From positions 1-64,000 of the forward strand of contig JAGTRW010000013.1 in NCBI GenBank assembly GCA_018262095.1: 64,000 bases of DNA, read 5' to 3'. Numbering within the stretch: position 1 is the first letter of the stretch; every line of letters starts with the position of its first letter. The stretch comes from Pseudomonadota bacterium. Its GTDB lineage: Bacteria > Pseudomonadota > Gammaproteobacteria > Burkholderiales > Rhodocyclaceae. Shown here piece by piece: positions 1 to 64,000 of the stretch. The notes beneath the pieces are model-generated. The model saw only the letters and a list, made by a program, of their open reading frames with translations. It was not told where the DNA came from and searched no databases. The translations under genes and the position numbers were made by a program.

Positions 1-848
1 ACCTGGCCGGCGGCGTTGGTGAGGTTGTCGGCGGCGCTGCGCACCTCGCCGATGATCTGGGTGAGCCTGGCGATCATGTTCTGCATCGCGCTCATCAGCA
101 TCCCGACCTCGTCGGTACTGGCTGCTTCGAGCTTGACCGTGAGGTCGCCGTCGGCCAGGCGCATCGCTGCTCCGAGCGCTTCGTTGATCGGCCGGGTGAT
201 GCCACGCGTGATGAGCCAGGCGAACAGCAGCGCGATCAGCAGCGCGCCGGTCGACAAGGCGACGACCAGCAGGCGCGCCGAATTCGCCGCATCGACCGAG
301 CGGGCGCCCGTCTGCGCGGTGCTCTTCTTCTGAAAATCGGAAAACTCCCGGGTGCTCTCGACATAGCTGCCGGCGATCGGCGGGAATTCGTTGAACAGGT
401 AGGCGCTGGCCTTGGCTGCATCGTGCTGTGGCGAAGCGCTGTTGGCGAGTGGAACCATCGCATCGAGGGCGGCACCGTAGCGGGTGCGCGCCAGAGCCAA
501 TTTCTCGAACAAGGCCTTGCCGGCCTCGGTATTGATCAGTGGCTTTAGTTTTTCGAAGATTTGGTCGTTGCGCTGGCGGGCTTTGGCGATCGCCTCGAGT
601 TGGGCCTTTTCGACCGCTTTGTCGTTCGACAACAGCAGGTTGCGCAGCGCCAGCCCCATGGTCAGCGCGTTCTTCTCGATTTCCATCGCCATTTCGATCT
701 TCGGCATGCGCTCCTCGGTGATCTCCTTGGTGGCGCTGTTGAGTTGGCCAAGACGTTCGATCGAAACGATCGCCGTGATGGCGAGCAGCAGCATGACCAG
801 GCCGAAGCCGATTCCCAGACGAACGCCGATTTTTAGATTCTTGAACAT
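1..848 (-). CDS. Methyl-accepting chemotaxis protein, C-terminus cut by window edge
   Basis: Chemoreceptor that would bind a ligand in the periplasm and control CheA. About 282 codons are visible. A first membrane helix lies near residues 8-30 after a short basic start (MFKNLKIGVRLGIGFG). A helical periplasmic region of about 155 residues follows (four-helix-bundle type by composition), then a second helix near 190-212 and a HAMP region that begins ITRPINEALGAAMRLADGD. The signalling hairpin lies outside the window. The ATG is preceded by GAGG six bases upstream, inside the last codons of cheA, and only three bases separate it from the cheA stop, so the two are probably translationally coupled. 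It is the last visible gene of the chemosensory operon. The ligand cannot be read from the sequence. Confidence 0.9.
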   Translation of the reverse strand, partial: MFKNLKIGVRLGIGFGLVMLLLAITAIVSIERLGQLNSATKEITEERMPKIEMAMEIEKNALTMGLALRNLLLSNDKAVEKAQLEAIAKARQRNDQIFEKLKPLINTEAGKALFEKLALARTRYGAALDAMVPLANSASPQHDAAKASAYLFNEFPPIAGSYVESTREFSDFQKKSTAQTGARSVDAANSARLLVVALSTGALLIALLFAWLITRGITRPINEALGAAMRLADGDLTVKLEAASTDEVGMLMSAMQNMIARLTQIIGEVRSAADNLTNAAGQ

Positions 849-851
849 GAT

Positions 852-3089
852 TTACCTCGCCAATTGGGCCACTGAAGATTGAGGGGACGATCCGGAAAAC
901 GTGCTGCCGTGCCGATGGGCGAGCAAGCCGTCGGCTTCGCTGCCGGAGACGATCCTGACCAGCGCGGCGACGTCGAGAATCAGCGCGACCTCGCCGCTGC
1001 CCAGGATGGTCGACCCGCCGATGCCGCGCAGATTGGGAAACATCGCGCCGAGCGGCTTGATCACGGTCTGGAACTCGCCGATCAGCTCGTCGACGACGAT
1101 TCCGGCGCGGCTTCCGGCAAACTGCACGACGACGATGCTCTCGCGTGGCGGCGGCTCGCCCGGCACGGCGAAGAGTTCGCGCAGGCGAACGAAGGGCAGC
1201 GCTTCACCTCTCAAATTGAGGAAATTGCGGTCGCCCGAGAGTCTCTTTTTTTCGATGCACTCGACCACTGAATCGAGCGGAATCACGTATGACGCCTGGT
1301 CGACGCCGACCAGGAAGCCGTCGATGATCGCCAGCGTCAGCGGCAGGCGGATGGTGAAGGTCGTTCCCCGGCCTGCGCTCGAGGCCACCGCGATGCTGCC
1401 GCGCAAAGCGACGATGTTGCGCCGCACGACGTCCATGCCGACGCCGCGTCCCGAGAGCTTGGATACTTTATCGGCGGTCGAGAAGCCGGGTTCGAAGATG
1501 AGGTTGTAGAACTCCTTGTCGGAGAGCGTGTCGGTCGCGGCGATCAGTCCGTGTTCGATGGCTTTGGCGCGGATTTTGTCGCGGTCGAGGCCGCCGCCGT
1601 CGTCGGCGACCTCGATGACGACGCTGCCCGAGTCGTGGTAGGCGTTGAGGCTGACGCGACCGCACGCGCTCTTGCCGCGTTCGATACGCAGCGCAGTCGG
1701 CTCGATGCCGTGGTCGAGACTGTTGCGAACGAGGTGCATCAGCGGGTCGCCGATCTTCTCGACGACGGTCTTGTCGAGTTCGGTTTCGGCGCCGCTGATG
1801 ACGAGCTCGATCTCCTTGCCGAGGTCCTTGGCGACGTCCCTGACCACGCGGTTAAAGCGCGTGAAGCTGTCGCCGATTTGCACCATGCGCAGTTGCAGTG
1901 CCGAATCGCGGATGTTCTCGACCAGCCGCGAGAGCACCGACGTGGCTTCGGCGAGCTCGCTCTGACGGCTCTTTTGCGCCAGCAGGTTGGCCGAGGCGCC
2001 GGCGATCACCAGTTCGCCGACCAGATCGATGAGCTGGTCGAGCTTGTCGGCATGGACCCTGATCAACTGCGCGTCGTGCGCCCTCTTCTCGACCACCTGG
2101 CTCTGCTTGGCGATCGCCGCGTCGACGATGGTCCGGTGCACGACCTTGTTTTCGATCAGGATCTCGCCGAGCGGCGGTGTTCTGGCCTCGCCGTCGGCCG
2201 GCATGGCGGTCGCCGAATCGTACTGACTGGAGAGTCCGCGGTCGATTTCCGCCTGCGTCAAGGCGCCGCAGCGCAGCAGCATCTCGCCCAGGCGCATCGG
2301 GTCTTCGGGCAGTTCCCTGAGCAAACGGATGTAGTCGGCAGCCTTGCTTTGCGGCGGCAGGATGGTCAGCTCGCATTCGTCACGAACGAATTTGAAGACA
2401 TCGTCGATTTCGGCTTTTGACGACTTGGTCTGCAGGCGGATCTCGAAACCGAGGTAGCACGCTTCGGGGTCCATCTCGGCGGCCGGCGGAATGGCGTCGG
2501 CGATGGTTTCGATGCCGATGATCTCGCCCAGGTCGGCGAGATAGCGGATGCACGACAGCGGGTCAGTTCCGCCACGCAGGACATCGCGACCGAAGCGCAC
2601 CGAGATGTGCCAGCTGTCGGTATTGAGCGCGCCATCGCTGTCGACCTCGACCTTGGCCAGCGCCGCGTCGTCGGGTGCCAGAGCGGGCTTTCCCGCGGCG
2701 CTGATCTGCTGCAGCCGCTCGGTCAGCGCCTGGCCGCGCCGCAACACCTCGGCGGCCGGCTCGGCTTGCCCGGCGGCGAGCACTTCGACCAGGCTAGCCA
2801 TCTGGTCGCAGCATTCGAGCAGCAGGGTGGCGAGCGCCGGGCTGACGGCGAGGTCGCCGTTGCGCAGCGAATCGAGCAGGTTTTCGACGTCGTGCGTGAA
2901 GTGTTCGATGAAGCGGCATTCGATGGCCCCAGCGCCGCCCTTGACGGTATGCGCGGCGCGGAATATGCCATTGATGTAGTCGCGCTCGTCGTTCTCTTCC
3001 GGATCTTGCTCAAGGCGCAGCAAGCCGGCCTCCATTTCGGCGAGTTGCTGGCGAGCCTCGTCGATGAAGACTGTGGTGATTTCATCCAT
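852..3089 (-). CDS. cheA: CheA-type chemotaxis histidine kinase with MshEN-like repeats
   Basis: Central kinase of the chemosensory operon, 745 residues. Domains in order: Hpt (P1) with phospho-acceptor His47 in AAHTVKGGAGAI; a P2-like region near 160-250; two RLGExL-type repeats at 266-289 and 306-329; a dimerisation helix pair from about 340; an HATPase_c domain with N-box HLVRNSLDHG (452-461) and a GRGVGMDVV motif (547-555); and a C-terminal CheW-like domain from about 585. All kinase motifs look intact. The ATG at 3089 has GGAG nine bases upstream; a longer in-frame extension to 3170 has no Shine-Dalgarno sequence and non-native composition. It lies between the STAS gene and the receptor gene on the same strand. 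The tandem repeats resemble the c-di-GMP-binding MshEN motif and are discussed in the findings. Confidence 0.93.
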   Translation of the reverse strand: MDEITTVFIDEARQQLAEMEAGLLRLEQDPEENDERDYINGIFRAAHTVKGGAGAIECRFIEHFTHDVENLLDSLRNGDLAVSPALATLLLECCDQMASLVEVLAAGQAEPAAEVLRRGQALTERLQQISAAGKPALAPDDAALAKVEVDSDGALNTDSWHISVRFGRDVLRGGTDPLSCIRYLADLGEIIGIETIADAIPPAAEMDPEACYLGFEIRLQTKSSKAEIDDVFKFVRDECELTILPPQSKAADYIRLLRELPEDPMRLGEMLLRCGALTQAEIDRGLSSQYDSATAMPADGEARTPPLGEILIENKVVHRTIVDAAIAKQSQVVEKRAHDAQLIRVHADKLDQLIDLVGELVIAGASANLLAQKSRQSELAEATSVLSRLVENIRDSALQLRMVQIGDSFTRFNRVVRDVAKDLGKEIELVISGAETELDKTVVEKIGDPLMHLVRNSLDHGIEPTALRIERGKSACGRVSLNAYHDSGSVVIEVADDGGGLDRDKIRAKAIEHGLIAATDTLSDKEFYNLIFEPGFSTADKVSKLSGRGVGMDVVRRNIVALRGSIAVASSAGRGTTFTIRLPLTLAIIDGFLVGVDQASYVIPLDSVVECIEKKRLSGDRNFLNLRGEALPFVRLRELFAVPGEPPPRESIVVVQFAGSRAGIVVDELIGEFQTVIKPLGAMFPNLRGIGGSTILGSGEVALILDVAALVRIVSGSEADGLLAHRHGSTFSGSSPQSSVAQLAR

Positions 3090-3109
3090 GCTCGAGTTCT
3101 CCGTAATGA

Positions 3110-3415
3110 TCAGGATGCGGCGCCGGTGAGGACGGGCGGCGCGGTGCCGAATTCGGCGGCCAGATTGCACAGCTCGATCACGTCGCTCACCGCCGGGCTC
3201 GGCGCGACGAAGCGAAGCGACTTGCCGGCGCGTTGCGCCTCCTTGCTGAGCAGGATCAGCAGTTGCAGGCCGGCGCTATCGATCTGGCCGACCTGCGCCA
3301 GATCGAGCAGCAGCTCGTCGGTCGTCGACAGCGCGTCGAGCAGCGCATCCTTGTGTTCGAGTGCGTGATAGATCGTCAGGTCTTCGCTGATTGAAAGGAT
3401 CTTTTCGGCGGGCAC
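3110..3415 (-). CDS. STAS-domain protein (anti-sigma antagonist / MlaB-like)
   Basis: Single STAS domain of 101 residues, the usual length for SpoIIAA/RsbV-like proteins. The segment GQIDSAGLQLLILL holds the DSxG motif whose serine is the phosphorylation site in anti-anti-sigma factors, and it is intact here. The GTG start at 3415 is chosen because AGGAG lies eight bases upstream; a TTG two codons earlier would leave only a two-base gap. The gene sits between the degenerate receptor gene and cheA, 20 bases before cheA, so it is very probably co-transcribed with the chemosensory genes. A role as a phospho-switch or partner-binding output protein is inference. No dedicated anti-sigma kinase is visible in the window. 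Confidence 0.85.
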   Translation of the reverse strand: MPAEKILSISEDLTIYHALEHKDALLDALSTTDELLLDLAQVGQIDSAGLQLLILLSKEAQRAGKSLRFVAPSPAVSDVIELCNLAAEFGTAPPVLTGAAS

Positions 3416-3431
3416 GGTCAACTCTCCTGAA

Positions 3432-4748
3432 TTAGAACAACTCGACGTTGCTGGTCTTGGCGGCAGGCCGCGTCGGGGGCTCGCCGGTCGCGATCGTGTC
3501 GCCCAGCACACGCTGATGAACGGTGCGTTGCTCTTGCATGACGTAGTCGGCGTACACCGCGCCGATTTCGTCCTTGAGCGGCTTGATCGGCGGCGGCGTG
3601 GTGGCGTATTCCTCGGCGCGTTCGAGCATGCCGGCGATGGCCAGCGCGTGCTCGTCGAGGTAGCTCATGGTCTTGACCACCTGCTCGATCTGTTGTCGCG
3701 TGATGTCCTGGAATTGCACGCTGGCCATGGTTTCCATGAACATCTCGCCGAGCCTGTGGCTGCTCTTGCCGATGCGTTCGAGGATGTCTTGTTCGCGCTG
3801 CGTCAACTGCGCGTAGCTGTGGCCCAGCGTCGCCACCTGTTCGGCGACGTGCTCAAGCGTGGCGCGCTGCTCGGCGATCGTCGAGTTGGCGATGCGGTCC
3901 TTGAGCTGGGTGTCGACGATCTTGGTCACCGCGAGGATCCCTTCGTCGATTTTCTTGACTGCCACCTCGGTTTCCAGCGACAGTTTGCGCACCTCGTTGG
4001 CGACCACCGCAAAGCCGCGTCCTGAATCGCCGGCGCGCGCCGCTTCGATCGCCGCATTGAGCGCCAGCAGGTTGGTCTGTTCGGCGACGTGGCGAATCAG
4101 CTCGACCAGCGTCTGCAGCGAACGGGTCTTGTCGACGACGGCCGCGTTGGTCGTGGCGTCTTCCTCGGTTTCCCTGATGCGTTGCTGGACAAAATCCTCG
4201 AGCTGGTCGATCAGCGCCCGGTTGCCGGCGATCCTGCTTTCCGCTTCGATCGCGCTGCTCGCCGACGCGCTCGCTGCGGCGCCAACGAACTGGGTCAGTT
4301 CGCTGACCTCCTCGTCGATGGTGTGCAGGCGCGAACTGACGTCGTAGGCGGCCTTCTCGGTCTGCTCGGTGACGCTGCGCAGCTGGCTCGCCAACATTTC
4401 GCTGAACGGCTTGATCTGTCTGAGTTCGGGAACCGCAATGCGTTTACAGATCTTGTTTGCCGGGCAGCGCGGGCGAGTGTCTTCAAGTTCCTGGCGCATG
4501 CCCAAATAGGTGTCCTTGAAATAGAGCGACGAAATCAGCTGCTCGAGAGAGACAAAGAACAGCAGGATGACGAGCGTTCCCAGCGTGTCGCCCTGGCGAT
4601 TGCTGAGGCCAAGGAAGCTGAGAAATTTCTCGTGAAAGCTATCGTGCAGCCCAAAGACGAGCAGTGTGATCAGCGCTGCGGCGCTGGCATTGACTACCAT
4701 CCGCCGGGCGGCAAGTCGCCGACGCTGCGTGTTGGGCTGTAGGTTCAT
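3432..4748 (-). CDS. Methyl-accepting chemotaxis-like signal transducer without a periplasmic sensor
   Basis: 438 residues. Two hydrophobic helices (about 18-34 and 55-75) are joined by only about 20 residues, so there is no room for a periplasmic ligand domain. After the membrane there is a short cysteine-containing stretch (Cys95 and Cys101 in CPANKIC), then a coiled coil and the conserved receptor hairpin tip ([19 protein letters not shown] and [14 protein letters not shown]), which contacts CheA and CheW. The C-terminal part contains [14 protein letters not shown]. The start has a strong AGGAGG. It ends 16 bases before the STAS gene and follows the GGDEF/EAL/REC gene by nine bases. Sensing is likely cytoplasmic or membrane-linked; a metal or redox role for the cysteines is only a guess. 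Confidence 0.87.
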
Positions 4749-4757
4749 TGGCCCCTC

Positions 4758-6959
4758 CTACCGGATGACCAGCTTGATCGTGCTCAGCAACTCGTCGGCG
4801 GTGGCGGGCTTGACGATCCAGCCGGAAGCGCCGGCGGCCTTGGCTTCGACTTTCTTCGCTTGTTGCGATTCAGTGGTCAGAAAGAGGATCGGAACAAACC
4901 GGTAGGCCGCCAGCTTGCGTACCTCGCGGATCAGTTCGATGCCGTTCATTCCGGGCATGTTGAGGTCGGTGAGCAGCAGATCGATCTTGGCTCCGGCCTT
5001 GAACCTCTTGAGTGCTTCTTCGGCGTTGGCGGCCTTCTCGACCGTGTAGCCGGCTTTGCCCAGAATGCTCGAGATGCTGAGCAGGATGGTCGCCGAATCG
5101 TCGACGAGAAAGATGGTTTTCATAGTGGGCTCCGGCGCATGAATTGAAATGAGTGATGGAGGGAGGGGCAGCGACATCGCACGGTGTGCCGCGTCGTCGG
5201 CGTGCGCAAAGGGGTTGGCCAACAGCCTTGGCAGATCGTCGATCGGCAGCGCGCGGCTGAACAGGAAGCCCTGGACCTTGGCGCATCCCAAGGCCGACAG
5301 CCGCGCCAGTTGCCCGGCGCTTTCGACGCCCTCGGCGACCACTGTCATGCCGAGGTTGTGCGCCAGATTGACGATCGCCTTGACGATGACTTCGGCATCG
5401 ACGCTGCTTTCCATCTCGGTGACGAAAGAGCGGTCGATCTTCAGCGTATTGATCGGAAAACGGCGCAGATAGCTCAGTGACGAATAGCCGGTCCCGAAAT
5501 CGTCGATGGCCAGGCGCACGCCGAGCGCGGCGAGCGAGTTCAAGGTCTTGGTGGCGGCCGACGCGTCTTCGATCAGGATGCTCTCGGTGATTTCCAGTTC
5601 CAGTTGCTCGGGCGCCAGTCCGGACGCTTGCAGCACCGCCTTGATGTCGCCAATCAGCTGCGCGTCGCGGAACTGCGCCGCCGAAAGGTTGACCGCGAGA
5701 ATCGCCGGCGCGAACTCGTTCTTTTGCAGCGACTTGAACTGCGCGCACGCCGTTTCGAGCACCCAGCGCCCGATCTCGACGATCAGCCCGATTTCTTCGA
5801 GCAGCGGGATAAAGCGCCCCGGAGAGACTTCGCCGTGCTGCGGCGAGTGCCAGCGCAGCAATGCTTCAAGCGCTACCGCGCGGCGATCGCCTGGGCTGAC
5901 GATCGGCTGGTAGCAGATTTCGAATTCGCCATGGTGCAATGCGCTGCGCAGAGACGCTTCGATCGACAGATCGTCGAGCATCTTTCTTTCCATCGGCGCC
6001 GAAAAATTCACGAAGCGGCCGCGGCCAGCCGACTTGGCCTGATACATCGCGATCTCGGCATGCCTGACCAGCGAATCGATGTCCTGCCCATCCTGCGGAA
6101 ACGACGCGATGCCGATGCTGACTTCGGCGTAGAGCGCGCGGCTGTCGATCTCAACAGGGCGCGAGCAGGCGGCGATCAGATCTTCGGCGAGTCGGCTTAC
6201 GGCGTCGTGCTTTGCCCGGTGCTCGACAATGATCGTGAACCCGTCGCCGCCAAGACGGGCGATGACGGCCTGTTCGTCGAGCAGCGCGGCGAGGCGTTGC
6301 GCGACGGCTGCCAGCACCCGGTCACCGGTGGTGTGACCGAGCGTGTCGTTGATCAGCCTGAAGCGGTCGAGATCGACGTGCAACAGAGAGAATCGTCCTG
6401 AATTGCGCTGGCAGCGCACGATGGTCTTCCCCAGCTGGTCCATGAAGCGGCGGCGGTTGGGGATCCCGGTCAGCGCATCGTAGTCGTCAGCACCGTCGGC
6501 AAGTCGCCCGGCTGGTGGCGTCAGCAGGCGACCGGTCGCCACGTAGTGCGAAATCTTCGCATCAGCATCGCGAATCGGCGTGATCATCTTGTCTTCGTGG
6601 TATAGATCGCCGTCTCTGCGCCGGTTGGTAAAGATGGCGCGGAATACCTTGCCGGCGCCCAGCGTTTTCTTGAGGCTGCTGAAAAATTCCGCCGAATGCT
6701 CGCCAGCGTTGAGCAGGCCGGGCGTGCGCCCGAGCGCTTCGTTGGCGGGATAGCCGGAATGCCGTTCAAAGGCCGGGTTGACGAACTCGATGGTGCCCTG
6801 CGTCGATGTGACCATCACCGATACATCGCTCTGCATGATGGTGCGGGCGACCGTCAGCAAATGCCCGGCGGCCTCTGCCGAGGCGGCCATATCGAACGCC
6901 GGCCGCCGCTCTGCGTCGGCCACCTGGCGCGTGACGGCGTGAGCAAAGTCAGCGTGCAT
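4758..6959 (-). CDS. PAS-GGDEF-EAL protein fused to a C-terminal CheY-like receiver
   Basis: 733 residues in one uninterrupted frame. A PAS domain (about 30-145) is followed by a GGDEF domain whose signature reads GGDGF (237-241), lacking the catalytic glutamate. The EAL domain (about 330-580) has its motifs intact: EALLRW, NLSAAQF, ITESILIE, DDFGTGYSSL, EGVES and QGFLFS. After a linker of about 30 residues comes a complete receiver (613-733) with acidic pair VDDS, Asp665 in LLTDLNMPG and lysine in VKPAT. Expected activity is c-di-GMP hydrolysis plus CheY-like phosphorylation by the neighbouring CheA. The receiver starts at an ATG (5123) with GGAG six bases upstream, so a separate CheY could also be made from it. 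This is the first gene of the operon. The ATG at 6959 has only a weak ribosome site. Confidence 0.88.
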   Translation of the reverse strand: MHADFAHAVTRQVADAERRPAFDMAASAEAAGHLLTVARTIMQSDVSVMVTSTQGTIEFVNPAFERHSGYPANEALGRTPGLLNAGEHSAEFFSSLKKTLGAGKVFRAIFTNRRRDGDLYHEDKMITPIRDADAKISHYVATGRLLTPPAGRLADGADDYDALTGIPNRRRFMDQLGKTIVRCQRNSGRFSLLHVDLDRFRLINDTLGHTTGDRVLAAVAQRLAALLDEQAVIARLGGDGFTIIVEHRAKHDAVSRLAEDLIAACSRPVEIDSRALYAEVSIGIASFPQDGQDIDSLVRHAEIAMYQAKSAGRGRFVNFSAPMERKMLDDLSIEASLRSALHHGEFEICYQPIVSPGDRRAVALEALLRWHSPQHGEVSPGRFIPLLEEIGLIVEIGRWVLETACAQFKSLQKNEFAPAILAVNLSAAQFRDAQLIGDIKAVLQASGLAPEQLELEITESILIEDASAATKTLNSLAALGVRLAIDDFGTGYSSLSYLRRFPINTLKIDRSFVTEMESSVDAEVIVKAIVNLAHNLGMTVVAEGVESAGQLARLSALGCAKVQGFLFSRALPIDDLPRLLANPFAHADDAAHRAMSLPLPPSLISIHAPEPTMKTIFLVDDSATILLSISSILGKAGYTVEKAANAEEALKRFKAGAKIDLLLTDLNMPGMNGIELIREVRKLAAYRFVPILFLTTESQQAKKVEAKAAGASGWIVKPATADELLSTIKLVIR

Positions 6960-7273
6960 GCCTGGCCGCGATCGGTGCGGTGCGACGCCGCTGCGTCGGT
7001 TCAGTGCTGTCGAGGGGGCTCAGCGTCATTGGGCTTGTCCTTGAGGTGCAGAATATGAAAGGTGCACACGTTTTGCATCGATAGCACCATGGTGATGGGA
7101 TTGCGCCGAGCCGTCAGTCAGTCGCCGCTGAATTCGCTGTCGGGATAAGCGGATTCTGCTGTAGGGTTATCCTGCTGGAATTGCAGGCAATACCGACTGG
7201 CGAAAGCTGCCGCTTGTGATCCAATGCGACGTGGCCAGCAGTGACTGGAACGAACCTATTCAACGGCAACGCA
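6960..7273. other. Divergent intergenic region between the chemosensory operon and the sensor kinase gene
   Basis: 314 bases with no convincing gene; the longest plus-strand frames opening with ATG are 9 and 19 codons. It must hold the promoters of both flanking transcription units. I see an inverted pair GGATAA (7143-7148) and TTATCC (7167-7172), 18 bases apart, upstream of the kinase. A TATTCT-like -10 can be read on the minus strand at 7050-7055, but without a good -35. No sigma-54 or flagellar sigma-28 consensus was found. Confidence 0.5.
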
Positions 7274-9307
7274 ATGAACACAATGCATGGTTTTTGCAAA
7301 CTCCGCGCCGCTTGGTCTGGCCGGCTCCGGTCGCTGTTGCGCGATCGTTTCGAGGCGCGCCTGGCGGCGCTGGGCGGCGCGCTGGCGCTGGTCGTCGGCC
7401 TCGGCCTCTGGCAGCAGCGCAGCAGCTTGCTGGTGGTGGTTCTCGGCGTCGCGCTCAGCTACGCTGCGCTCACTATCCTTTCTGCCCACCGGCGCGAGTT
7501 GCGCCTGAGCGCGTCGCTGGGCCGCTGGCCGCTGATCCTCGCGCATGCCGGCTGGGGCGTGGCCGGGGCGACGGACGACGGGCTGGCGTTGGTGCAGACG
7601 AATCCGGCGTTTGCGCGGATGCACGGATACAGCGTCGACGAGCTGACCGGGCAGTCGATCGAAATCGTCTTCGCGCTCGATTCCAGGAAGGCGTTTGTCG
7701 ATGCGCTGGCCTTGACCCGCCAGGTCGGTCGCCACCGTTTCGAGTCCCTGCACCGGCATCGCGACGGGCATTTCTTCCGCGTCGCGGTCGATATGGCAAT
7801 GGTTGGCGGCGAAGTCGTCTATCGCTTCGTCGACCTGCAGGAGGTCAACGAAATGGGCGATGCGCGCAGAGCGGCGCAGATCGCCAAGGAGTTCTTCGAG
7901 AAGACCTTCGACGCGACGCCGGTCGGCATGTTCGTCGCCGATGACGATGGTCGCTACCTGCGGGTCAATCGCGCGATGTGCGAGTTCACCGGCTATTCGG
8001 AAAGCGAACTGCTCGCCATGTCGTACAGCGACATCACCCACCCCGAAGATGTTGGCCTACAGAAAACGTGGGCGTTGAATGGGGCGACTGGTTCTCGCTA
8101 TCAATCGTTTCACACCGAGAAGCGCTACCTGCACCAGAACGGCGACGAAGTATGGGCGCAACTGACCATGTTGCGGGCCTCCGATGGCGCAGGAGGGGTG
8201 CTTTATTGGGCCGGACAGGTGCTCGACATCGACCGCCTCAAGCGCGCCGAGCTGGCCTTGCGTCTCAGCGAGCAACGTTTTCGCGGGGTGTTCGAAAATG
8301 CCAATACCGGCATGGTCGTTGCCGATCCGAGCGGGCGCGTCGTCCATTTCAACGAAGCCTTCAGCGTGATGCTCGGCCATGATGCCGAAGTCCTGAAGCA
8401 GATGCACTTCGCCGAGTTTTTTGTCCCTGCCGAGCGATCTGCCGAGAACCCGCTGTCCGATGAAATCCTGAAAACACCTGGCGACAAATACCGGATTGAA
8501 AGGCGCTGGACCGCCTGCGACGGGCGATCCGTCTGGGTCGATCTATACATTTCGACGATTCGCGACGAGTCGGGGGCCGTCGTCAATTTCATCGCGGTGG
8601 TCGGCGATATTACCGAGCGCAAGAAGTCGGCGTTGGCGCTCGGCGAGTCCAAACGGAAATTGCGTGCGCTGGCGGCCTACCAGGAAGGCTTGCTCGAGCA
8701 GGAACGCAAACATATTGCCGGCGAGGTGCATGACGAAATGGGGCAGTTGATGACGGCGCTCAAAATGGATCTCTCGCTGATGCGCCTGCGCTTCGGCGAA
8801 AATCTCCAGTTGTTGGCAATGATCGACGAAATGCGCTCGCTGGTCGATCGGACGATCAACGTGGTGCGTCAGGTCGCCAGCAACCTGCGCCCGGCCGTTC
8901 TCGACCACGGCTTGGCGCCGGCGATCGAATGGCTGGCCGCCGATTTTTCAAAACGCGGGACGATCCGCTGCCGGCTTGACGGCGGCGGCAATTTCGCGCT
9001 CCCCGAACTGCAGTCAACTGCCGTCTTCCGCGTCGTCCAGGAGTCGCTGACCAATGTCACTCGCCACTCGCTGGCGCGCGAAGTGGTGATCTCGATGCAG
9101 TGCAGCGGGCAACAGCGGCAGATCGTCGTTCGCGACGACGGCATCGGTTTCGATACCGTCGCGGTCGGCAAAGGCCAGGGCTTCGGCCTGTTCGGCATGC
9201 GCGAAAGGTTGCTGGCGCTGGGCGGCAGGCTGCGCATCGTCAGTGCGCCAGGCCAGGGCACGACGGTTACCATCAAACTCCCTCTGGTGAATGGAGATCC
9301 TTCATGA
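7274..9307 (+). CDS. NarX/UhpB-type sensor histidine kinase with multiple PAS domains
   Basis: 677 residues. A short membrane segment (about residues 30-68, possibly two helices) is followed by three PAS-like domains: a divergent one near 90-190, one near 205-325 with a clear PAS core and PAC, and one near 330-450 ending in DITERKK. The kinase core is of the HisKA_3/HATPase_c class: QERKHIAGEVHDEMGQ with the phospho-acceptor His near residue 486, then RDDGIGFD and GFGLFGMRERLLALGG. It overlaps the next gene by ATGA and so forms a two-component pair with it. The start is uncertain: a GTG at 7241 and ATGs at 7274 and 7283 are in frame, none with a strong ribosome site. The signal is probably cytosolic or membrane-associated, since no periplasmic domain is seen. 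Confidence 0.9.
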   Translation: MNTMHGFCKLRAAWSGRLRSLLRDRFEARLAALGGALALVVGLGLWQQRSSLLVVVLGVALSYAALTILSAHRRELRLSASLGRWPLILAHAGWGVAGATDDGLALVQTNPAFARMHGYSVDELTGQSIEIVFALDSRKAFVDALALTRQVGRHRFESLHRHRDGHFFRVAVDMAMVGGEVVYRFVDLQEVNEMGDARRAAQIAKEFFEKTFDATPVGMFVADDDGRYLRVNRAMCEFTGYSESELLAMSYSDITHPEDVGLQKTWALNGATGSRYQSFHTEKRYLHQNGDEVWAQLTMLRASDGAGGVLYWAGQVLDIDRLKRAELALRLSEQRFRGVFENANTGMVVADPSGRVVHFNEAFSVMLGHDAEVLKQMHFAEFFVPAERSAENPLSDEILKTPGDKYRIERRWTACDGRSVWVDLYISTIRDESGAVVNFIAVVGDITERKKSALALGESKRKLRALAAYQEGLLEQERKHIAGEVHDEMGQLMTALKMDLSLMRLRFGENLQLLAMIDEMRSLVDRTINVVRQVASNLRPAVLDHGLAPAIEWLAADFSKRGTIRCRLDGGGNFALPELQSTAVFRVVQESLTNVTRHSLAREVVISMQCSGQQRQIVVRDDGIGFDTVAVGKGQGFGLFGMRERLLALGGRLRIVSAPGQGTTVTIKLPLVNGDPS

Positions 9308-9936
9308 TTAGAATCATCATTGCCGACGACCACGCGATTGTCCGCGGCGGTCTCAAGCAGATTTTTGCGATGACCAGCGACATCGTCGTCGTCAGCGAGG
9401 CGGCGCAGAGCAGCGAAGTGCTTGAGCAATGGCGGCAGATTCCCTGCGAACTGTTGCTGCTCGATCTGACGATGCCCGGCGTGACCGGCGTCGATCTGAT
9501 CTGTCGATTGCACGACGAAAAACCTGATCTGCCGATTCTCATCCTCTCGATGCACAACGAGGGGCAGATCGTCGCACGGGCACTGAAGGCCGGCGCTGCG
9601 GGCTACGTGACCAAGGACAGCGAGCCGGAAATCCTGCTCGCGGCGGTGCGCAAGGTCGCCGCCGGCGGCAAGTATATCGACCCGGCGCTGGTCGAGAGCA
9701 TGATTTTCAATGCCGGCGGCAGCAGCGACCTGCCGCACGACAGCTTGAGCGAACGCGAACTGCAGGTGCTCAAACTGTTCGCTGCCGGTGGTCCGCTCGG
9801 CGAAATCGCCGAGCGTCTGCACCTGAGCCCGAAAACCGTGAGCACGCACAAGACGCGCTTGATGCAGAAGCTCGGCATCGACAACAACGCCGACCTGGTG
9901 CGCTACGCTACCCGGCACGGCCTGGTCTGTTCCTGA
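9304..9936 (+). CDS. NarL/FixJ-family response regulator
   Basis: 210-residue DNA-binding regulator and partner of the kinase just upstream. The receiver has the acidic pair ADDH (8-9), phospho-acceptor Asp54 in LLLLDLTMPG and the conserved lysine in GYVTKDSEP. A LuxR-type helix-turn-helix follows at about 145-205 (LSERELQVLKLFAAGG, then SPKTVSTHKTRLMQKLG). The ATG overlaps the kinase stop as ATGA, and GGAG lies seven bases upstream, so both proteins are made from one message. It ends ten bases before the convergent Crp-family gene. Targets are unknown; the adjacent amidoligase cluster and the gene pair itself are the obvious candidates by position only. Confidence 0.94.
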   Translation: MIRIIIADDHAIVRGGLKQIFAMTSDIVVVSEAAQSSEVLEQWRQIPCELLLLDLTMPGVTGVDLICRLHDEKPDLPILILSMHNEGQIVARALKAGAAGYVTKDSEPEILLAAVRKVAAGGKYIDPALVESMIFNAGGSSDLPHDSLSERELQVLKLFAAGGPLGEIAERLHLSPKTVSTHKTRLMQKLGIDNNADLVRYATRHGLVCS

Positions 9937-9946
9937 CGCGAGCCGG

Positions 9947-10663
9947 CTAAAAGTCGCAGCCGCCCGGACAGACGTATTTCGACAGCGCCGGGACGTCGGG
10001 GATGAAATAACCCTGTGCCTGCTGCACGATCAGGCCTTTGTCCTGGAGTTCGCGAAACGAGCGCGAGACCTGCGAGGCGGACAGGCCGAGCCGTGAGGCG
10101 AGCTTGTTGTGCGGGATCTCGATCTGCAGGCTGTACGAGCCGTCAGCGGCCATCGGTGCCTTGTTGAAATGGCAAAGCACGTAGCAGATCAGGCGCGAGG
10201 TTGCGCGCTTGGCGCGGTAGGTGAACATATCCTTGTTGAGATAATTGATCCGTTCGGCGATCAGCGACATCAGCCGCCGGGCAAACGCCGGATAGCTCTC
10301 GATCCACTCGGACACCAGCTCGTCCGGCAGGTGCAGCACCGCAGCCTGGCCCAGGCTGCGCGCCGAGTACTGCAGCGGCCGGTCGCCAAACAGCGTTTCT
10401 TCGGCGAGCGTTGCTCCGGCGCGGGCAAAGTCGACGATCTTCTCGCCGTCGTCGGTGTCGGCAACGAACAGCTCGACGATGCCGTTCGCGACCAGATAAA
10501 GCCCCGGCTTGAGCTGCCCGGCGGCGGTGAAGGTCGTCGCCGGCGGCAGCATCAGCTGGTCGTCGGGGCGGCTCTTGAGCGTTGCCAAGAGCACGTCGGG
10601 CGCAATGTCCTGCAGAATCGCCGACGATCTGACTTGCGCCAGTTCGCGATCGCCAAAAGTCAT
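9947..10663 (-). CDS. Crp/Fnr-family transcriptional regulator
   Basis: 238 residues: a cyclic-nucleotide-binding-type beta-roll (about 20-130, KPGLYLVANGIVELF) and a winged helix-turn-helix (about 145-225, HNKLASRLGLSASQVSRSFREL). There is no N-terminal cysteine cluster as in Fnr, so an oxygen-sensing Fe-S centre is not supported. The extreme C-terminus carries Cys232 and Cys236 in VCPGGCDF, which is unusual. The ATG overlaps the stop of the transglutaminase gene (TGATG), placing it as the last gene of the amidoligase operon, which it may autoregulate. The effector is not predictable; DNR/NnrR-like or cAMP-type regulators are alternatives. Confidence 0.9.
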   Translation of the reverse strand: MTFGDRELAQVRSSAILQDIAPDVLLATLKSRPDDQLMLPPATTFTAAGQLKPGLYLVANGIVELFVADTDDGEKIVDFARAGATLAEETLFGDRPLQYSARSLGQAAVLHLPDELVSEWIESYPAFARRLMSLIAERINYLNKDMFTYRAKRATSRLICYVLCHFNKAPMAADGSYSLQIEIPHNKLASRLGLSASQVSRSFRELQDKGLIVQQAQGYFIPDVPALSKYVCPGGCDF

Positions 10664-11598
10664 CAGAGCGCACTCCCTTCGTCAGTCGATGGTGCCGGCT
10701 CGAGCGGCGTGACGGTCACCGCGACGTCAAGCTCGTGCGCGTCGCCGCCGAGGATCACGCCGCGCAGCGGCGAGACGTCGCCGAAATCGCGGCCCCAGGC
10801 GAGCGTGATGTGCTGGGTGTCGGGCAGCAGGTTGTTGGTCGGGTCGAAGTCGATCCAGGTGCCGCCGTCGGCGTTCGGGCAGTAAAGCGAAATCCAGGCG
10901 TGCGAGGCATCGGCGCCGATCAGACGCGGCTGTCCGGGCGGCGGCTGCGTCAGCAGATAGCCGCTGACGTAACGCGCCGGCAGCCCCAGCGAACGCAGGC
11001 AGGCGAGCATCAGATGCGCGAAGTCCTGGCAGACGCCGCGCTTGTCCTCGAGGATCTTGAGCACCGGCGTCGCCACCGTCGTCGCCTCGGGGTCGAATTC
11101 GAATTCGCCGTGGATGCGGCGCATCAGGTCGAAGGCTGCGTCGAGCAGCGCTCGCCCGGGCGTGAAGCTGGGCATGGCGTAGGCGGCAAACTCGCGCTTG
11201 ACGCGAACATAAGGCGATTCGAACAGGAAGCGGTTGGCTTCGAGCAGCACCGGGGCAGCGCCGTAGGCGAGCGCGCGGGCGCCGTCTTCCCAGCTCGCGC
11301 TCGAGCGCAGATCGCACTGCGCCATGGCGTGCGAGCGCACTTCGACGGTGCTTTGCGCGCGAACGACGAGGCGGCTGTGCGGCGCTTCGATGTCGAACTG
11401 GGTGACCGGATTGCCGAAGTGGTCGACGCGCGAATGGCAGTGCGTCGGCTCGGGATCGATGACGATGCACTGCTCAAGGCAGCGTTGCCACGCGCCATCG
11501 CGCGGCGTCAGGTGCAGGTGCTGGCGCGACAGCGAGACCGCGCTTTCGTAGCGGTAGGTCGTCCGGTGATCGATGTGGTAGCGCGCGCTGGTTGCCAT
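10663..11598 (-). CDS. Transglutaminase-like cysteine peptidase (COG1305)
   Basis: 311 residues with the usual bacterial arrangement: an N-terminal beta domain (YHIDHRTTYRYE) followed by the transglutaminase core. The catalytic triad is complete: Cys190 (KRGVCQDFAHLM), His233 (ASHAWISLY) and Asp252 (WIDFDPTNN). Such proteins act as peptidases or amide hydrolases rather than cross-linkers in most bacteria. The ATG at 11598 begins one base after the stop of the ATP-grasp/alpha-E gene; an upstream in-frame extension would overlap that gene and is rejected. It belongs to the conserved association of transglutaminase, circularly permuted ATP-grasp and alpha-E proteins proposed to make or trim a peptide. 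No signal peptide is seen, so it is probably cytoplasmic. Confidence 0.92.
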   Translation of the reverse strand: MATSARYHIDHRTTYRYESAVSLSRQHLHLTPRDGAWQRCLEQCIVIDPEPTHCHSRVDHFGNPVTQFDIEAPHSRLVVRAQSTVEVRSHAMAQCDLRSSASWEDGARALAYGAAPVLLEANRFLFESPYVRVKREFAAYAMPSFTPGRALLDAAFDLMRRIHGEFEFDPEATTVATPVLKILEDKRGVCQDFAHLMLACLRSLGLPARYVSGYLLTQPPPGQPRLIGADASHAWISLYCPNADGGTWIDFDPTNNLLPDTQHITLAWGRDFGDVSPLRGVILGGDAHELDVAVTVTPLEPAPSTDEGSAL

Positions 11599-11599
11599 C

Positions 11600-14125
11600 T
11601 CAGGCCGCCAACGTTTGCCGGCCGACGTCGCCGATATGGGTGAAGTAGCGCATCGCCAGGCGATCGGAAAGTGCCGCCGACGCCTGCGCAATGGCGTCGA
11701 GCGAAGCGGCGAGCGCAAGGCAGGGCTCGCCGCAGGCGCCGAAGTCGAGACCTTCGAAGCGGGCCAGGTCGAAGGATTGCAGGCGCGCCAAGGCCAGCGC
11801 TAGCGTCTCGTCGTCGGCGTCGCCGAGCTCGCGGCCGAGGCGGCCGAGGTAGCGGATCAGGTTCTTGAGCTGGAAGATGACCGCATGCGGGTTGGCGTCG
11901 TCGAAAATGATCAGGTCGAGCGCCGGCAACAGCTCGGGTTGCGCCATGTAACGCGAGCGGTAGGTGATGATGCTGTCGGTCAGCTCGAGCAGCCACTCGA
12001 TGCTGCCCGAGGCTCGCGTCGATTCGAGAAGCAGGAACTGACTGATCGCGTCGCACAGGAAAATCAGGCGCTCGATTCGCCGGCCGACGATCAGGAAGCG
12101 CCAGCCGTCGTCGCGCGTCATGTTGTCCATCGCAAAACCGGCGAGCGAAGACGTCGCGAGCAGCATCTGGTCGAGGAAGGCGAGCGCGTCGCTGATCTCG
12201 GGGCGCGCCTTGCTGTAGCGCTGCAACTGGCGCTGCAGGCGGTTGAGCGCGTACCAGTTGTCGAGCGAAAAACGCTCGCGAACCTGGCTGCCGACCCACA
12301 GCAGGCGGCGGATGTTGCCGGCGATTCCGTCGCGCTGCTGATCGTCGCAGATCGCGTCGAGCAGCAGCGTCTCGAGTTCGCTGTGCTGATCCGCATCGAC
12401 GCCGATCGCTTTGCCGTCAGCTTCCGGCAGCAGCTTGAGCGAGCGGCACAGGTCGAGCGCCGAAGCGAGCGCTGGCGCCGCATCGGCGCCAGCGTCGACG
12501 AGGCGCGAGAGGCCGACGCGCAGCAGCCGTGCGGCGTCGTCGCAGCGCTCGGCGTAACGGCCGAACCAGTAGAGATTCTCGACGACGCGCGACGACAGAT
12601 TGCTGCCGCTGCGAATCAGGTCGGCCTTGCCGACGCGCGTCTTGAGCAGGCTGAAGGTATTTGCCGACGGCTCGCTCAAAACCCAGGTGTCCTTGCTCGA
12701 GCCGCCGCGCTGCATCGAAATGTAGCGCGCGTTGGTCGCCGCCGAGACGCGTGTCAGGCCCCCCGGCATCACCGTGTAGCCGCTCGCCGTCGCTGCGACA
12801 TAGACGCGCAGCGCGACGCCGCGCGGCAGCAGGCGGCGGTCGTGCTTGGTGCTCCAGGCCGGCGCCTGCGAGAAAGCCACCAGTTCCTGCGCGACGTAGG
12901 CCTGTGGCCGTGCGCGCAGACGCGCGATCAGCTCGTCGCGCGCTGCGCCTTTGAGTTCGCTGCCGAAAACCGGGTCCATTCGCTGCGACGGGAAAGAACC
13001 CTTGATTACCAGTTGGTCGAGGTTGGCGATGGCAAATTCGAGCGCCGCCGGTTCGCCGCACCACCAGGTGCCGACCGACGGCATGGCCAGCGGTTCGCCG
13101 AGCAGCTTTGCGCAGGCGCCGGGCAAAAATCCGGGCAGCGCCGCCGATTCGAGCAGGCCGCTGCCGAGCGCGTTGGCGACCAGCACGTTGCCGGCGCGAA
13201 CCGCCTGCAGCAGGCCGGGGACGCCGAGCGCCGAATCGCCGCGCAGTTCGAGCGGGTCGCAGTAATCGTCGTCGAGTCGGCGCAGGATCGCGTGCACGCG
13301 CCGCAATCCGGTCAGCGTCTTGAGATAGACGCGCTCGTCGCGCACCGTCAGGTCCTGGCCCTCGACCAGCGGATAACCGAGGTAGCGCGCGAGGTAGGCG
13401 TGTTCGAAGTAGGTTTCGTTGTACGGCCCGGGCGTCAGCAGAACGATCAGCGGCGTTTCGCCGTCATGCGGCGCGAGTTGCGCGAGCGTGCCCTGCAGCG
13501 CGGCGAAAAAATCGGCGAGGTGCTTGACGCCCAAGTCGCGGAACTCATCGGGGAAGACGCGCGAGACGATCAGCCGGTTTTCGAGCGCGTAGCCGGCACC
13601 CGAAGGCGCCTGCGTGCGATCGGCAATCACCCACCAGCGCCCGTCGGGAGAGCGCGCGAGATCCGCCGCGTAAAGGTGCAGCCAGGTCTCGCCCGGCGGC
13701 TTGATCCCCTGGCAGGGCCAGAGAAAGCCGTTGTGGCCATAGACCAGCGCCGGCGGCAGCGTGCCGCTCTTGATCAAGGTCTGCTCGCCGTAGAGGTCGC
13801 CGAGCACCGCGTTGAGCAGGCGCGCGCGTTGCGTGATGGCGCCCGAAATCTGCTGCCACTCGTCGGCCGACAGGATCAGCGGCAGCGGATCGAGCTCCCA
13901 CGGCCGGTCGGTGCCCTCAGGATCGGCATAGACGTTGTAGGTGACGCCGTTTTCGAGGATTCGTCGGCGAACGTAGTTCTGCCGGTGACGCATCTGCTCG
14001 GGCGTCGCGGCGTTGAGCTGGTCGAAAAATGACCGCCACGGCGCGCGTACTTCGCCGTCCGCGGCGAGCATCTCGTCGAAACGGTCGGTCGTTCTCGGGT
14101 AAATCGAAAGCAGGGTACGCGGCAT
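11600..14125 (-). CDS. Circularly permuted ATP-grasp ligase fused to alpha-E domain
   Basis: 841 residues combining two families often encoded separately (COG2308 and COG2307). The N-terminal half (about 70-495) is the circularly permuted ATP-grasp type 2 domain, recognisable from GPYNETYFEHAYLARYLGYP, VEGQDLTVRD and the late VMPGGLTRVS segment. The C-terminal 509-835 is the all-helical alpha-E domain opening with SSRVVENLYWFGRYAERCDD, which contains the conserved ER. ATP-grasp enzymes form amide bonds using ATP; the substrate here is unknown. It is flanked by transglutaminase genes on the same strand and shares a transcript with them. The start at 14125 lacks a clear ribosome site; the next methionine is at residue 19. 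The fusion supports a direct physical partnership of the two activities. Confidence 0.92.
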   Translation of the reverse strand: MPRTLLSIYPRTTDRFDEMLAADGEVRAPWRSFFDQLNAATPEQMRHRQNYVRRRILENGVTYNVYADPEGTDRPWELDPLPLILSADEWQQISGAITQRARLLNAVLGDLYGEQTLIKSGTLPPALVYGHNGFLWPCQGIKPPGETWLHLYAADLARSPDGRWWVIADRTQAPSGAGYALENRLIVSRVFPDEFRDLGVKHLADFFAALQGTLAQLAPHDGETPLIVLLTPGPYNETYFEHAYLARYLGYPLVEGQDLTVRDERVYLKTLTGLRRVHAILRRLDDDYCDPLELRGDSALGVPGLLQAVRAGNVLVANALGSGLLESAALPGFLPGACAKLLGEPLAMPSVGTWWCGEPAALEFAIANLDQLVIKGSFPSQRMDPVFGSELKGAARDELIARLRARPQAYVAQELVAFSQAPAWSTKHDRRLLPRGVALRVYVAATASGYTVMPGGLTRVSAATNARYISMQRGGSSKDTWVLSEPSANTFSLLKTRVGKADLIRSGSNLSSRVVENLYWFGRYAERCDDAARLLRVGLSRLVDAGADAAPALASALDLCRSLKLLPEADGKAIGVDADQHSELETLLLDAICDDQQRDGIAGNIRRLLWVGSQVRERFSLDNWYALNRLQRQLQRYSKARPEISDALAFLDQMLLATSSLAGFAMDNMTRDDGWRFLIVGRRIERLIFLCDAISQFLLLESTRASGSIEWLLELTDSIITYRSRYMAQPELLPALDLIIFDDANPHAVIFQLKNLIRYLGRLGRELGDADDETLALALARLQSFDLARFEGLDFGACGEPCLALAASLDAIAQASAALSDRLAMRYFTHIGDVGRQTLAA

Positions 14126-14175
14126 GGGGTAGAGGGCAGTGCAAGAGGTCAGTCACATTGAACCTGAAAAAAGCG

Positions 14176-14269
14176 CGTCATTCCGGGCTTGACCCGGAAT
14201 CCAGTAGCGCACCTCTGGATTCCGGCACCCCAAGGGTACTTCCTTCGGGGCGCTTGCGCCGGAATGACG
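14176..14269. repeat. Palindromic repetitive extragenic element
   Basis: A 94-base element with nested inverted repeats. The outer arms are CGTCATTCCGG (14176-14186) and CCGGAATGACG (14259-14269). The inner arms are CGGAATCCAG (14195-14204) and CTGGATTCCG (14215-14224). A further GC-rich arm pair lies between them (CCCCAAGG near 14228 and CCTTCGGGG). This matches the general pattern of the widespread proteobacterial intergenic palindromes built on GTCATTCC and GGAATGAC. It lies between two genes of the amidoligase operon and would form a strong hairpin in that transcript, where it could stabilise the 3' end or reduce downstream expression. Only one copy is seen in the window. Confidence 0.75.
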
Positions 14270-14308
14270 GATCGTTTCATGCGCGTCACACAGCGCCGCG
14301 CCGCAAGT

Positions 14309-17300
14309 TCAAAATTGCCGCAAGTCTAGCGTAAACGGGAAGTCGGCGTTAGCTGACAAGGGCGCTAACTCGATCTTTCCCGGGGTATGGCCGAGCGTGG
14401 AAAAGCGCGCCAGGCGGCGGCCCTCGGCCTCGTTGGCGTTGACCGGGTAGCGCTCGGGGTTGCGCCCGCCGGGGTGTTCGACGTGGTACTGGCAACCGCC
14501 GAGCGAGCGGGCCATCCAGGTGTCGACGAGGTCGAAGGTCAGCGGCGCGTCGATGCCGATGGTCGGGTGCAAGGATGACGGCGGCAGCCAGGCGCGGTAG
14601 CGAACTCCCGCGACATATTCGCCGACGCTGCCGGTCGGCTGCAGCGGCACCGGCTGACCGTTGCAGGTGACCACGTAGCGGTCGCCGGCCATTCCCGTGA
14701 GCTTGACCTGTACGCGTTCGCACGAGGCGTCGACGTAACGCACGGCGCTGCCGGCGCCGCCTTCCTCGCCCATCACGTGCCAGGGTTCGAGCGCGTGGCG
14801 CAGTTCGAAGGAAATCCCCTGCGCGGCGAATCCGCCGTGGCGCGGGAAGCGGAACTCGAAATGCGGCGCGAACCAGGCGCGCTCGAAGCCATAGCCTGCG
14901 GCGCGCAGTTCGTCGATGACGTCGTCAAAATCCTGGCGGACGAAATGCGGCAGCATGAAGCGGTCGTGCAGTTCGGTTCTCCAGCGCAGCAGCCGCTTTG
15001 GCGCGTAGGGCTCGTTCCAGAAGCGCGCGATCAGCGCGCGCAGCAAGAGCTGCTGCGCGAGCGACATGCGCGCGTGCGGCGGCATCTCGAAACCGCGCAT
15101 TTCGAGCAGGCCCAGGCGGCCGCTCGGTCCGTCGGGCGAGTAGAGCTTGTCGATGCAGAACTCGGCGCGGTGCGTGTTGCCGGACGAATCGATCAGCAGA
15201 TTGCGCAGCAAGCGGTCGATCAGCCACGGCGCGACGGTTTTTCCCGGTTCAGGGAACTGGGAAAACGCCAGTTCAAGCTCATAGACCGAGTCGTTGCGCG
15301 CCTCGTCGATGCGCGGCGCCTGGCTGGTCGGGCCGATGAACAGTCCCGAGAAGAGGTAGGAGAGCGAAGGGTGGTTGTGCCAGTAGCTCAGTAGGCTGCG
15401 CAGCAGGTCGGGGCGGCGCAGGAAAGGCGAGTCGAGCGCCGTGCGCGCGCCGAAGACGAAGTGGTTGCCGCCGCCGGTTCCGGTATGGCGGCCGTCGAGC
15501 ATGAATTTCTCGGTGGTCAGGCGCGCGAGGTGCGCCGTCTCGTAGAGGTGAGTGGTGCGTTCGACGAGCTCGTCCCAGTTCGCGCAAGGCTCGATGTTGA
15601 CCTCGATGACGCCGGGGTCGGGGGTAACGCGAAAGTTGGTCAATCGCGGGTCGGACGGCGGCTCGTAGCCTTCGAGCAGCACCGGCGTGTTGAGCGCCTT
15701 GGCGGTCGCTTCGACGGCGGCGACGAGCTCGAGGTAGTCGTCGAGCGAATCGGTCGGCGGCATGAAGACGTAGAGCCGGCCATCGCGCGCCTGCAGCGAA
15801 ATCGCTGTGCGCGTGATCCCGGTTGCCGACTCGTCTTTCTGCGGGGCGAGTTCGTCTTCCGTTTCGGCGGGTGCATTGGCGTCCGATCTGTCCTTGAGCT
15901 CTTGATGCCCCGGCAGCGGCTCGAAGTCCTGCGTCGGGTCGGGCGCGTGGGTGTAAGGGTAATCGTCCCTGGCCACCCACGGCTGCGAGTCGAGCGGCAG
16001 GCGCAAGCCAATCGGCGAGTCGCCGGGAACCAGCAGGCAGCGTCCGCCGCGCAGATACCAGGGGCTGCTCTGCCAGCGCTTGGCGTCGCGCGGATGGCGC
16101 ATCAGCGGCAGCACGTGGCCGATCACCTGAGTCAGGCCTTGGTCGAAGATCGCCGCCAGCCGTTCGCGTTCGAGCGCGTCGTCAAGTTTCGCGTCGTGCG
16201 GATCGACGTTGATCGGCAGGCGCCGCTCGCGCCACAGGTAGTAAAAGGCGTCCTCATACGCCGCGAAGACGTACTTTTCCGAAAGCCCCAGGCGTTCGCT
16301 GAGCGCGCGCAGAAAGGTCCCGGCCAGCGCTGCGTCGGCGCCGTAATCCTTGGTTTCGTCGGCGATCAGCGCAGGATCGCTCCACACCGGCTCGCCGTCG
16401 CGCCGCCAGAAGCAGTTGAGCGACCAGCGCGGCAATTGCTCGCCCGGATACCACTTGCCCTGGCCGAAGTGGGTGAGGCCCTGCGGCGCGTATTTGTCGC
16501 GCAGCCGGTGGAAGACTTCGGCGGCGAGACGCCGCTTGGTCGGCCCGAGCGCTGCGGTGCTCCATTCGGCGCCGTCGCGGTCGTCGAGCGAAACGAAGGT
16601 CGGTTCGCCGCCCATCGTCAGGCGGACGTCGCCAGCTTCGAGCTCGTCGTCGATCTGCTGGCCGAGCGCTGTGATCGCCGACCATTGTTCATCGCTATAC
16701 GGCTTGGTGACGCGCGGCACTTCGCGAACGCGCTCGATGCTCATGTGGTGCTCGAACTCGCATTCGCAGGGGTCGGAAAAGCCGCTGATCGGCGACGCGG
16801 ATGAGGGCTGCGGCGAACAGGCGACCGGGATGTGGCCTTCGCCGGCGAACAGTCCCGAGGTCGGGTCGAGGCCGACCCAGCCGGCGCCCGGCAAATACAC
16901 TTCGCACCAGGCGTGCAGGTCGGTGAAGTCGACGTCGGTTCCCGACGGACCGTCGAGCGACTTGACGTCGGGCACCAGCTGGATCAGGTAGCCCGAGATG
17001 AAGCGCGCGGCAAGTCCGAGCTGGCGCAGCACCTGGACCAGCAGCCAGGCCGAGTCGCGGCACGAGCCGCTGCCCAGCGTCAGCGTCTCTTCTGGGCTCT
17101 GCACGCCGGGCTCGAGGCGGATCACGTAGCTGACGACGCGCTGCACGCGGCGGTTGATGTCGACCAGGAAATCGACGCTGCCGATCGGTTCTCTCGGGAT
17201 CGTCTTGATGAATTCGCCAAGCTTGGGACTCGGCGCCAGCGTTTGCAGAAAGGGAAGCAACTCGTCGCGTTGCGCGGCTTCGTAGGCGAACGGGAATTTT

Positions 17301-17599
17301 TCCGCATAGGGCTCGGGGAAGAAGTCGAAAGGGTTGATCACCGACAGCTCGGCGATGAGATCGACCTCGACGCGCAGCTCGCGAGTCTTCTCGGGAAAGT
17401 TGAGCCGCGCGAGATAATTGCCCTGCGGGTCCTGCTGCCAGTTGATGAAGTGTTCGGCGGGAGTGACCTTGAGCGAATAGCTCAGGATTGGCGTTCGCGA
17501 GTGCGCCGCCGGGCGCAGCCGGACGACCTGCGGCGACAGCGCGACCAGGCGGTCGTAGCGATAATGGCTGACGTGGTTGAGCGCGACTTGAATTGACAC
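14309..17599 (-). CDS. Transglutaminase-DUF2126 putative amidoligase fusion
   Basis: 1096 residues. The first 290 form a transglutaminase-like peptidase with the triad Cys180 (LGSGSCRDSAWLL), His229 (DLHAWCEVYLP) and Asp245 (GLDPTSGL). The remaining 800 are DUF2126, a family annotated as a putative glutamine-synthetase-fold amidoligase. Typical segments are LTMGGEPTFVSLDDRDGAEW, FGQGKWYPGEQLPRW and HTGTGGGNHFVFG. The start is GTG with GGAG six bases upstream. It is the first gene of the operon and is separated from the ATP-grasp gene by 183 bases holding a palindromic repeat. Having a hydrolase and a ligase in one chain suggests processing and ligation of the same peptide-like substrate; this is inference. 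Confidence 0.92.
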   Translation of the reverse strand: MSIQVALNHVSHYRYDRLVALSPQVVRLRPAAHSRTPILSYSLKVTPAEHFINWQQDPQGNYLARLNFPEKTRELRVEVDLIAELSVINPFDFFPEPYAEKFPFAYEAAQRDELLPFLQTLAPSPKLGEFIKTIPREPIGSVDFLVDINRRVQRVVSYVIRLEPGVQSPEETLTLGSGSCRDSAWLLVQVLRQLGLAARFISGYLIQLVPDVKSLDGPSGTDVDFTDLHAWCEVYLPGAGWVGLDPTSGLFAGEGHIPVACSPQPSSASPISGFSDPCECEFEHHMSIERVREVPRVTKPYSDEQWSAITALGQQIDDELEAGDVRLTMGGEPTFVSLDDRDGAEWSTAALGPTKRRLAAEVFHRLRDKYAPQGLTHFGQGKWYPGEQLPRWSLNCFWRRDGEPVWSDPALIADETKDYGADAALAGTFLRALSERLGLSEKYVFAAYEDAFYYLWRERRLPINVDPHDAKLDDALERERLAAIFDQGLTQVIGHVLPLMRHPRDAKRWQSSPWYLRGGRCLLVPGDSPIGLRLPLDSQPWVARDDYPYTHAPDPTQDFEPLPGHQELKDRSDANAPAETEDELAPQKDESATGITRTAISLQARDGRLYVFMPPTDSLDDYLELVAAVEATAKALNTPVLLEGYEPPSDPRLTNFRVTPDPGVIEVNIEPCANWDELVERTTHLYETAHLARLTTEKFMLDGRHTGTGGGNHFVFGARTALDSPFLRRPDLLRSLLSYWHNHPSLSYLFSGLFIGPTSQAPRIDEARNDSVYELELAFSQFPEPGKTVAPWLIDRLLRNLLIDSSGNTHRAEFCIDKLYSPDGPSGRLGLLEMRGFEMPPHARMSLAQQLLLRALIARFWNEPYAPKRLLRWRTELHDRFMLPHFVRQDFDDVIDELRAAGYGFERAWFAPHFEFRFPRHGGFAAQGISFELRHALEPWHVMGEEGGAGSAVRYVDASCERVQVKLTGMAGDRYVVTCNGQPVPLQPTGSVGEYVAGVRYRAWLPPSSLHPTIGIDAPLTFDLVDTWMARSLGGCQYHVEHPGGRNPERYPVNANEAEGRRLARFSTLGHTPGKIELAPLSANADFPFTLDLRQF

Positions 17600-17873
17600 G
17601 GGGCTCTCCGATGCAAAAGGGCTGACCAGCGGGACAACAGGCGATCAGACAGTCCTTTAGCAAGAGCTGCGCCATCTGCTGAGCTGCCGATTGGCTTGAT
17701 TGCGGGTTTTGGCGCACCGAATGCGTGCGCGCGTCTCTGGCGACGCACCAAGGCATGGCGACTGTTGCGGCAAACGACGAAAATGTGCGCTGGCCGACAG
17801 ATCGGCCGCGCCACAAGTCTTTATACTCGAATCGTCTTGCAGCCACGTTCGGCTCGACCTAGAAGGATCAGCA
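17600..17873. other. Divergent control region between two transglutaminase genes
   Basis: 274 bases with no supported gene. It must drive the DUF2126 operon to the left and the third transglutaminase to the right. A perfect six-base palindrome, GGCCGA (17792-17797) CAGA TCGGCC (17802-17807), lies 14 bases upstream of a TATACT -10 element (17822-17827), where an operator overlapping the -35 region would be expected. The co-operonic Crp-family protein is a possible ligand, although the palindrome does not look like a canonical Crp or Fnr box. Confidence 0.45.
17822..17827 (+). promoter_or_regulatory. Putative -10 element of the third transglutaminase gene
   Basis: TATACT, five of six matches to the sigma-70 -10 consensus, 46 bases upstream of the ATG. 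No good -35 is found 16-18 bases upstream; the GGCCGA/TCGGCC palindrome occupies that place, which suggests regulated rather than constitutive initiation. Confidence 0.4.
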
Positions 17874-18734
17874 ATGCGACGCCTCAATATTTCCCACGTT
17901 ACCGAATACCGTTATTCGACACCGGTGTCACTGCTGCCGCATCGCTTGCGCCTGCGTCCGCTCGAGAGCCACGGTCTGCGCATCGAGTCGTCGACGCTGG
18001 CGATCGCGCCGGCACATACGCTGCGCTGGTATCGCGACGCGCTCGGCAATTCGGTGGCGATCGCCAGCTTCAGCGAACTCGCTGACACGCTGCGCGTGAC
18101 CAGCGAGGTGGTGATCGAGGTCTATGACGACGCGCCGCTCGATTTCCTGATGGAGGACTACGCGGTCAACTGCCCGTTCGCCTACGCGGCCGGCGAGCAG
18201 ATCGATCTGGCACCGTTCGAGCAGAGCGTCTATGTCGATGACGCGCCGGCGGTGCACGACTGGCTGGCCGGACTCGGGCTGCTGGCGCGGCCGGTCGACA
18301 CCTTCGCGCTGCTTTCCCAACTCAACTGCGCGATCGCCAATACCTTCAGCTACCGGATTCGCGAGGAAGAGGGCGTTCAGTCGCCGGGAGAGACTTTGCG
18401 CCTTAACAGCGGTTCGTGCCGTGATTTTGCCGCGCTGTTCATCGAGGCCTGCCGCAGCATGGGGCTCGCCAGCCGCTTCGTCAGCGGCTATCTGCACATG
18501 CCCGACAACGAAGCGGGAAATGCCTCGACGCACGCCTGGGCCGAGGTCTATCTGCCGGGGCCGGGGTGGAAAGGCTTCGATCCGACCAGCGGCCTGGTTA
18601 CCGGCAACCAGCATATTCCGGTCGCGGTGGCGCGCCATCCCGAAGCGGTGCCGCCGGTTTCGGGCAGTTTCGTCGGCCCGGCCGGACAACTTCCGACGCT
18701 CACCGTGGCGGTTCGCGTCAGCGCGCTGGCGTAG
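17874..18734 (+). CDS. Transglutaminase-like cysteine peptidase (third copy in cluster)
   Basis: 286 residues with the N-terminal beta domain (NISHVTEYRYSTPVSLLPHR) and the catalytic core. The triad is intact: Cys182 (LNSGSCRDFAALF), His220 (STHAWAEVYLP) and Asp236 (GFDPTSGL). The C-terminal GNQHIPVAVARHPEAVPPVS resembles the end of the transglutaminase part of the DUF2126 fusion (GEGHIPVACS), so the two are probably close paralogues. AAGGA lies six bases before the ATG. It diverges from the amidoligase operon, so it can be expressed separately. Its last 17 bases overlap the 3' end of nhaA on the other strand. No signal peptide is seen. Confidence 0.92.
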   Translation: MRRLNISHVTEYRYSTPVSLLPHRLRLRPLESHGLRIESSTLAIAPAHTLRWYRDALGNSVAIASFSELADTLRVTSEVVIEVYDDAPLDFLMEDYAVNCPFAYAAGEQIDLAPFEQSVYVDDAPAVHDWLAGLGLLARPVDTFALLSQLNCAIANTFSYRIREEEGVQSPGETLRLNSGSCRDFAALFIEACRSMGLASRFVSGYLHMPDNEAGNASTHAWAEVYLPGPGWKGFDPTSGLVTGNQHIPVAVARHPEAVPPVSGSFVGPAGQLPTLTVAVRVSALA

Positions 18735-19893
18735 TGTCGCGCACGCTTAATCTGAGCCACAGCAGGCCGAGAATTCCGGCCGACAGCGAGGCGGCCAGGA
18801 TCGCCATCTTGGCGGCGTTGATCTCTTGCGCGTTGCCCGGGAACGCCAGGTTGGCGATGAAGATCGACATCGTGAAACCGATTCCGCCGAGCAGCCCGGC
18901 GCCGAAAATGTGACGCCAGCCGAGCTCGGACGGCAGGCGGCAGAGTCCGCCGATGACCGCCACAAAACAAAAGAGCGTGACGCCCAGCGGTTTGCCGACG
19001 ACGAGGCCCAGGCGGATTCCCAGGCCGTTGGCCGAGGACAGCTCGGCGAGCCAGTGCGGACCGATCTCGATCGCCGTGTTGGCGAGAGCGAAGATCGGCA
19101 GGATGACGAAGGCGGCGGGCCGGTGCAGCAAGTTCTCGAGCCGGTGCGACGGCGACTGGCTGTCCTCGCTGCGCGCTGAGAAAGGGATCGCAAAGGCGAG
19201 CATGACGCCGGCGACCGTCGCGTGGATTCCCGATTTGAGCATCAAGAACCACATCAGCGTGCCGCCCAGCAGATAAGGCGCCAGCGCCATCACGCGCCAG
19301 CGCCGGTTGAGCGCCAGCAAGACGCCCCAGACCAGCAGCGCGCCGATGAGATGCGCGAGCGACAGTTGCGCGGTATAGAAGGTGGCGATCACGATGATCG
19401 CGCAGAGGTCGTCGATTACCGCGAAGGCGACGACGAAGACCTTGAGCGAAGCCGGGATGCGGCTGCCGAGCAGCGCCAGCGCGCCGAGCGCGAAAGCGAT
19501 GTCGGTCGCCATCGGGATGCCGATTCCGGCCTGCGTCGCCGTTCCCGCGTTGAACGCGAAATGGATCAGCGCAGGCGTGATGATGCCGCCGACTGCAGCG
19601 AAGATCGGCAGCAGCGCGTTTTTGAAGTTCGACAGCTCGCCGACGTAGAGCTCGCGCTCGAGTTCGAGTCCGATCAGCAGAAAGAAGATCGCCATCAGGC
19701 CGTCGTTGATCCAGTGCGCGAGACTCATTCCGAACACGTCGATTTGCCAGAAGCGCTGGTAGTCGGCACTGCCCGTCGAGTTGGCGACGAGCAGCGAGAT
19801 TGCGGTGCACACGATCAGCACAATCCCGCTCGATTTTTCCGAATTGAAGAATTTCTGGAAGGAGCGGGTCAGTCTTTGCTGGACAACGCGCAT
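18718..19893 (-). CDS. nhaA: Na+/H+ antiporter NhaA
   Basis: 391 residues, the normal length of NhaA, an inner-membrane antiporter that exports Na+ in exchange for protons at alkaline pH. About twelve hydrophobic helices are present. The ion-binding aspartates are visible in GIPMATDIAFALGALALL and FAVIDDLCAIIVIATF. The N-terminal amphipathic stretch and the motif GLELERELYVGEL also match the family. The ATG has GGAG six bases upstream. The gene converges on the third transglutaminase (17-base overlap) and diverges from the TAXI gene 126 bases away. I see no NhaR-type regulator beside it. Confidence 0.96.
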   Translation of the reverse strand: MRVVQQRLTRSFQKFFNSEKSSGIVLIVCTAISLLVANSTGSADYQRFWQIDVFGMSLAHWINDGLMAIFFLLIGLELERELYVGELSNFKNALLPIFAAVGGIITPALIHFAFNAGTATQAGIGIPMATDIAFALGALALLGSRIPASLKVFVVAFAVIDDLCAIIVIATFYTAQLSLAHLIGALLVWGVLLALNRRWRVMALAPYLLGGTLMWFLMLKSGIHATVAGVMLAFAIPFSARSEDSQSPSHRLENLLHRPAAFVILPIFALANTAIEIGPHWLAELSSANGLGIRLGLVVGKPLGVTLFCFVAVIGGLCRLPSELGWRHIFGAGLLGGIGFTMSIFIANLAFPGNAQEINAAKMAILAASLSAGILGLLWLRLSVRDTTPAR

Positions 19894-20019
19894 CAGGGTC
19901 TCCGGGTAAGGGCGTCGGCAGCTCGCCAGCCCCCTGGCATGAGTTCGCAGTGTCAGCCAGGATCGCGCTTGGCGTCAAGTCAGTCATCATCTGCAGCCGA
20001 CTCGGGTATCATAATTGCC

Positions 20020-21291
20020 ATGCTCAGACGATTCGCCATTGCCGGATTTTTTGCGGTCGCGGCGGCGACCGCCGCAGTCGCGTGGATCTGGTTTCCCTGG
20101 GCTTTCTCGCCCAGTTATACGATCCGCATCGCGAGCGGTCCGCTGGGCAGCGACGGGCAGAAATTCCTTTCGGCGTTCCGGCGCGAGGTGAGCGAAGAGC
20201 ATCCGCGCGTCCGCCTGCTGCTGGAGGATGAGGCGAGTCTCGAGCGCAGCGCCGCGGCGCTTGCCGACGGCAGGGCCGATCTGGCGGTGGCGCGCAGCGA
20301 TCACCCGGTGGTCGCGAGCGGCGGGACGATCGTCGTGCTGAGCCGAATAGCGCTGGTGATCATGGCGCCGGCGAATTCACCGGCAGCGACGATGAAGGAT
20401 CTGCTCGGCAAGAAGATCGCGCTGCTCGACGGGACGGCGCCGGATGACCCGCTGCTGCGCACGGTGATCGATTTTTATGGCCTCGATTCGCGCCAGATGG
20501 TCAGCCTCAGCGCGCCGCAGGTCGGCGCTGCGCTGGCCAGCAAGCGCGTCGCCGCGGTCGTCGCGATGGGCCCGGTCGGGCCGGGGGCGATCGCCGATGC
20601 GGTCAAGGCGATCGTCAGGACGAGCAAAAAGCCGCCGAAGTTCGTCGGCCTGGAAAGCCGCGCGATCACCGAGCAGAGTCCCGTCTATGAGCCGCTCGAA
20701 ATTCCCCCGGGCGCTTTCGTCGCTGCGCCGGCCAGCCCGTCGGGCGAGGTGACGACGGTCGCGGTGACGGTGCGGCTGGTCGCCACCAAGACGATGCTCA
20801 AGGACGTCGCCGGCGAAATTACGCGATTGTTGTTGGTGACGCGCGCCAAGCTCGCCGCGAGCCTGCCGCGCATCGGTCAGGTCGAAGCGCCGGATACCGA
20901 CAAGAAGGGCGTTCTTCCTGTCCATCCGGGTGCAGCGGCCTATCTTGACGGCAGCCAGGTGAGCTACTTTGAAGAGGCGATGAATTTTCTCTTCAATATT
21001 TCGATCATCGGCGGTGTGACGGGAACACTCGCGCTGTGGGTCAGAGCGTCGTGGCGTCGGCGTCGGCCGAGCGCTGCGCAGCGCATTCTGGTGCGGCTCT
21101 CGGCGCTGTGGCGCGAGGTCAGAGCGGCACCGCGCGAAGAACTCGATGCGCTCGAAGACGAGCTTGACGATGTCTCGGGGGTATTGTTCGACGAGCTCGT
21201 CAGCGAGCAGGTTTCAGCCGACCGGTTCAGCGGAATCGCCGTGATGATTGCGCAGATCCGTAATTCTATCGAGCGACGGCGGCGGACCTAG
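20020..21291 (+). CDS. TAXI-family solute-binding protein, membrane-anchored at both ends
   Basis: 423 residues. An N-terminal hydrophobic helix (about 5-27, uncleaved anchor or signal) precedes a periplasmic binding domain of the TAXI TRAP-transporter family: YTIRIASGPLGSDGQKF, GRADLAVAR, LLGKKIALLDG and VAAVVAMGPVGPGA. Unlike ordinary binding proteins there is a second membrane helix near 325-345 (FNISIIGGVTGTLALWV) and a charged cytoplasmic tail of about 80 residues. No TRAP permease (DctQ/DctM-like) gene is in the window. The protein may be an anchored sensor or an orphan transport component. The ATG at 20020 has a poor ribosome site. Its 3' end overlaps the hybrid kinase gene by 26 bases on the opposite strand. 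Confidence 0.85.
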   Translation: MLRRFAIAGFFAVAAATAAVAWIWFPWAFSPSYTIRIASGPLGSDGQKFLSAFRREVSEEHPRVRLLLEDEASLERSAAALADGRADLAVARSDHPVVASGGTIVVLSRIALVIMAPANSPAATMKDLLGKKIALLDGTAPDDPLLRTVIDFYGLDSRQMVSLSAPQVGAALASKRVAAVVAMGPVGPGAIADAVKAIVRTSKKPPKFVGLESRAITEQSPVYEPLEIPPGAFVAAPASPSGEVTTVAVTVRLVATKTMLKDVAGEITRLLLVTRAKLAASLPRIGQVEAPDTDKKGVLPVHPGAAAYLDGSQVSYFEEAMNFLFNISIIGGVTGTLALWVRASWRRRRPSAAQRILVRLSALWREVRAAPREELDALEDELDDVSGVLFDELVSEQVSADRFSGIAVMIAQIRNSIERRRRT

Positions 21292-24200
21292 CGGCCCGAT
21301 CGACGAGCGAATCATTGGCGTCGCCGGCCACCATCGCGTCGATCTGGTCGATCGAATCGGCCAGCGCGGCCATCGCGACCTCAAGCTCATCAAACAGCGG
21401 CGGTACGGCGTCTTCATTGCCGATCGATCGCTCGGTGGCGGCCGCCAGGTGGGCCATCTCCATCGCCCGCACCATGCTGGCCATGCCGCAGAAGTCGTGC
21501 ACCAGACTGGCAGCGCCTTTGCGATCGCCATCGCCGAACAGGCGGCGGGCACGCTCGATGTCCTCGGCATGGCCGACGACGAACTGGCGCAGGATTGCCG
21601 CGTATTTTCGTTGGTCGTCGCCAAAGGCCTTGAGCGCTTCGGCGACATCGACCCCAGGCAAGTCGATGGCGGGTCCTGTCGTCGTCGGCGCGGCGCTGGG
21701 CGAGGGCAGATTTTGCGCCGGATCGGTGCGCGATTTTCCGCTCACGATCTCGAGCAGCTCTTCCAGGGCGACCGGCTTGGCGAGATGCCCCGACATGCCG
21801 GCGCGCCGCGACGCCTCGCGATCCTCGGGCAGCGCGTAGGCGCTGACGGCGATGATCGGCAGTTCGCGACGGCCGAGCTCGTCGCGGATGATCCGCGTCG
21901 CGCTATAGCCGTCCATCACCGGCATCCGGATGTCCATCAGCACGGCATCGAAATGCGCCGTCGGCGAGCGTAGCGCCTCGACGGCCTCGAGTCCGTTGGT
22001 CGCGACGACGACCTCGGCGCCGGCTCGGGTCAGCATTTGTTCGACCACCAGCTGGTTGAGGTCGTTGTCCTCGGCGACCAGCAGGCGCATTCCGGCGAGC
22101 CGCTGGCTGGGTCGGCCCGGTGGCGGCAGGCTGCCGGTGAAGTCGCCCGAATGCGCGCGCGTTACCGCTTCGAGCAGGCCGAGCGGGGTCGTCGGCTTGC
22201 TCAGCAGGCTGTCGATATAGAGATCGTCGCTGGCGGCGACGGCCTGTTCCTGTTCGAAAGTCGAGACCATCAGTACCACCAGTGGCAGGCTGATGTCGGC
22301 CGCCTCTTTGGCCCGCCTGAGCAATTCGATGCCGTCCATTTCGGGCATCCGCCAGTCGACCAGCAGCAGGTCGTATTCGCGACCGGCAAGGGCCGTCCGG
22401 CGCAATTCGTCGAGGCCTGCGGCAGCGCTGTCGACGACGTTCGCCTGCCAGCCGAAGCCGGCGCAGGCGCGAGCCAGGATCGCGCGCGCCTGCGGATGGT
22501 CGTCGATGATCAGCACGCGCAGGCCGGGCAGCGTGTCTGGCACGGCGCCAACGTCGTCGGCGCGTCCGAGCGTGACGGCAAAGCCGAATTCGCTGCCGCG
22601 GCCCTCGACGCTGCTGATCTCGATGTGGCTGCCCATCAGCGCCGCCAGCCGCGCGCTGATGGTGAGCCCCAGCCCGGTGCCGCCATAGAGGCGATTGGCC
22701 GGCGACGGGGCCTGCGCGAAGGCCTCAAAGATCGGTTCGAGTTGTTCTCTCGCGATGCCGATTCCGGTATCGCGTACGCTAAATTGCAGCGTCACCTGCG
22801 TCGCGCTCTGCGCCAGGCAGCGTACCGAGACGGCGATCTCGCCTGCTTCGGTAAATTTCACGGCGTTGCCGACCAGGTTGATCAGGATTTGCTGGATGCG
22901 CAGCGCGTCGCCGACCAGTCGGTCGGGGATTGGAGAGGCGACGTCGAACAGCGCTTCGATCGGTCTGTCGCGGGCGCCGACCGAGAGTACCGCGGCGGTG
23001 GTACGCAAAATGGCGTCGAGCGAGAAAGGCGCCGGCTCCAGGTGCAAGGCGTCCGCCTCGATCCTCGAAAAATCGAGGATGTCGTCGACGAGCACCGCCA
23101 GCGTTTGCGCCGCCAGCCGAATCTTGTCCGAGTAGTCGCGCTGGTTGCGCGTCAGCATCGAGTCGGCGAGTAGTTCGGAGAGACCGACGACGGCGTTGAG
23201 CGGGGTGCGAATTTCATGGCTCATGGTCGACAGGAAGGTGCTTTTGGCACGGTTGGCCGCCTGCGCGTCGCGGGCTTTTTCGGCAAGATCGACATTGAGC
23301 GCGGCGATCTCCTGCGTGCGTTGTGCGACGCGTTCTTCGAGGTGTTGCTGATGCGCTTCGATTTGCCGGCGCGCGCGCAGCGCTTGCAGGCCGTACGACA
23401 GATTGCCCGACAATTCCTCGAGGACGCTGACTTCCTCTTTATTGAACGCTTGCGGCGCTCCCGAGTAGAGCATGAAAGCCCCCAGGACCTGGCTGTCGAC
23501 GACGATCGGCAGCGCGATCACCGAATGCACGCCATACTCGATTGCCGCGTCGCGCCAGGGCTCGATATTGGGGCTGGTTTGGCAGCTTTGGCTGATCTGG
23601 GTGGTCGCCGTGCGGATCGCCGACCCGGTCGGTCCGCGTCCGATATCCTGTTCGTCGTCCCACGAAATCCTGAGCTTGTCGAGGACGCCGTACGGGTCGC
23701 TGCTGTGCGCGACCGGCAGCACCGTCTTTCCAATGTCGTGCTGCGCGAAGCCGATCCAGCCCATCAGGTAGCCGCCGGGGTCGACGACCAGACGGCACAG
23801 TTCGTCGAGCAGTTGCTGCTCGTCGGCGGCGCGCACCAGCGCGATGTTGCAGTCGCTGAGCAGGCGCAACGCGCGATTGAGCCGTCGCTGCTCGGCGGCG
23901 GCGAGCGCCAGTTTGTCGGTTCGCTCGGCGACCATTTCTTCGAGATGGTCGCGGTACTGATCGAGCCGCGCTTCGATCAGCCTTTGCTGCGTAATGTCCT
24001 TGATGGCGCCATGAATCGAGACGGGCTTTCCCGCTGCATCGAAGACGACCTCGGCCGACTCGGCCAGCAAGCGCTCGCGGCCATCGTCAAGCAGCAGGCG
24101 GTATTCCAGTTGCCAGGCGCGTTTGGCGACGCGTTGCGCGATGCTAAAGTCGATCAGCGCCTGACGATCATCGGGGTGGACGCGCGCGAAGAATCGTTCG

Positions 24201-26278
24201 AGGCAGGGGGTCGGCAGCTCGTCGGGCGAGAAATCGAGCAACTGGTACATCTGTGTTGACCAGGTGATCGGATTGTTTTCGGCGACCTCGAGGTCGAGCA
24301 GTTCGACCGACCAGGCGCCGAGCGCGGCAATTCGCGTGGCGCGGTTCAAGGTCGTCTGCACGCTTCGCAGCTGTTTCTCGGTGAGCCGGTGTTGCTCGAC
24401 CTCGACGCGCAGGCGCTGGCGCGAGGCCTGGCTTTCGTCGAGCGCCGCGTTGAGTTCGGCGGTGCGCTGCGCGACGCGCTGTTCGAGACCGGCGTTAAGT
24501 TCGCGCAGCGCTTCCTCGGACTGCTTGAGCAAGGTGATGTCCTGCACCGTGCCGTTGAGTTCGACGATCGTTCCGTCGGCCGCGCGCACCGCCTGGCCGC
24601 GCACGGTGATCCAGCGCCGCGAGCCGTCGCTACGGACGATCTCGGCGTCGCAGGCGTAGGCCGTACCGCGCGCCAGGCAAGTTTCCATGGCGACGGACAG
24701 GCTGGCCCAGCTGGTCGGGGTGAAGCAGGCTCTGAGGTCCGCGTAGTCGAGCGCGGGTAGAGCCGGGTCGCGCCCGAAGATTCGGTTGATCTCCGGCGAC
24801 CAGCTCTGCTCTGCGGTGCGCGGCTGCCAACGCCAGTGGCCGACCCCGGCCAGGCGCTGCGCTTCCTTGAGGATGCGCTCGCTGACCTGCAGCGCGAGTT
24901 CGGCCTGCTTGCGCGCCTGGATGTCCTCGACCACCGCGATGAGATAGTCGGCACTGCCGTCTGCGCGCCACACCAGCGAGGCGGTGAGCTTGACCCAGAC
25001 GAAGCTACCGTCCTTGTGCAGATAGCGCTTTTCCAGCGCATAGCTCGGCTGCTGGCCGGACAGCAGCCGCTGCACCTGGACGAGCTCGATGGCGAGGTCG
25101 TCGGGGTGGGTGATGTCCTGGAAACCCTTGCGCTGCAGCTCCTCCTGCGCGTAGCCGACGATCTCGCACAGCGCCGGGTTGGCGCGCAGGATGCGCCCTT
25201 CGGGATCAACCGTGCCGATGCCCATGGCCGCCTGGTCGAAAGTGGCGCGGAAAGAGCGTTCGCTGGCGCGCCGCGCCGCTTCGCTGCGGCTGAGCCTTTC
25301 GACGGCGCCGCCGAACCACAAGCCGACCAGCGCGATCGAGATCATCACGACCTGATAGTGCACTGCCTGGTGCTGGCGGTCGAACAGCGCAATCAGCAGC
25401 ACCAGCCCGCCGCCGAGCAGCGGCACCGCCAGCAGCGTGCCGCGCAGGCCGCAGCGTAGCGCCACGGCGGCCAGCGGCAGCAGCAGCAATAGCGTCATCA
25501 GCGGGAAATTGAGCGTCAACTCCAGCTGCCACGGGATGGCGAACAGCAGCAACGCGAGCCCGACGATCAGCAGCGTCTGGCGATTGACCGGGTCCCTGCC
25601 CGTTCTCTGCTGGCGCCGCCGATCCCAGCGGCCTTGCTGCAGATAATGCTCGAATCGGGGCCATACCCGCACCAGCAGCAGCGGCGTCAGCGTGATGATG
25701 CCCATGAAGTCGCCGATCATCCACGACGAAAAGACGGCCAAGAACTGGGTCTGATCGATGAACGCCAACTGGACCAGGCCCCAGGTCCCGACCAGCGCGG
25801 CGAGCGTGCTGGCCGCCAGCGCTGCCGCAGTGAACACGATACCGTGCGCCGGGCGCGAAAAGTCCCAGCCGTCACGCATCCTGCGCCGCAGCGGCAGCGC
25901 GACGAGCGCGTTGGCTGCCAGCAAACCCAGCAGGTAAAAGAGACGCCAGAGCGTTGTGGTCGACAGCAACTCGCTGATCGGTCCGCCGGGCGGCGGTGCG
26001 ATCTGCAGCAGAGCCAAAGCCGACTGAATTCCCAATTCCAGCAGCACACCAGGCCAGCCGAGAACCAGCAGGCAGGAAAAACGCAAGCCGGCGGGCAGGA
26101 ACCACAGGCTGACGATGTCGACGCTTTCGATCTGTCCGGCGGCGTACCAGCTGGCCAACCAGGCACCGAGGTAGATTCCGCCGCAGCACAGGACGCGCAG
26201 CGGCCGGCCGGGAAGTGCAGCAGCGGGCGATTGATCGGCGCTGTTCTGTTGCCGTTCCGGCACGCGATCGACGGACAA
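21266..26278 (-). CDS. MASE1 hybrid sensor histidine kinase with PAS, GAF, two receivers and Hpt
   Basis: 1670 residues. An integral-membrane MASE1-type sensor occupies about 30-325. Three PAS/PAC units follow (about 341-460, 466-590 and 645-770), joined by coiled coils, then a GAF-like domain (about 800-970). HisKA has His1021 (STMSHEIRTPLNA); HATPase has NLVGNAVKFT and the GGTGLGLTIS box. Receiver 1 has Asp1308 (LLLVDWRMPEMDG) and receiver 2 has Asp1449 (AVLMDIRMPVMDG). A C-terminal Hpt domain has His1594 in LVHDFCGMAS, where the usual lysine of HxxKG is cysteine. This is a complete BarA-like phosphorelay in one chain. The TTG start has GGAGG four bases upstream. No output regulator lies beside it. 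Confidence 0.93.
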   Translation of the reverse strand: MSVDRVPERQQNSADQSPAAALPGRPLRVLCCGGIYLGAWLASWYAAGQIESVDIVSLWFLPAGLRFSCLLVLGWPGVLLELGIQSALALLQIAPPPGGPISELLSTTTLWRLFYLLGLLAANALVALPLRRRMRDGWDFSRPAHGIVFTAAALAASTLAALVGTWGLVQLAFIDQTQFLAVFSSWMIGDFMGIITLTPLLLVRVWPRFEHYLQQGRWDRRRQQRTGRDPVNRQTLLIVGLALLLFAIPWQLELTLNFPLMTLLLLLPLAAVALRCGLRGTLLAVPLLGGGLVLLIALFDRQHQAVHYQVVMISIALVGLWFGGAVERLSRSEAARRASERSFRATFDQAAMGIGTVDPEGRILRANPALCEIVGYAQEELQRKGFQDITHPDDLAIELVQVQRLLSGQQPSYALEKRYLHKDGSFVWVKLTASLVWRADGSADYLIAVVEDIQARKQAELALQVSERILKEAQRLAGVGHWRWQPRTAEQSWSPEINRIFGRDPALPALDYADLRACFTPTSWASLSVAMETCLARGTAYACDAEIVRSDGSRRWITVRGQAVRAADGTIVELNGTVQDITLLKQSEEALRELNAGLEQRVAQRTAELNAALDESQASRQRLRVEVEQHRLTEKQLRSVQTTLNRATRIAALGAWSVELLDLEVAENNPITWSTQMYQLLDFSPDELPTPCLERFFARVHPDDRQALIDFSIAQRVAKRAWQLEYRLLLDDGRERLLAESAEVVFDAAGKPVSIHGAIKDITQQRLIEARLDQYRDHLEEMVAERTDKLALAAAEQRRLNRALRLLSDCNIALVRAADEQQLLDELCRLVVDPGGYLMGWIGFAQHDIGKTVLPVAHSSDPYGVLDKLRISWDDEQDIGRGPTGSAIRTATTQISQSCQTSPNIEPWRDAAIEYGVHSVIALPIVVDSQVLGAFMLYSGAPQAFNKEEVSVLEELSGNLSYGLQALRARRQIEAHQQHLEERVAQRTQEIAALNVDLAEKARDAQAANRAKSTFLSTMSHEIRTPLNAVVGLSELLADSMLTRNQRDYSDKIRLAAQTLAVLVDDILDFSRIEADALHLEPAPFSLDAILRTTAAVLSVGARDRPIEALFDVASPIPDRLVGDALRIQQILINLVGNAVKFTEAGEIAVSVRCLAQSATQVTLQFSVRDTGIGIAREQLEPIFEAFAQAPSPANRLYGGTGLGLTISARLAALMGSHIEISSVEGRGSEFGFAVTLGRADDVGAVPDTLPGLRVLIIDDHPQARAILARACAGFGWQANVVDSAAAGLDELRRTALAGREYDLLLVDWRMPEMDGIELLRRAKEAADISLPLVVLMVSTFEQEQAVAASDDLYIDSLLSKPTTPLGLLEAVTRAHSGDFTGSLPPPGRPSQRLAGMRLLVAEDNDLNQLVVEQMLTRAGAEVVVATNGLEAVEALRSPTAHFDAVLMDIRMPVMDGYSATRIIRDELGRRELPIIAVSAYALPEDREASRRAGMSGHLAKPVALEELLEIVSGKSRTDPAQNLPSPSAAPTTTGPAIDLPGVDVAEALKAFGDDQRKYAAILRQFVVGHAEDIERARRLFGDGDRKGAASLVHDFCGMASMVRAMEMAHLAAATERSIGNEDAVPPLFDELEVAMAALADSIDQIDAMVAGDANDSLVDRAARSAAVAR

Positions 26279-26568
26279 GAGGCCTCCAGTGGTGCGTGAG
26301 CGATCGCCCGGCGATGTGCCGACGACAGGGATATACCTGATTCCCGGTATTCTCGCCCCGTATGATCAGGTATTATGCGTAAAGAATATGCTCCGCGCAA
26401 GCTTTTCCCTTCGCTTGGTCCTTTTGTCAAGCGAGTTTGCAGAGGCGTGCGGCAGGGCGGAAAAAACGACGTGCTGACGCGTAGCAAAATAGATCGCTGC
26501 GCGTCGCCAGCGCGGCGATAATGGCGCGTTCGAGGTCTTGAGTTTTACCTGCCGGGGAGTCAACAATT
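26279..26568. other. Divergent intergenic region with two inverted repeats
   Basis: 290 bases between the hybrid kinase and a small lipoprotein gene, with no supported gene. It holds an inverted repeat ACCTGAT (26335-26341) / ATCAGGT (26365-26371), with AT-rich flanks, 54 bases from the kinase start. A hairpin TCGCTTG (26411-26417) / CAAGCGA (26428-26434) has a ten-base loop. The first looks like paired operator half-sites near the kinase promoter. The second has no T-run and is not a standard terminator. Confidence 0.45.
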
Positions 26569-26814
26569 TTGCCTAGACGTACTCTGGCGTGTCTTCTGCT
26601 CAGCCTGTCGATCAGCGGCTGTGCTGGCCCTCTCGTGATGGAGCGTGTGGACTTCGAGGACGGCATGGTGGTCGGCGACGAGCAGGTCGCCGTCGACGGC
26701 GGGGGGCGGGTGGTCGGCGTGCGCGAGGACGGCTATGTCCCCGACGACCGCTACCTCAAGGCCTACGAATACGGCGACGACCTCGGACCCAACGCGCCCG
26801 GCTATATCCGCTAG
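26569..26814 (+). CDS. Small predicted lipoprotein of unknown function
   Basis: 81 residues from a TTG start with GGGGAG nine bases upstream. The N-terminus is a lipoprotein signal (basic MPRR, hydrophobic LACLLLSLS, then lipobox ISGC), so the mature protein would be a roughly 63-residue acidic, glycine-rich lipoprotein beginning at Cys18. No known domain is recognised; the body has the acidic pattern FEDGMVVGDEQVAVDGGG and ends YEYGDDLGPNAPGYIR. It stands alone between the hybrid kinase and the convergent EamA transporter, whose end it overlaps by four bases. It could serve as an envelope ligand or accessory of the neighbouring kinase, which is speculation. Confidence 0.7.
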   Translation: MPRRTLACLLLSLSISGCAGPLVMERVDFEDGMVVGDEQVAVDGGGRVVGVREDGYVPDDRYLKAYEYGDDLGPNAPGYIR

Positions 26815-27710
26815 GCCGGCAGCGCCGCAGCGCGTCGCAGGTTGATGAGCTCGTTGGCGAGCAGCGCGCCGATCACCAGCGCGCCGCCGGTCAGCGTCGT
26901 CGCTGCCGGCTGCTCGCCGGCGCCGAGCCAGGCCCAGGTGACGCCGAAGAGCACCTCGAGCAGGCCGAGCAGCGCGATCTCGGCGGCCGGCAACTCGCGT
27001 GTCAGGCGCACCGCCAGCAGGCAGGGAATCGCCAGTTGCACGACGCCGAGCAGCGCCAGCAGCCCAAAGTCGTGCGCCGAGGCGGCGAAGGGCAGCGCCA
27101 GCGGCAGCGTCGCCAACGCCGAGAGCAGCGCGCCGATCAAGACCGCCGGCAGCATGTCGATGTGCTCCGGTTGGCTGGCGCCGTGCTTGCCGTGCGCGAC
27201 GAACTGCAGCACGGTCCAGTTGGTCGCCGCCGCCAGCGGCACGCCGAGTGCGACCAGCGTTCCTGCCGGCGATGCCCCGTTGATCGATTCGCCGCCGAAC
27301 ATCCAGGCGATTCCGGCGCCGCCGGCGAGAATCGCCAGCCAGGTTCGCGCCGGCAGGCTCTGCTTCAGAAAGACGCGCGCGAACAGCGCGGTGACCAGCG
27401 GACAGATGGCCATCACCAGCAGCACGTTGGCCACCGTGGTCAGCGTCATGGCGACCATGAAACCGGTGAACATCAGCGCCCAGCAGGCGCCCGAAGCCCA
27501 CAGCGGCCAGCGCGCGCGCGCGATGCCGCGCCACAGCGCCGGACCGCGCATCACCGACAGCGCGACGGTCAGCGCCAGCGCGTTGAACAGGCTGCGCCAG
27601 AAGGTCACCTCGAAACTTCGCGCCGCGTCGAGCTGGCGCGTGACGACGCCGGCAATGCTCCACAGCAGCGTGGTGAGAATCATCAGCGCGACAGCGCGGC
27701 GGTGGGTCAT
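26811..27710 (-). CDS. EamA-family (DMT superfamily) transporter
   Basis: 299 residues with about ten hydrophobic helices in two EamA repeats. The first begins RAVALMILTTLLWSIAGVVTRQL and the second has FAASAHDFGLLALLGVVQLAIPCLLAV followed by ALLGLLEVLFGVTWAWLGAGE. These are inner-membrane exporters or permeases for amino acids, metabolites or nucleotide sugars; the substrate cannot be predicted. I place the start at the ATG at 27710, which gives the standard family length; an in-frame extension of 50 residues upstream is non-hydrophobic and runs through a repeat. It diverges from aroD, so an aromatic or shikimate-related substrate is possible but unsupported. Confidence 0.88.
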   Translation of the reverse strand: MTHRRAVALMILTTLLWSIAGVVTRQLDAARSFEVTFWRSLFNALALTVALSVMRGPALWRGIARARWPLWASGACWALMFTGFMVAMTLTTVANVLLVMAICPLVTALFARVFLKQSLPARTWLAILAGGAGIAWMFGGESINGASPAGTLVALGVPLAAATNWTVLQFVAHGKHGASQPEHIDMLPAVLIGALLSALATLPLALPFAASAHDFGLLALLGVVQLAIPCLLAVRLTRELPAAEIALLGLLEVLFGVTWAWLGAGEQPAATTLTGGALVIGALLANELINLRRAAALPA

Positions 27711-27782
27711 TTTGAATGGGGCCGAGAGCGGTGGGGACGGCGAAGTATCACTGAGCGGCGCACCCAAGGTCAAATAAAGCGG

Positions 27783-27846
27783 GCGATCAGCGCGCATCTG
27801 CGGCGCCAAAACGGCCGATAAGCGCGCATTCGCGGCGCAAAAACGT
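27783..27846. repeat. Two-copy imperfect 32-base tandem repeat
   Basis: Copy one spans 27783-27814 and copy two 27815-27846, with 26 of 32 positions identical. Each contains the core AGCGCGCAT followed by GCGGCGC and an A-run. It lies in the 238-base region between the divergent EamA and aroD genes, about 100 bases upstream of aroD. Tandem sites spaced by three helical turns are typical of regulator binding, but no specific factor is recognised. Confidence 0.55.
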
Positions 27847-27948
27847 TTGTCTCGAGCCACGTCATGCGCGATGATTGCGTCTCGTCAGGTGGTGGGGCGC
27901 AAGCTTGCGCGCGCTGATCAGCCACCGTCAATCAGAGGAGAACAAGCA

Positions 27949-28731
27949 ATGAACCAAGTCAAACCCATTCTGGTCCAGGGCCAGCCGCTCGGCGGCGGTG
28001 CGCTGCCGGTGATCATTACGCCGCTGGTCGGCGCCACCCGCGAGGCGATTCTCGACGAAGTCGCGGCGATCGTTCCCAAGGCGCCCGACCTGCTCGAATG
28101 GCGCGTCGATTTCTTCGCCGCGATCGGCGATGCCCAGGCGGTGATCGCTACCGCGCAGGCGATCCGTCAGGCGGCCGGCGGTATTCCGGTGCTGCTGACG
28201 CGGCGCAACGTGAGCGAGGGCGGCGTCCCGATTGCTATCGTTGAGCAAGAGGTCGTTGCGATGTACGTCGCGGCGTGCGAGGCGCGCTGCGTCGAACTGA
28301 TCGACTACGAGCTGTCGAATGCGCCCGCCGACCTCAAAAAACTGCGCGACGTTTCGGCGGCCAACGGCGTGACGATGATCATGTCGTACCATAATTTCAA
28401 AATGACGCCCGATGCGGCGACGCTCGACAGCAAGTTCGCCGCTGCCGAAAAGCTCGGCGCCGACGTCGCCAAGGTCGCCGTGATGCCGCAGAACGAGCAG
28501 GACGTGCTGGCCTTGCTGGCGGCGACCGATCGCGCGCGTCAGGCGATAGGCATTCCGCTGATCAGCATGTCGATGGGCGGCGTCGGTTCGCTGTCGCGAA
28601 TCATGGGTTGGGTCTATGGCTCGGCAGCGACCTTCGCGGTCGGCAAGAGCAGTTCGGCGCCGGGGCAGATCGCCATCGAGGATTTGCGCGCGGTGCTCGC
28701 CGTCGTGCGCCGCGCGGTCACTGGCGCCTGA
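27949..28731 (+). CDS. aroD: Type I 3-dehydroquinate dehydratase
   Basis: 260 residues. It dehydrates 3-dehydroquinate to 3-dehydroshikimate, the third step of the shikimate pathway, through a Schiff-base lysine. The family pattern is clear: DLLEWRVDFF near the N-terminus, VELIDYELSN, the catalytic histidine in MIMSYHNFKMTP, the lysine in GADVAKVAVMP, and ISMSMGGVGSLSRIMG near the end. The ATG has AGAGGAG seven bases upstream. Many betaproteobacteria rely on the unrelated type II enzyme (AroQ), so this may be the biosynthetic enzyme or a second, catabolic one; the window cannot decide. It ends about 110 bases before tamA, which has its own promoter. Confidence 0.95.
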   Translation: MNQVKPILVQGQPLGGGALPVIITPLVGATREAILDEVAAIVPKAPDLLEWRVDFFAAIGDAQAVIATAQAIRQAAGGIPVLLTRRNVSEGGVPIAIVEQEVVAMYVAACEARCVELIDYELSNAPADLKKLRDVSAANGVTMIMSYHNFKMTPDAATLDSKFAAAEKLGADVAKVAVMPQNEQDVLALLAATDRARQAIGIPLISMSMGGVGSLSRIMGWVYGSAATFAVGKSSSAPGQIAIEDLRAVLAVVRRAVTGA

Positions 28732-28769
28732 CCCGCGCCGATCGCGGCTAGGGTCTACCCAGCGCGAGT

Positions 28770-28797
28770 TTGGCGAACGCGGATCGCCGGTTAGAAT
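28770..28797 (+). promoter_or_regulatory. Putative sigma-70 promoter of tamA-tamB
   Basis: -35 TTGGCG (28770-28775) and -10 TAGAAT (28792-28797) with a 16-base spacer. Transcription would begin near 28804, about 37 bases before the chosen GTG start. Confidence 0.5.
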
Positions 28798-28840
28798 AGG
28801 CGCCAGCGCTTAACCTGCGCGTGCCTTGGTGTGGCGATCC

Positions 28841-30592
28841 GTGAAAATTTTCTCCCTGTCCGGTCGGCGCCTTCGTCTGATTCTTGCGCTGAGCAGCGCC
28901 GCGGGCTTGCTGTTGCCGCTGCCTGGCGGCGCGGCGACGCAGCTGTCGGCGCCGGAATCGGTGCGCGAGCTGCTGCTCAAGCACTTGCCGCTGGTCGATG
29001 CGCCGACGCCAACGTTTGCTATGGCGGCGCTCGAACGCCAGTTGCGCAAGGTGGCTGGCGAACTGCTGGCGACCGAAGGCTATTTTTCGCCGCAGCTCAC
29101 GTTGCGCGACGGCGCAGCGCAGGACGGCGGTCTGCTGCTGCAGGTCGATCCCGGGCCGCAGGCGAAAATCGGCAGCGTGCACATCGAACTGCGCGGTGCG
29201 CTCGACGCGGCTCGCCGCCAGCAACTGATCGACGGCTGGACGCTGCCCAGCGGCGCCGGGTTTCGCCAGGCCGCGTGGGACGACGCCAAGCAGGGCCTGC
29301 TGCGCGAACTGCTCGGCGTCGATCATGCCGGCGCGCGACTGCTCTCGAGCCAGGCCGACGTCGAGGTCGACGCCGCGCGCGTGAACCTCAAATTGGTCTA
29401 TGACGCCGGGCCGCGCTACCGCTACGGCGAGCAGACCATCACCGGCCTGGCGCGCTATTCCCGGTCGCTGGTCGAGCGCTACAGCGAGAAACTGCGTCCC
29501 GGCGCGCCCTACCGGCAGGACGACCTGCTGGCCGTGCAGAGTGCGCTGCAGAACACGCCTTATTTTTCGTCGGTGAGCGTCGAATTGGCGCCAAGCGCGA
29601 CTGCTGTCGATGATCCGGCCGTCAGCGAGGCGACGGCGCCGGTGCTGATCAGCGTGCGCGAACGCGCGCCGTTTCGCGTCGCGCTCGGCGCTGGCGCGAG
29701 CTCCAATACCGGCGCGCGCGTCGAAGCCAATTTCCGCAACAGCGATTTTCTCAATCGGGCGTGGGAGCTCAATACTGGCGTGCGCATCGAGCAGTTGCGC
29801 CAGAGCGCCTACGCCGACGTCTTTCTGCCGCCCGATCGCGCGCAGCGGCGCGACAGTTTCGGCGTGCTGGTCGATCAATCCGACATCCAGGGCCTGGCCA
29901 TCGAACAGGTCGCTTTTGCCGCGTCGCGGCTGGAGACCGTCGGCGCTTTCGAGCGTCGCCTGGGATTGAGCTGGCAGAACGAGAAGCAGACTCCCGAAGG
30001 CGCTCAGTCGACGACCAACCAGGCGCTGACGGCGACGGTCGGCTGGCTCTGGCGGCACGCCGACGATCCGCTCGATCCGGCCGAAGGCATCGTCGCGCAG
30101 CTGCAACTGGGCGCCGCGGCGAAGGCCTTGCTCTCCGACCAGAATTTCCTGCGCTCGTATTTTCGTTACAGCCAGGGCATCGCGCTCGGCAAGGACGACG
30201 GCCTGCTGTTGCGCGGTGAAGTCGGTGCGACGCTCGCGCCGTCGCGCGACGGGATCCCGCAGGACAGCCTGTTCCGCGCCGGCGGCAGCAACTCGGTGCG
30301 CGGCTACGCCTACCAGAGCCTCGGCGTCCAGCAAGGTTCGGCGACGCTCGGCGGGCGTTACCTGCTGACGCTGAGCGCCGAATACACGCACTGGATCGAC
30401 GCCCAGTGGGGCGTCGCCACCTTCGTCGATGCGGGCAACGCCGCCGACGATCGCGAGGTGCTCAATCTGGCGATCGGTTATGGCCTGGGCGCGCGCTGGA
30501 AGAGCCCGGCCGGTCCGCTGGCGATCGACCTGGCGTGGGGGCAGCGCGACCAGCAGCTGCGCGTTCATTTTTCGCTCGCCGTGCCTTTCTGA
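28841..30592 (+). CDS. tamA: Outer-membrane assembly factor TamA
   Basis: 583 residues of the BamA/TamA Omp85 family. A signal peptide (SLSGRRLRLILALSSAAG onward) is followed by POTRA repeats over about 40-250 (for example QAKIGSVHIELRG and YRYGEQTITGLARYS). A C-terminal 16-strand barrel contains the characteristic FRAGGSNSVRGYAYQSLGV segment and ends in VHFSLAVPF with the terminal phenylalanine expected of outer-membrane barrels. With TamB it helps insert autotransporters and other outer-membrane proteins or moves phospholipids. The GTG at 28841 is preferred for signal-peptide length, but TTG 28826 and GTG 28829 are in frame and no start has a clear ribosome site. The stop overlaps tamB (TGATG). 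Confidence 0.92.
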   Translation: MKIFSLSGRRLRLILALSSAAGLLLPLPGGAATQLSAPESVRELLLKHLPLVDAPTPTFAMAALERQLRKVAGELLATEGYFSPQLTLRDGAAQDGGLLLQVDPGPQAKIGSVHIELRGALDAARRQQLIDGWTLPSGAGFRQAAWDDAKQGLLRELLGVDHAGARLLSSQADVEVDAARVNLKLVYDAGPRYRYGEQTITGLARYSRSLVERYSEKLRPGAPYRQDDLLAVQSALQNTPYFSSVSVELAPSATAVDDPAVSEATAPVLISVRERAPFRVALGAGASSNTGARVEANFRNSDFLNRAWELNTGVRIEQLRQSAYADVFLPPDRAQRRDSFGVLVDQSDIQGLAIEQVAFAASRLETVGAFERRLGLSWQNEKQTPEGAQSTTNQALTATVGWLWRHADDPLDPAEGIVAQLQLGAAAKALLSDQNFLRSYFRYSQGIALGKDDGLLLRGEVGATLAPSRDGIPQDSLFRAGGSNSVRGYAYQSLGVQQGSATLGGRYLLTLSAEYTHWIDAQWGVATFVDAGNAADDREVLNLAIGYGLGARWKSPAGPLAIDLAWGQRDQQLRVHFSLAVPF

Positions 30593-33500
30593 TGAGCAAG
30601 GTGCCGACCTCTGCGCCGAAACACGCTGGCCGCCGCTGGGCGGCTCGTTCGTTGATTCTGCTCGCGCTGTTCGGCAGCGCTCTGCTGGGCGGCGGCGCCT
30701 GGCTGGCGGGCAGCGAGAGCGGCTTGCGCTGGCTTTGTGCGGCGCTGGTGCGCTCGAGCGGCGAGCGACTGCAGATCGACGACGCCGGCGGCCGCCTGCT
30801 CGGCGACTGGCACGCCAAGTCGGTGCGCTGGCGCGATGCGCAGCAGGACTTCGAGTTCACTCAACTGGCGCTCGCCTGGACGCCCGGCGAACTGCTGCAC
30901 GGTCGCCTGGCGCTGGCGCGCGTCGACGCCGCCAGCCTGCGCATCGGCTTGTCGCCGGGCAGCGTGCCGCTGCCGGACAGTCTGCAATTGCCGCTGGCGC
31001 TTTCCGTCGCGCAACTGCGGATCGGCCAGCTGACGGTCGGCGCCAGCGGCGCCGCGCTGCTGGTCGCCGAAGACATCGACGCTTCGCTTTCGAGCGACGG
31101 GCGAACGCACCGCGTCGAGCATCTGCAGGCGCGCCTCGGGCTGCTGACGCTGTCGGCCGAAGCGACGCTCGCCGCGCAGCGGCCGTTCGCGCTCTCGGCC
31201 AAGGCGCAGCTCGCAGGCAGCGCCGCCGGCCAGCCGTTCGCGCTTGAACTCTCGGGCAGCGGTCCGCTCGATCGTCTGCCGGTCGCTGGCGTCGTCAGCG
31301 CCAAAGGCGCCGGCAAGGCGAGCGGCGAGCTGCAGGCGCTGCTCACGCCTTTTGCCGCGCAGCCGATCGCCTCGCTGCGCGCGCGCTTGAACGGAATCGA
31401 TCCGGCGCAGCTCGTCGCCGGCGCGCCGCAGGCAAAGCTCGATGTCGACGCGCGACTCGCGCCGATGGGTGAAAAAGGCGGCAACACGGCGCTCGGCGGC
31501 AGCCTGCGCATCGTCAACCGGCAAAGCGGCGCGCTCGACCGCCAACGGCTGCCGGTCGACGCGCTGCAGGCGCAGCTCGCCTGGCGCGACGACGGGCTCG
31601 ATCTTGCCGCGATCGACGTCGCGCTGGCCGGCGGCGGCGAACTCAAGGGGCAGGGTCGCCTGGCGGGCGCGCAACTCGAGCTCAACCTGACTGCGAGCCG
31701 CGTCGACGCGCGCGCGCTGCACGGCCGTCTGCTGCCGACGCGGCTTGCTGGGCCGTTGCACGCGCGTCTGGGCGGCGATCGGAAGCAGCTTGAAGTCGAT
31801 TGGCGAGACGCGCGCTACGCGCTGCGCGCGAGCGCCAGCTTGACTGCGCAGGCAGTCGAAGTTGAGCGCCTGCAATTGAGTTCGGGCGAGGCCAGTCTTG
31901 ACGTGCATGGAGAGCTGGCGCTCACTGATGAGGTGCGTTTCGCGGCGCATGGGCGGTTGATAAAATTCGACGCGGCGCGCTTCATGCCGTCGGCCAAGCT
32001 GCCGCGCAGCGTGCTCAACGCGAGTTTCGAGGCGAGCGGCGCGCTGCACCCGGCGCTCGAACTCGGCCTGCGCTTCGACTTGCAAGACAGCCGCCTGGGG
32101 ACTCGGCCGCTCTCCGGCAGGGGCCGCGTCGATCTTGCCGGTAGCCGTTTGCGCCAGGTCGACATCGATCTGGACGCCGCCGGCAATCGCCTGCGCGCGC
32201 AGGGCGCTTTCGGCCGCGCGGGCGACGTGCTGCAGCTGACGCTGGCCGCGCCCAAGCTCGAGACGCTCGGCTGGCCGGCGCTGTCGGGAGACGCGAACGC
32301 GACGCTGGTGGTCGGCGGCAGCGTCGCCGCGCCCGAGTTCTCCGGCCAATTGCAGGCGGCGCGGCTGCAGTTGGGCGCCTGGCTCGACGTGCGCGAGCTG
32401 GCGGCGGACGCACAGCTCGCCGCCGGCGCGTCGGGCGCGCTCAGCGGTCAGCTGCGCTGCGCCGCGTGTGCGCTGCCGGCCGCCGGAATTTCCGCGCTGA
32501 CGCTTGCGGCCTCGGCCAGCGGGCAACGCCGCGCGCATCAAGTCGAGCTTCGCGTCGGCCTGCCGGCCGAGGGCAAAGCGCGCCGCGAACTGCAACTATC
32601 GTTGGCCGGCGGGCTGTCGACCGAGAGCGCACGCACGAGCGCACACCAGAGCGGCCCGCAGTGGCGCGGCATGCTCAGCGCGCTGCGCCTGACGCGGGGC
32701 GCTGCGGACAATGCGCCGACGCCGATCGTCGAACTCACGGCGCCGGCCCCTCTGCAAGTCGGCGCGACATCGCTCTCCTTCGGTCCGGCGACGATCGGCG
32801 GGCCGCTCGGCAGCCTCTCCATCGATCGGCTCTCGCTCGAGCGCGGGCGCTGGCAGAGTGCCGGACGCTTGCAGCACTTGCGCGCGCAGCAGCTATTGAT
32901 CGAATTTCCCGAGCTCGTCGCCTGGCGCGCAGCGCTCGGCACCGTCAATCCGCAGCCGCTGGTGCTCGCTGGGCAGTGGGATCTGGCGCTTGCTGAGCAG
33001 CCGCTCGGGCAGCTTGCGCTGTGGCGCGAGAGCGGCGATTTGCAGCTCGCCGCGCTGCCGCTGGGCCTCACCGAAGCGCGCCTGCAGGCGAACCTCGCGG
33101 CCGGGCGTTTTAGCGCCAGCGCGCAGCTGCGCGGCGCTCGGCTCGGTGCAATCAGCGCCGAACTCACCGCCGCTGGCGGCCGGGCGGCCAAAGGCGCGTC
33201 GGGCGCGGCACCGCTCTTCGACGCGCAAGCGCCGTGGCAGGGGCGCTTGCAGGCCGAAGTGCCGGATCTTTCCTGGCTCGGCGCCTGGCTCGGCGAGGGC
33301 TGGCAGGTCGGCGGCCGGCTGCACGGCGAGATGGCTCTGGGCGGAAGCGCGGCGCGACCCCTGTTGTCCGGGCAGTGGCGCGGCGACGACCTGGCGTTGC
33401 GTGCGCTCGATCAGGGAATGCGCCTCGAGCGCGGCGAGGCGCTGCTCGAGATCAGCAACAATCGATTGCTGCTGCGCCGTCTTTCCTTTGCCAGTGAGCT

Positions 33501-34632
33501 TGCGCCCTTGCCGCGCGCGCTGCGCCTCGATTCGCGCATCGACGCTGCGGCGCTGACGGCAACGCCGGGACGGATCACCGCCAGCGGCGAACTGGCGCTC
33601 GCCGGGGCGAACGGTGCGGCGCGGCTCGGCGTGCAGCTTGACCGGCTCGGCGTCGTGCAGCGGCCCGACCAGTGGGTTGCGGTTTCGGGCGACGGCGAGT
33701 TGCTGCTGCGCGACCAGACGCTCGAGGTCGGCGGCAAGCTCGCCGTCGACGCCGGTTTCTGGTCGCTGGCGCCGGCCGGCCGGCCGAGCCTGTCCGATGA
33801 CGTCGTGCTGCACCGCGCCAATGCGACGCCGGCCGGCAGCCGCGCGCAGCGCGCGCTCAAGCTCGACCTCGCGCTGGCGCTCGGGCGCCGCTTTCATTTT
33901 CGCGGTGCCGGTGTCGACGCTCGGCTCGCCGGCGAGCTGCGCATCCGTTCTGACGACGCCGGCCTGCCGCGCGCCAGCGGTTCGATCAGCACGCTCGACG
34001 GGCGTTTTGACGCCTACGGCCAGCAGCTCGAGATCGAGCGCGGCATCGTCAATTTCCAGGGGCCGATCGACAACCCGGGGCTCAATGTGCTCGCCGTGCG
34101 CAAGAATCTGCCGGTCGAAGCCGGCGTCGAGGTCAGCGGAACGGCGCTGCGTCCGCAGATCCGGCTGGTATCGACGCCGACCGTTCCGGACGCCGAAAAG
34201 CTGTCGTGGCTGGTGCTCGGCCGTCCGCCCGAGCAGGGCAGCGGTGGCGCTAGCGCTGATAGCGGCGTGCTGCTGGCCGCCGCGCAGACGCTGTTCGGCG
34301 GTCAGGACGGTGGCGTGCTGGGCCAGTTGAAGCGCGCTCTGGGGGTCGAATTTTCCGTCAGCAGCGGTCAGCTCGGCGGCAGCGCCAACGTGCCGACCAG
34401 CCGCGTCGCAAGTTCGACCGGCTTTGGCAGCAGCCAGAGCGTCAACGGGCAGATCGTCAGCGTCGGCAAGCGACTGTCGTCGAACGCGCTCTTGAGCTAC
34501 GAGCAGTCGCTGGGCACCACCGAGAGCATCGTCAAGCTGACGGTCGACCTCAACCGCCAGTTTTCGGTGGTCGGCCGCGCCGGATCGGAGAGTGCGCTCG
34601 ATTTCTTCTGGACGTACAGTTTCGGACGTTAA
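30592..34632 (+). CDS. tamB: Translocation/assembly module protein TamB
   Basis: 1346 residues, in the normal range for TamB. One N-terminal membrane helix (about 20-40, LILLALFGSALLGGGAWLAG) anchors it in the inner membrane. A very long beta-helical AsmA/TamB-type body follows, rich in alanine, leucine and alternating hydrophobics. The last 300 residues form the conserved TamB C-terminal domain: GSISTLDGRFDAYGQQLEIERG, IVNFQGPIDNPGLNVLAVR, KLSWLVLGRPPEQG and a final FFWTYSFGR. It bridges inner membrane and TamA across the periplasm. The ATG overlaps the tamA stop by one base, so the pair is translationally coupled. No frameshift is seen over the whole length. Confidence 0.94.
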   Translation: MSKVPTSAPKHAGRRWAARSLILLALFGSALLGGGAWLAGSESGLRWLCAALVRSSGERLQIDDAGGRLLGDWHAKSVRWRDAQQDFEFTQLALAWTPGELLHGRLALARVDAASLRIGLSPGSVPLPDSLQLPLALSVAQLRIGQLTVGASGAALLVAEDIDASLSSDGRTHRVEHLQARLGLLTLSAEATLAAQRPFALSAKAQLAGSAAGQPFALELSGSGPLDRLPVAGVVSAKGAGKASGELQALLTPFAAQPIASLRARLNGIDPAQLVAGAPQAKLDVDARLAPMGEKGGNTALGGSLRIVNRQSGALDRQRLPVDALQAQLAWRDDGLDLAAIDVALAGGGELKGQGRLAGAQLELNLTASRVDARALHGRLLPTRLAGPLHARLGGDRKQLEVDWRDARYALRASASLTAQAVEVERLQLSSGEASLDVHGELALTDEVRFAAHGRLIKFDAARFMPSAKLPRSVLNASFEASGALHPALELGLRFDLQDSRLGTRPLSGRGRVDLAGSRLRQVDIDLDAAGNRLRAQGAFGRAGDVLQLTLAAPKLETLGWPALSGDANATLVVGGSVAAPEFSGQLQAARLQLGAWLDVRELAADAQLAAGASGALSGQLRCAACALPAAGISALTLAASASGQRRAHQVELRVGLPAEGKARRELQLSLAGGLSTESARTSAHQSGPQWRGMLSALRLTRGAADNAPTPIVELTAPAPLQVGATSLSFGPATIGGPLGSLSIDRLSLERGRWQSAGRLQHLRAQQLLIEFPELVAWRAALGTVNPQPLVLAGQWDLALAEQPLGQLALWRESGDLQLAALPLGLTEARLQANLAAGRFSASAQLRGARLGAISAELTAAGGRAAKGASGAAPLFDAQAPWQGRLQAEVPDLSWLGAWLGEGWQVGGRLHGEMALGGSAARPLLSGQWRGDDLALRALDQGMRLERGEALLEISNNRLLLRRLSFASELAPLPRALRLDSRIDAAALTATPGRITASGELALAGANGAARLGVQLDRLGVVQRPDQWVAVSGDGELLLRDQTLEVGGKLAVDAGFWSLAPAGRPSLSDDVVLHRANATPAGSRAQRALKLDLALALGRRFHFRGAGVDARLAGELRIRSDDAGLPRASGSISTLDGRFDAYGQQLEIERGIVNFQGPIDNPGLNVLAVRKNLPVEAGVEVSGTALRPQIRLVSTPTVPDAEKLSWLVLGRPPEQGSGGASADSGVLLAAAQTLFGGQDGGVLGQLKRALGVEFSVSSGQLGGSANVPTSRVASSTGFGSSQSVNGQIVSVGKRLSSNALLSYEQSLGTTESIVKLTVDLNRQFSVVGRAGSESALDFFWTYSFGR

Positions 34633-34651
34633 GGGCGCGGCGGGTCTTCGC

Positions 34652-35677
34652 TCAGGCGCAGCCAGGCGCGGCGCAGACGCGGTTGCGTCCGTTGCGCTTG
34701 GCCTGGTACAGCGCCTGGTCGGCGCGTTGCACGAGGTCGTCGGCGGGTTGTTGTGGCGACGGAATCTGCACGGCGACACCAATGCTGACGGTGACGATGG
34801 CCGCCGGTGTTCCGGCGTGCGCGATGGCCAGCGAGCGGATCGCCTGCTGGATGTGCCGCGCGCGTTCGAGCACATCGGGCAGCTTCGCTCCCGGCAACAT
34901 CACGACGAATTCCTCGCCGCCATAGCGCGCCACCAGATCCTCAGCCCGTCGTCCCGTCTCCCCCAGTACCTTGCCGAGCGCGCGCAGGCAGTCGTCGCCG
35001 GCCAGGTGGCCGTAATGGTCGTTGAAATGCTTGAAGCGGTCGACGTCGATCACCAACAGCGCCAGCGACGTGCCGGTACGCTGCGCGCGCTTCCATTCCT
35101 GCGCCAGCCCGGTGTCGAAGCTGCGCCGGTTGGCGATGCCGGTCAACCCGTCGGTGTTGCTCAGCGCTTCGAGTTTGTCGTTGGCGGCCTGGAGCGCTTT
35201 GGTTCGCTGGTCGACCAATGCTTCGAGTTCGCGATGGCGTTCGTGCAGACCATCGATCGGGTAGACTTCGCCGGCACGAACCAGGTAGTAGGGTATTGAG
35301 ATGCCGCTGTGTACGATCTTCCAGTCCGTGCCTTCTTGCCGGAAGACCAGCACCAGCCGCGCACTTTCGCGCGACAGGATGCTCTCCGGGATCGGCAGGT
35401 GGATGTGGAAAAAGGCCGTGACGACGACCACTTCAGCGCATAGATCCTGCAGTGAAAGATCGAGCATCTCGATGCGCAGCTGGCCGTTCACCTGCGCAAA
35501 GTCCTGGCGCGTGATCTTTATCCACTCGTCGCGGTCCTTGACGAGGAAGTCGCCGCCGCCGGTGTAGCCGCTGAAATTCTCGCTGAAGCGTGACGTCAGT
35601 CGATCATCGCGCGCGGCGTAAAGCGCGATGTAGTCGTCGAATAGCGCTCGGATCTGCTTGTGGCGTTCCGTTGGCAT
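34652..35677 (-). CDS. Diguanylate cyclase with N-terminal NTF2/SnoaL-like domain
   Basis: 341 residues, soluble, with no membrane segment. Residues 1-135 look like an NTF2-fold (SnoaL-like) domain: ALFDDYIALYAARD, FSGYTGGGDFLVKDRDEW and VLVFRQEGTDWKIVHSG are typical of that fold. A short coiled coil (about 145-172) leads into a GGDEF domain with GGEEF at 253-257, the preceding DVDRFKHFNDHYGHLAGDDC, and an inhibitory site RAED at 244-247, five residues before GGEEF. It should make c-di-GMP from two GTP and be feedback-inhibited. The N-terminal domain is an uncommon input module and may bind a small ligand. It converges on tamB and lies 86 bases after the adenosyltransferase gene on the same strand. 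Confidence 0.9.
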   Translation of the reverse strand: MPTERHKQIRALFDDYIALYAARDDRLTSRFSENFSGYTGGGDFLVKDRDEWIKITRQDFAQVNGQLRIEMLDLSLQDLCAEVVVVTAFFHIHLPIPESILSRESARLVLVFRQEGTDWKIVHSGISIPYYLVRAGEVYPIDGLHERHRELEALVDQRTKALQAANDKLEALSNTDGLTGIANRRSFDTGLAQEWKRAQRTGTSLALLVIDVDRFKHFNDHYGHLAGDDCLRALGKVLGETGRRAEDLVARYGGEEFVVMLPGAKLPDVLERARHIQQAIRSLAIAHAGTPAAIVTVSIGVAVQIPSPQQPADDLVQRADQALYQAKRNGRNRVCAAPGCA

Positions 35678-35763
35678 GTGTTGGCACTCGTGGTGACTCG
35701 TTTCATTTTGCGACGATGGCGATCAGGCCCCCCGGTTTGCCTGAGCGGGCGGGAACGCTGACG

Positions 35764-36318
35764 CTACGGCGCGCTGCGCTGGTGCGCCCAGAGTACGTCG
35801 CCGCGACCGCCGGCGACGTTGAGCGTGCGACCGAGGACAAAGAGCAGGTCGGACAGGCGATTGAGGTATTTGAGAACGAATTCGGCGACCGGTTCGTGGT
35901 TCGACAGGTGCACCACGCGCCGCTCGGCGCGTCGGCAGACCGTTCGCGCGAGGTGGGCGAGCGCTGCCGCCATCGTTCCGCCGGGCAGGATAAATTCCTT
36001 GAGCGGGGTGAGTTCGCCGTTGAAGCGGGTGACGAGTTCTTCAAGGCGAACGATGTGCGCCTCGCTGATGATGTGGTGTCCGGGGATGCACACTTCGCCG
36101 CCGAGATCGAAAAGATCGTGCTGAACGCCGAGCAGCGCGTCGCGGATCGCCGGCGGCAGCTCGCTGGCGAGCAGCACGCCGATACTCGAGTTGAGCTCGT
36201 CGATTTCGCCGATGGCGTCGATGCGCAGGCAGTCCTTGGCAACTCGCGAGCCGTCGCCCAGGCCGGTCGTTCCGGCGTCGCCGGTACGCGTGACAATTTT
36301 TGACAGACGGTTGCCCAT
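35764..36318 (-). CDS. PduO-type cob(I)alamin adenosyltransferase
   Basis: 184 residues. It transfers the adenosyl group of ATP to reduced cob(I)alamin or cobyrinate diamide, producing the adenosylcobalamin cofactor. The family motifs are complete: KIVTRTGDAGTTGLGDGSRV (ATP site), RIDAIGEIDELNSSIGV, CRRAERRVV and YLNRLSDLLFVLGR. The ATG at 36318 has AGGA eight bases upstream; an in-frame TTG five codons earlier overlaps that ribosome site and is rejected. No cobalamin riboswitch is recognised in the 120-base divergent region before the PP2C gene, and no other cobalamin gene is present. Confidence 0.95.
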   Translation of the reverse strand: MGNRLSKIVTRTGDAGTTGLGDGSRVAKDCLRIDAIGEIDELNSSIGVLLASELPPAIRDALLGVQHDLFDLGGEVCIPGHHIISEAHIVRLEELVTRFNGELTPLKEFILPGGTMAAALAHLARTVCRRAERRVVHLSNHEPVAEFVLKYLNRLSDLLFVLGRTLNVAGGRGDVLWAHQRSAP

Positions 36319-36438
36319 GGCTGGTTTCCTCAAGTGAATCGATGATTATATCGGAAGACGCCGACGCCTCCCGGCGTCCCGCCAAAGAGTCGAGTCAAAC
36401 ATGATATTCTGGTCGCCCCGCCGGATAGGTTGAAGCGC

Positions 36439-37197
36439 ATGCCAATCAGGATCGATGCCTGCGTTGCCCATAATCAGGGCGATCGCCAGGAACAGCAGGA
36501 TCGTGTCGCCCTTTTTCCGCACCCGCGCGGCGGCGGCGTCGCTCTGGCGGTCGTCGCCGATGGCATGGGCGGTCACGCCGGCGGTGCGCTCGCCGCGCAG
36601 CAGGTGATTTACACCGCGCGCAACAATCTCGAACAGTTTTCGGCGCGCAGCGAGTCGCCGCAATCATTGCTCGAGGCGAGCCTCGACGAGGCGCACTTGC
36701 TGATCAAGGCGTCGCGCTTCATGAACGAAAAGGATCCGCACAGTACCGCGGTGATGTTGGTCTTGCAGCCGGGACAGGCGAGCTGGGCGCACTGCGGCGA
36801 CAGCCGGCTCTATCGCTTTCGCGGTGGCGAACCCTTGTTTCGCACCACCGACCATTCGTACGTCGAGCAACTGGTGGCCAAAGGAAAAATCACGCCGGAG
36901 CAGGCGCTGGTTCATCCCAACCGCAATATTCTGATGACCTCGTTGGGTGGCAACGAAGCGCCGCGAATCGATTTTGGCGAGGCGCACGATCTGCAAGCCG
37001 GAGATTCATTCCTGTTGTGCTCGGACGGTCTCTGGACTTACTTCGATGATGTCGAACTGGCCGGCGTGATCGCCGCCACTTCAGCGCGCCAGGCGTCCGA
37101 ACAGCTGATCGGTCGGGCGCGCGCGCGCGCGGTCGGCGACGGCGACAATATTTCGCTGGCGATCCTCAAGCTGGTCGCCGTGCCGCACAAACCGTAG
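36439..37197 (+). CDS. PP2C-family serine/threonine protein phosphatase
   Basis: 252 residues, a single PP2C/Stp-like catalytic domain without membrane or sensor parts. Metal-binding motifs are present: DGMGGHAGG near the N-terminus, HCGDSRLYRFR, LLCSDGLWTYF and GDGDNISLAIL near the end. It would remove phosphate from Ser/Thr residues of target proteins. The ATG at 36439 is chosen over a TTG three codons upstream because AGG lies nine bases before it. The partner kinase is not in the window; the STAS protein at 3110-3415 is the kind of substrate such enzymes have, but distance makes that only a suggestion. It converges on the RhlE gene five bases away. Confidence 0.93.
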   Translation: MPIRIDACVAHNQGDRQEQQDRVALFPHPRGGGVALAVVADGMGGHAGGALAAQQVIYTARNNLEQFSARSESPQSLLEASLDEAHLLIKASRFMNEKDPHSTAVMLVLQPGQASWAHCGDSRLYRFRGGEPLFRTTDHSYVEQLVAKGKITPEQALVHPNRNILMTSLGGNEAPRIDFGEAHDLQAGDSFLLCSDGLWTYFDDVELAGVIAATSARQASEQLIGRARARAVGDGDNISLAILKLVAVPHKP

Positions 37198-37202
37198 GTC
37201 GG

Positions 37203-38690
37203 CTATTTGCGACCGAGTCCGCCGAGCAGTGCCGCGACCAGGCGCCGCGGCTTGTGTGGGTGTTCCATGCGCGCCACGGCCTCGGCTGACTCGGTGTCGG
37301 CCGGTGCCGCCAGCGGTTGCGGCGCCGCGCTCTCGTAAGGCTTGTCGAAATCGAATCCGTCGGCAGCGATGTGGCTCTTGCGCCGGGCATGCTGCGGGCT
37401 GCTCGGTGAACGTTCCGATCGTTCCGGGCGCTCGGGGCGGTCGCTGTGCTCGCGGCGCGGCCGCGCCGCGGGCGCGACCGAAGCCGATGGCTCGGGCGGC
37501 CGGCGGTGGTGGACGCGGCGCCCGGTGGGCGGGTATTCGTAATCGTATTCGGGGTCGAAACCGGGGACGATGACCTGCTCGACCTGGATCTTGATCAGCT
37601 TTTCGATATCGACCAAATACTGGACTTCGTGCGCCGAAACCAGCGAGATCGCGGTGCCGTGCTTGCCGGCGCGGCCGGTGCGGCCGATGCGGTGGATGTA
37701 GTCTTCGGGCGTGTGCGGCAGTTCGAAATTGATGACGTGCGGCAGATCGTCGATATCGAGGCCGCGCGCCGCGACGTCGGTGGCGACCAGTACCAGCGCC
37801 GTGCCGTCCTTGAACGCTTCGAGCGCTTTCATTCGGTCGAGCTGGCTTTTATCGCCGTGGATCGAGTCGGCGGCGATTCCGGCGCGCTGTAGTTCGCGCG
37901 CGAGCTTGTTGGTTTCCAGCTTGGTGCGAGTGAACACCAGCACCTGATTGAATTCGGACGACTTGAGCAGCTTGACCAGCAGCGCGCGCTTGGCGTCGGC
38001 GGCGACCGGGTGCACGCGGTGGGTGATCGTTTCCGACACCGTATTGCGCTTGGCGACTTCGATCAGCACCGGCGCTTGCAGCATGCGGTCGGCGAGCTTC
38101 TTGATTTCTTCCGAGAAGGTCGCGGAAAAGAGCAGACTCTGCCGTTGTTTGGGCAGCAGGTTGATGATTCGCGTGACGTCGGGAACGAAGCCCATGTCGA
38201 GCATGCGGTCGGCTTCGTCGAGCACCAGCGCCTGCACGCTGCCGAAGTTGAGACACTTCTGTTCAACGAGGTCGAGCAGGCGGCCCGGCGTGGCGACCAG
38301 GATTTCGACGCCGAGGCGGATTTCGGCGATCTGCGGTTTGATATCGACGCCGCCGTAGGTGCACAGGCAGCGCATCGGCGTGTATTTGCTGTAGGTCTTG
38401 ACCGACTCGTAGACCTGGATCGCCAGTTCGCGGGTCGGCGCCAGCATCAGGATGCGCACCGGGTGGCGCGCCGGCGACGGGCTCGGGCTGGCAAAGGGCA
38501 GGATTCGCTGCAGCAGCGGCAGCGTGAACGCTGCGGTCTTGCCGGTACCGGTCTGGGCGCCGCCCATCAGGTCCTTGCCTGAGAGAACGATGGGAATAGC
38601 CTGCGCCTGAATCGGCGTCGGATCCGTGTAACCCTGTTCGGAAATGGCTCGTAACAGCTCGGGCGCGAGGCCGAGTTCGTCAAAACGCAT
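37203..38690 (-). CDS. rhlE: ATP-dependent DEAD-box RNA helicase RhlE
   Basis: 495 residues. Core helicase motifs are all present: Q-motif GYTDPTPIQAQAIP, motif I AQTGTGKT, PTRELAIQV, motif II LDEADRMLDMGF, motif III SATFS, ARGLDIDDLPHVINFELP and HRIGRTGRAGKHG. The C-terminal 100 residues are a low-complexity tail rich in Arg, Pro and Ser with repeated RPERSER-like units, typical of RhlE-type proteins and probably RNA-binding. These helicases remodel RNA during ribosome assembly or decay. Start ATG at 38690; the upstream AGGCG is a weak ribosome site. It is followed on the same strand by nothing obvious and converges with the PP2C gene. Confidence 0.93.
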   Translation of the reverse strand: MRFDELGLAPELLRAISEQGYTDPTPIQAQAIPIVLSGKDLMGGAQTGTGKTAAFTLPLLQRILPFASPSPSPARHPVRILMLAPTRELAIQVYESVKTYSKYTPMRCLCTYGGVDIKPQIAEIRLGVEILVATPGRLLDLVEQKCLNFGSVQALVLDEADRMLDMGFVPDVTRIINLLPKQRQSLLFSATFSEEIKKLADRMLQAPVLIEVAKRNTVSETITHRVHPVAADAKRALLVKLLKSSEFNQVLVFTRTKLETNKLARELQRAGIAADSIHGDKSQLDRMKALEAFKDGTALVLVATDVAARGLDIDDLPHVINFELPHTPEDYIHRIGRTGRAGKHGTAISLVSAHEVQYLVDIEKLIKIQVEQVIVPGFDPEYDYEYPPTGRRVHHRRPPEPSASVAPAARPRREHSDRPERPERSERSPSSPQHARRKSHIAADGFDFDKPYESAAPQPLAAPADTESAEAVARMEHPHKPRRLVAALLGGLGRK

Positions 38691-38788
38691 CGGCAGCGCC
38701 TGTAATCAAATGTGGAATCAATGGCATAGGGCGGCGATTATACACCCTTTACGGAACGCTGCAGCGCGCGTCTTCGCGTGCTGGAAAA

Positions 38789-40930
38789 TCAGCGGGTTTT
38801 GATCAGGGCGAGCGCCCGGTTTGCCGCGTCGTCGAACAGCGATGACGCCGATACGATACGCGCGTGTGGCTCGAGCAGCGCGGGGGCGATGGCCAAGGCG
38901 TGCGCCCATTGTTCGTTGCACAGCAGCACGGTGCCGGTCGGCGCCACTTGACCGCAGTGAAGGCCGCACCGACGTTCGCCGTCGGGTAGCAGAAAACTGA
39001 TCCAGTCGCCTTCCTTTCCGGTCGAGTCGCCGCTGCGCCACGCGGACTGGACTGCCGTCGGCAGGCCCAGGTAGCGCACCCGCTGGCCACCGTGCTCGAG
39101 GATCAAGGCCGGCGCGGCGGCGACCTCACTGGCGGTGGGCGCCGCCGGCGGGGGCGCCGCAGGGCGCGTATAGGGCTGGGCGCCCTGTGCGTCGGGGCGG
39201 TTGCGCTGCGCGGCGGTTTGCAGGTGGAAGCAGGTGTTGAGAAACAGCGTTCTTTCCGTCGACGGCATGATGAGGTGGTCGAGTCCGGCGTTGATGCGCT
39301 TGAGCAGCGAGGGGATCAACGCGAGCAATCGCCTGCGTTCCTCGACCGACTGTTGCGGGCGGACGCTGGCCAGCAGTTGGTCGGCGGTGTCTGCGCATTC
39401 TTTCCAGTCGCCTCCAGCGACGCCGCCTTTGATGAAGGCAAGTTGCATGACCTGCAGCCAGTGTTCGCAGAGAAATCGCGCAATCTGGGCGTGGCTGGCT
39501 TTGCCCAGCGCGTTGAACAGCCAGTCCTGCGTGCTGTGCGCCAAGCCTTGCCTGGTCTCGTGTTCAACCAGCAGTTGGCGCAGCGGTGGGGCGCCGGCGA
39601 TTAGCGACTGCTCGCGTCGTTCGATCAACTCGTCGATCGCGGCGAGTGCGGGCGAGAGGTCGCCGTCGTCCGCTGCGAGCGTCGTGCGTGCTTCCTGCGC
39701 TATTTTGGCGAGGCTGGCACACAGCGGATGTTCGCTTCCGCTGTCCGGCAAAAGGCCAATGGCGGCGCGCGCAATGCGGTTGACCAGTCGTCGCGCCGGG
39801 TGTTCGCAATCATCAAAGAAAGACGCGTCGGCGACCGCGACTTTGAACAACGGGACTTGCAGCTGGCCGATCGCCGCCTTGATCGCAGCGGGCAGTTCGG
39901 GAGTTGCGAAGAGCGCCTCGAAAATGAGCGACAGGGTGTCGAGCGCGATCGCCGCGGGTTGGTCCGGCGGCAGGTCGACGTCCTTCGCGCTGAAGGCACG
40001 CGGCATGGCGCCGGTGGCCGGCTCATTCGCCGTGGTGCTGGCTTGCTGACGCTCGCGTGCGCTCAGCTGCTCGATCAACTGGTCGAGCAGCTGCCGCGTC
40101 GAGTCGTCGACGGTCACTGTTCCTTCGGGTCGGCGGTCAGTTTCTTCTGCTCGCGCAAACCGCTGCTGCAGCACGGCCTGCTGCAGGATCGACAGCGCGT
40201 TCGTGGCGTTCGCTCCGCTCGCCCGGTCAGCGAATCCGGCGCAGCCAGCCGGGCCACCACCGGCGCCGCTACCACCCGAACCGCCGCCACCGGCGCCGCC
40301 CAGCCCCTGCGCCGCGCCTGGTTTGCCGGTGGACGCGCGCCGAACGATTTGCGCCTGCGCGGGCTCAACGTCGTGCCGTTCGAGCAGCTCGTCGAGTTCG
40401 CTATAGACGGCGGGGAGATGCTGCTGCAATTGTTGCTCAAGCCGCTCAAGTTGATCGAGGTTCTGCGCCAGCGTGTGCTTGCTCGTCATGCAGATCGCCC
40501 ACAGGCCGCGGCAGATCGGTTCGAGACCGACCGGGTTGGCGGTCGCGGCCATCTTTGGCCGGCTCAGCAAAGTCATGTAACGCAACTGGACTCGCCAGCG
40601 GTCGATCAGTTCGTTTTCGCGCAAGCGTTGGGCAATTTTTCCGATGCGGATTTCGAGTTCGAGGTGATCGTAATCGACCAGCGTGATGCGCGATGCGGTC
40701 AGTCCTGCCGCCTGCTCGAAACCGCGCGGTTGCTCCGCCGATGTCAGTTCGTCGTGGGCTTCGCCGACGGCGCGGCGAAAAGCGTCGATGACCGCTGGTG
40801 CCGAAATTCCCGACTGTCTGACGATGTCTGCCAAGCGACGCTGGAAAAGCTCATGACAGTCGCTCAGCAGAAAAAAAGCGTTGGCCCGAACGGGGCGGGT
40901 CGTCTCCGTGGCCTCAATCTGATCTGACAT
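38789..40930 (-). CDS. DUF1631 family protein
   Basis: 713 residues, soluble. The sequence fits DUF1631, a proteobacterial family sometimes wrongly labelled thymidine phosphorylase. Features visible: a helical N-terminal region (LSDCHELFQRRLADIVRQSG), a glycine-rich flexible linker near 205-230, a long helical middle, a Pro/Ala-rich linker near 600-620, and a C-terminal beta-rich segment (WISFLLPDGERRCGLHCGQV) that may be PilZ-like. If so it could bind c-di-GMP, but no RxxxR motif is clear and I treat this as weak. It lies 98 bases upstream of rhlE and 36 bases after the DHH gene. No catalytic residues are recognised. Confidence 0.8.
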   Translation of the reverse strand: MSDQIEATETTRPVRANAFFLLSDCHELFQRRLADIVRQSGISAPAVIDAFRRAVGEAHDELTSAEQPRGFEQAAGLTASRITLVDYDHLELEIRIGKIAQRLRENELIDRWRVQLRYMTLLSRPKMAATANPVGLEPICRGLWAICMTSKHTLAQNLDQLERLEQQLQQHLPAVYSELDELLERHDVEPAQAQIVRRASTGKPGAAQGLGGAGGGGSGGSGAGGGPAGCAGFADRASGANATNALSILQQAVLQQRFARAEETDRRPEGTVTVDDSTRQLLDQLIEQLSARERQQASTTANEPATGAMPRAFSAKDVDLPPDQPAAIALDTLSLIFEALFATPELPAAIKAAIGQLQVPLFKVAVADASFFDDCEHPARRLVNRIARAAIGLLPDSGSEHPLCASLAKIAQEARTTLAADDGDLSPALAAIDELIERREQSLIAGAPPLRQLLVEHETRQGLAHSTQDWLFNALGKASHAQIARFLCEHWLQVMQLAFIKGGVAGGDWKECADTADQLLASVRPQQSVEERRRLLALIPSLLKRINAGLDHLIMPSTERTLFLNTCFHLQTAAQRNRPDAQGAQPYTRPAAPPPAAPTASEVAAAPALILEHGGQRVRYLGLPTAVQSAWRSGDSTGKEGDWISFLLPDGERRCGLHCGQVAPTGTVLLCNEQWAHALAIAPALLEPHARIVSASSLFDDAANRALALIKTR

Positions 40931-40966
40931 CGTTTTGCATTCAATCGGTGTCGCGGCGCTGCGGTG

Positions 40967-41923
40967 TTAGTCGATAGCGCGTCGGGAACCGCTGTCAGCG
41001 TTGATCTTGGCGATGATTGCATTGAGCGTCGCGTCGGCCTGATCGTTGGCCACCTGGCAGGTGCCGGCGGCATGGTGGCCGCCGCCGCCGTAGCTGAGCA
41101 TCAGTTCGCCGACATTGGTTCGGCTGCTGCGGTCGAGAATCGATTTGCCGGTGGCGAAAACGGTGTTCTGCTTCTGTACTCCCCACAGCACATGGATCGA
41201 AATGTTGGTCTGCGGAAAGAGCGCGTAGATCATGAAGCGGTTGGTCGCGTAGATCGTTTCTTCGCCGCGCAGATCGAGCACGGCGAGGTTCTTGTGCACC
41301 GTGGTGCAGCGCAGGATCTGCGCCTTGGCCGGGATGGCGTGCTCGAAGTAGAGATCGACGCGTTCGCGCACGTCGGGCAGCTTGAGGATGTCGTCGATGC
41401 CGTGATTGCGGCAGTAGGCGATCAGATCCATCATCAGCGTGTAGTTGCTGACGCGGAACTCGCGGAAGCGGCCCAGGCCAGTGCGCGAATCCATCAGGTA
41501 GTTGAGCAGCACCCAGCCTTCCGGGTCGAGGATTTCGTCGCGCGTGAATTGCGCCGAGTCGGCCTTGTCGACGGCGTCCATCATGTCGTCGGTAATGTGC
41601 GGGAAGGCCTTCTTGCCGCCGTAGTAGTCATAAACCACTCGCGCCGCCGAGGGGGCGTCCGGGTTGATGATGCGGTTGGCCGCCTCGCCCCCGACGCGCA
41701 GTGTTTCCGAACTATGGTGGTCGAAGGCGAGGTGTGCGCTCGCCACATAGGGCAGGTTGGTCGTGATGTCGCGATCGCTAATCTCGATCTTGCCGTCCTG
41801 CATGTCCTTGGGATGGACGAACACGATCTCGTCGATCAGTTCGAGTTCATTGAGCAGCACGGCACTGACCAGTCCGTCAAAATCGCTGCGCGTAACCAAG
41901 CGGTATTTTTTTTCCTGACTCAT
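40967..41923 (-). CDS. DHH-family phosphoesterase
   Basis: 318 residues. The N-terminal DHH domain has DFDG (14-17) and DHH (68-70) with further aspartates that bind two Mn2+ ions. The C-terminal DHHA1 domain has LMLSYGGGGHHAAGTCQV. Members cleave short RNAs, cyclic dinucleotide products (pGpG, pApA) or bisphosphonucleotides; exopolyphosphatase-like annotations are also common. In this c-di-GMP-rich genome a pGpG or nanoRNA role is attractive but unproven. The ATG at 41923 has AAGGAG five bases upstream. A much longer open frame continues upstream across the opposite-strand ugpB, but it is non-coding. Confidence 0.9.
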   Translation of the reverse strand: MSQEKKYRLVTRSDFDGLVSAVLLNELELIDEIVFVHPKDMQDGKIEISDRDITTNLPYVASAHLAFDHHSSETLRVGGEAANRIINPDAPSAARVVYDYYGGKKAFPHITDDMMDAVDKADSAQFTRDEILDPEGWVLLNYLMDSRTGLGRFREFRVSNYTLMMDLIAYCRNHGIDDILKLPDVRERVDLYFEHAIPAKAQILRCTTVHKNLAVLDLRGEETIYATNRFMIYALFPQTNISIHVLWGVQKQNTVFATGKSILDRSSRTNVGELMLSYGGGGHHAAGTCQVANDQADATLNAIIAKINADSGSRRAID

Positions 41924-41967
41924 GGCGACTCCTTTAGCTAGGACATCATTGAGGGCGTGCTTCAGGC

Positions 41968-42378
41968 TCAGTGTTTTTCTACGGCTTTCTTGCTTGCGTC
42001 CGCCGCCTGGCTTTCGGCGGCGGGTGCGGCGGCGGCCTTCTTCTTGGCGCCGGGCGTCAGCGGCGCAGCGACGGGGGGCAGCTGCGGTTCGACAGTTTCC
42101 AGTTTGTTGTCGCGCATATAGGCGTCCATGTCGCGCCAGCCCTCGTAAATCGAGGCCTTGGGCAGCCATGAGTAGATCGAATAGCAGTCCTCGATGGCGC
42201 GTCCCGACTGGCGACAGGCGCCGCCGACCGCCTTGCCGTCGGCATCGGCGCGCGCTTCCTTGGCGGCCGGGTTTTCGATCCCCATCTGCTGCTGGATCAT
42301 GTCGCAAGCCGAAAGGCTGAACAATAGCGCGACAGCGATCAAGGACGCGCGCAGCGAACCTACTGGCGTATTCGGCAC
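41968..42378 (-). CDS. Predicted lipoprotein of unknown function
   Basis: 136 residues from a GTG start with AGGG six bases upstream. The signal sequence ends in the lipobox LSAC, giving a lipid-modified Cys25 followed by Asp. An Asp at +2 would favour inner-membrane retention by the Lol rule known in enterobacteria. The mature part has two further cysteines (GGACRQSGRAIEDCYSIY) that could form a disulfide, an aromatic segment WLPKASIYEGWRDMDAYM, and an Ala/Lys-rich C-terminal tail. I do not recognise the family. It is 44 bases upstream of the DHH gene on the same strand and diverges from ugpB. Confidence 0.78.
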   Translation of the reverse strand: MPNTPVGSLRASLIAVALLFSLSACDMIQQQMGIENPAAKEARADADGKAVGGACRQSGRAIEDCYSIYSWLPKASIYEGWRDMDAYMRDNKLETVEPQLPPVAAPLTPGAKKKAAAAPAAESQAADASKKAVEKH

Positions 42379-42529
42379 GATGATCCCTGGTTATTGGTTG
42401 GTATGACGGCCATTTTAACCCGGTCTGGTGTGTCGTTGGTAAGTTGATCGGGCGGCTTCGTGTTCGGTCTTTAGTGCGCCGGACGAGGCCGCAGGCGAAC
42501 CGTTGATGACCCTCTCGACTGTGAGAGAC

Positions 42530-42535
42530 TATAAT
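42530..42535 (+). promoter_or_regulatory. Putative -10 element of ugpB, with adjacent inverted repeat
   Basis: Perfect TATAAT, 33 bases upstream of the ugpB ATG. The -35 side is poor: TTGATG at 42503-42508 is 21 bases away. An inverted repeat CTCTC (42512-42516) / GAGAG (42523-42527) fills the spacer and could be an operator. Confidence 0.5.
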
Positions 42536-42568
42536 CTGCGGTTCTGTCGATATTTTCAAGGAACTCAG

Positions 42569-43864
42569 ATGTCTTTTTCCCGAATTTCTTTGGCGGTGAG
42601 CGCGTTGCTGCTTGCCCCTCTGGCGGCGCTTGCCGCTCCCGCGCCGTCGCCGGTTCAAATCGAATTGTCGCATCAGCTCGACGAAGTGCGCGTCGAGCGC
42701 CTCGAGCCGCTGCTCAAGGCTTTCAATGACCAGCAGAAGGACGTCCATCTGACGCTGGTGCGCCGCGCCGAAGGCGACGCGCCCAAGCAGATCAACCTGG
42801 TGACGCCCGAGGAGTACTCGCGCTTTGTCGCCAGTAAGGCCAAATTCAAGCCGCTCTATGAAGTGATGCGCGAGGCCAAGCAGCCACTCGACGCCAGCAA
42901 GTTGTCGCCCGAACTGGTCACCGGCCTGGTCGACCGCAAGGGTCAGCTCTTCGCGCTGCCGGTGGCTTTCTCGACGCCGGTGCTCTACATCAACAAGGCC
43001 GCCTTCCGCAAAGCCGGGCTCAATCCCGATACGCCGCCGAAAACCTGGTTCGAGACGCAGGAAGCTGCCGGCAAGCTGATCGATTCGGGCAGCAAGTGTC
43101 CGTTTACCACCTCCTGGCCGGCGTCGGTGCACATCGACAATCTGTCCGCGCGCAACGGCACCGAGGTGGCCGACGCCAAGGGCAAGCTGGACTTCAACGG
43201 TCTCGCGCAGATCAAGCACGTGGCGATGCTGGCGACCTGGTACAAGAGCAAGTACTTCATCTATTTTGGCCGTCGCGACGAGGCCGACCGCCGTTTTGCC
43301 AGCGGCGAATGCGGGATGCTGACCAGCTCTTCGGCGATCTACGGGACCTTGTCCGAAAACAAGGCGCTGGATGTCGGCGTTTCGGCACTGCCTTACCACG
43401 ACGACGTGCATGGCGCGCCGCAAAGCACGCTGGCTGACGGTGCCTCGCTGTGGATTGCCAGTGGTTTGAAGCCCGCTGAAACGAAAGGCGTCGCCAGCTT
43501 CATCAATTACGTCCTCGGGCCTGAAGTTCAGATCAGCATGACGCTGGCCGGCGGTTACCTGCCGATGACGCCGGTGGCGCGCCTGGCGGCCAGCAGCAAA
43601 CTGATGAAAGCCGATCTGGCCGGGCTGCAGGTGGCGTACGACGAGCTCAAGGGCAAGCCGCTGCCGGCACCCGTCCGCGTCGCGCAGATCACGCCGGTGC
43701 GCGTGATCGTCGAGGAAGAGCTCGAAACGGTATGGGACAACAAGAAGCCGGCCAAGGAGGCGCTCGACAACGCCGTCGCCCGCGGCAACGCCGTGCTGCT
43801 GGCGCAAGCGCAGGTACCGGCGGCCGAGGCCAAAGCCGGCAAACCAGGTAAGCGTCACAAATGA
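42569..43864 (+). CDS. ugpB: Extracellular solute-binding protein, UgpB-like
   Basis: 431 residues. A cleavable signal peptide (ISLAVSALLLAPLAALA, cleavage after ALA) is followed by a family 1 binding protein of the UgpB type. VQIELSHQLDEVRVERLEPL, KGQLFALPVAFSTPVLYINK, the segment around PFTTSWPASVHIDNLSARNG and FASGECGMLTSSSAIYG match glycerol-3-phosphate binders. It would capture sn-glycerol-3-phosphate or glycerophosphodiesters in the periplasm. AAGGA lies six bases before the ATG. Its stop overlaps ugpQ (ATGA). The permease and ATPase genes (ugpA, ugpE, ugpC) are absent from the window, which is unusual for an operon of this kind. Confidence 0.88.
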   Translation: MSFSRISLAVSALLLAPLAALAAPAPSPVQIELSHQLDEVRVERLEPLLKAFNDQQKDVHLTLVRRAEGDAPKQINLVTPEEYSRFVASKAKFKPLYEVMREAKQPLDASKLSPELVTGLVDRKGQLFALPVAFSTPVLYINKAAFRKAGLNPDTPPKTWFETQEAAGKLIDSGSKCPFTTSWPASVHIDNLSARNGTEVADAKGKLDFNGLAQIKHVAMLATWYKSKYFIYFGRRDEADRRFASGECGMLTSSSAIYGTLSENKALDVGVSALPYHDDVHGAPQSTLADGASLWIASGLKPAETKGVASFINYVLGPEVQISMTLAGGYLPMTPVARLAASSKLMKADLAGLQVAYDELKGKPLPAPVRVAQITPVRVIVEEELETVWDNKKPAKEALDNAVARGNAVLLAQAQVPAAEAKAGKPGKRHK

Positions 43865-44610
43865 GTCGCCCGGCGCCGGCTTGGCCTTTGCCGCGCGTCT
43901 TCGCGCACCGCTGCGGCGGTGCGCTGGCGCCGGAGAATACGCTGGCCGGATTGCGCATCGCGCAAGCGCTGGGCTTGGGCGCCGTCGAGTTCGACGTCAT
44001 GCTGTCGGCCGACGGCTCGCCCTGGCTGATTCACGACGAAGCGCTCGAGCGCACGACGAGCGGTACCGGCCGCGTCTGCGAGGCGACCGACGCGGTGCTG
44101 CGGCGTCTCGACGCCGGTGCTTACCAGCATCGCGCCTTCGCCGGCGAACCGTTGCCGACCTTCGCCGCGGCCGCCGCTCTGTGTCGCGAGCTCGGCCTGA
44201 TGGCCAACGTTGAGATCAAGCCGGCCGCCGGTTTCGAGGCGATCACCGGCGAGGTCGTCGCGCGCCAGCTCGTCGAACTCTGGCAGGGCGCCGCGTTGCC
44301 GCTGGTCTCGTCGTTCTCGGAGGCCGCGCTCGAAGCGGCGCGGCGCGTCTCGGCGCAATTGCCGATCGGTCAGCTGTGGGTTCGCCCGCCTGATGACTGG
44401 CAGCAGCGCCTCGCCGCGCTCGACGGTTACAGCCTGCATTGTTCGGCCGACGAAGTCGATGACGCGCTGCTCGGCGCTGCCCGGGCTGCCGGCGTTCCGG
44501 TGCTGTGCTGGACGGTCAATGCGCCGGAAGTTGCCCAGTCACTGTGGGCGCGCGGCGTGACGTCGGTATTTTCCGATCGTATCGATTTGCTGAGCGCGCA
44601 ATCGCCCTGA
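43861..44610 (+). CDS. ugpQ: Glycerophosphodiester phosphodiesterase UgpQ
   Basis: 249 residues. It hydrolyses glycerophosphodiesters to sn-glycerol-3-phosphate and an alcohol. The GDPD signature is intact: FAHRCGGALAPENTLAG (catalytic histidine and the ENT motif), GAVEFDVMLSADG, HDEALERTTSGTGRV, NVEIKP and the C-terminal VLCWTVNAPE with GVTSVFSDRID. There is no signal peptide, so it acts in the cytoplasm on imported substrates. It overlaps ugpB by four bases and is certainly co-translated with it. It ends 87 bases before alaS. Confidence 0.94.
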   Translation: MSRPAPAWPLPRVFAHRCGGALAPENTLAGLRIAQALGLGAVEFDVMLSADGSPWLIHDEALERTTSGTGRVCEATDAVLRRLDAGAYQHRAFAGEPLPTFAAAAALCRELGLMANVEIKPAAGFEAITGEVVARQLVELWQGAALPLVSSFSEAALEAARRVSAQLPIGQLWVRPPDDWQQRLAALDGYSLHCSADEVDDALLGAARAAGVPVLCWTVNAPEVAQSLWARGVTSVFSDRIDLLSAQSP

Positions 44611-44651
44611 ACCGGGCGCTATCGCGCTTAGCTTCGCGCGCCCTTCGGTGC

Positions 44652-44657
44652 TAGAAT
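44652..44657 (+). promoter_or_regulatory. Putative -10 element of alaS
   Basis: TAGAAT, 40 bases upstream of the alaS ATG, in the 87-base gap after ugpQ. The hexamer 17 bases upstream (TTAGCT, 44629-44634) is a weak -35. Confidence 0.4.
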
Positions 44658-44697
44658 CGAACCCCTTTGAAATACGCCCGGGCAGGGATTAAAACCG

Positions 44698-47313
44698 ATG
44701 AAAAGCGCCGAAATCCGCGACAAGTTCCTCAAGTTCTTTGAATCCAAGGGCCACCAGATCGTGGCCTCGAGTTCGCTCGTTCCGCACGAGGACCCGACGC
44801 TGCTGTTTACCAACGCCGGGATGAACCAGTTCAAGGACGTCTTCCTGGGCTTCGACAAGCGCCCCTACGTGCGCGCGACGACTTCGCAGAAATGCGTTCG
44901 CGCCGGCGGCAAGCACAACGACCTCGAGAACGTCGGTTACACGGCTCGCCATCACACCTTCTTCGAGATGCTCGGCAATTTTTCGTTCGGCGACTACTTC
45001 AAGCTCGACGCGATCAAGTACGCCTGGGAACTGCTGGTCGATGTCTACAAATTACCCAGCGATCGCCTGTGGGTCACCGTCTATGCCGAGGACGACGAGG
45101 CCTACGCGATCTGGCATGAAGTGATCGGCATTCCCGCCGAGCGCATCGTTCGCATCGGCGACAACAAGGGCGCGCGCTACGCTTCAGACAATTTCTGGAT
45201 GATGGGCGATACCGGCCCCTGCGGCCCGTGCACCGAGATCTTCTTCGACCACGGCGAGCACATCGCCGGCGGCCCGCCCGGATCGCCCGACGAGGACGGC
45301 GACCGCTATATCGAGATCTGGAACAACGTCTTCATGCAGTTCAACCGCGACGAGGCGGGCGTCATGCATCCGCTGCCCAAGCCGTCGGTCGATACCGGCA
45401 TGGGGCTCGAGCGCATCGCCGCGGTGCTGCAGCACGTCAACAGCAATTACGAGATCGATCTCTTCCAGAGTCTGATCGCCGCGGCGGCGCGCGAAACCTC
45501 TGGCGATGACATGAACAGCCCGTCGCTCAAGGTGCTCGCCGACCACATTCGCGCCTGTTCTTTCCTCCTGGCCGACGGCGTGATTCCCGGCAACGAGGGG
45601 CGCGGTTACGTGCTGCGCCGCATCATCCGGCGCGCCATCCGCCACGGCTACAAGCTCGGCGCGCGCGCCGCTTTCTTCAACCGCATGGTTCCCGACCTGG
45701 TCGCCGAGATGGGCAGTGCCTATCCGGAACTGGTCTCGGGCGAAGCGCGAATCATCGACGTACTGCGCCAGGAAGAGGACCGCTTCTTCGCGACCATCGA
45801 ACACGGCATGGCGATCCTCGAAGGCGAGCTCGCAGCAATGGGTGGTAAAGGTATTTTCAACGGCGAGACGGCGTTCAAATTGCACGATACCTTCGGTTTT
45901 CCGCTCGACCTGACCGCCGACATCTGCCGCGAACGCGGCGTCACCGTCGATGCCGACGGCTTCGAAGCGGCGATGCAGCGGCAGAAGGACCTGGCGCGTG
46001 CCGCCGGCAAGTTCAAGATGGCCGCGGCGCTCGAATACAGCGGCAAGACGACGACCTTTCACGGCTATCAGCGCCTCGAGTCCAAGGGCTGCGTGCTGGC
46101 GCTCTACCGCGACGGCAGTCCGGTCAATGAGCTTAACGAAGGCGAACTGGGCGTCGTCGTTCTCGACGAAACCCCCTTCTACGCCGAATCGGGCGGCCAG
46201 GTCGGTGACCGCGGCGTGTTGCAGTCGGCGCAGGGGATTTTCGCCGTCGAGGATACGCAGAAAATCCAGGCCACCGTCTTCGGCCATCAGGGCGTGCAGA
46301 GGACCGGCCGCCTCAAGGTCGGCGATACGGTCAGCGCCAAGGTCGACACGCTGGCGCGCGCCAGAATCATGCGCAACCACTCGGCGACGCACCTGATGCA
46401 CAAGGCGCTGCGCGAAGTGCTCGGCGACCACGTGCAGCAAAAAGGCTCGCAGGTCGACCCGGACAAGACGCGTTTCGACTTCGTGCATAACCAGCCGATG
46501 AGCAACGAAGAGATCCGTCGCGTCGAGAATCTGGTCAATGCCGAGATTCTGGCCAACGTCGATTGCCAACACCGGGTGATGCCGATCAGTGAAGCGCAGA
46601 AGCTTGGCGCGATGATGCTGTTCGGCGAGAAGTACGGCGACGAAGTTCGCGTCATCGACATCGGCTCGTCGCGCGAACTGTGCGGCGGAACGCACGTGCG
46701 TCGCACCGGCGACATCGGGCTCTTTTCGATCGTCGCCGAAGGCGGCGTCGCCGCCGGAATTCGCCGCGTCGAAGCGGTGACCGGCGACAACGCGCTGTCC
46801 TATATGCAAGGCATGGAAACCGCGCTCGGCGGCATCGCCGGAACGCTCAAGGTGCTGCCCGCCGAAGCGCAGGCGCGGGTCAATTCGATCCTCGACCAGG
46901 TTCGCCATCTCGAACGCGAACTGGCGGCGATCAAGAGCAAACTGGCGGCGGCTCAGGGCGACGATCTGGCGAGCTCGGCGGTCGAAGTCAAAGGCGCCAA
47001 AGTGCTGGCGGTGACGCTCGAAGGCGCCGATCTCAATTCGCTGCGCGAAACGATGGACAAGCTGCGCGACAAGCTCAAATCAGCGGCGATCGTTCTTTCC
47101 AGCGTTGCCGACGGCAAGGTCACGCTGATCGCCGGCGTGACTGCCGACCTCACCGCCAAGGTCCGCGCCGGAGAGCTCGTCAATATGGTCGCCCAGCAGG
47201 TCGGCGGCAAGGGCGGCGGCCGTCCCGACATGGCGCAGGCGGGCGGCAGCGAGCCGGCCAAGCTGCCGGCGGCGCTCGCTTCGGTCGCGGCCTGGGTCGG
47301 CGCGCGGCTCTAG
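44698..47313 (+). CDS. alaS: Alanyl-tRNA synthetase
   Basis: 871 residues, full length for bacterial AlaRS. It charges tRNA-Ala with alanine. Class II aminoacylation domain at the N-terminus ([52 protein letters not shown]). The editing domain has zinc/water-coordinating motifs [12 protein letters not shown] and [13 protein letters not shown]. The C-terminal C-Ala domain ends in [27 protein letters not shown] lies eight to ten bases upstream of the ATG. It is transcribed alone, with its own -10 element, and converges on the HD-GYP gene. Confidence 0.98.
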
Positions 47314-47370
47314 GTTTCTGGCGGTGTCGGTCGCGAGGCTGACGCTGCGCTTTGTCGACAGCGCTGCCGC

Positions 47371-48648
47371 CTAATCGACCGCCGCTTCGCTGCTGAAGTA
47401 GTACGAAATGCGCTTTCTCGCGCTGAAGAACTGGCCGACTTCCGGTGGCAATTGCTGCGGCCTGATCGTTTTGGCGATCGTGACGTCGCTCTCCTGCTCA
47501 AGATCGACGAGGATGGTTTCGCCGCTGGCCACCGCCGCGTCATAAACCATTACGGTGGGCTTGAGCAGGTGCGCGCTGGACACCGAGGTCACCACGCCGA
47601 GCGCGCCATTGGACAGCAGCACGATCGTTCCCGGCGGGTAGACGCTCAAACAGCGGATGAACGAGGTCACCACCGTCTCGTCGAGCTGTTTCTTCTGCTG
47701 GCCGTAGAGCTGCGACAGCGCCTCGTGCGGCGTGCAGGCGCGCGCCGGGTTGCGCGGGCTGCACAGCTCCTCGTAGGTCTCGACGACGGCGACTATCCTT
47801 GCGAGCCGCGACAACTGGGGCTCGTGCAGCATCCGCGGGTAACCCGTTCCGTCGAGGTGTTCGTGATGCTGGGCGATGATCAGCAGCGCTTCGCCAGGCA
47901 AGCCGAGCTGCTTGCCGAGGGTCACCCCCATCGCGCAGTGCTGCCGCATCAGCGCTGCTTCGGGCCGGGTCAGCGCCGTGGTCTTGTTCTTGATGTGGCC
48001 GGGAATCTCGGCCTGGCCCAGGTCGTGCAGCAGCGCGCCGAGGCCGAGCAGCTTGACTTGTGCGGCGGGCAGCTGCATTTCCTTGCCGACCATCATCGAC
48101 AGCAGGCAGACGTTGAGCGCGTGGTTGAAGACGTCGTCGCCGGCGACCTTGTCTGACATCAGATGGATCGAGAGCTCGGCGTTGACCAGCATCGAGTCGG
48201 CGAGCTTGGCGACGGCATCGGTGGCCTGTTCGCAGACCTGGTCCGGGCGCGAAAAGAGGTTCTGGCGGACCGCCTTCATCTGCCGCGTGGTGTTGAGAAA
48301 TTCTCGCTCGCAGGCGGCGATTTTCTCGCGTTGCGCGGCGAGCCGTTTGATGCGCGCCTGCTTGGCCTGATCCGCTGGGTCGTCGGCGACGCGCGGCGCC
48401 GCCTCGGCGACGGCGCGCGTCGCGGTATCGTCGCGCGGCAGGACGATCAGCGGCTGGCAGTCGCTCTTGGCCGGCGAGTAGCGGATGGCCTTGAGCCCCA
48501 GGCCCCTGATGGTGGCGATTTGCTCGGGCGAATTGATCTTGAAGCTCGGAAACGGGAAGGGGTGGCTGATCCAGGGCAGGTCGAGATGGATGTGCAAGCC
48601 GATGCAAAGCTCTTCTGGCTTGACGACATGGGTCGGGTGACTATCCAA
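47371..48648 (-). CDS. HD-GYP cyclic-di-GMP phosphodiesterase with DUF3391 domain
   Basis: 425 residues. The N-terminal 1-140 is DUF3391-like (ELCIGLHIHLDLPWISHPFPF, FKINSPEQIATIRGLGLKAIRYSP). The HD-GYP domain follows: a metal-ligand histidine in FNHALNV (His176), the HD pair at 208-209, and the signature HHEHLDGTGYP (261-271). One deviation is HDLGQ in place of the usual HDxGK. It is expected to degrade c-di-GMP to pGpG or GMP, perhaps with altered activity. The TTG start has GAGG seven bases upstream. It follows the Cache-CheW gene by 103 bases on the same strand, and a diguanylate cyclase lies just beyond that. Confidence 0.9.
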   Translation of the reverse strand: MDSHPTHVVKPEELCIGLHIHLDLPWISHPFPFPSFKINSPEQIATIRGLGLKAIRYSPAKSDCQPLIVLPRDDTATRAVAEAAPRVADDPADQAKQARIKRLAAQREKIAACEREFLNTTRQMKAVRQNLFSRPDQVCEQATDAVAKLADSMLVNAELSIHLMSDKVAGDDVFNHALNVCLLSMMVGKEMQLPAAQVKLLGLGALLHDLGQAEIPGHIKNKTTALTRPEAALMRQHCAMGVTLGKQLGLPGEALLIIAQHHEHLDGTGYPRMLHEPQLSRLARIVAVVETYEELCSPRNPARACTPHEALSQLYGQQKKQLDETVVTSFIRCLSVYPPGTIVLLSNGALGVVTSVSSAHLLKPTVMVYDAAVASGETILVDLEQESDVTIAKTIRPQQLPPEVGQFFSARKRISYYFSSEAAVD

Positions 48649-48751
48649 TTGAACGCCTCGGAGTGGCTGGTGATCTTGCCGGAAATTGCTACTATACCTC
48701 GGGCTCGCGCCGCAATGAGCCGCTTTGCCGGCGACTCATTGCCGCTCTCGC

Positions 48752-51340
48752 TTACGCCGCGCAGTGCTCAGGGCGCACCCGACCGATGTCGTTGAGGCGT
48801 GCCATGATGCGCTCGATCGACAGGATGATCAGGATGCGCTTCTCGCCATCACCGGGCGGCGGCTTGACCAGACTTTCGGTCAATGAATTGCCGCTCGCCA
48901 GCATCCCGGGGATCGGCTCGATGCGCTGCGCGGGAATCTCGGGAATCTCCCCCAGTTCGTCGACCAGGATGCCGAAACGCCAGCGCTGATCGGGCCGCTC
49001 GATCACGACGATCTGCCGCGCTGCGCTGTCCGTCGGCCGATCGTTGAGCGCGCCGCCAAGGTCGAAAACGGTAATCGGCTGCTCGTCGTGCATGATGCAG
49101 CCGCGAGCCCAGGCCGGCATTCCGGGGATTTGCGTGACATTGTCGGCGTCGATCGCCTCGATCACGCAATTGGAACGAACACCGTACCAGTTGTCGCCGA
49201 TGTAGAAGGTGGCGACCTCGACGGCGTCGTCACCGCCGGCCTCGCGTTTGGCGTAAGCCGCGTGCTCGCTGCCGCGCGCGGCGCCCAATTCGTGGGGCAG
49301 CGCCAGGCGTTCGGAGAGCGGAACGAAAACCAGCGCCACGACATCGTTGCGATAGCTCTCGGTTTCGCTCTTGTACTCGCGGTAGCCCGCCGACAAGCGC
49401 GAACCGATGGCGTAATAGCGACCGTCGAACTCGACGACATTGGCGTAGCTGCCGCCACGTTCGAGCGTAAAGAACTCGCGTCCGAGCTCGACTTTGCACC
49501 CCGGAGTGAGATCGGGATTGGTGCTGGCAATCACCCTGCCGTCGCTTTCGGTGAACAGCGCGAAAGCGCCGTCGACGATGCCGCCGTCCTCTTTGCGCGG
49601 CAGCGCGTCCTCGAGCATGGCGATGAACTGTGGCGCCGAATCGAAGACGATGGCGATGCCGCCGAGCGGATCGTCGCCGCTGTCGCGAATGACCGCCGAA
49701 TAGACATAGGTCGGCAGATTGGCGTAAATGGGCGTCGTCGTGAATGGCGATACGCAATAACTCTGTGAATCGCGCAGGCCCAGCGTTTGCCGCGTCCACT
49801 CGGCGGCCAGCGGTTGCCCGATCATGTCGTTGTACGCCGGGTTGGCCACCGCAACGACGCGGCCGGTCGCGTCGAAAACGAGCAGATTCGAATAGACGGT
49901 GTAGAGCCCGTTGATGGCCCTGAGCACGGCGGTCAGCGCGTCCCTCTGCGTTTCGCCGCCCCGCGCCAGCGCTTCCTGGAAAGCGCCGGTCAGCGCCCAC
50001 CAGCGACAGTCGTTGGCACGCTCGTAGAGGTTGCGGTCCATGATGTCCATGGCCAGCGCCGCCTGCGCCAAGCAGTCGGTGAGCACCGACGAGACGACGG
50101 TCTCGTAGAGGTTGGTCGTCGATGCGCCGAAGACGCTGCGCGTGCGCACGCCGGCGCTGCCGATTTCCCAGAGCAGGACCTTGGCGAACGAGCTGTTCTG
50201 CGCCTGCTGGTCGCGTGACAACCAGACGTTGCCGTTCCACACGGTACGGTTGAGTTCGCGCTGGATGCTGGCGGCGCGCAACGGGATGTCGCGCAATTCG
50301 GGCGAGAACAGCGTCGTCGTCGCCAGGACGCCGGCGAGGACCGCTTTCGGCACGTCCTCAAGTTCATCGGCCAGCGAGATTTCAAAGGCGTGGTTGAGCG
50401 GCGCCAGTGCCTGTCCGACCCAGCCCGGCCCGCGATAACCCTGGTAGCCGTGGGTCTCGCAGCTGGTCGTCAGGTATTCGCGGCCAGCGAAGCGCGCGAC
50501 CCGGCATTCGTCGCTGGCGGCTCTTTCGAGCCGTGCGCCAAGCGGAAACTGGTAGGGGTCGCTGCTGGCAATAATCTTGCCGTCGGGGGCGAGCAGGGTG
50601 ATGACCGTCCAGTCTTCGTCGCCCTGCAGACTGCGGAAAATCCGCTGGCACTCGTCCTGAAAACGGAAACACAGGCAAAGCACGCCAACCGGGTGGCTGA
50701 GGTCCTCGCTCATCACGCGATACGAATAGATCAGCGGCGAGTCCTCGCCGGGCAGCAGGTCGGTGCTGCGGAAGGTCTCGACGTAGGCCTGCTCGGTGCT
50801 CAGCGACTCGGCGATCAGCGGGTCGCTTGACGCGCTGACCGGGTTGCTTTCGTCGAACTGGAGCAGCACTTTGCCATCCGGTGCGAGCAGGATGATGTTG
50901 TGGTAGACGGAGTATTTTCGAATGTATTCGCCGAAGCGCGCGTGCAGCGCGTTGCGGGCGACGGCGTTGCTCGCCTGCGCCCGCTCGGCATAGCTGCGGA
51001 TGTTGCTGTCGGTCGCCAAAAAGCCGATGTCGGCAGTCCGTTCGAAGAGGTTGCGGATCAGGATGTCGATCGCCACGCGCGCATTCGAGCGCAGGCCGAG
51101 GACCGCCTTCTTTCTGAGTTCCTGTGCCAGTTGGGTGAGCAGCACATCGGCCAGATCCTTGAAGTCGGTGCGCATCGGCGTGATGTCGGTGCCGGCGCAA
51201 AGAAGCTGGCCAAGCAGCGTGAGATTGTCATAGATGGTCTGGATTTCACGCAGCCTGGCTTCGTCTTCACGCAGGCCGTGCATGAAGTCCGACAAATAGT
51301 TGATGTTGGCGGCGCTATGTTCGCTTCGGCTGTTGCCCAT
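48752..51340 (-). CDS. Soluble two-Cache-domain protein with C-terminal CheW domain
   Basis: 862 residues without any membrane helix or signal peptide. Two Cache/PAS-like sensor regions are visible, about 140-330 (YHNIILLAPDGKVLLQFDE, VITLLAPDGKIIASSDPY) and about 470-680 (YSNLLVFDATGRVVAVANPA, GAFALFTESDGRVIASTNPD). Both have the DGxVxxS/N strand pattern of Cache domains. The last 150 residues form a CheW-type domain (VATFYIGDNWYGVRSNCVIEAI, MHDEQPITVFDLGG, GILVDELGEIPEIP). It would couple ligand sensing directly to a CheA kinase by acting as an adaptor, without a receptor. The ATG at 51340 has AGGAG seven bases upstream. No CheA gene lies beside it. Cache domains are normally extracytoplasmic, so a cytosolic pair is odd. 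Confidence 0.82.
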   Translation of the reverse strand: MGNSRSEHSAANINYLSDFMHGLREDEARLREIQTIYDNLTLLGQLLCAGTDITPMRTDFKDLADVLLTQLAQELRKKAVLGLRSNARVAIDILIRNLFERTADIGFLATDSNIRSYAERAQASNAVARNALHARFGEYIRKYSVYHNIILLAPDGKVLLQFDESNPVSASSDPLIAESLSTEQAYVETFRSTDLLPGEDSPLIYSYRVMSEDLSHPVGVLCLCFRFQDECQRIFRSLQGDEDWTVITLLAPDGKIIASSDPYQFPLGARLERAASDECRVARFAGREYLTTSCETHGYQGYRGPGWVGQALAPLNHAFEISLADELEDVPKAVLAGVLATTTLFSPELRDIPLRAASIQRELNRTVWNGNVWLSRDQQAQNSSFAKVLLWEIGSAGVRTRSVFGASTTNLYETVVSSVLTDCLAQAALAMDIMDRNLYERANDCRWWALTGAFQEALARGGETQRDALTAVLRAINGLYTVYSNLLVFDATGRVVAVANPAYNDMIGQPLAAEWTRQTLGLRDSQSYCVSPFTTTPIYANLPTYVYSAVIRDSGDDPLGGIAIVFDSAPQFIAMLEDALPRKEDGGIVDGAFALFTESDGRVIASTNPDLTPGCKVELGREFFTLERGGSYANVVEFDGRYYAIGSRLSAGYREYKSETESYRNDVVALVFVPLSERLALPHELGAARGSEHAAYAKREAGGDDAVEVATFYIGDNWYGVRSNCVIEAIDADNVTQIPGMPAWARGCIMHDEQPITVFDLGGALNDRPTDSAARQIVVIERPDQRWRFGILVDELGEIPEIPAQRIEPIPGMLASGNSLTESLVKPPPGDGEKRILIILSIERIMARLNDIGRVRPEHCAA

Positions 51341-51640
51341 TGTTATTCTCCTCGCATGGTTGCGAGGTGTTTTACGCAATCTTTATACCCGGACGAGAAG
51401 ATCGGGCAAGGAACTGAATCGATTAGTTAGTTTTTCGACTGAACGTTGATGCGTCGGTATTTCGAACCGAATTGGTGCGTCTCGCGGAAAAATAAGCGAA
51501 ATTGGTGCGTTGGCCCTGGCGGTGTCGCCAAGGCCTTTCGCGATGCGCCCTGGGGTGCGGCGAAAACTCCTTGGCGCGCGCTTCGGGAGCGCTGCTACAA
51601 TCCGTGAAAATCAGGGCTGAATCCGGGGAGGAGCGCCGCC
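51341..51640. other. Divergent intergenic region with paired direct repeat
   Basis: 300 bases between the Cache-CheW gene and a diguanylate cyclase gene; no coding frame is supported. An 11-base direct repeat AATTGGTGCGT occurs at 51470-51480 and 51500-51510, start-to-start distance 30 bases. A hairpin GGCC-TGGC (51512-51520) / GCCA-GGCC (51527-51535) follows the second copy. A sigma-70-like -10 for the cyclase lies at 51596-51601. Confidence 0.55.
51571..51601 (+). promoter_or_regulatory. Putative promoter of the membrane diguanylate cyclase gene
   Basis: -35 TTGGCG (51571-51576) and -10 TACAAT (51596-51601), spacer 19 bases, which is longer than ideal. Transcription would start about 33 bases before the ATG. 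The paired AATTGGTGCGT repeat ends 60 bases upstream of the -35. Confidence 0.4.
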
Positions 51641-52726
51641 ATGCCACGTCAGACCACCGCCGTTTCAGCCCGGACAGTCGACAGCGGCGACGCTGCGCAG
51701 GCGCATATTGAGAACAGTCACCGTTTAAGTGCGCGCATCGGGCCTTTCGTCGCCGTGATGTATGCCGGCTTTGCGCTGCTTTTCACCTACCTGGAGGTGT
51801 GGCCGCTGGCGGCGGCTTACTTCGCCTGTCTGCTCTTCGATCTGTTGATCTACCGCGAGACGCGGCGCCATCCTGAGCGCCGCAACCCGCTTTTGCCCTG
51901 GCTCTGGGTCGTGGTCTTCGCGCAGTCGCTGCTCGCGGTCTATGTGCTCGGCGCCGACGCCGGTTTCCAGTATTACCTGCTGGCGACGATTCCTCCCAGT
52001 TTTGCGCAGCTCGACCGGCCCTTGCCGTTCAGATTGCTGCAGGCGGCGCTGATCATCGCCTTCTTTCTGGCGTGCGACAGCTGGTTCGTACGCTACGCGA
52101 TCCCGCTCTACCCGTATCCGGAATATTTCCTCGCCACGCTGCGCCACGTCAATACCGTCGGCTGTTGCGCCATGCTCGCCGGCGGCGCTTACGCTCAGGC
52201 GTTGGTGATCAAGGAATCGGGAGACGTGCTGCGCCGCGTTGCCAGTACCGACGCGCTGACCGGCCTGCTCAACCGGCGCCGTTTTTCCGAGATCGCCGAG
52301 CGCGAGTTCGCGCGCAGTCGGCGTAGCGGTCATCCCTTGACGCTGGCTTTGGGCGACATCGACTTCTTCAAGCGGATCAACGACGGCCACGGTCATGCGG
52401 CCGGCGACCACGTGCTGCAAAGCGTTGCCAATCTGCTGCAGGGCGCGCTGCGCGACTACGATTGCGTCGCCCGCTGGGGCGGCGAAGAGTTCATCGTGCT
52501 GTTGCCCGATACCGATGTCGCGACGGCGAGCGTCGTCGTCGAACGGCTGCGCGAGACGGTTGCGGGCAGTCCTTGGTTGTTCGAAGGCGCGCAGATTCCG
52601 GTTACCATGACGCTCGGAATCGCCCAGTTCGCCGCCGACGAAAACTGGCACACCATCGTCGCGCGTGCCGACGAAGCGCTCTATCGCGGCAAGCGCAGCG
52701 GACGCAACCGGGTCGAGATCGGCTGA
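51641..52726 (+). CDS. Membrane-bound diguanylate cyclase
   Basis: 361 residues. Five to six hydrophobic helices span about 32-190 (IGPFVAVMYAGFALLFTYLE, WLWVVVFAQSLLAVYVL, LLQAALIIAFFLACDSW and others) and form an integral-membrane sensor of no recognised family. The cytoplasmic GGDEF domain has STDALTGLLNRRRF, LGDIDFFKRINDGHGHAAGD, GGEEF at 280-284 and the inhibitory site RDYD at 271-274, so it should synthesise c-di-GMP and be product-inhibited. A strong GGAGGAG precedes the ATG. It diverges from the Cache-CheW/HD-GYP pair and converges on rfaE2. Confidence 0.93.
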   Translation: MPRQTTAVSARTVDSGDAAQAHIENSHRLSARIGPFVAVMYAGFALLFTYLEVWPLAAAYFACLLFDLLIYRETRRHPERRNPLLPWLWVVVFAQSLLAVYVLGADAGFQYYLLATIPPSFAQLDRPLPFRLLQAALIIAFFLACDSWFVRYAIPLYPYPEYFLATLRHVNTVGCCAMLAGGAYAQALVIKESGDVLRRVASTDALTGLLNRRRFSEIAEREFARSRRSGHPLTLALGDIDFFKRINDGHGHAAGDHVLQSVANLLQGALRDYDCVARWGGEEFIVLLPDTDVATASVVVERLRETVAGSPWLFEGAQIPVTMTLGIAQFAADENWHTIVARADEALYRGKRSGRNRVEIG

Positions 52727-52770
52727 GCAGCGGCCGTCAATTGGTCATCAATTCGCCGCCAAGGCGACCG

Positions 52771-53259
52771 TTACAGACGCCTGATCTTGTCGAGCAGCGC
52801 GGTCGTCGATTTCTGGTGGATGAAGGGGATCGACACCGTGGCGCCGCCCCAGTCGGCCACCTCGCGATGGCCGACGATCTTGTCGACCGGCCAGTCGCCG
52901 CCCTTGACGAGTACCTGCGGGCGGCTCTCGAGAATCCGTTCTAGCGGCGTGTCCTCGTCGAACCAGGTGACCAGCGTCACGCACTCGAGCGCGGCGATCA
53001 CCGCCAAGCGGTCGGCCAGGGTATTGACCGGTCGGTCGTCACCCTTGCCCAGTCGTTTGACCGAAGCGTCCGAATTGAGCGCGACCAGCATCGATTGTCC
53101 GAGCGCGCGCGCCTGCCCGAGCAGCGTGACGTGGCCGCGGTGCAGGATGTCGAAGCAGCCGTTGGTAAATACCAGCGGGCGCGGCAACTGCGCGATTCGC
53201 GCGGCAAGATCAGAGGGGGCGACGATTTTTGCTTCAAAGGCGGGGGGCGGAAAATTCAT
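52771..53259 (-). CDS. rfaE2: ADP-heptose synthase, adenylyltransferase part (RfaE2/HldC-type)
   Basis: 162 residues. It adenylates D-glycero-beta-D-manno-heptose 1-phosphate to make ADP-heptose for the lipopolysaccharide inner core. The nucleotidyltransferase signature is FTNGCFDILHRGHVTLL with the HRGH motif; SDASVKRLGKGDDRPVN and VLVKGGDWPVDKIVG complete the family pattern. The kinase half found fused in HldE of enterobacteria is absent here, as usual in betaproteobacteria with split genes. The ATG at 53259 has GGAG nine bases upstream. A longer frame running on across corA in antisense is rejected. Confidence 0.95.
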   Translation of the reverse strand: MNFPPPAFEAKIVAPSDLAARIAQLPRPLVFTNGCFDILHRGHVTLLGQARALGQSMLVALNSDASVKRLGKGDDRPVNTLADRLAVIAALECVTLVTWFDEDTPLERILESRPQVLVKGGDWPVDKIVGHREVADWGGATVSIPFIHQKSTTALLDKIRRL

Positions 53260-53288
53260 GCGCAGTAGCTCCGGGGCGGCGAGCCGGG

Positions 53289-53294
53289 ATTCTA
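53289..53294 (-). promoter_or_regulatory. Putative -10 element of rfaE2
   Basis: TAGAAT on the minus strand, 30 bases upstream of the ATG. No good -35 hexamer is found at the expected distance. Confidence 0.35.
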
Positions 53295-53313
53295 ACATCG
53301 GCAAAACGATCGC

Positions 53314-53342
53314 TGGCCGCGGACGGCGCGCCGACGTATACT
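53314..53342 (+). promoter_or_regulatory. Putative promoter of corA
   Basis: -10 TATACT (53337-53342), five of six matches, with a weak -35 TGGCCG (53314-53319) 17 bases upstream. The start site would be about 25 bases before the ATG. No magnesium-sensing leader is possible in so short a leader. Confidence 0.4.
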
Positions 53343-53373
53343 TTGCCACCGCCAATGACCCGGAAAGACGCCG

Positions 53374-54339
53374 ATGCTGATCAATTGCGCGGCCTACGCC
53401 AACGGCAGGAAACTTGCCGATCTTCCCGTCGCCGACATCAGCGACTACGTCGAGCACAGCGACGCCTTCGTCTGGGTCGCGCTGCGCGATCCGGACCCCG
53501 CCGAACTCGACGAAATGAAGCGCGAGTTCGGCTTGCACGAGCTCGCCGTCGAGGATGCGCGCAAGGGTCACCAGCGGCCCAAGATCGAGGAGTACGGCGA
53601 CTCGCTGTTCTGCGTGCTGCACCTGCTTGAACTCTCCGGCGACGAACTGGCGGTCGGCGAGGTGGCGATCTTCGTCGGCGCCAACTACGTGCTGTCGGTG
53701 CGCAACCATAGCGAACAGACCTTCCACAGCGTTCGCGAACGCTGCGAGCGCGAGCCCGAACTGCTGTCGCACGGCGCCAGTTTCGTTTTCTACGCGCTGA
53801 TGGACGCCGTCGTCGACCGCTATTTTCCGATCGTCGATCTGCTCGAAACCGAGCTCGAAACGATCGAGGAGCAGATCTTCGCGAAAGGCACCGCGCGCGC
53901 CAACATCGAGCGCCTCTACGCCCTGAAGCGCAAGGTGATGGTCGTTCGCCACGCGGTCGTGCCGTTGCTGGAGGCCTCGGCCAAGCTGCACGGCGGCCGC
54001 GTGCCCAAGACCTGCGTCAATTCGCAGGAGTATTTCCGCGACGTCTATGACCACCTGACGCGAATCAACGCCTCGCTCGACGCCGCGCGCGAAACGATAG
54101 GCACGGCGATCCAGGTCAATCTGTCGATGGTGACCATCGAGGAAAGCGAAGTGAACAAGAAGCTCGCGGCGTGGGCCGGGATCTTCGCGGTGGCGACCGC
54201 CTTCGCCGGAATCTGGGGAATGAACTTCAAGGCGATGCCCGAGTTGCAGTGGGAGTACGGCTACCCGGCGGCGATCGGCGTCATTGCGCTGACCTGCTTC
54301 GTGCTCTACCGGCGCTTCAAGCACTTCGGCTGGTTGTAG
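53374..54339 (+). CDS. corA: CorA-family magnesium/divalent metal channel
   Basis: 321 residues, standard CorA length. A cytoplasmic alpha/beta N-terminal domain (LADLPVADISDYVEHSDAFVW, YGDSLFCVLHLLEL) leads to the long stalk helix (about 150-250). Two C-terminal membrane helices carry the GMN selectivity motif in WGMNFKAMPEL, and the chain ends with the basic tail YRRFKHFGWL. It takes up Mg2+ (or Co2+/Ni2+) as a pentamer in the inner membrane. The MPEL after GMN is the usual loop signature. Start ATG with GGAAAG upstream. It diverges from rfaE2 and is followed by a possible terminator hairpin. Confidence 0.96.
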   Translation: MLINCAAYANGRKLADLPVADISDYVEHSDAFVWVALRDPDPAELDEMKREFGLHELAVEDARKGHQRPKIEEYGDSLFCVLHLLELSGDELAVGEVAIFVGANYVLSVRNHSEQTFHSVRERCEREPELLSHGASFVFYALMDAVVDRYFPIVDLLETELETIEEQIFAKGTARANIERLYALKRKVMVVRHAVVPLLEASAKLHGGRVPKTCVNSQEYFRDVYDHLTRINASLDAARETIGTAIQVNLSMVTIEESEVNKKLAAWAGIFAVATAFAGIWGMNFKAMPELQWEYGYPAAIGVIALTCFVLYRRFKHFGWL

Positions 54340-54395
54340 CCGCCAGGTCGAATTCTGCTGCCGCCGGCGGCGATTCTCTGTTCTAATTCGCTCTG

Positions 54396-54415
54396 ACCCT
54401 GACAGCAGTCAGGGT
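54396..54415. terminator. Perfect 8-bp hairpin downstream of corA
   Basis: ACCCTGAC (54396-54403), loop AGCA, GTCAGGGT (54408-54415), 57 bases after the corA stop and 41 bases before the K+ channel start. It is followed by ATTTCG, a poor T-run, so termination may be weak; an operator for the channel gene is the alternative. Confidence 0.4.
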
Positions 54416-54456
54416 ATTTCGAACTGAACCGCCGGCCGCCGCGGTGAAAGGTGACA

Positions 54457-55158
54457 ATGCAAGACAGGTCGTTGACAGGGCAGCTGCATCATCTATTGCG
54501 CACGGCTTTTGCGCGCTGGCTCGAGCATCGCTACCGTGTTCTTTTCTGTACGCTGTTGCTGACGCTGATCGGTTTTCCGCTGCTCGCGACGCTCGGCTTC
54601 GATCAGACGCCGATGACCGTGCTGCTGGCCGTGAGCCTGGGCGCTGCGCTGGTCGGCATGCGCAGCCGTCATCTGTCGCACCTGTTGCTGATCGTGTTGC
54701 TCGCCATGCTGACGGTTCGCGTCCTTGCCGGGTCGGTCAATTGGCACAGCGTGATTGCGATCAGTACGGTCGCGCTGGTCGTCCTGGGCTTTGTCGCCGG
54801 AATCGATGCGGTGCGCGTGGCGATGAGTTCGACGCGGGTCAGCGCTGAGCTGTTGTTCGCCGCACTGAGCGTCTATCTGCTGGTCGGCATCCTGTTCGCC
54901 ATGCTGCACTGTTCGGTCGCTGCGCTCTGGCACGACGCCTATTTCCTGCCCGAGGGCGGTCGTCTGTTGCTGCCCGCGGGAATCTATTTCAGCTTCATCA
55001 CGCAAACGACGGTCGGCTACGGCGACGTCGTGCCCAAGAGCGATCTGGCGCGCGGCCTGGCGATGGTTCAGGCGATCGCCGGGCAGCTCTATCTGGCGGT
55101 GATGGTCGCGCGGCTGGTCGGTCTCTACATGTCGGGCCAAAAGGAAGGGAACCCATGA
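54457..55158 (+). CDS. Six-helix potassium channel-like protein
   Basis: 233 residues, inner membrane. Four or five hydrophobic helices are followed by a pore loop with the K+ selectivity filter TVGYGD (in [18 protein letters not shown]) and a last helix ([21 protein letters not shown]). There is no cytoplasmic RCK/TrkA-N regulatory domain and no arginine-rich voltage-sensor helix. It would conduct K+. The ATG at 54457 has AAAGG five bases upstream; a GTG two codons before overlaps that site. The gene overlaps dctA by four bases (ATGA), so channel and dicarboxylate symporter are co-translated. Confidence 0.9.
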
Positions 55159-56453
55159 AACGGCTGGCAAGTTATCTCTATTTCTGGGTGCTGCTGGCGA
55201 TCATCGCCGGCGGCACCCTGGGCTACTTCGAACCGAAGACCGCGGTGCTGCTCAAGCCGCTCGGCGACGGCTTCATCGCGCTGGTCAAGATGCTGATCAG
55301 CCCGGTGATCTTCTGTACCGTCGTGCTCGGCATTTCGGGCGCCGGCGACATGAAGAAGGTCGGTCGCGTCGGCGGCAAGGCGCTGATTTACTTCGAGCTG
55401 GTGTCGACGCTGGCGCTGGTCATCGCCATGCTGGTGATGCATCTGCTCAAGCCGGGCAAGGGCTTCAACGTCGACCCGGCGACGCTCGACGCCAAGGCCG
55501 TTGCCAGCTATGCGCAATCGGCGTCAAGCCAGAGCGCGCTCGACTTCGTCATGAACATCATCCCGAAGACCTTCACCGACGCCTTTACCGGCTCGGGCGA
55601 CCTGTTGCAGGTGCTGCTCGTCGCCATCCTCTTCGGCTACGCGCTGATGGCGCTCGGGGCTGCCGGACAGACCGTCCATCGCTTCATCGAAGAGAGTTCG
55701 CGGATTTTTTTCGCGATGATGAATACCATCATGAAGCTCGCGCCGATCGGCGCCGGCGGCGCCATGGCCTTTACCGTCGGCAAGTACGGCATCGCCGCGC
55801 TTACCCCGCTCGCTGACCTGATGATGAGTTTCTACCTCACTTGCCTGCTGTTCGTCTTCGTCGTTCTCGGCCTGATCGCCGCGTTTTCGGGATTCAACAT
55901 CGTTCGTTTCCTGCTCTACATCAAGGAGGAACTGCTCACCGTGCTCGGCACCTCGTCGTCGGAATCGGGGCTGATTCCGCTGATGGACAAGCTCGAACGG
56001 CTCGGTTGTGCGAAATCGGTGGTCGGTCTGGTCGTTCCCTCAGGTTACTCGTTCAACCTCGACGGCACCAACATCTACCTGACGATGGCCGCGCTGTTCG
56101 TCGCCCAGGCGCTCAACATCGACCTGTCGTGGGGCCAGGAGCTGACGCTGCTCGGCGTCGCGATGCTGACGTCCAAGGGCGCGGCGGGAGTCACCGGCTC
56201 GGGTTTCATCACGCTGGCGGCGACGCTGGCGGTCGTTCCGTCGATTCCGGTCGCCGGACTCGCGCTGATCCTGGGAATCGACCGCTTCATGTCGGAAGCG
56301 CGCTCGCTGACCAATTTCGTCGGCAACGGCGTCGCGACCATCGTCGTCGCCGGTTGGGAAAATGAACTCGACCGCCAGCGTCTCAAGGATGAGTTGGGCG
56401 CTTCGCCGTCAGCGGCCAAGGCGGTGGCTGCCCCAAGCGAAGCCCAGGCCTGA
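55155..56453 (+). CDS. dctA: Dicarboxylate/amino acid:cation symporter, DctA-like
   Basis: 432 residues, the usual DctA length. The DAACS family takes up C4-dicarboxylates (succinate, fumarate, malate) or glutamate with H+ or Na+. Seen motifs: [21 protein letters not shown] (serine-rich re-entrant loop HP1), [15 protein letters not shown] (substrate/cation site), [15 protein letters not shown] (HP2) and [20 protein letters not shown]. Eight helices are expected. The start overlaps the K+ channel stop as ATGA with AAGGAAGGG upstream. It converges on polA with seven bases between stops. No DctB/DctD two-component pair is next to it. Confidence 0.95.
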
Positions 56454-56460
56454 TCAGGGC

Positions 56461-59229
56461 TCAGTGCGCTTCGTCCCAGTTGGCGCCGACGCCGACTTCG
56501 ACGGCGAGTGGCACGCGCAACTTGGCGACCTGCGTCATGTGCGGCGGCAGCTCGATGCGTACCCTTTGCAGCTCGTCGTCGGGAACTTCGAGCACCAGTT
56601 CGTCGTGCACCTGCATCACCTGGCGGGTCTTGAGTCCCGCGCCGTCGATCCAGCGCTGCACGGCGATCATCGCCAGCTTGATGAGGTCGGCGGCGGTGCC
56701 CTGCATCGGCGCGTTGATCGCCGCGCGTTCGGCGCCCTGGCGGCGGCCGGCCTGGGCGGCGTGGATTTCGGGCAGCCACAGGCGGCGGCCGAAGACCGTT
56801 TCGACGCAGCCGTTGATTTTTGCCTGCTTGCGCGTCTCTTCCATGTAGCGCGCGACGCCCGGATAGCGCGCGAAGTAGCGCTCGATATACGATTGCGCGG
56901 CGCCGCGCTCGATGTCGAGCGCGCGCGAGAGGCCAAAGGCGCTCATGCCGTAGATCAGCCCGAAGTTGATCGTCTTGGCGACGCGCCGCTGGTCGGCGCC
57001 GACCTCGATCGGCGTGACGCCGAAGATCTCTGCCGCCGTCGCGCGGTGCACGTCCTCGCCTTGCGCGAAGGCATCCATCAGCCGCTCGTCCTGCGACAGG
57101 TGCGCCATGATGCGCAGCTCGATCTGCGAGTAGTCGGCCGAAACGATGTGGCCGCCCGGCGGCGCGATGAACGCGGCGCGGATGCGCCGGCCCTCGGCGC
57201 TGCGCACCGGGATGTTCTGCAGGTTGGGGTCGCTCGACGACAGCCGGCCGGTGACCGCTACCGCCTGCATGTAGCTGGTATGCACGCGGCCGGTCGCCGA
57301 ATTGACCATCTTCGGCAGCTTGTCGGTGTAGGTGCTCTTGAGCTTGGCGAGCGATCGCGATTCGAGCAGGATCTTGGGCAGCGGGTAGTCGAGCGCGAGT
57401 TCGGAGAGCACCTCCTCGTCGGTCGACGGCGTTCCCGACGGCGTCTTCTTCTTGACCGGCAGGCCGAGCTTGACGAACAGGATTTCGGCGAGCTGCTTGG
57501 GCGAATTGACGTTGAACGGCTGGCCGGCGGCCTCGTACGCGTCGTTTTCAAGCTCGAGCAGCCGCTTGCCGAGTTCGCCGCTCTGCTGCGCGAGCAGCGC
57601 GCTGTCGATGGCGACGCCGGTGCGCTCGATACGAAAAAGGATGTCGCGCGCGGGGATCTCGATTTCGCCGTAGATGTAGGCGAGGCCCGGGTCGGCGGCG
57701 ATCTGCGGATAGAGTCTTTGGTGCAGGCGCAGGCACAGGTCCGAATCCTCGGCGCCGTATTCGGCGGCCTCTGCGACGGCGACCTGGTTGAAGCCGATCT
57801 GCTTGGCGCCCTTGCCGCACAGTTGCTCGTAGGGAATCGTCGCGAGTCCCAGGTGGCGCAGCGCGAGCGATCCCAAGTCGTGACCGCGAACGCCTTCCTT
57901 GCCCGCTTCGAGCACGTAGGACTGGAGCAGCGTGTCGTGCGCGACGCCTTTGATCGCGATGCCGTGGTTGGCGAAGACGTGCTGGTCGTACTTGAGGTTC
58001 TGGCCGATCTTGGCGTGCTGCGCCGATTCGAGCCAGGGTTTTAAGCGCGCCAGCGTGTCGTTGAAGTCCAGTTGCGCGGGAGCGCCGGGGTAGTCGTGGG
58101 CGAGCGGCAGGTAGGCGGCCTCCCCTGGCGCGACGGCGAACGAGATGCCGACCAGGCGCGCGGCGAAGGGGTCGAGGCTGGTCGTCTCGGTGTCGATCGC
58201 GGTGAGCTCTGCGCGCTCGATTTTTTCGAGCCATGCGGCGAAGCTCGCTTCGTCGAGTATCGTCGCGTAACTGGCGCGATGCGCGCCGTCGTTGCCGAGG
58301 AGGTCGGGGGGCGGTGCGGCAGCCGGCGAAGCTTGCAGCGCGAACGCTGCGGCGGCGGGCGCGGCGGGCGTCACCGCTTGGCTCACTTCCTTGAGCCACG
58401 AGCGCATCTCGTAGCGCGTGAAGAGTTCGGCGAGCGCCGCGCGGTCGATCTCGCGCGGCGCAAGCTCGGTGAGCGCGAGCGGCAGGTCGACGTCGCAGCG
58501 AACGGTCACCAGCTTGCGCGCGAGCGGCAGGAAGTCGAGCGCGGCGCGCAGGTTCTCGCCGACCGCTCCGCCGATCTGCCCCGCTGCGGCGATCACGCCG
58601 TCGAGCGAGCCGTACTGCGTGAGCCACTTGACCGCCGTCTTGGGGCCGACCTTGTCGACGCCCGGAACGTTGTCGACCTTGTCGCCGACCAGCGTCAGGT
58701 AGTCGACGATGCGCTCGGGGGCAACGCCGAACTTGGCGAGAACGCCGGCTTCGTCGAGCGTCTCGTTGCTCATCGTGTTGACCAGCGTGATGTGCGCATC
58801 GACGAGCTGCGCGAGGTCTTTGTCGCCGGTCGAGATCACCACCTTGATTCCCTGTGCGGCGGCCTGGCGCGCCAGCGTGCCGATCACGTCGTCGGCCTCG
58901 ACGCCATCGACCATCAGGATTGGCCAGCCGCAGGCGGCGACGCCCTGGTGGATCGGCTCGATCTGCAGCCGCAGATCGTCGGGCATCGGCGGCCGGTTGG
59001 CCTTGTAGTCGGCGTACCAGTCGTCGCGGAAAGTCTTGCCCTTGGCGTCGAAGACGCAGGCCTTGAGGACGACGTTGGTCGCCTTGTGGTCGCTATCGAG
59101 CCGGCGTAGCATGTTGAGCACACCGTAGATGGCGCCGGTCGGTTCGCCCAGCGTGTTGCGCAGGTCCGGCATGGCGTGAAACGCGCGGTAGAGATACGAC
59201 GATCCGTCGACCAGCAGCAGTGTAGGCAT
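56461..59229 (-). CDS. polA: DNA polymerase I
   Basis: 922 residues with all three activities. N-terminal 5'-3' exonuclease (LLVDGSSYLYRAFHAMPDLRN, ISTGDKDLAQLV, GDKVDNVPGV). The 3'-5' proofreading domain has its catalytic acids: AIDTETTSLD (DxE), NLKYDQHVF and EYGAEDSD. Polymerase motifs A (VSADYSQIELRIMAHLS), B (RRVAKTINFGLIYGMSAFGL) and C (QVHDELVLEV) are intact. It works in Okazaki-fragment maturation and repair. The ATG is 15 bases from the divergent LOG gene start, so its promoter must lie inside that gene. The DUF2782 gene nearby is a common polA neighbour in betaproteobacteria. Confidence 0.98.
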   Translation of the reverse strand: MPTLLLVDGSSYLYRAFHAMPDLRNTLGEPTGAIYGVLNMLRRLDSDHKATNVVLKACVFDAKGKTFRDDWYADYKANRPPMPDDLRLQIEPIHQGVAACGWPILMVDGVEADDVIGTLARQAAAQGIKVVISTGDKDLAQLVDAHITLVNTMSNETLDEAGVLAKFGVAPERIVDYLTLVGDKVDNVPGVDKVGPKTAVKWLTQYGSLDGVIAAAGQIGGAVGENLRAALDFLPLARKLVTVRCDVDLPLALTELAPREIDRAALAELFTRYEMRSWLKEVSQAVTPAAPAAAAFALQASPAAAPPPDLLGNDGAHRASYATILDEASFAAWLEKIERAELTAIDTETTSLDPFAARLVGISFAVAPGEAAYLPLAHDYPGAPAQLDFNDTLARLKPWLESAQHAKIGQNLKYDQHVFANHGIAIKGVAHDTLLQSYVLEAGKEGVRGHDLGSLALRHLGLATIPYEQLCGKGAKQIGFNQVAVAEAAEYGAEDSDLCLRLHQRLYPQIAADPGLAYIYGEIEIPARDILFRIERTGVAIDSALLAQQSGELGKRLLELENDAYEAAGQPFNVNSPKQLAEILFVKLGLPVKKKTPSGTPSTDEEVLSELALDYPLPKILLESRSLAKLKSTYTDKLPKMVNSATGRVHTSYMQAVAVTGRLSSSDPNLQNIPVRSAEGRRIRAAFIAPPGGHIVSADYSQIELRIMAHLSQDERLMDAFAQGEDVHRATAAEIFGVTPIEVGADQRRVAKTINFGLIYGMSAFGLSRALDIERGAAQSYIERYFARYPGVARYMEETRKQAKINGCVETVFGRRLWLPEIHAAQAGRRQGAERAAINAPMQGTAADLIKLAMIAVQRWIDGAGLKTRQVMQVHDELVLEVPDDELQRVRIELPPHMTQVAKLRVPLAVEVGVGANWDEAH

Positions 59230-59244
59230 ATTTGGGTCAATGCA

Positions 59245-59970
59245 ATGAGCGAAAAAGAAAAGGTGCCGCGTTGCGCCGAAGCCGACGAAGCGAAGTCCGA
59301 CTCGTCACGCGAGGCTTGGCGGGTTTTCGGCATTATGTCAGAGTTCGTCGAGGCGACCGAGCGCCTGTCGGCGATCAGGCCGGCGGTTTCGATCTTCGGC
59401 AGCGCGCGAACGGCGCCCGATTCCCCTTACTACCAGCTCACCGAGACCATCGCGCGGCGACTCTCGGACGCCGGCTTCTCGGTGATCTCCGGTGGCGGGC
59501 CGGGGATCATGGAGGCCGCCAATCGCGGCGCGTTCTACGGCAAGTCGCCGAGCATCGGCCTCAATATCCAGCTGCCGCACGAGCAGACGACCAACGAGTA
59601 CCAGGACATTTCACAGAGCTTCCGTCACTTTTTTGCGCGCAAGTACATGTTCGTTCGTTTCGCCAACGCCTACGTCGTGATGCCTGGCGGCTTCGGCACG
59701 CTCGACGAATTGCTCGAAGCGCTGACGCTGATCCAGACCGGCAAGAGCCGCCGGATTCCGATCATTCTGGTGCACGCGCCGTTCTGGCGTGGCCTGATCG
59801 ACTGGTTCCGCAGCACGCTGGTCAGCGAAGGGGTGATTTCGCCCGAGGATGTCGATTTGATCCAGCTGATCGACAAGCCGGAAGACGTTGTCGAGGCCAT
59901 TTTCAAGCATTACGAGAGCCGCGGTTTTGCGCCGCTTCCTGCCGAACACGAGATGTTGCTCAATCTGTAA
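59245..59970 (+). CDS. LOG-family nucleotide hydrolase (TIGR00730-like)
   Basis: 241 residues. Rossmann-type fold of the LOG/lysine-decarboxylase-like family, with the two defining motifs GGGPGIMEAANRGAFYG and PGGFGTLDELLEALTLIQTG. Family members cleave nucleoside 5'-monophosphates to base and ribose 5-phosphate (the cytokinin-activating reaction in plants) and related nucleotides in bacteria; they are not lysine decarboxylases. The N-terminal 35 residues are charged and variable. The start at 59245 follows a weak site, but upstream codons run into polA in antisense. It diverges from polA with only 15 bases between start codons. Confidence 0.93.
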   Translation: MSEKEKVPRCAEADEAKSDSSREAWRVFGIMSEFVEATERLSAIRPAVSIFGSARTAPDSPYYQLTETIARRLSDAGFSVISGGGPGIMEAANRGAFYGKSPSIGLNIQLPHEQTTNEYQDISQSFRHFFARKYMFVRFANAYVVMPGGFGTLDELLEALTLIQTGKSRRIPIILVHAPFWRGLIDWFRSTLVSEGVISPEDVDLIQLIDKPEDVVEAIFKHYESRGFAPLPAEHEMLLNL

Positions 59971-59976
59971 TACAAT
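59971..59976 (+). promoter_or_regulatory. Putative -10 element of the DUF2782 gene
   Basis: TACAAT immediately after the LOG stop codon and 34 bases before the DUF2782 ATG. No convincing -35 is found, so co-transcription with the LOG gene remains possible. Confidence 0.3.
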
Positions 59977-60010
59977 CAAGGCCTATTGACCGCTACCCGG
60001 AATTCTTTTC

Positions 60011-60346
60011 ATGCCGCGTTTTTCCTTCATCGTTGCCCTGCTGGCCTTGCTGGCCACCCCGGTTCTGGCCCAGACCGACGCTCCGCCGCCCGTTCCCGAC
60101 GTCAAGCCGCCAGCCATGGTTCCGCTCGACGATTCGCTCGAGCCGCAGGTGACGATTAGCCAGCGCGAAGGCGCCACGGTCGAGGAGACGCGAATCAACG
60201 GCAAGCTCTACAAGATCACGGTGACGCCTGAAAACGGTATTCCTTACACGCTGGTCGATCAGCGTGGCGACGGTTCGTTTGCTCCCGTCGAAGCGCCGGG
60301 AACCCCGGCGTTGAGTATTCCGATGTGGGTGATTGGCACCTTCTGA
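60011..60346 (+). CDS. Small exported DUF2782 protein
   Basis: 111 residues. A cleavable signal peptide (FSFIVALLALLATPVLA, cleavage after VLA before QTDAPP) leads to a Pro-rich spacer and a compact beta-rich domain (EPQVTISQREGATVEETRINGKLYKITVTPENG, described here in parts: repeated strands around VEETRINGKLY and ITVTPENGIPY). It matches DUF2782, a small betaproteobacterial periplasmic family of unknown function that frequently sits next to polA. The ATG at 60011 has GGA nine bases upstream. The following membrane-protein gene begins 68 bases later on the same strand. Confidence 0.85.
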   Translation: MPRFSFIVALLALLATPVLAQTDAPPPVPDVKPPAMVPLDDSLEPQVTISQREGATVEETRINGKLYKITVTPENGIPYTLVDQRGDGSFAPVEAPGTPALSIPMWVIGTF

Positions 60347-60414
60347 CGTCGGCTGATGCCGCGAGCCGATGAGTTCGCGGTGCGTCGCGCGACCGCCTAA
60401 TTTCCCTTCAAACG

Positions 60415-61170
60415 ATGCCCACCAACCCTCCGATGGAACACTTCCCGCTCGCGGCGCCGCCCTACCACGGCAACAGCCGCGCCATCGGCGCGGGCAACGC
60501 CTTCGACTGGCTCAAGCAGGGCTGGGCGCTGTTCGTCGTCAATCCCGGGGTGTGGATCGCGATCACCATCGTGCTGCTGGTGCTTATGCTCGGGCTCAAC
60601 ATCGTTCCGCTGGTCGGCACGCTGGCCGCCAATCTGCTCACGCCGCTGCTCGGCGCCGGCCTGCTGCTGGCCTGCCAGAAAGCGGCGGACGGGCAAGCGC
60701 CGGAGGTCGGCGATCTGTTCGCCGGCTTCAAGCACAACACCGGCAATCTGGTGATGGTCGGCGTGTTCTACATGGCGGCGATGCTGATCGTCTTCCTGGT
60801 CGTGCTGATGCTCGGCGGCGGCAGCGTCGCCGGTGGGCTGATGATGGGGCGGGCGGCGGGAATCGGGCTGGCCTTCGGCGGGCTGCTGCTGGCCATGCTG
60901 CTGTCGCTGGTGCTGTCGGTGCCGCTCTTCATGGCGCTGTGGTTCGCGCCGGCGCTGGTCTTCTTCAACAACATGGCGCCGCTGGCGGCGCTCAAGGCGA
61001 GCTTCAACGCCTGCCTCAAGAACACCTTGGCGTTCGTGGTCTACGGCCTGATCGTGCTGGTGCTGATGTTCTTCGCGGCGCTGCCCGTCGGGCTCGGCTT
61101 TCTGGTCCTCATCCCCGTGCTTTCCGGGTCAATTTATGCTTCGTATCGGGATATCTTCGTTGCCAACTAA
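60415..61170 (+). CDS. BPSS1780-like integral membrane protein (first copy)
   Basis: 251 residues with about six hydrophobic helices (for example VWIAITIVLLVLMLGLNIVP, GVFYMAAMLIVFLVVLMLG and LIVLVLMFFAALPVGLGFLV). The N-terminal GNAFDWLKQGWALFVVNPG and C-terminal SGSIYASYRDIFVAN are conserved in this family and recur in the next gene. Function is unknown; an inner-membrane location is predicted. There is no clear ribosome site before the ATG at 60415. It lies 12 bases before its paralogue and forms part of a run of same-strand genes continuing to maf. Confidence 0.75.
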   Translation: MPTNPPMEHFPLAAPPYHGNSRAIGAGNAFDWLKQGWALFVVNPGVWIAITIVLLVLMLGLNIVPLVGTLAANLLTPLLGAGLLLACQKAADGQAPEVGDLFAGFKHNTGNLVMVGVFYMAAMLIVFLVVLMLGGGSVAGGLMMGRAAGIGLAFGGLLLAMLLSLVLSVPLFMALWFAPALVFFNNMAPLAALKASFNACLKNTLAFVVYGLIVLVLMFFAALPVGLGFLVLIPVLSGSIYASYRDIFVAN

Positions 61171-61182
61171 CTGTCGCCGACC

Positions 61183-61959
61183 ATGCAAGCGCTGACGCTT
61201 CCCGCCGCTCGTGGCTGGCGCTGGCTGACCGAAGGTTTCGCGATCTTCCGCAGAAATCAGCTCAGGCTCTCGCTCGCCGTACTCAGCTACTGGATTCTGA
61301 TGGCGCTGATCAACTCGGTGCCGCTGCTCGGCCAGTTGGCGGCGACGCTGCTGATTCCGGTTTTTTCGGTGAGCCTGATGAACGCCTGCCGTCTGCTCGA
61401 GCACGGCAGCCCGCTGCCGCCACAGCTTCTGTTCTCGGGCTTCCAGCAGAACCTGCGTTCGTTGTTGGTGCTCGGCGCCGTTTATATTGCCGTGAGCATC
61501 GCGATCCTCGCCATCGTTGCCGCGGTCGACGGCGGCGTGTTGTTCCGGCTCGTCGTTCTGGGGCAGAGCCCGAGCGAGAATACGCTGACCAGCGAGACGG
61601 TGATGTTCGCCGGACAACTCGCGCTGGTGCTCTTCGCGCCGCTGATGATGGCCTACTGGTACGCGCCGGTGTTGGTCGCCTGGCACGGCCTGCCGGTCGG
61701 TAAATCGCTTTTTTTCAGCTTCGTCGCGTGTCTGCGCAACTGGCGCGCCTTCGTCGTTTATTCGGCGTCGATCGCCGTCGTTGGCGCGCTGATTCCCGGC
61801 ATGCTGGTCGGTTTGCTGAGCGCCATGTCGGTCGGTGGCGTCGAGCTGGTCTCGGTGGTATTGACCTCGCTGATCGTGTTGGTTCTGCTGCCGACGCTTT
61901 ACGCCAGTTTCTACGTGAGCTATCGCGACGTTTTCGTGAGCATCGACGAGAATGTCTGA
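61183..61959 (+). CDS. BPSS1780-like integral membrane protein (second copy)
   Basis: 258 residues, about six hydrophobic helices. It repeats the layout of the preceding gene: an N-terminal aromatic amphipathic segment (GWRWLTEGFAIFRRNQ), a FSGFQQNLRSLLVLG loop matching FAGFKHNTGNLVMVG in the first copy, and a C-terminal LYASFYVSYRDVFVSIDEN. The pair therefore arose by tandem duplication, now strongly diverged. Function is unknown. Its last eight bases overlap nadD, so the two are co-transcribed. A heterodimeric membrane complex with the first copy is plausible. Confidence 0.75.
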   Translation: MQALTLPAARGWRWLTEGFAIFRRNQLRLSLAVLSYWILMALINSVPLLGQLAATLLIPVFSVSLMNACRLLEHGSPLPPQLLFSGFQQNLRSLLVLGAVYIAVSIAILAIVAAVDGGVLFRLVVLGQSPSENTLTSETVMFAGQLALVLFAPLMMAYWYAPVLVAWHGLPVGKSLFFSFVACLRNWRAFVVYSASIAVVGALIPGMLVGLLSAMSVGGVELVSVVLTSLIVLVLLPTLYASFYVSYRDVFVSIDENV

Positions 61960-62650
61960 GTTTGCAGCGGTGGCGGGTGACAGGCCGCTGGGCGTTTTTG
62001 GCGGCACTTTCGATCCGGTCCACTTCGCTCACCTGCGGCTCGCCGAAGAGGCCGCCGACAGCCTTGATCTCGCGCGGGTGCGCTGGATTCCCGCCGGCCT
62101 GCCGGCGTGTCGCGAGACGCCGCAGGTCGGCGCCGCGCAACGGCTTGAAATGGTGCGGCTGGCGATAGCCGGCAACCCGCGTTTCGAAGTAGACAGCGCC
62201 GAAGTCGAGCAAGCGCTCGCCGACGACGCCCGCCCCAGCTATACCGTGCCGACGCTAGCACGGCTGCGCGAGACTCAGGTCTGCGGCGCGCAGCGGCCGC
62301 TGGTGCTGCTGGTCGGTGCCGACGCCTTTGCCGGGCTGACGCGCTGGCATCGCTGGTCCGAGCTGTTCGACCTGGCGCACATCGCGGTGGCGCACCGGCC
62401 GGGCTTTCCGGTCGATGCGACGAGCCTTCCCGAGGCCTTGGCCGCCGTCTTTCGGCAACGCTTCAGCCCGGATCCCAAGCTGCTTGCGGCGGCGCCGGCC
62501 GGCGCCATCGTCAGTTTTGCGATGACCCAGTTCGACATCTCGGCAACCAAGATCCGCGCACTGCTGTCGAAACGCCGCAGCGTGCGTTATTTGATTCCGG
62601 ACGCGCTGCTTGCCCATATTCAAGAGCACCACCTTTACTCGGAGAACTGA
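61952..62650 (+). CDS. nadD: Nicotinate-nucleotide adenylyltransferase
   Basis: 232 residues. It joins ATP and nicotinate mononucleotide to make deamido-NAD in NAD biosynthesis. The nucleotidyltransferase motif is GVFGGTFDPVHFAHLRLAEEA with HFAH in the HxGH position (Gly replaced by Ala, a known variant). MVRLAIAGNPRFEVDSAEV, VGADAFAGLTRWHRW and the C-terminal DISATKIRALL (ISSTxIR motif) complete the family. It starts eight bases before the end of the membrane-protein gene and is followed by rsfS, the classic nadD-rsfS-rlmH order. Confidence 0.96.
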   Translation: MSEFAAVAGDRPLGVFGGTFDPVHFAHLRLAEEAADSLDLARVRWIPAGLPACRETPQVGAAQRLEMVRLAIAGNPRFEVDSAEVEQALADDARPSYTVPTLARLRETQVCGAQRPLVLLVGADAFAGLTRWHRWSELFDLAHIAVAHRPGFPVDATSLPEALAAVFRQRFSPDPKLLAAAPAGAIVSFAMTQFDISATKIRALLSKRRSVRYLIPDALLAHIQEHHLYSEN

Positions 62651-62657
62651 AACGCCA

Positions 62658-63026
62658 ATGAAACTATCCCAGCTCGAAAAAATCGTCGTGACCGCGCTCG
62701 AAGACATCAAGGGTCATGAAATCGAAGTCATCAACACCGCCAAGCTCACCCCGCTTTTTGAACGGATCGTGATTGCCTGCGGCGATTCGAACCGTCATGT
62801 GCGGTCGCTCGCGCAAAATGTCCAGGACAAGGTACGCGAAGCCGGCGGGCAGGTGATCTCGACCGAAGGCGAAGAGAGCGGCGAATGGGTGCTGGTCGAT
62901 CTCGGTGACATCGTCGTCCATGTCATGCAGCCGGCGATCCGCAGCTATTACAACCTCGAAGAACTGTGGAGCGGCAAGGTTCCGGCGCGCGCGCGCAAGA
63001 CGCCGGCAGCAGCACAAGAGGTTTAG
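62658..63026 (+). CDS. rsfS: Ribosomal silencing factor RsfS
   Basis: 122 residues. It binds ribosomal protein uL14 on the large subunit and blocks subunit joining under starvation. Typical segments: ALEDIKGHEIEVINTAKLTP, RIVIACGDSNRHVRSLAQNV and WVLVDLGDIVVHVMQPAIRSYYNLEELW. The ATG at 62658 follows the nadD stop by seven bases; GGAG at the end of nadD serves as a somewhat distant ribosome site. The Ala/Lys-rich tail after LWSG is variable in the family. It precedes rlmH by ten bases. Confidence 0.96.
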   Translation: MKLSQLEKIVVTALEDIKGHEIEVINTAKLTPLFERIVIACGDSNRHVRSLAQNVQDKVREAGGQVISTEGEESGEWVLVDLGDIVVHVMQPAIRSYYNLEELWSGKVPARARKTPAAAQEV

Positions 63027-63036
63027 AGCGCTCGGC

Positions 63037-63507
63037 ATGAAACTGTGCATTCTGGCGGTCGGTCACAAGCTCCCCGAGTGGGTCGCCAAGGGCTGCGCCG
63101 AGTACCTCAAGCGCATGCCGCGCGAATTGCCGATGAGCGTCGTCGAGATCAAGCCCGAGATGCGCGGGTCGAAAACCCGCGAGCAGCTGCTGGCCGCCGA
63201 GAAAGTTCGCCTGCAGGCGGCACTGCAGGGCTTTCGTCGCATCGTCGTGCTCGACGAGCGCGGCGCCGACCTCACCACCGTGCAACTGGCGCAGCGCCTT
63301 GAGGACTGGATGCGCGAGGGCGGCGATACCGCCTTCGTGATCGGCGGCGCCGACGGCATCGACGCGGCCTTGAAGCAACAGGCCGACGAGGCTATCCGCC
63401 TGTCTAGCCTGACGCTGCCGCACGCGATGGCGCGGCTGATCCTTTGCGAGCAGCTCTATCGCGCGCATAGCGTGGTCAGCAAGCATCCTTATCATCGCGA
63501 GGGCTGA
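63037..63507 (+). CDS. rlmH: 23S rRNA (pseudouridine1915-N3)-methyltransferase RlmH
   Basis: 156 residues, exact family length. A SPOUT-class enzyme that uses S-adenosylmethionine to methylate pseudouridine 1915 in helix 69 of 23S rRNA. Knot and cofactor motifs are clear: MKLCILAVGHKLPEWV at the start, VVLDERGADLTTVQLAQRL, FVIGGADGID, and the C-terminal LPHAMARLILCEQLYRAHSV with HPYHREG. It follows rsfS by ten bases and is immediately followed by maf, the usual betaproteobacterial order. Confidence 0.97.
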   Translation: MKLCILAVGHKLPEWVAKGCAEYLKRMPRELPMSVVEIKPEMRGSKTREQLLAAEKVRLQAALQGFRRIVVLDERGADLTTVQLAQRLEDWMREGGDTAFVIGGADGIDAALKQQADEAIRLSSLTLPHAMARLILCEQLYRAHSVVSKHPYHREG

Positions 63508-64000
63508 TCATCACTGCCCCCTATTTTCCCCCGCGTCTTTATTTGGCGTCGCGCAGCCCGCGCCGGCGCGAATTGTTGACGCAGATCGGCATCCAGTTCG
63601 ACACCGTGCTCTTTCGCAACCACCCGCGCGAGGACAAAGAAGTCGACGAGACGCCGCACGCAGGCGAAGCGCCGCTAATTTACGTCGAGCGCGTCGCGCG
63701 CGCCAAGGCGGTGCATGGTTCGCGCATCGTCGGCTGGCGCAGGATGCAACCGCAGCCGGTGCTGGCCGCCGACACGACGCTCGAAGTCGACGGCGAAATC
63801 GTCGGCAAGCCGGTCGACGGCGAAGACGCCAAAGCGATTTTGCGCCGGCTGTCGGGACGCTCGCACCGCGTGCTTACCGCCGTGGCGGTGGCGCTTGACG
63901 GTCGCCTCGAGGCGCGGCTGTCGGTCAGCGAGGTGCGCTTTTGCGTTCTCGACGAGGCGCAGATCGCCAGCTACGTCGCCAGCGGCGAACCGATGGACAA
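63504..64000 (+). CDS. maf: Maf-like nucleotide pyrophosphatase, 3' end cut by window edge
   Basis: About 165 codons visible. Maf proteins hydrolyse non-canonical or certain canonical nucleoside triphosphates and affect septum formation. The family signature begins LYLASRSPRRRELLTQIGIQF, and the second block has LAADTTLEVDGEIVGKPVDG with SGRSHRVLTAVAV. The reading frame is open from 63471, after a TAG, but holds no ATG or GTG before the conserved core. The only candidates are CTG at 63504 (overlapping the rlmH stop) and TTG at 63543, which would remove the residues up to LYL. I give the longer option; the start is unresolved. The function call is firm. Confidence 0.85.
   Translation, partial: MIITAPYFPPRLYLASRSPRRRELLTQIGIQFDTVLFRNHPREDKEVDETPHAGEAPLIYVERVARAKAVHGSRIVGWRRMQPQPVLAADTTLEVDGEIVGKPVDGEDAKAILRRLSGRSHRVLTAVAVALDGRLEARLSVSEVRFCVLDEAQIASYVASGEPMD

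What the first reader, a model, noticed from the sequence alone, without database searches (positions are those of the whole stretch)
9947..18734. Amidoligase/ATP-grasp/transglutaminase cluster with three transglutaminases and its own Crp-type regulator
Three intact transglutaminase triads, a circularly permuted ATP-grasp/alpha-E fusion and a DUF2126 amidoligase lie together. Comparative genomics has linked these families to an unidentified peptide-ligation/modification pathway, sometimes with the proteasome-like peptidase Anbu. No Anbu gene is present here, while a Crp/Fnr regulator overlaps the operon end (TGATG). Two ligases (ATP-grasp and GS-like) plus three hydrolases imply synthesis and trimming of a small peptide or protein tag whose nature is unknown.
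Basis: partly seen in the sequence, partly recalled or inferred. Interest (0 to 1): 0.72.

Follow-up and report, generated by a model that had tools for sequence, protein, structure and literature searches.

The report
Nitrogen-starvation peptide-ligase operon with dead ligase
This is a member of a known but biochemically unsolved bacterial enzyme set; its control signals suggest a nitrogen-starvation system, and the ligase encoded here looks catalytically dead while an intact copy with similar control signals sits elsewhere in the genome.

Summary
At 9947-18734 lie a transglutaminase-DUF2126 gene, a circularly permuted ATP-grasp/Alpha-E fusion, a transglutaminase and a Crp/Fnr gene (minus strand), plus a divergent transglutaminase; all three Cys-His-Asp triads are intact. 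It belongs to the known ATP-grasp/Alpha-E/transglutaminase/DUF2126 system. The interpretation needs three changes. (1) The fused ATP-grasp is probably not a ligase: residues invariant in 30 of 30 stand-alone homologues (E-x-N, Gly loop, Lys, DLR Asp, Asn) are kept by at most 2 of 98-99 fused ones. An intact stand-alone copy plus Alpha-E lies on another contig; all 22 fusion genomes (of 120 in the order) also carry a stand-alone copy. (2) The conserved control is not Crp but a sigma54-like promoter with NtrC-type palindromes, seen before this operon, before the second locus and across the order. Published nitrogen induction agrees; one P. putida rpoN mutant, however, kept it. Crp follows the operon in only two of 30 relatives searched. 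(3) Anbu was not found in this genome. Most likely a nitrogen-starvation module making a glutathione-like amide or peptide, the fusion being a non-catalytic partner. Product, substrate and DUF2126 chemistry remain unproven.

The parts
14309..17599 (-). transglutaminase-DUF2126 protein, 1096 aa (GTG start)
   Evidence: Pfam; triad C180/H229/D245; 35-sequence alignment, mean column identity 73%
11600..14125 (-). circularly permuted ATP-grasp (presumed inactive) fused to Alpha-E, 841 aa
   Evidence: Pfam; model pLDDT 84.9; Foldseek 3n6x and glutathione synthetases; presumed catalytic residues replaced
10663..11598 (-). transglutaminase-like protein TG2, 311 aa
   Evidence: Pfam, (on the longer frame); triad C190/H233/D252 in 77 of 77
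9947..10663 (-). Crp/Fnr-family regulator, 238 aa, overlapping the TG2 stop (TGATG); attached only in part of the genus
   Evidence: Pfam; junction; distribution
17874..18734 (+). divergent transglutaminase-like protein TG3, 286 aa
   Evidence: Pfam, (on the longer frame); triad; divergent neighbour in L003 and L004 and beside TG-DUF2126 in G003, G007, G010, G013, G018
17659..17674 (-). sigma54 promoter-like site TGGCGCAGCTCTTGCT, 75 nt upstream of the TG-DUF2126 start
17714..17728 (.). perfect NtrC-type palindrome GCAC-N7-GTGC
   Evidence: (position -129), sequence

Best explanation
The operon is half of a two-locus, nitrogen-starvation-induced amide/peptide-forming module. Under nitrogen limitation NtrC and sigma54-RNA polymerase transcribe both this operon and a CP-ATP-grasp + Alpha-E pair on contig C12. 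The stand-alone ATP-grasp on C12, with its presumed catalytic residues intact and a glutathione-synthetase/glutathionylspermidine-synthetase type of fold, activates a carboxylate as acyl phosphate and joins it to an amine. The fused ATP-grasp/Alpha-E protein encoded here is a non-catalytic partner (scaffold, substrate carrier or regulator). DUF2126 is the second presumed ligase, and the transglutaminase-like thiol enzymes hydrolyse or transfer amide or gamma-glutamyl bonds, trimming or recycling the product. Shown here: gene content, residue loss, trans copy, promoter-like signals, no Anbu found. Inferred: expression and co-regulation in this organism, the non-catalytic role, DUF2126 chemistry, the product class.
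For: Sigma54 core motif upstream of TG-DUF2126 in 44 of 63 loci, all at -49 to -75; 0 of 77 and 0 of 77 before the two downstream genes; shuffled 1.1%. NtrC palindrome with 0-1 mismatch in 44 of 63, shuffled 14%, internal controls 8 and 12 of 77. Before stand-alone genes (17 near such operons, 1 own on C12): motif 7 of 18, palindrome 15 of 18. Order-wide set, pattern unchanged: motif 34 of 60, antisense 3 of 60, shuffled under 1%; palindrome 34 of 60, shuffled 11-12%. Own C12 pair: TGGCACGCTTTCTGCT at -48 and GCACAGCCTTGGTGC at -114. NtrC equivalog 689 bits, cut-off 558.6, and RpoN present. Fused against stand-alone residues. All 22 fusion-length genomes have DUF2126 and, by the rows, a stand-alone CP-ATP-grasp; all 41 DUF2126 genomes have a CP-ATP-grasp, against 27 of 79 others, Fisher 5e-14. 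Published passages: P. putida PP_2686-2688 up 11-15-fold on nitrogen limitation, the PP_2688 promoter 3.7-fold, PP2685-2687 up; B. cenocepacia cluster lowered in an ntrC mutant; Yersinia ATP-grasp releases phosphate from ATP.
Against: In print, P. putida PP_2686-2688 were still induced 14-20-fold in an rpoN mutant, as were the urt genes, which speaks against sigma54 dependence there; the same paper calls NtrB/NtrC control putative, shows PP_2685 at only 1.12-fold in wild type, and elsewhere a PP_2685 reporter was nitrogen-agnostic. Another passage says operon expression is unchanged under various conditions. Anbu-operon proteins showed no peptidase activity and no stable complex. 19 of 63 operons lack the motif; 6 of them (L023, L033, L037, L040, L049, L062) have the stand-alone gene upstream, but only L023 shows the motif there, though all 6 have a palindrome. 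Only 8 of 20 order-wide TG-DUF2126 promoters carry the motif. The DUF2126 model was poor (pLDDT 65) and matched no ligase fold, so a second ligase rests on Pfam's name. That the lost residues are Mg/ATP ligands rests on motif correspondence with E. coli Gss; a profile alignment to Gss/YgiC/YjfC failed. The fused domain keeps D155, N318, R282, R283 and mostly a Lys or Arg in the loop.
Confidence: 0.55

Rival explanations
1. Protein tagging: the ligases attach a peptide tag to proteins and the thiol hydrolases remove or trim it, an Anbu-free remnant of a ubiquitin/proteasome-like pathway.
For: Proposed in print for the Anbu operon (passages); ligase-type and hydrolase-type genes lie together.
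Against: No conserved tag gene fits in the operon (median gaps 84 and 6 nt); no Anbu found in this genome, nor in 12 of the 13 other same-family genomes searched, some of them incomplete. A tag encoded elsewhere was not looked for.
Confidence: 0.12
2. The fused ATP-grasp is an active ligase that uses other metal ligands, so the operon is self-sufficient.
For: High conservation (A1 mean column identity 54%); retained D155, N318, R282, R283 and mostly a loop Lys/Arg; glutathione-synthetase-like fold kept in the model.
Against: E167 and N169 positions kept in 0 of 99, K327, G380, D438 and N469 in 0 of 98; no fusion-length genome of 22 lacks a stand-alone copy (rows).
Confidence: 0.13
3. A nitrogen-scavenging set: the thiol enzymes release ammonia from glutamine residues or amides of protein, and the ligase parts recycle the products.
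For: Nitrogen-limitation control; a related idea for Anbu is in print.
Against: Gives no clear role to the conserved ligase-type genes. Transport or secretion partners were not examined.
Confidence: 0.15

Closest known systems
ATP-grasp/Alpha-E/transglutaminase/DUF2126 peptide-synthesis system (Iyer et al. 2009; not read, not held; known through passages)
   Same: Same families: CP-ATP-grasp, Alpha-E, transglutaminase, and a transglutaminase-DUF2126 fusion (that the last is part of the 2009 description is recalled)
   Different: Split over two loci here; the ATP-grasp in this operon lacks presumed catalytic residues; no Anbu found; Crp attached at the end; divergent third transglutaminase
Anbu operon (P. 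putida PP_2685-2688, Y. bercovieri)
   Same: ATP-grasp, Alpha-E and transglutaminase families; induced by nitrogen limitation in P. putida
   Different: No Anbu found; adds DUF2126 and an Alpha-E-fused ATP-grasp
B. cenocepacia I35_5080-5083 (PMC5491218, passages)
   Same: DUF404/407, DUF403, transglutaminase and large transglutaminase protein, listed at -6.0 to -9.4 in the ntrC mutant
   Different: ATP-grasp and Alpha-E are separate genes in a single cluster
Eukaryotic glutathione synthetase and E. coli Gss (PDB 3kal, 2hgs, 2io7)
   Same: Overall fold of the ATP-grasp part of the window model; E-x-N and VK-loop motifs in the stand-alone copy
   Different: About 10-15% identity; the fused copy lacks E-x-N and the Gly loop

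Membership tests
ATP-grasp/Alpha-E/transglutaminase/DUF2126 system | CP-ATP-grasp, Alpha-E, transglutaminase and transglutaminase-DUF2126 genes together | tested here: met
   same order in 59 of 79 loci
ATP-grasp/Alpha-E/transglutaminase/DUF2126 system | catalytically competent ATP-grasp ligase | tested here: inconclusive
   not met by residues in the fused copy, met by residues in the C12 copy; activity not tested
ATP-grasp/Alpha-E/transglutaminase/DUF2126 system | DUF2126 is a glutamine-synthetase-like amidoligase | tested here: inconclusive
   Pfam name only, 'putative amidoligase'; poor model, no ligase match
Anbu operon | Anbu gene | tested here: not met
   the profile is true Anbu by PDB matches
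ATP-grasp carboxylate-amine ligase (fused copy) | E-x-N metal ligands and Gly-rich loop (role recalled) | tested here: not met
NtrC/sigma54 regulon | sigma54 -24/-12 site plus NtrC palindrome upstream, NtrC and RpoN in the genome | tested here: met
   by sequence only
NtrC/sigma54 regulon | expression dependent on NtrC and RpoN | not testable with these tools
   published: NtrC-dependent in B. cenocepacia; induction kept in a P. putida rpoN mutant for the related Anbu operon
Ubiquitin/Pup-like tagging system | tag gene and proteasome partner | tested here: not met
   no room for a conserved tag gene in the operon, no Anbu found; a tag elsewhere in the genome not tested
Crp-autoregulated operon | conserved linkage of the Crp gene | tested here: not met

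The most novel reading that the evidence does not exclude
A bacterial, glutathione-like two-ligase pathway for nitrogen starvation: an intact glutathione-synthetase-type ATP-grasp and DUF2126 jointly build an unknown amide or peptide, and the fused ATP-grasp/Alpha-E protein is an obligate pseudo-ligase subunit or carrier for the active copy encoded in trans, a pseudo-enzyme/enzyme pair kept together by NtrC control.
Probability: 0.28. Interest if true: 0.8.

Novelty: new member of a known kind. Interest (0 to 1): 0.5.

Why it matters
The set was predicted from comparative genomics and has no known product in the passages seen here. The promoter evidence says when to look (nitrogen starvation), the residue evidence says which protein to assay (the stand-alone ATP-grasp, with the fusion as partner), and genomes without Anbu offer a simpler version. 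That makes an open question directly testable.

Tried and rejected
Crp as the operon's own regulator: rejected for lack of conservation. An FNR/Crp-like pattern gave 25 window matches against 9 expected, an excess I did not explain; two lie inside operon genes (12386-12399, 17154-17167) and none in the 17600-17873 intergenic region.

A sigma54 motif for the divergent TG3: none. A whole-window sigma54 scan was uninformative (90 matches against 125 expected); only position and conservation gave signal. The pattern was shaped, so one search is not blind.

PF00227 counts of Anbu were dropped as a measure: the Anbu profile also found Anbu in G023, G109, G112 and G013 (the first three are without Anbu-like matches, G013 was not in that set). 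Three positives (G020, G040, G063) are in the profile by construction. In one search I left nine weak matches starting at profile position 5 out of the Anbu-like list by eye.

DUF2126 fold check: failed. Profile alignment to E. coli Gss/YgiC/YjfC: failed. Greedy longest-ORF calling was replaced by tblastn.

Paper searches for active-site residues of glutathione synthetase found nothing usable. Pfam's remark that inactive CP-ATP-grasps are often fused to Alpha-E is recalled, from no call.
Full report
What is there. The window lies on contig C55 of a 4.8 Mb, 82-contig genome, 97.7% complete. The closest relatives of its fused protein are Propionivibrio and Accumulibacter sequences, 68-79% identical in the best segment, so this is inferred to be a Rhodocyclales bacterium. 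Pfam confirms each gene of the finding. The minus-strand order is transglutaminase-DUF2126 (14309-17599), CP-ATP-grasp/Alpha-E (11600-14125), TG2 (10663-11598), Crp/Fnr (9947-10663); TG3 (17874-18734) is divergent. All three triads are intact. These three are the only Bact_transglu_N matches of the genome.

Conservation. TG-DUF2126, fusion and TG2 lie together on one strand with small gaps in 59 of the 79 loci with a full fused gene. Of the other 20, 10 are cut by contig ends, L027 failed my TG2 length filter, L041, L057, L073 and L079 have DUF2126 further away, and L007, L009, L013, L035 and L044 have none in about 10 kb upstream. So DUF2126 is usual but not obligatory beside the fusion. TG3 was the best-matching query next to the operon only in L003 and L004, and a TG3-like gene lies beside TG-DUF2126 in five same-genus genomes (G003, G007, G010, G013, G018; by coordinates G007 and G013 are the organisms of L004 and L003). 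The Crp gene directly follows TG2 in G000, G010 and G015; G003 has a close Crp on another contig, and G002 a 56% identical Crp without DUF2126. So TG3 and Crp are lineage-specific, and Crp is not the general regulator.

No Anbu found. PF00227 finds a single protein in this genome, HslV. I built a profile of 15 Anbu proteins from the order, verified as Anbu by matches to solved Anbu structures at E 8e-97 to 2e-119. It finds none in 13 of 14 same-family genomes searched, this one included; G013, same genus, has one. It does find Anbu in 7 of the 10 other-family genomes searched, 3 of them in the profile by construction.

A second locus. The genome has one more CP-ATP-grasp, on C12. It is a stand-alone 484 aa gene followed by a stand-alone Alpha-E gene. 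The genome has no Bact_transglu_N or Anbu match outside the window to go with it. In several relatives such a stand-alone gene sits upstream of the window-type operon on the same strand (L016, L022, L023, L033, L037, L040, L049, L062).

Order-wide co-occurrence (120 genomes of at least 95% completeness). CP-ATP-grasp above cut-off is in 68, DUF2126 in 41. All 41 DUF2126 genomes have CP-ATP-grasp, against 27 of the other 79 (Fisher 5e-14), and 37 of 41 have one within 5 kb on the same strand. A CP-ATP-grasp in a frame of 770 aa or more, my proxy for the Alpha-E fusion, is in 22 genomes. All 22 have DUF2126, and by the rows all 22 also have a shorter, stand-alone copy (probability 6e-7 if placed at random among the 120; this ignores relatedness).

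The fused ATP-grasp has lost the presumed catalytic residues. I aligned 31 stand-alone and 100 fused sequences (cells recounted). Residues invariant in 30 of 30 stand-alone sequences with letters there are kept in the fused ones as follows: E167 0 of 99 (A 74, G 15), N169 0 of 99 (R 98), K327 0 of 98, G380 0 of 98, G383 2 of 98, D438 0 of 98, N469 0 of 98; G381 (29 of 30) 6 of 98. Kept are D150 (window D155) 96 of 99, N317 99 of 99, R281 97 of 98, R282 98 of 98, and K374 as Lys 84 or Arg 13 of 98. In E. coli Gss the same order of motifs appears, D-x(n)-E-x-N and VK-x(3)-G (printed); that its D318, E330 and N332 bind Mg is recalled. The model of the window protein is good (pLDDT 84.9) and matches 3n6x, eukaryotic glutathione synthetases and their relatives, Gss and trypanothione synthetase; no other kind of protein reached E 0.001, so Alpha-E has no clear solved relative. 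Several replacing residues are themselves conserved (R170, Q172), so I read the domain as repurposed, not decaying. Pfam's own note that inactive forms are often fused to Alpha-E is recalled, so this part is probably an extension of an earlier prediction.

Regulation. Upstream of TG-DUF2126, 44 of 63 loci (window included) carry a sigma54 core motif, all between -49 and -75 from the start. None of 77 regions before the fusion gene and none of 77 before TG2 does; shuffles give 1.1%. NtrC palindromes with at most one mismatch occur in 44 of 63, shuffles 14%, internal controls 8 and 12 of 77. Before 18 stand-alone genes (17 from the loci, 1 own) the motif is found in 7 and the palindrome in 15. 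The window has the sigma54-like site at 17659-17674 and a perfect palindrome at 17714-17728. The C12 pair has TGGCACGCTTTCTGCT at -48 and a perfect palindrome at -114. Many loci are close relatives (the Pseudomonas sites are nearly identical), so the counts are not independent. With the pattern fixed, 60 further clusters gave the motif in 10 of 16 hybrid, 16 of 24 stand-alone and 8 of 20 TG-DUF2126 promoters, with antisense hits in 0, 2 and 1, and palindromes in 10, 17 and 7 (shuffled 11-12%). NtrC and RpoN are in the genome.

Literature seen. PMC6376114, PMC5666114, PMC5491218, PMC3597751, PMC8050072, PMC7801951, PMC3325844, PMC13207237, PMC8407117, PMC10274813 and PMC3327638 were seen as passages only. 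For: nitrogen-limitation induction of P. putida PP_2686-2688 (11-15-fold) and of the PP_2688 promoter (3.7-fold), a B. cenocepacia cluster of these families lowered in an ntrC mutant, a predicted sigma54 site before a Bradyrhizobium CP-ATP-grasp gene, co-variation with urea genes in marine metagenomes, phosphate release by a Yersinia ATP-grasp. Against: PP_2686-2688 kept their induction in an rpoN mutant (14-20-fold; the urt genes too), PP_2685 was at 1.12-fold in that study and its reporter nitrogen-agnostic in another, and one passage reports unchanged operon expression under various conditions. Thus nitrogen control of this family is known in outline, and the part of sigma54 in it is not settled. 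In the held library, the listings showed no paper on Rhodocyclales promoters of this operon or on a pseudo-ligase/ligase pair; the library lacks most subscription papers, Iyer et al. 2009 among them.

Reading. The most likely account is a nitrogen-starvation module whose active ligase is encoded in trans and whose operon-borne ATP-grasp is a non-catalytic partner. Steps shown: genes, triads, residue loss, trans copy, promoter-like signals, no Anbu found. Steps inferred: expression in this organism, the partner role, DUF2126 chemistry, the product. The DUF2126 structure attempt failed (pLDDT 65; only the transglutaminase structure 3isr reached E 0.001).

Noticed in passing
G025:C1:4148345-4148845, G034:C15:98528-99028 and others: A second weak PF00227 class, mostly frames of about 200-226 aa starting at profile position 5, apart from HslV and Anbu; perhaps the betaproteobacterial proteasome homologue (name recalled).
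   Followed up: no
G013:C98:4534-5271 (the genome of L003 by its coordinates): The only same-genus genome of those searched with Anbu; it lies on another contig than the operon.
   Followed up: no
L227:4422-5582 and L228:8029-9192 (E. coli K-12): YgiC and YjfC are annotated as peptide--spermidine ligases; that they are Gss-like ATP-grasps is recalled. It suggests polyamines as amines to test with the stand-alone ATP-grasp.
   Followed up: partly
L007, L009, L013, L035, L044: Fused ATP-grasp/Alpha-E and TG2 genes without any DUF2126 match in about 10 kb upstream and without runs of N in 6 kb upstream; whether DUF2126 lies elsewhere in these genomes was not checked.
   Followed up: no
window 7241-9307 and 9301-9936, plus strand: A PAS histidine kinase and LuxR-type response regulator pair ends 10 nt from the end of the Crp gene, convergent with the operon.
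   Followed up: no
L180 (G018, upstream of TG-DUF2126): The promoter of this close relative has only a near-miss, AGGCGCGTCTTTTGCC, in place of the sigma54 pattern.
   Followed up: no
G000:C18:3973-4251: A second, short match (103 aa frame) to the sigma54 DNA-binding domain besides the full RpoN.
   Followed up: no
window, 25 sites: FNR/Crp-like palindromes TTGAT-N4-ATCAA with up to 2 mismatches are more frequent in the window than in shuffles (25 against 9).
   Followed up: no
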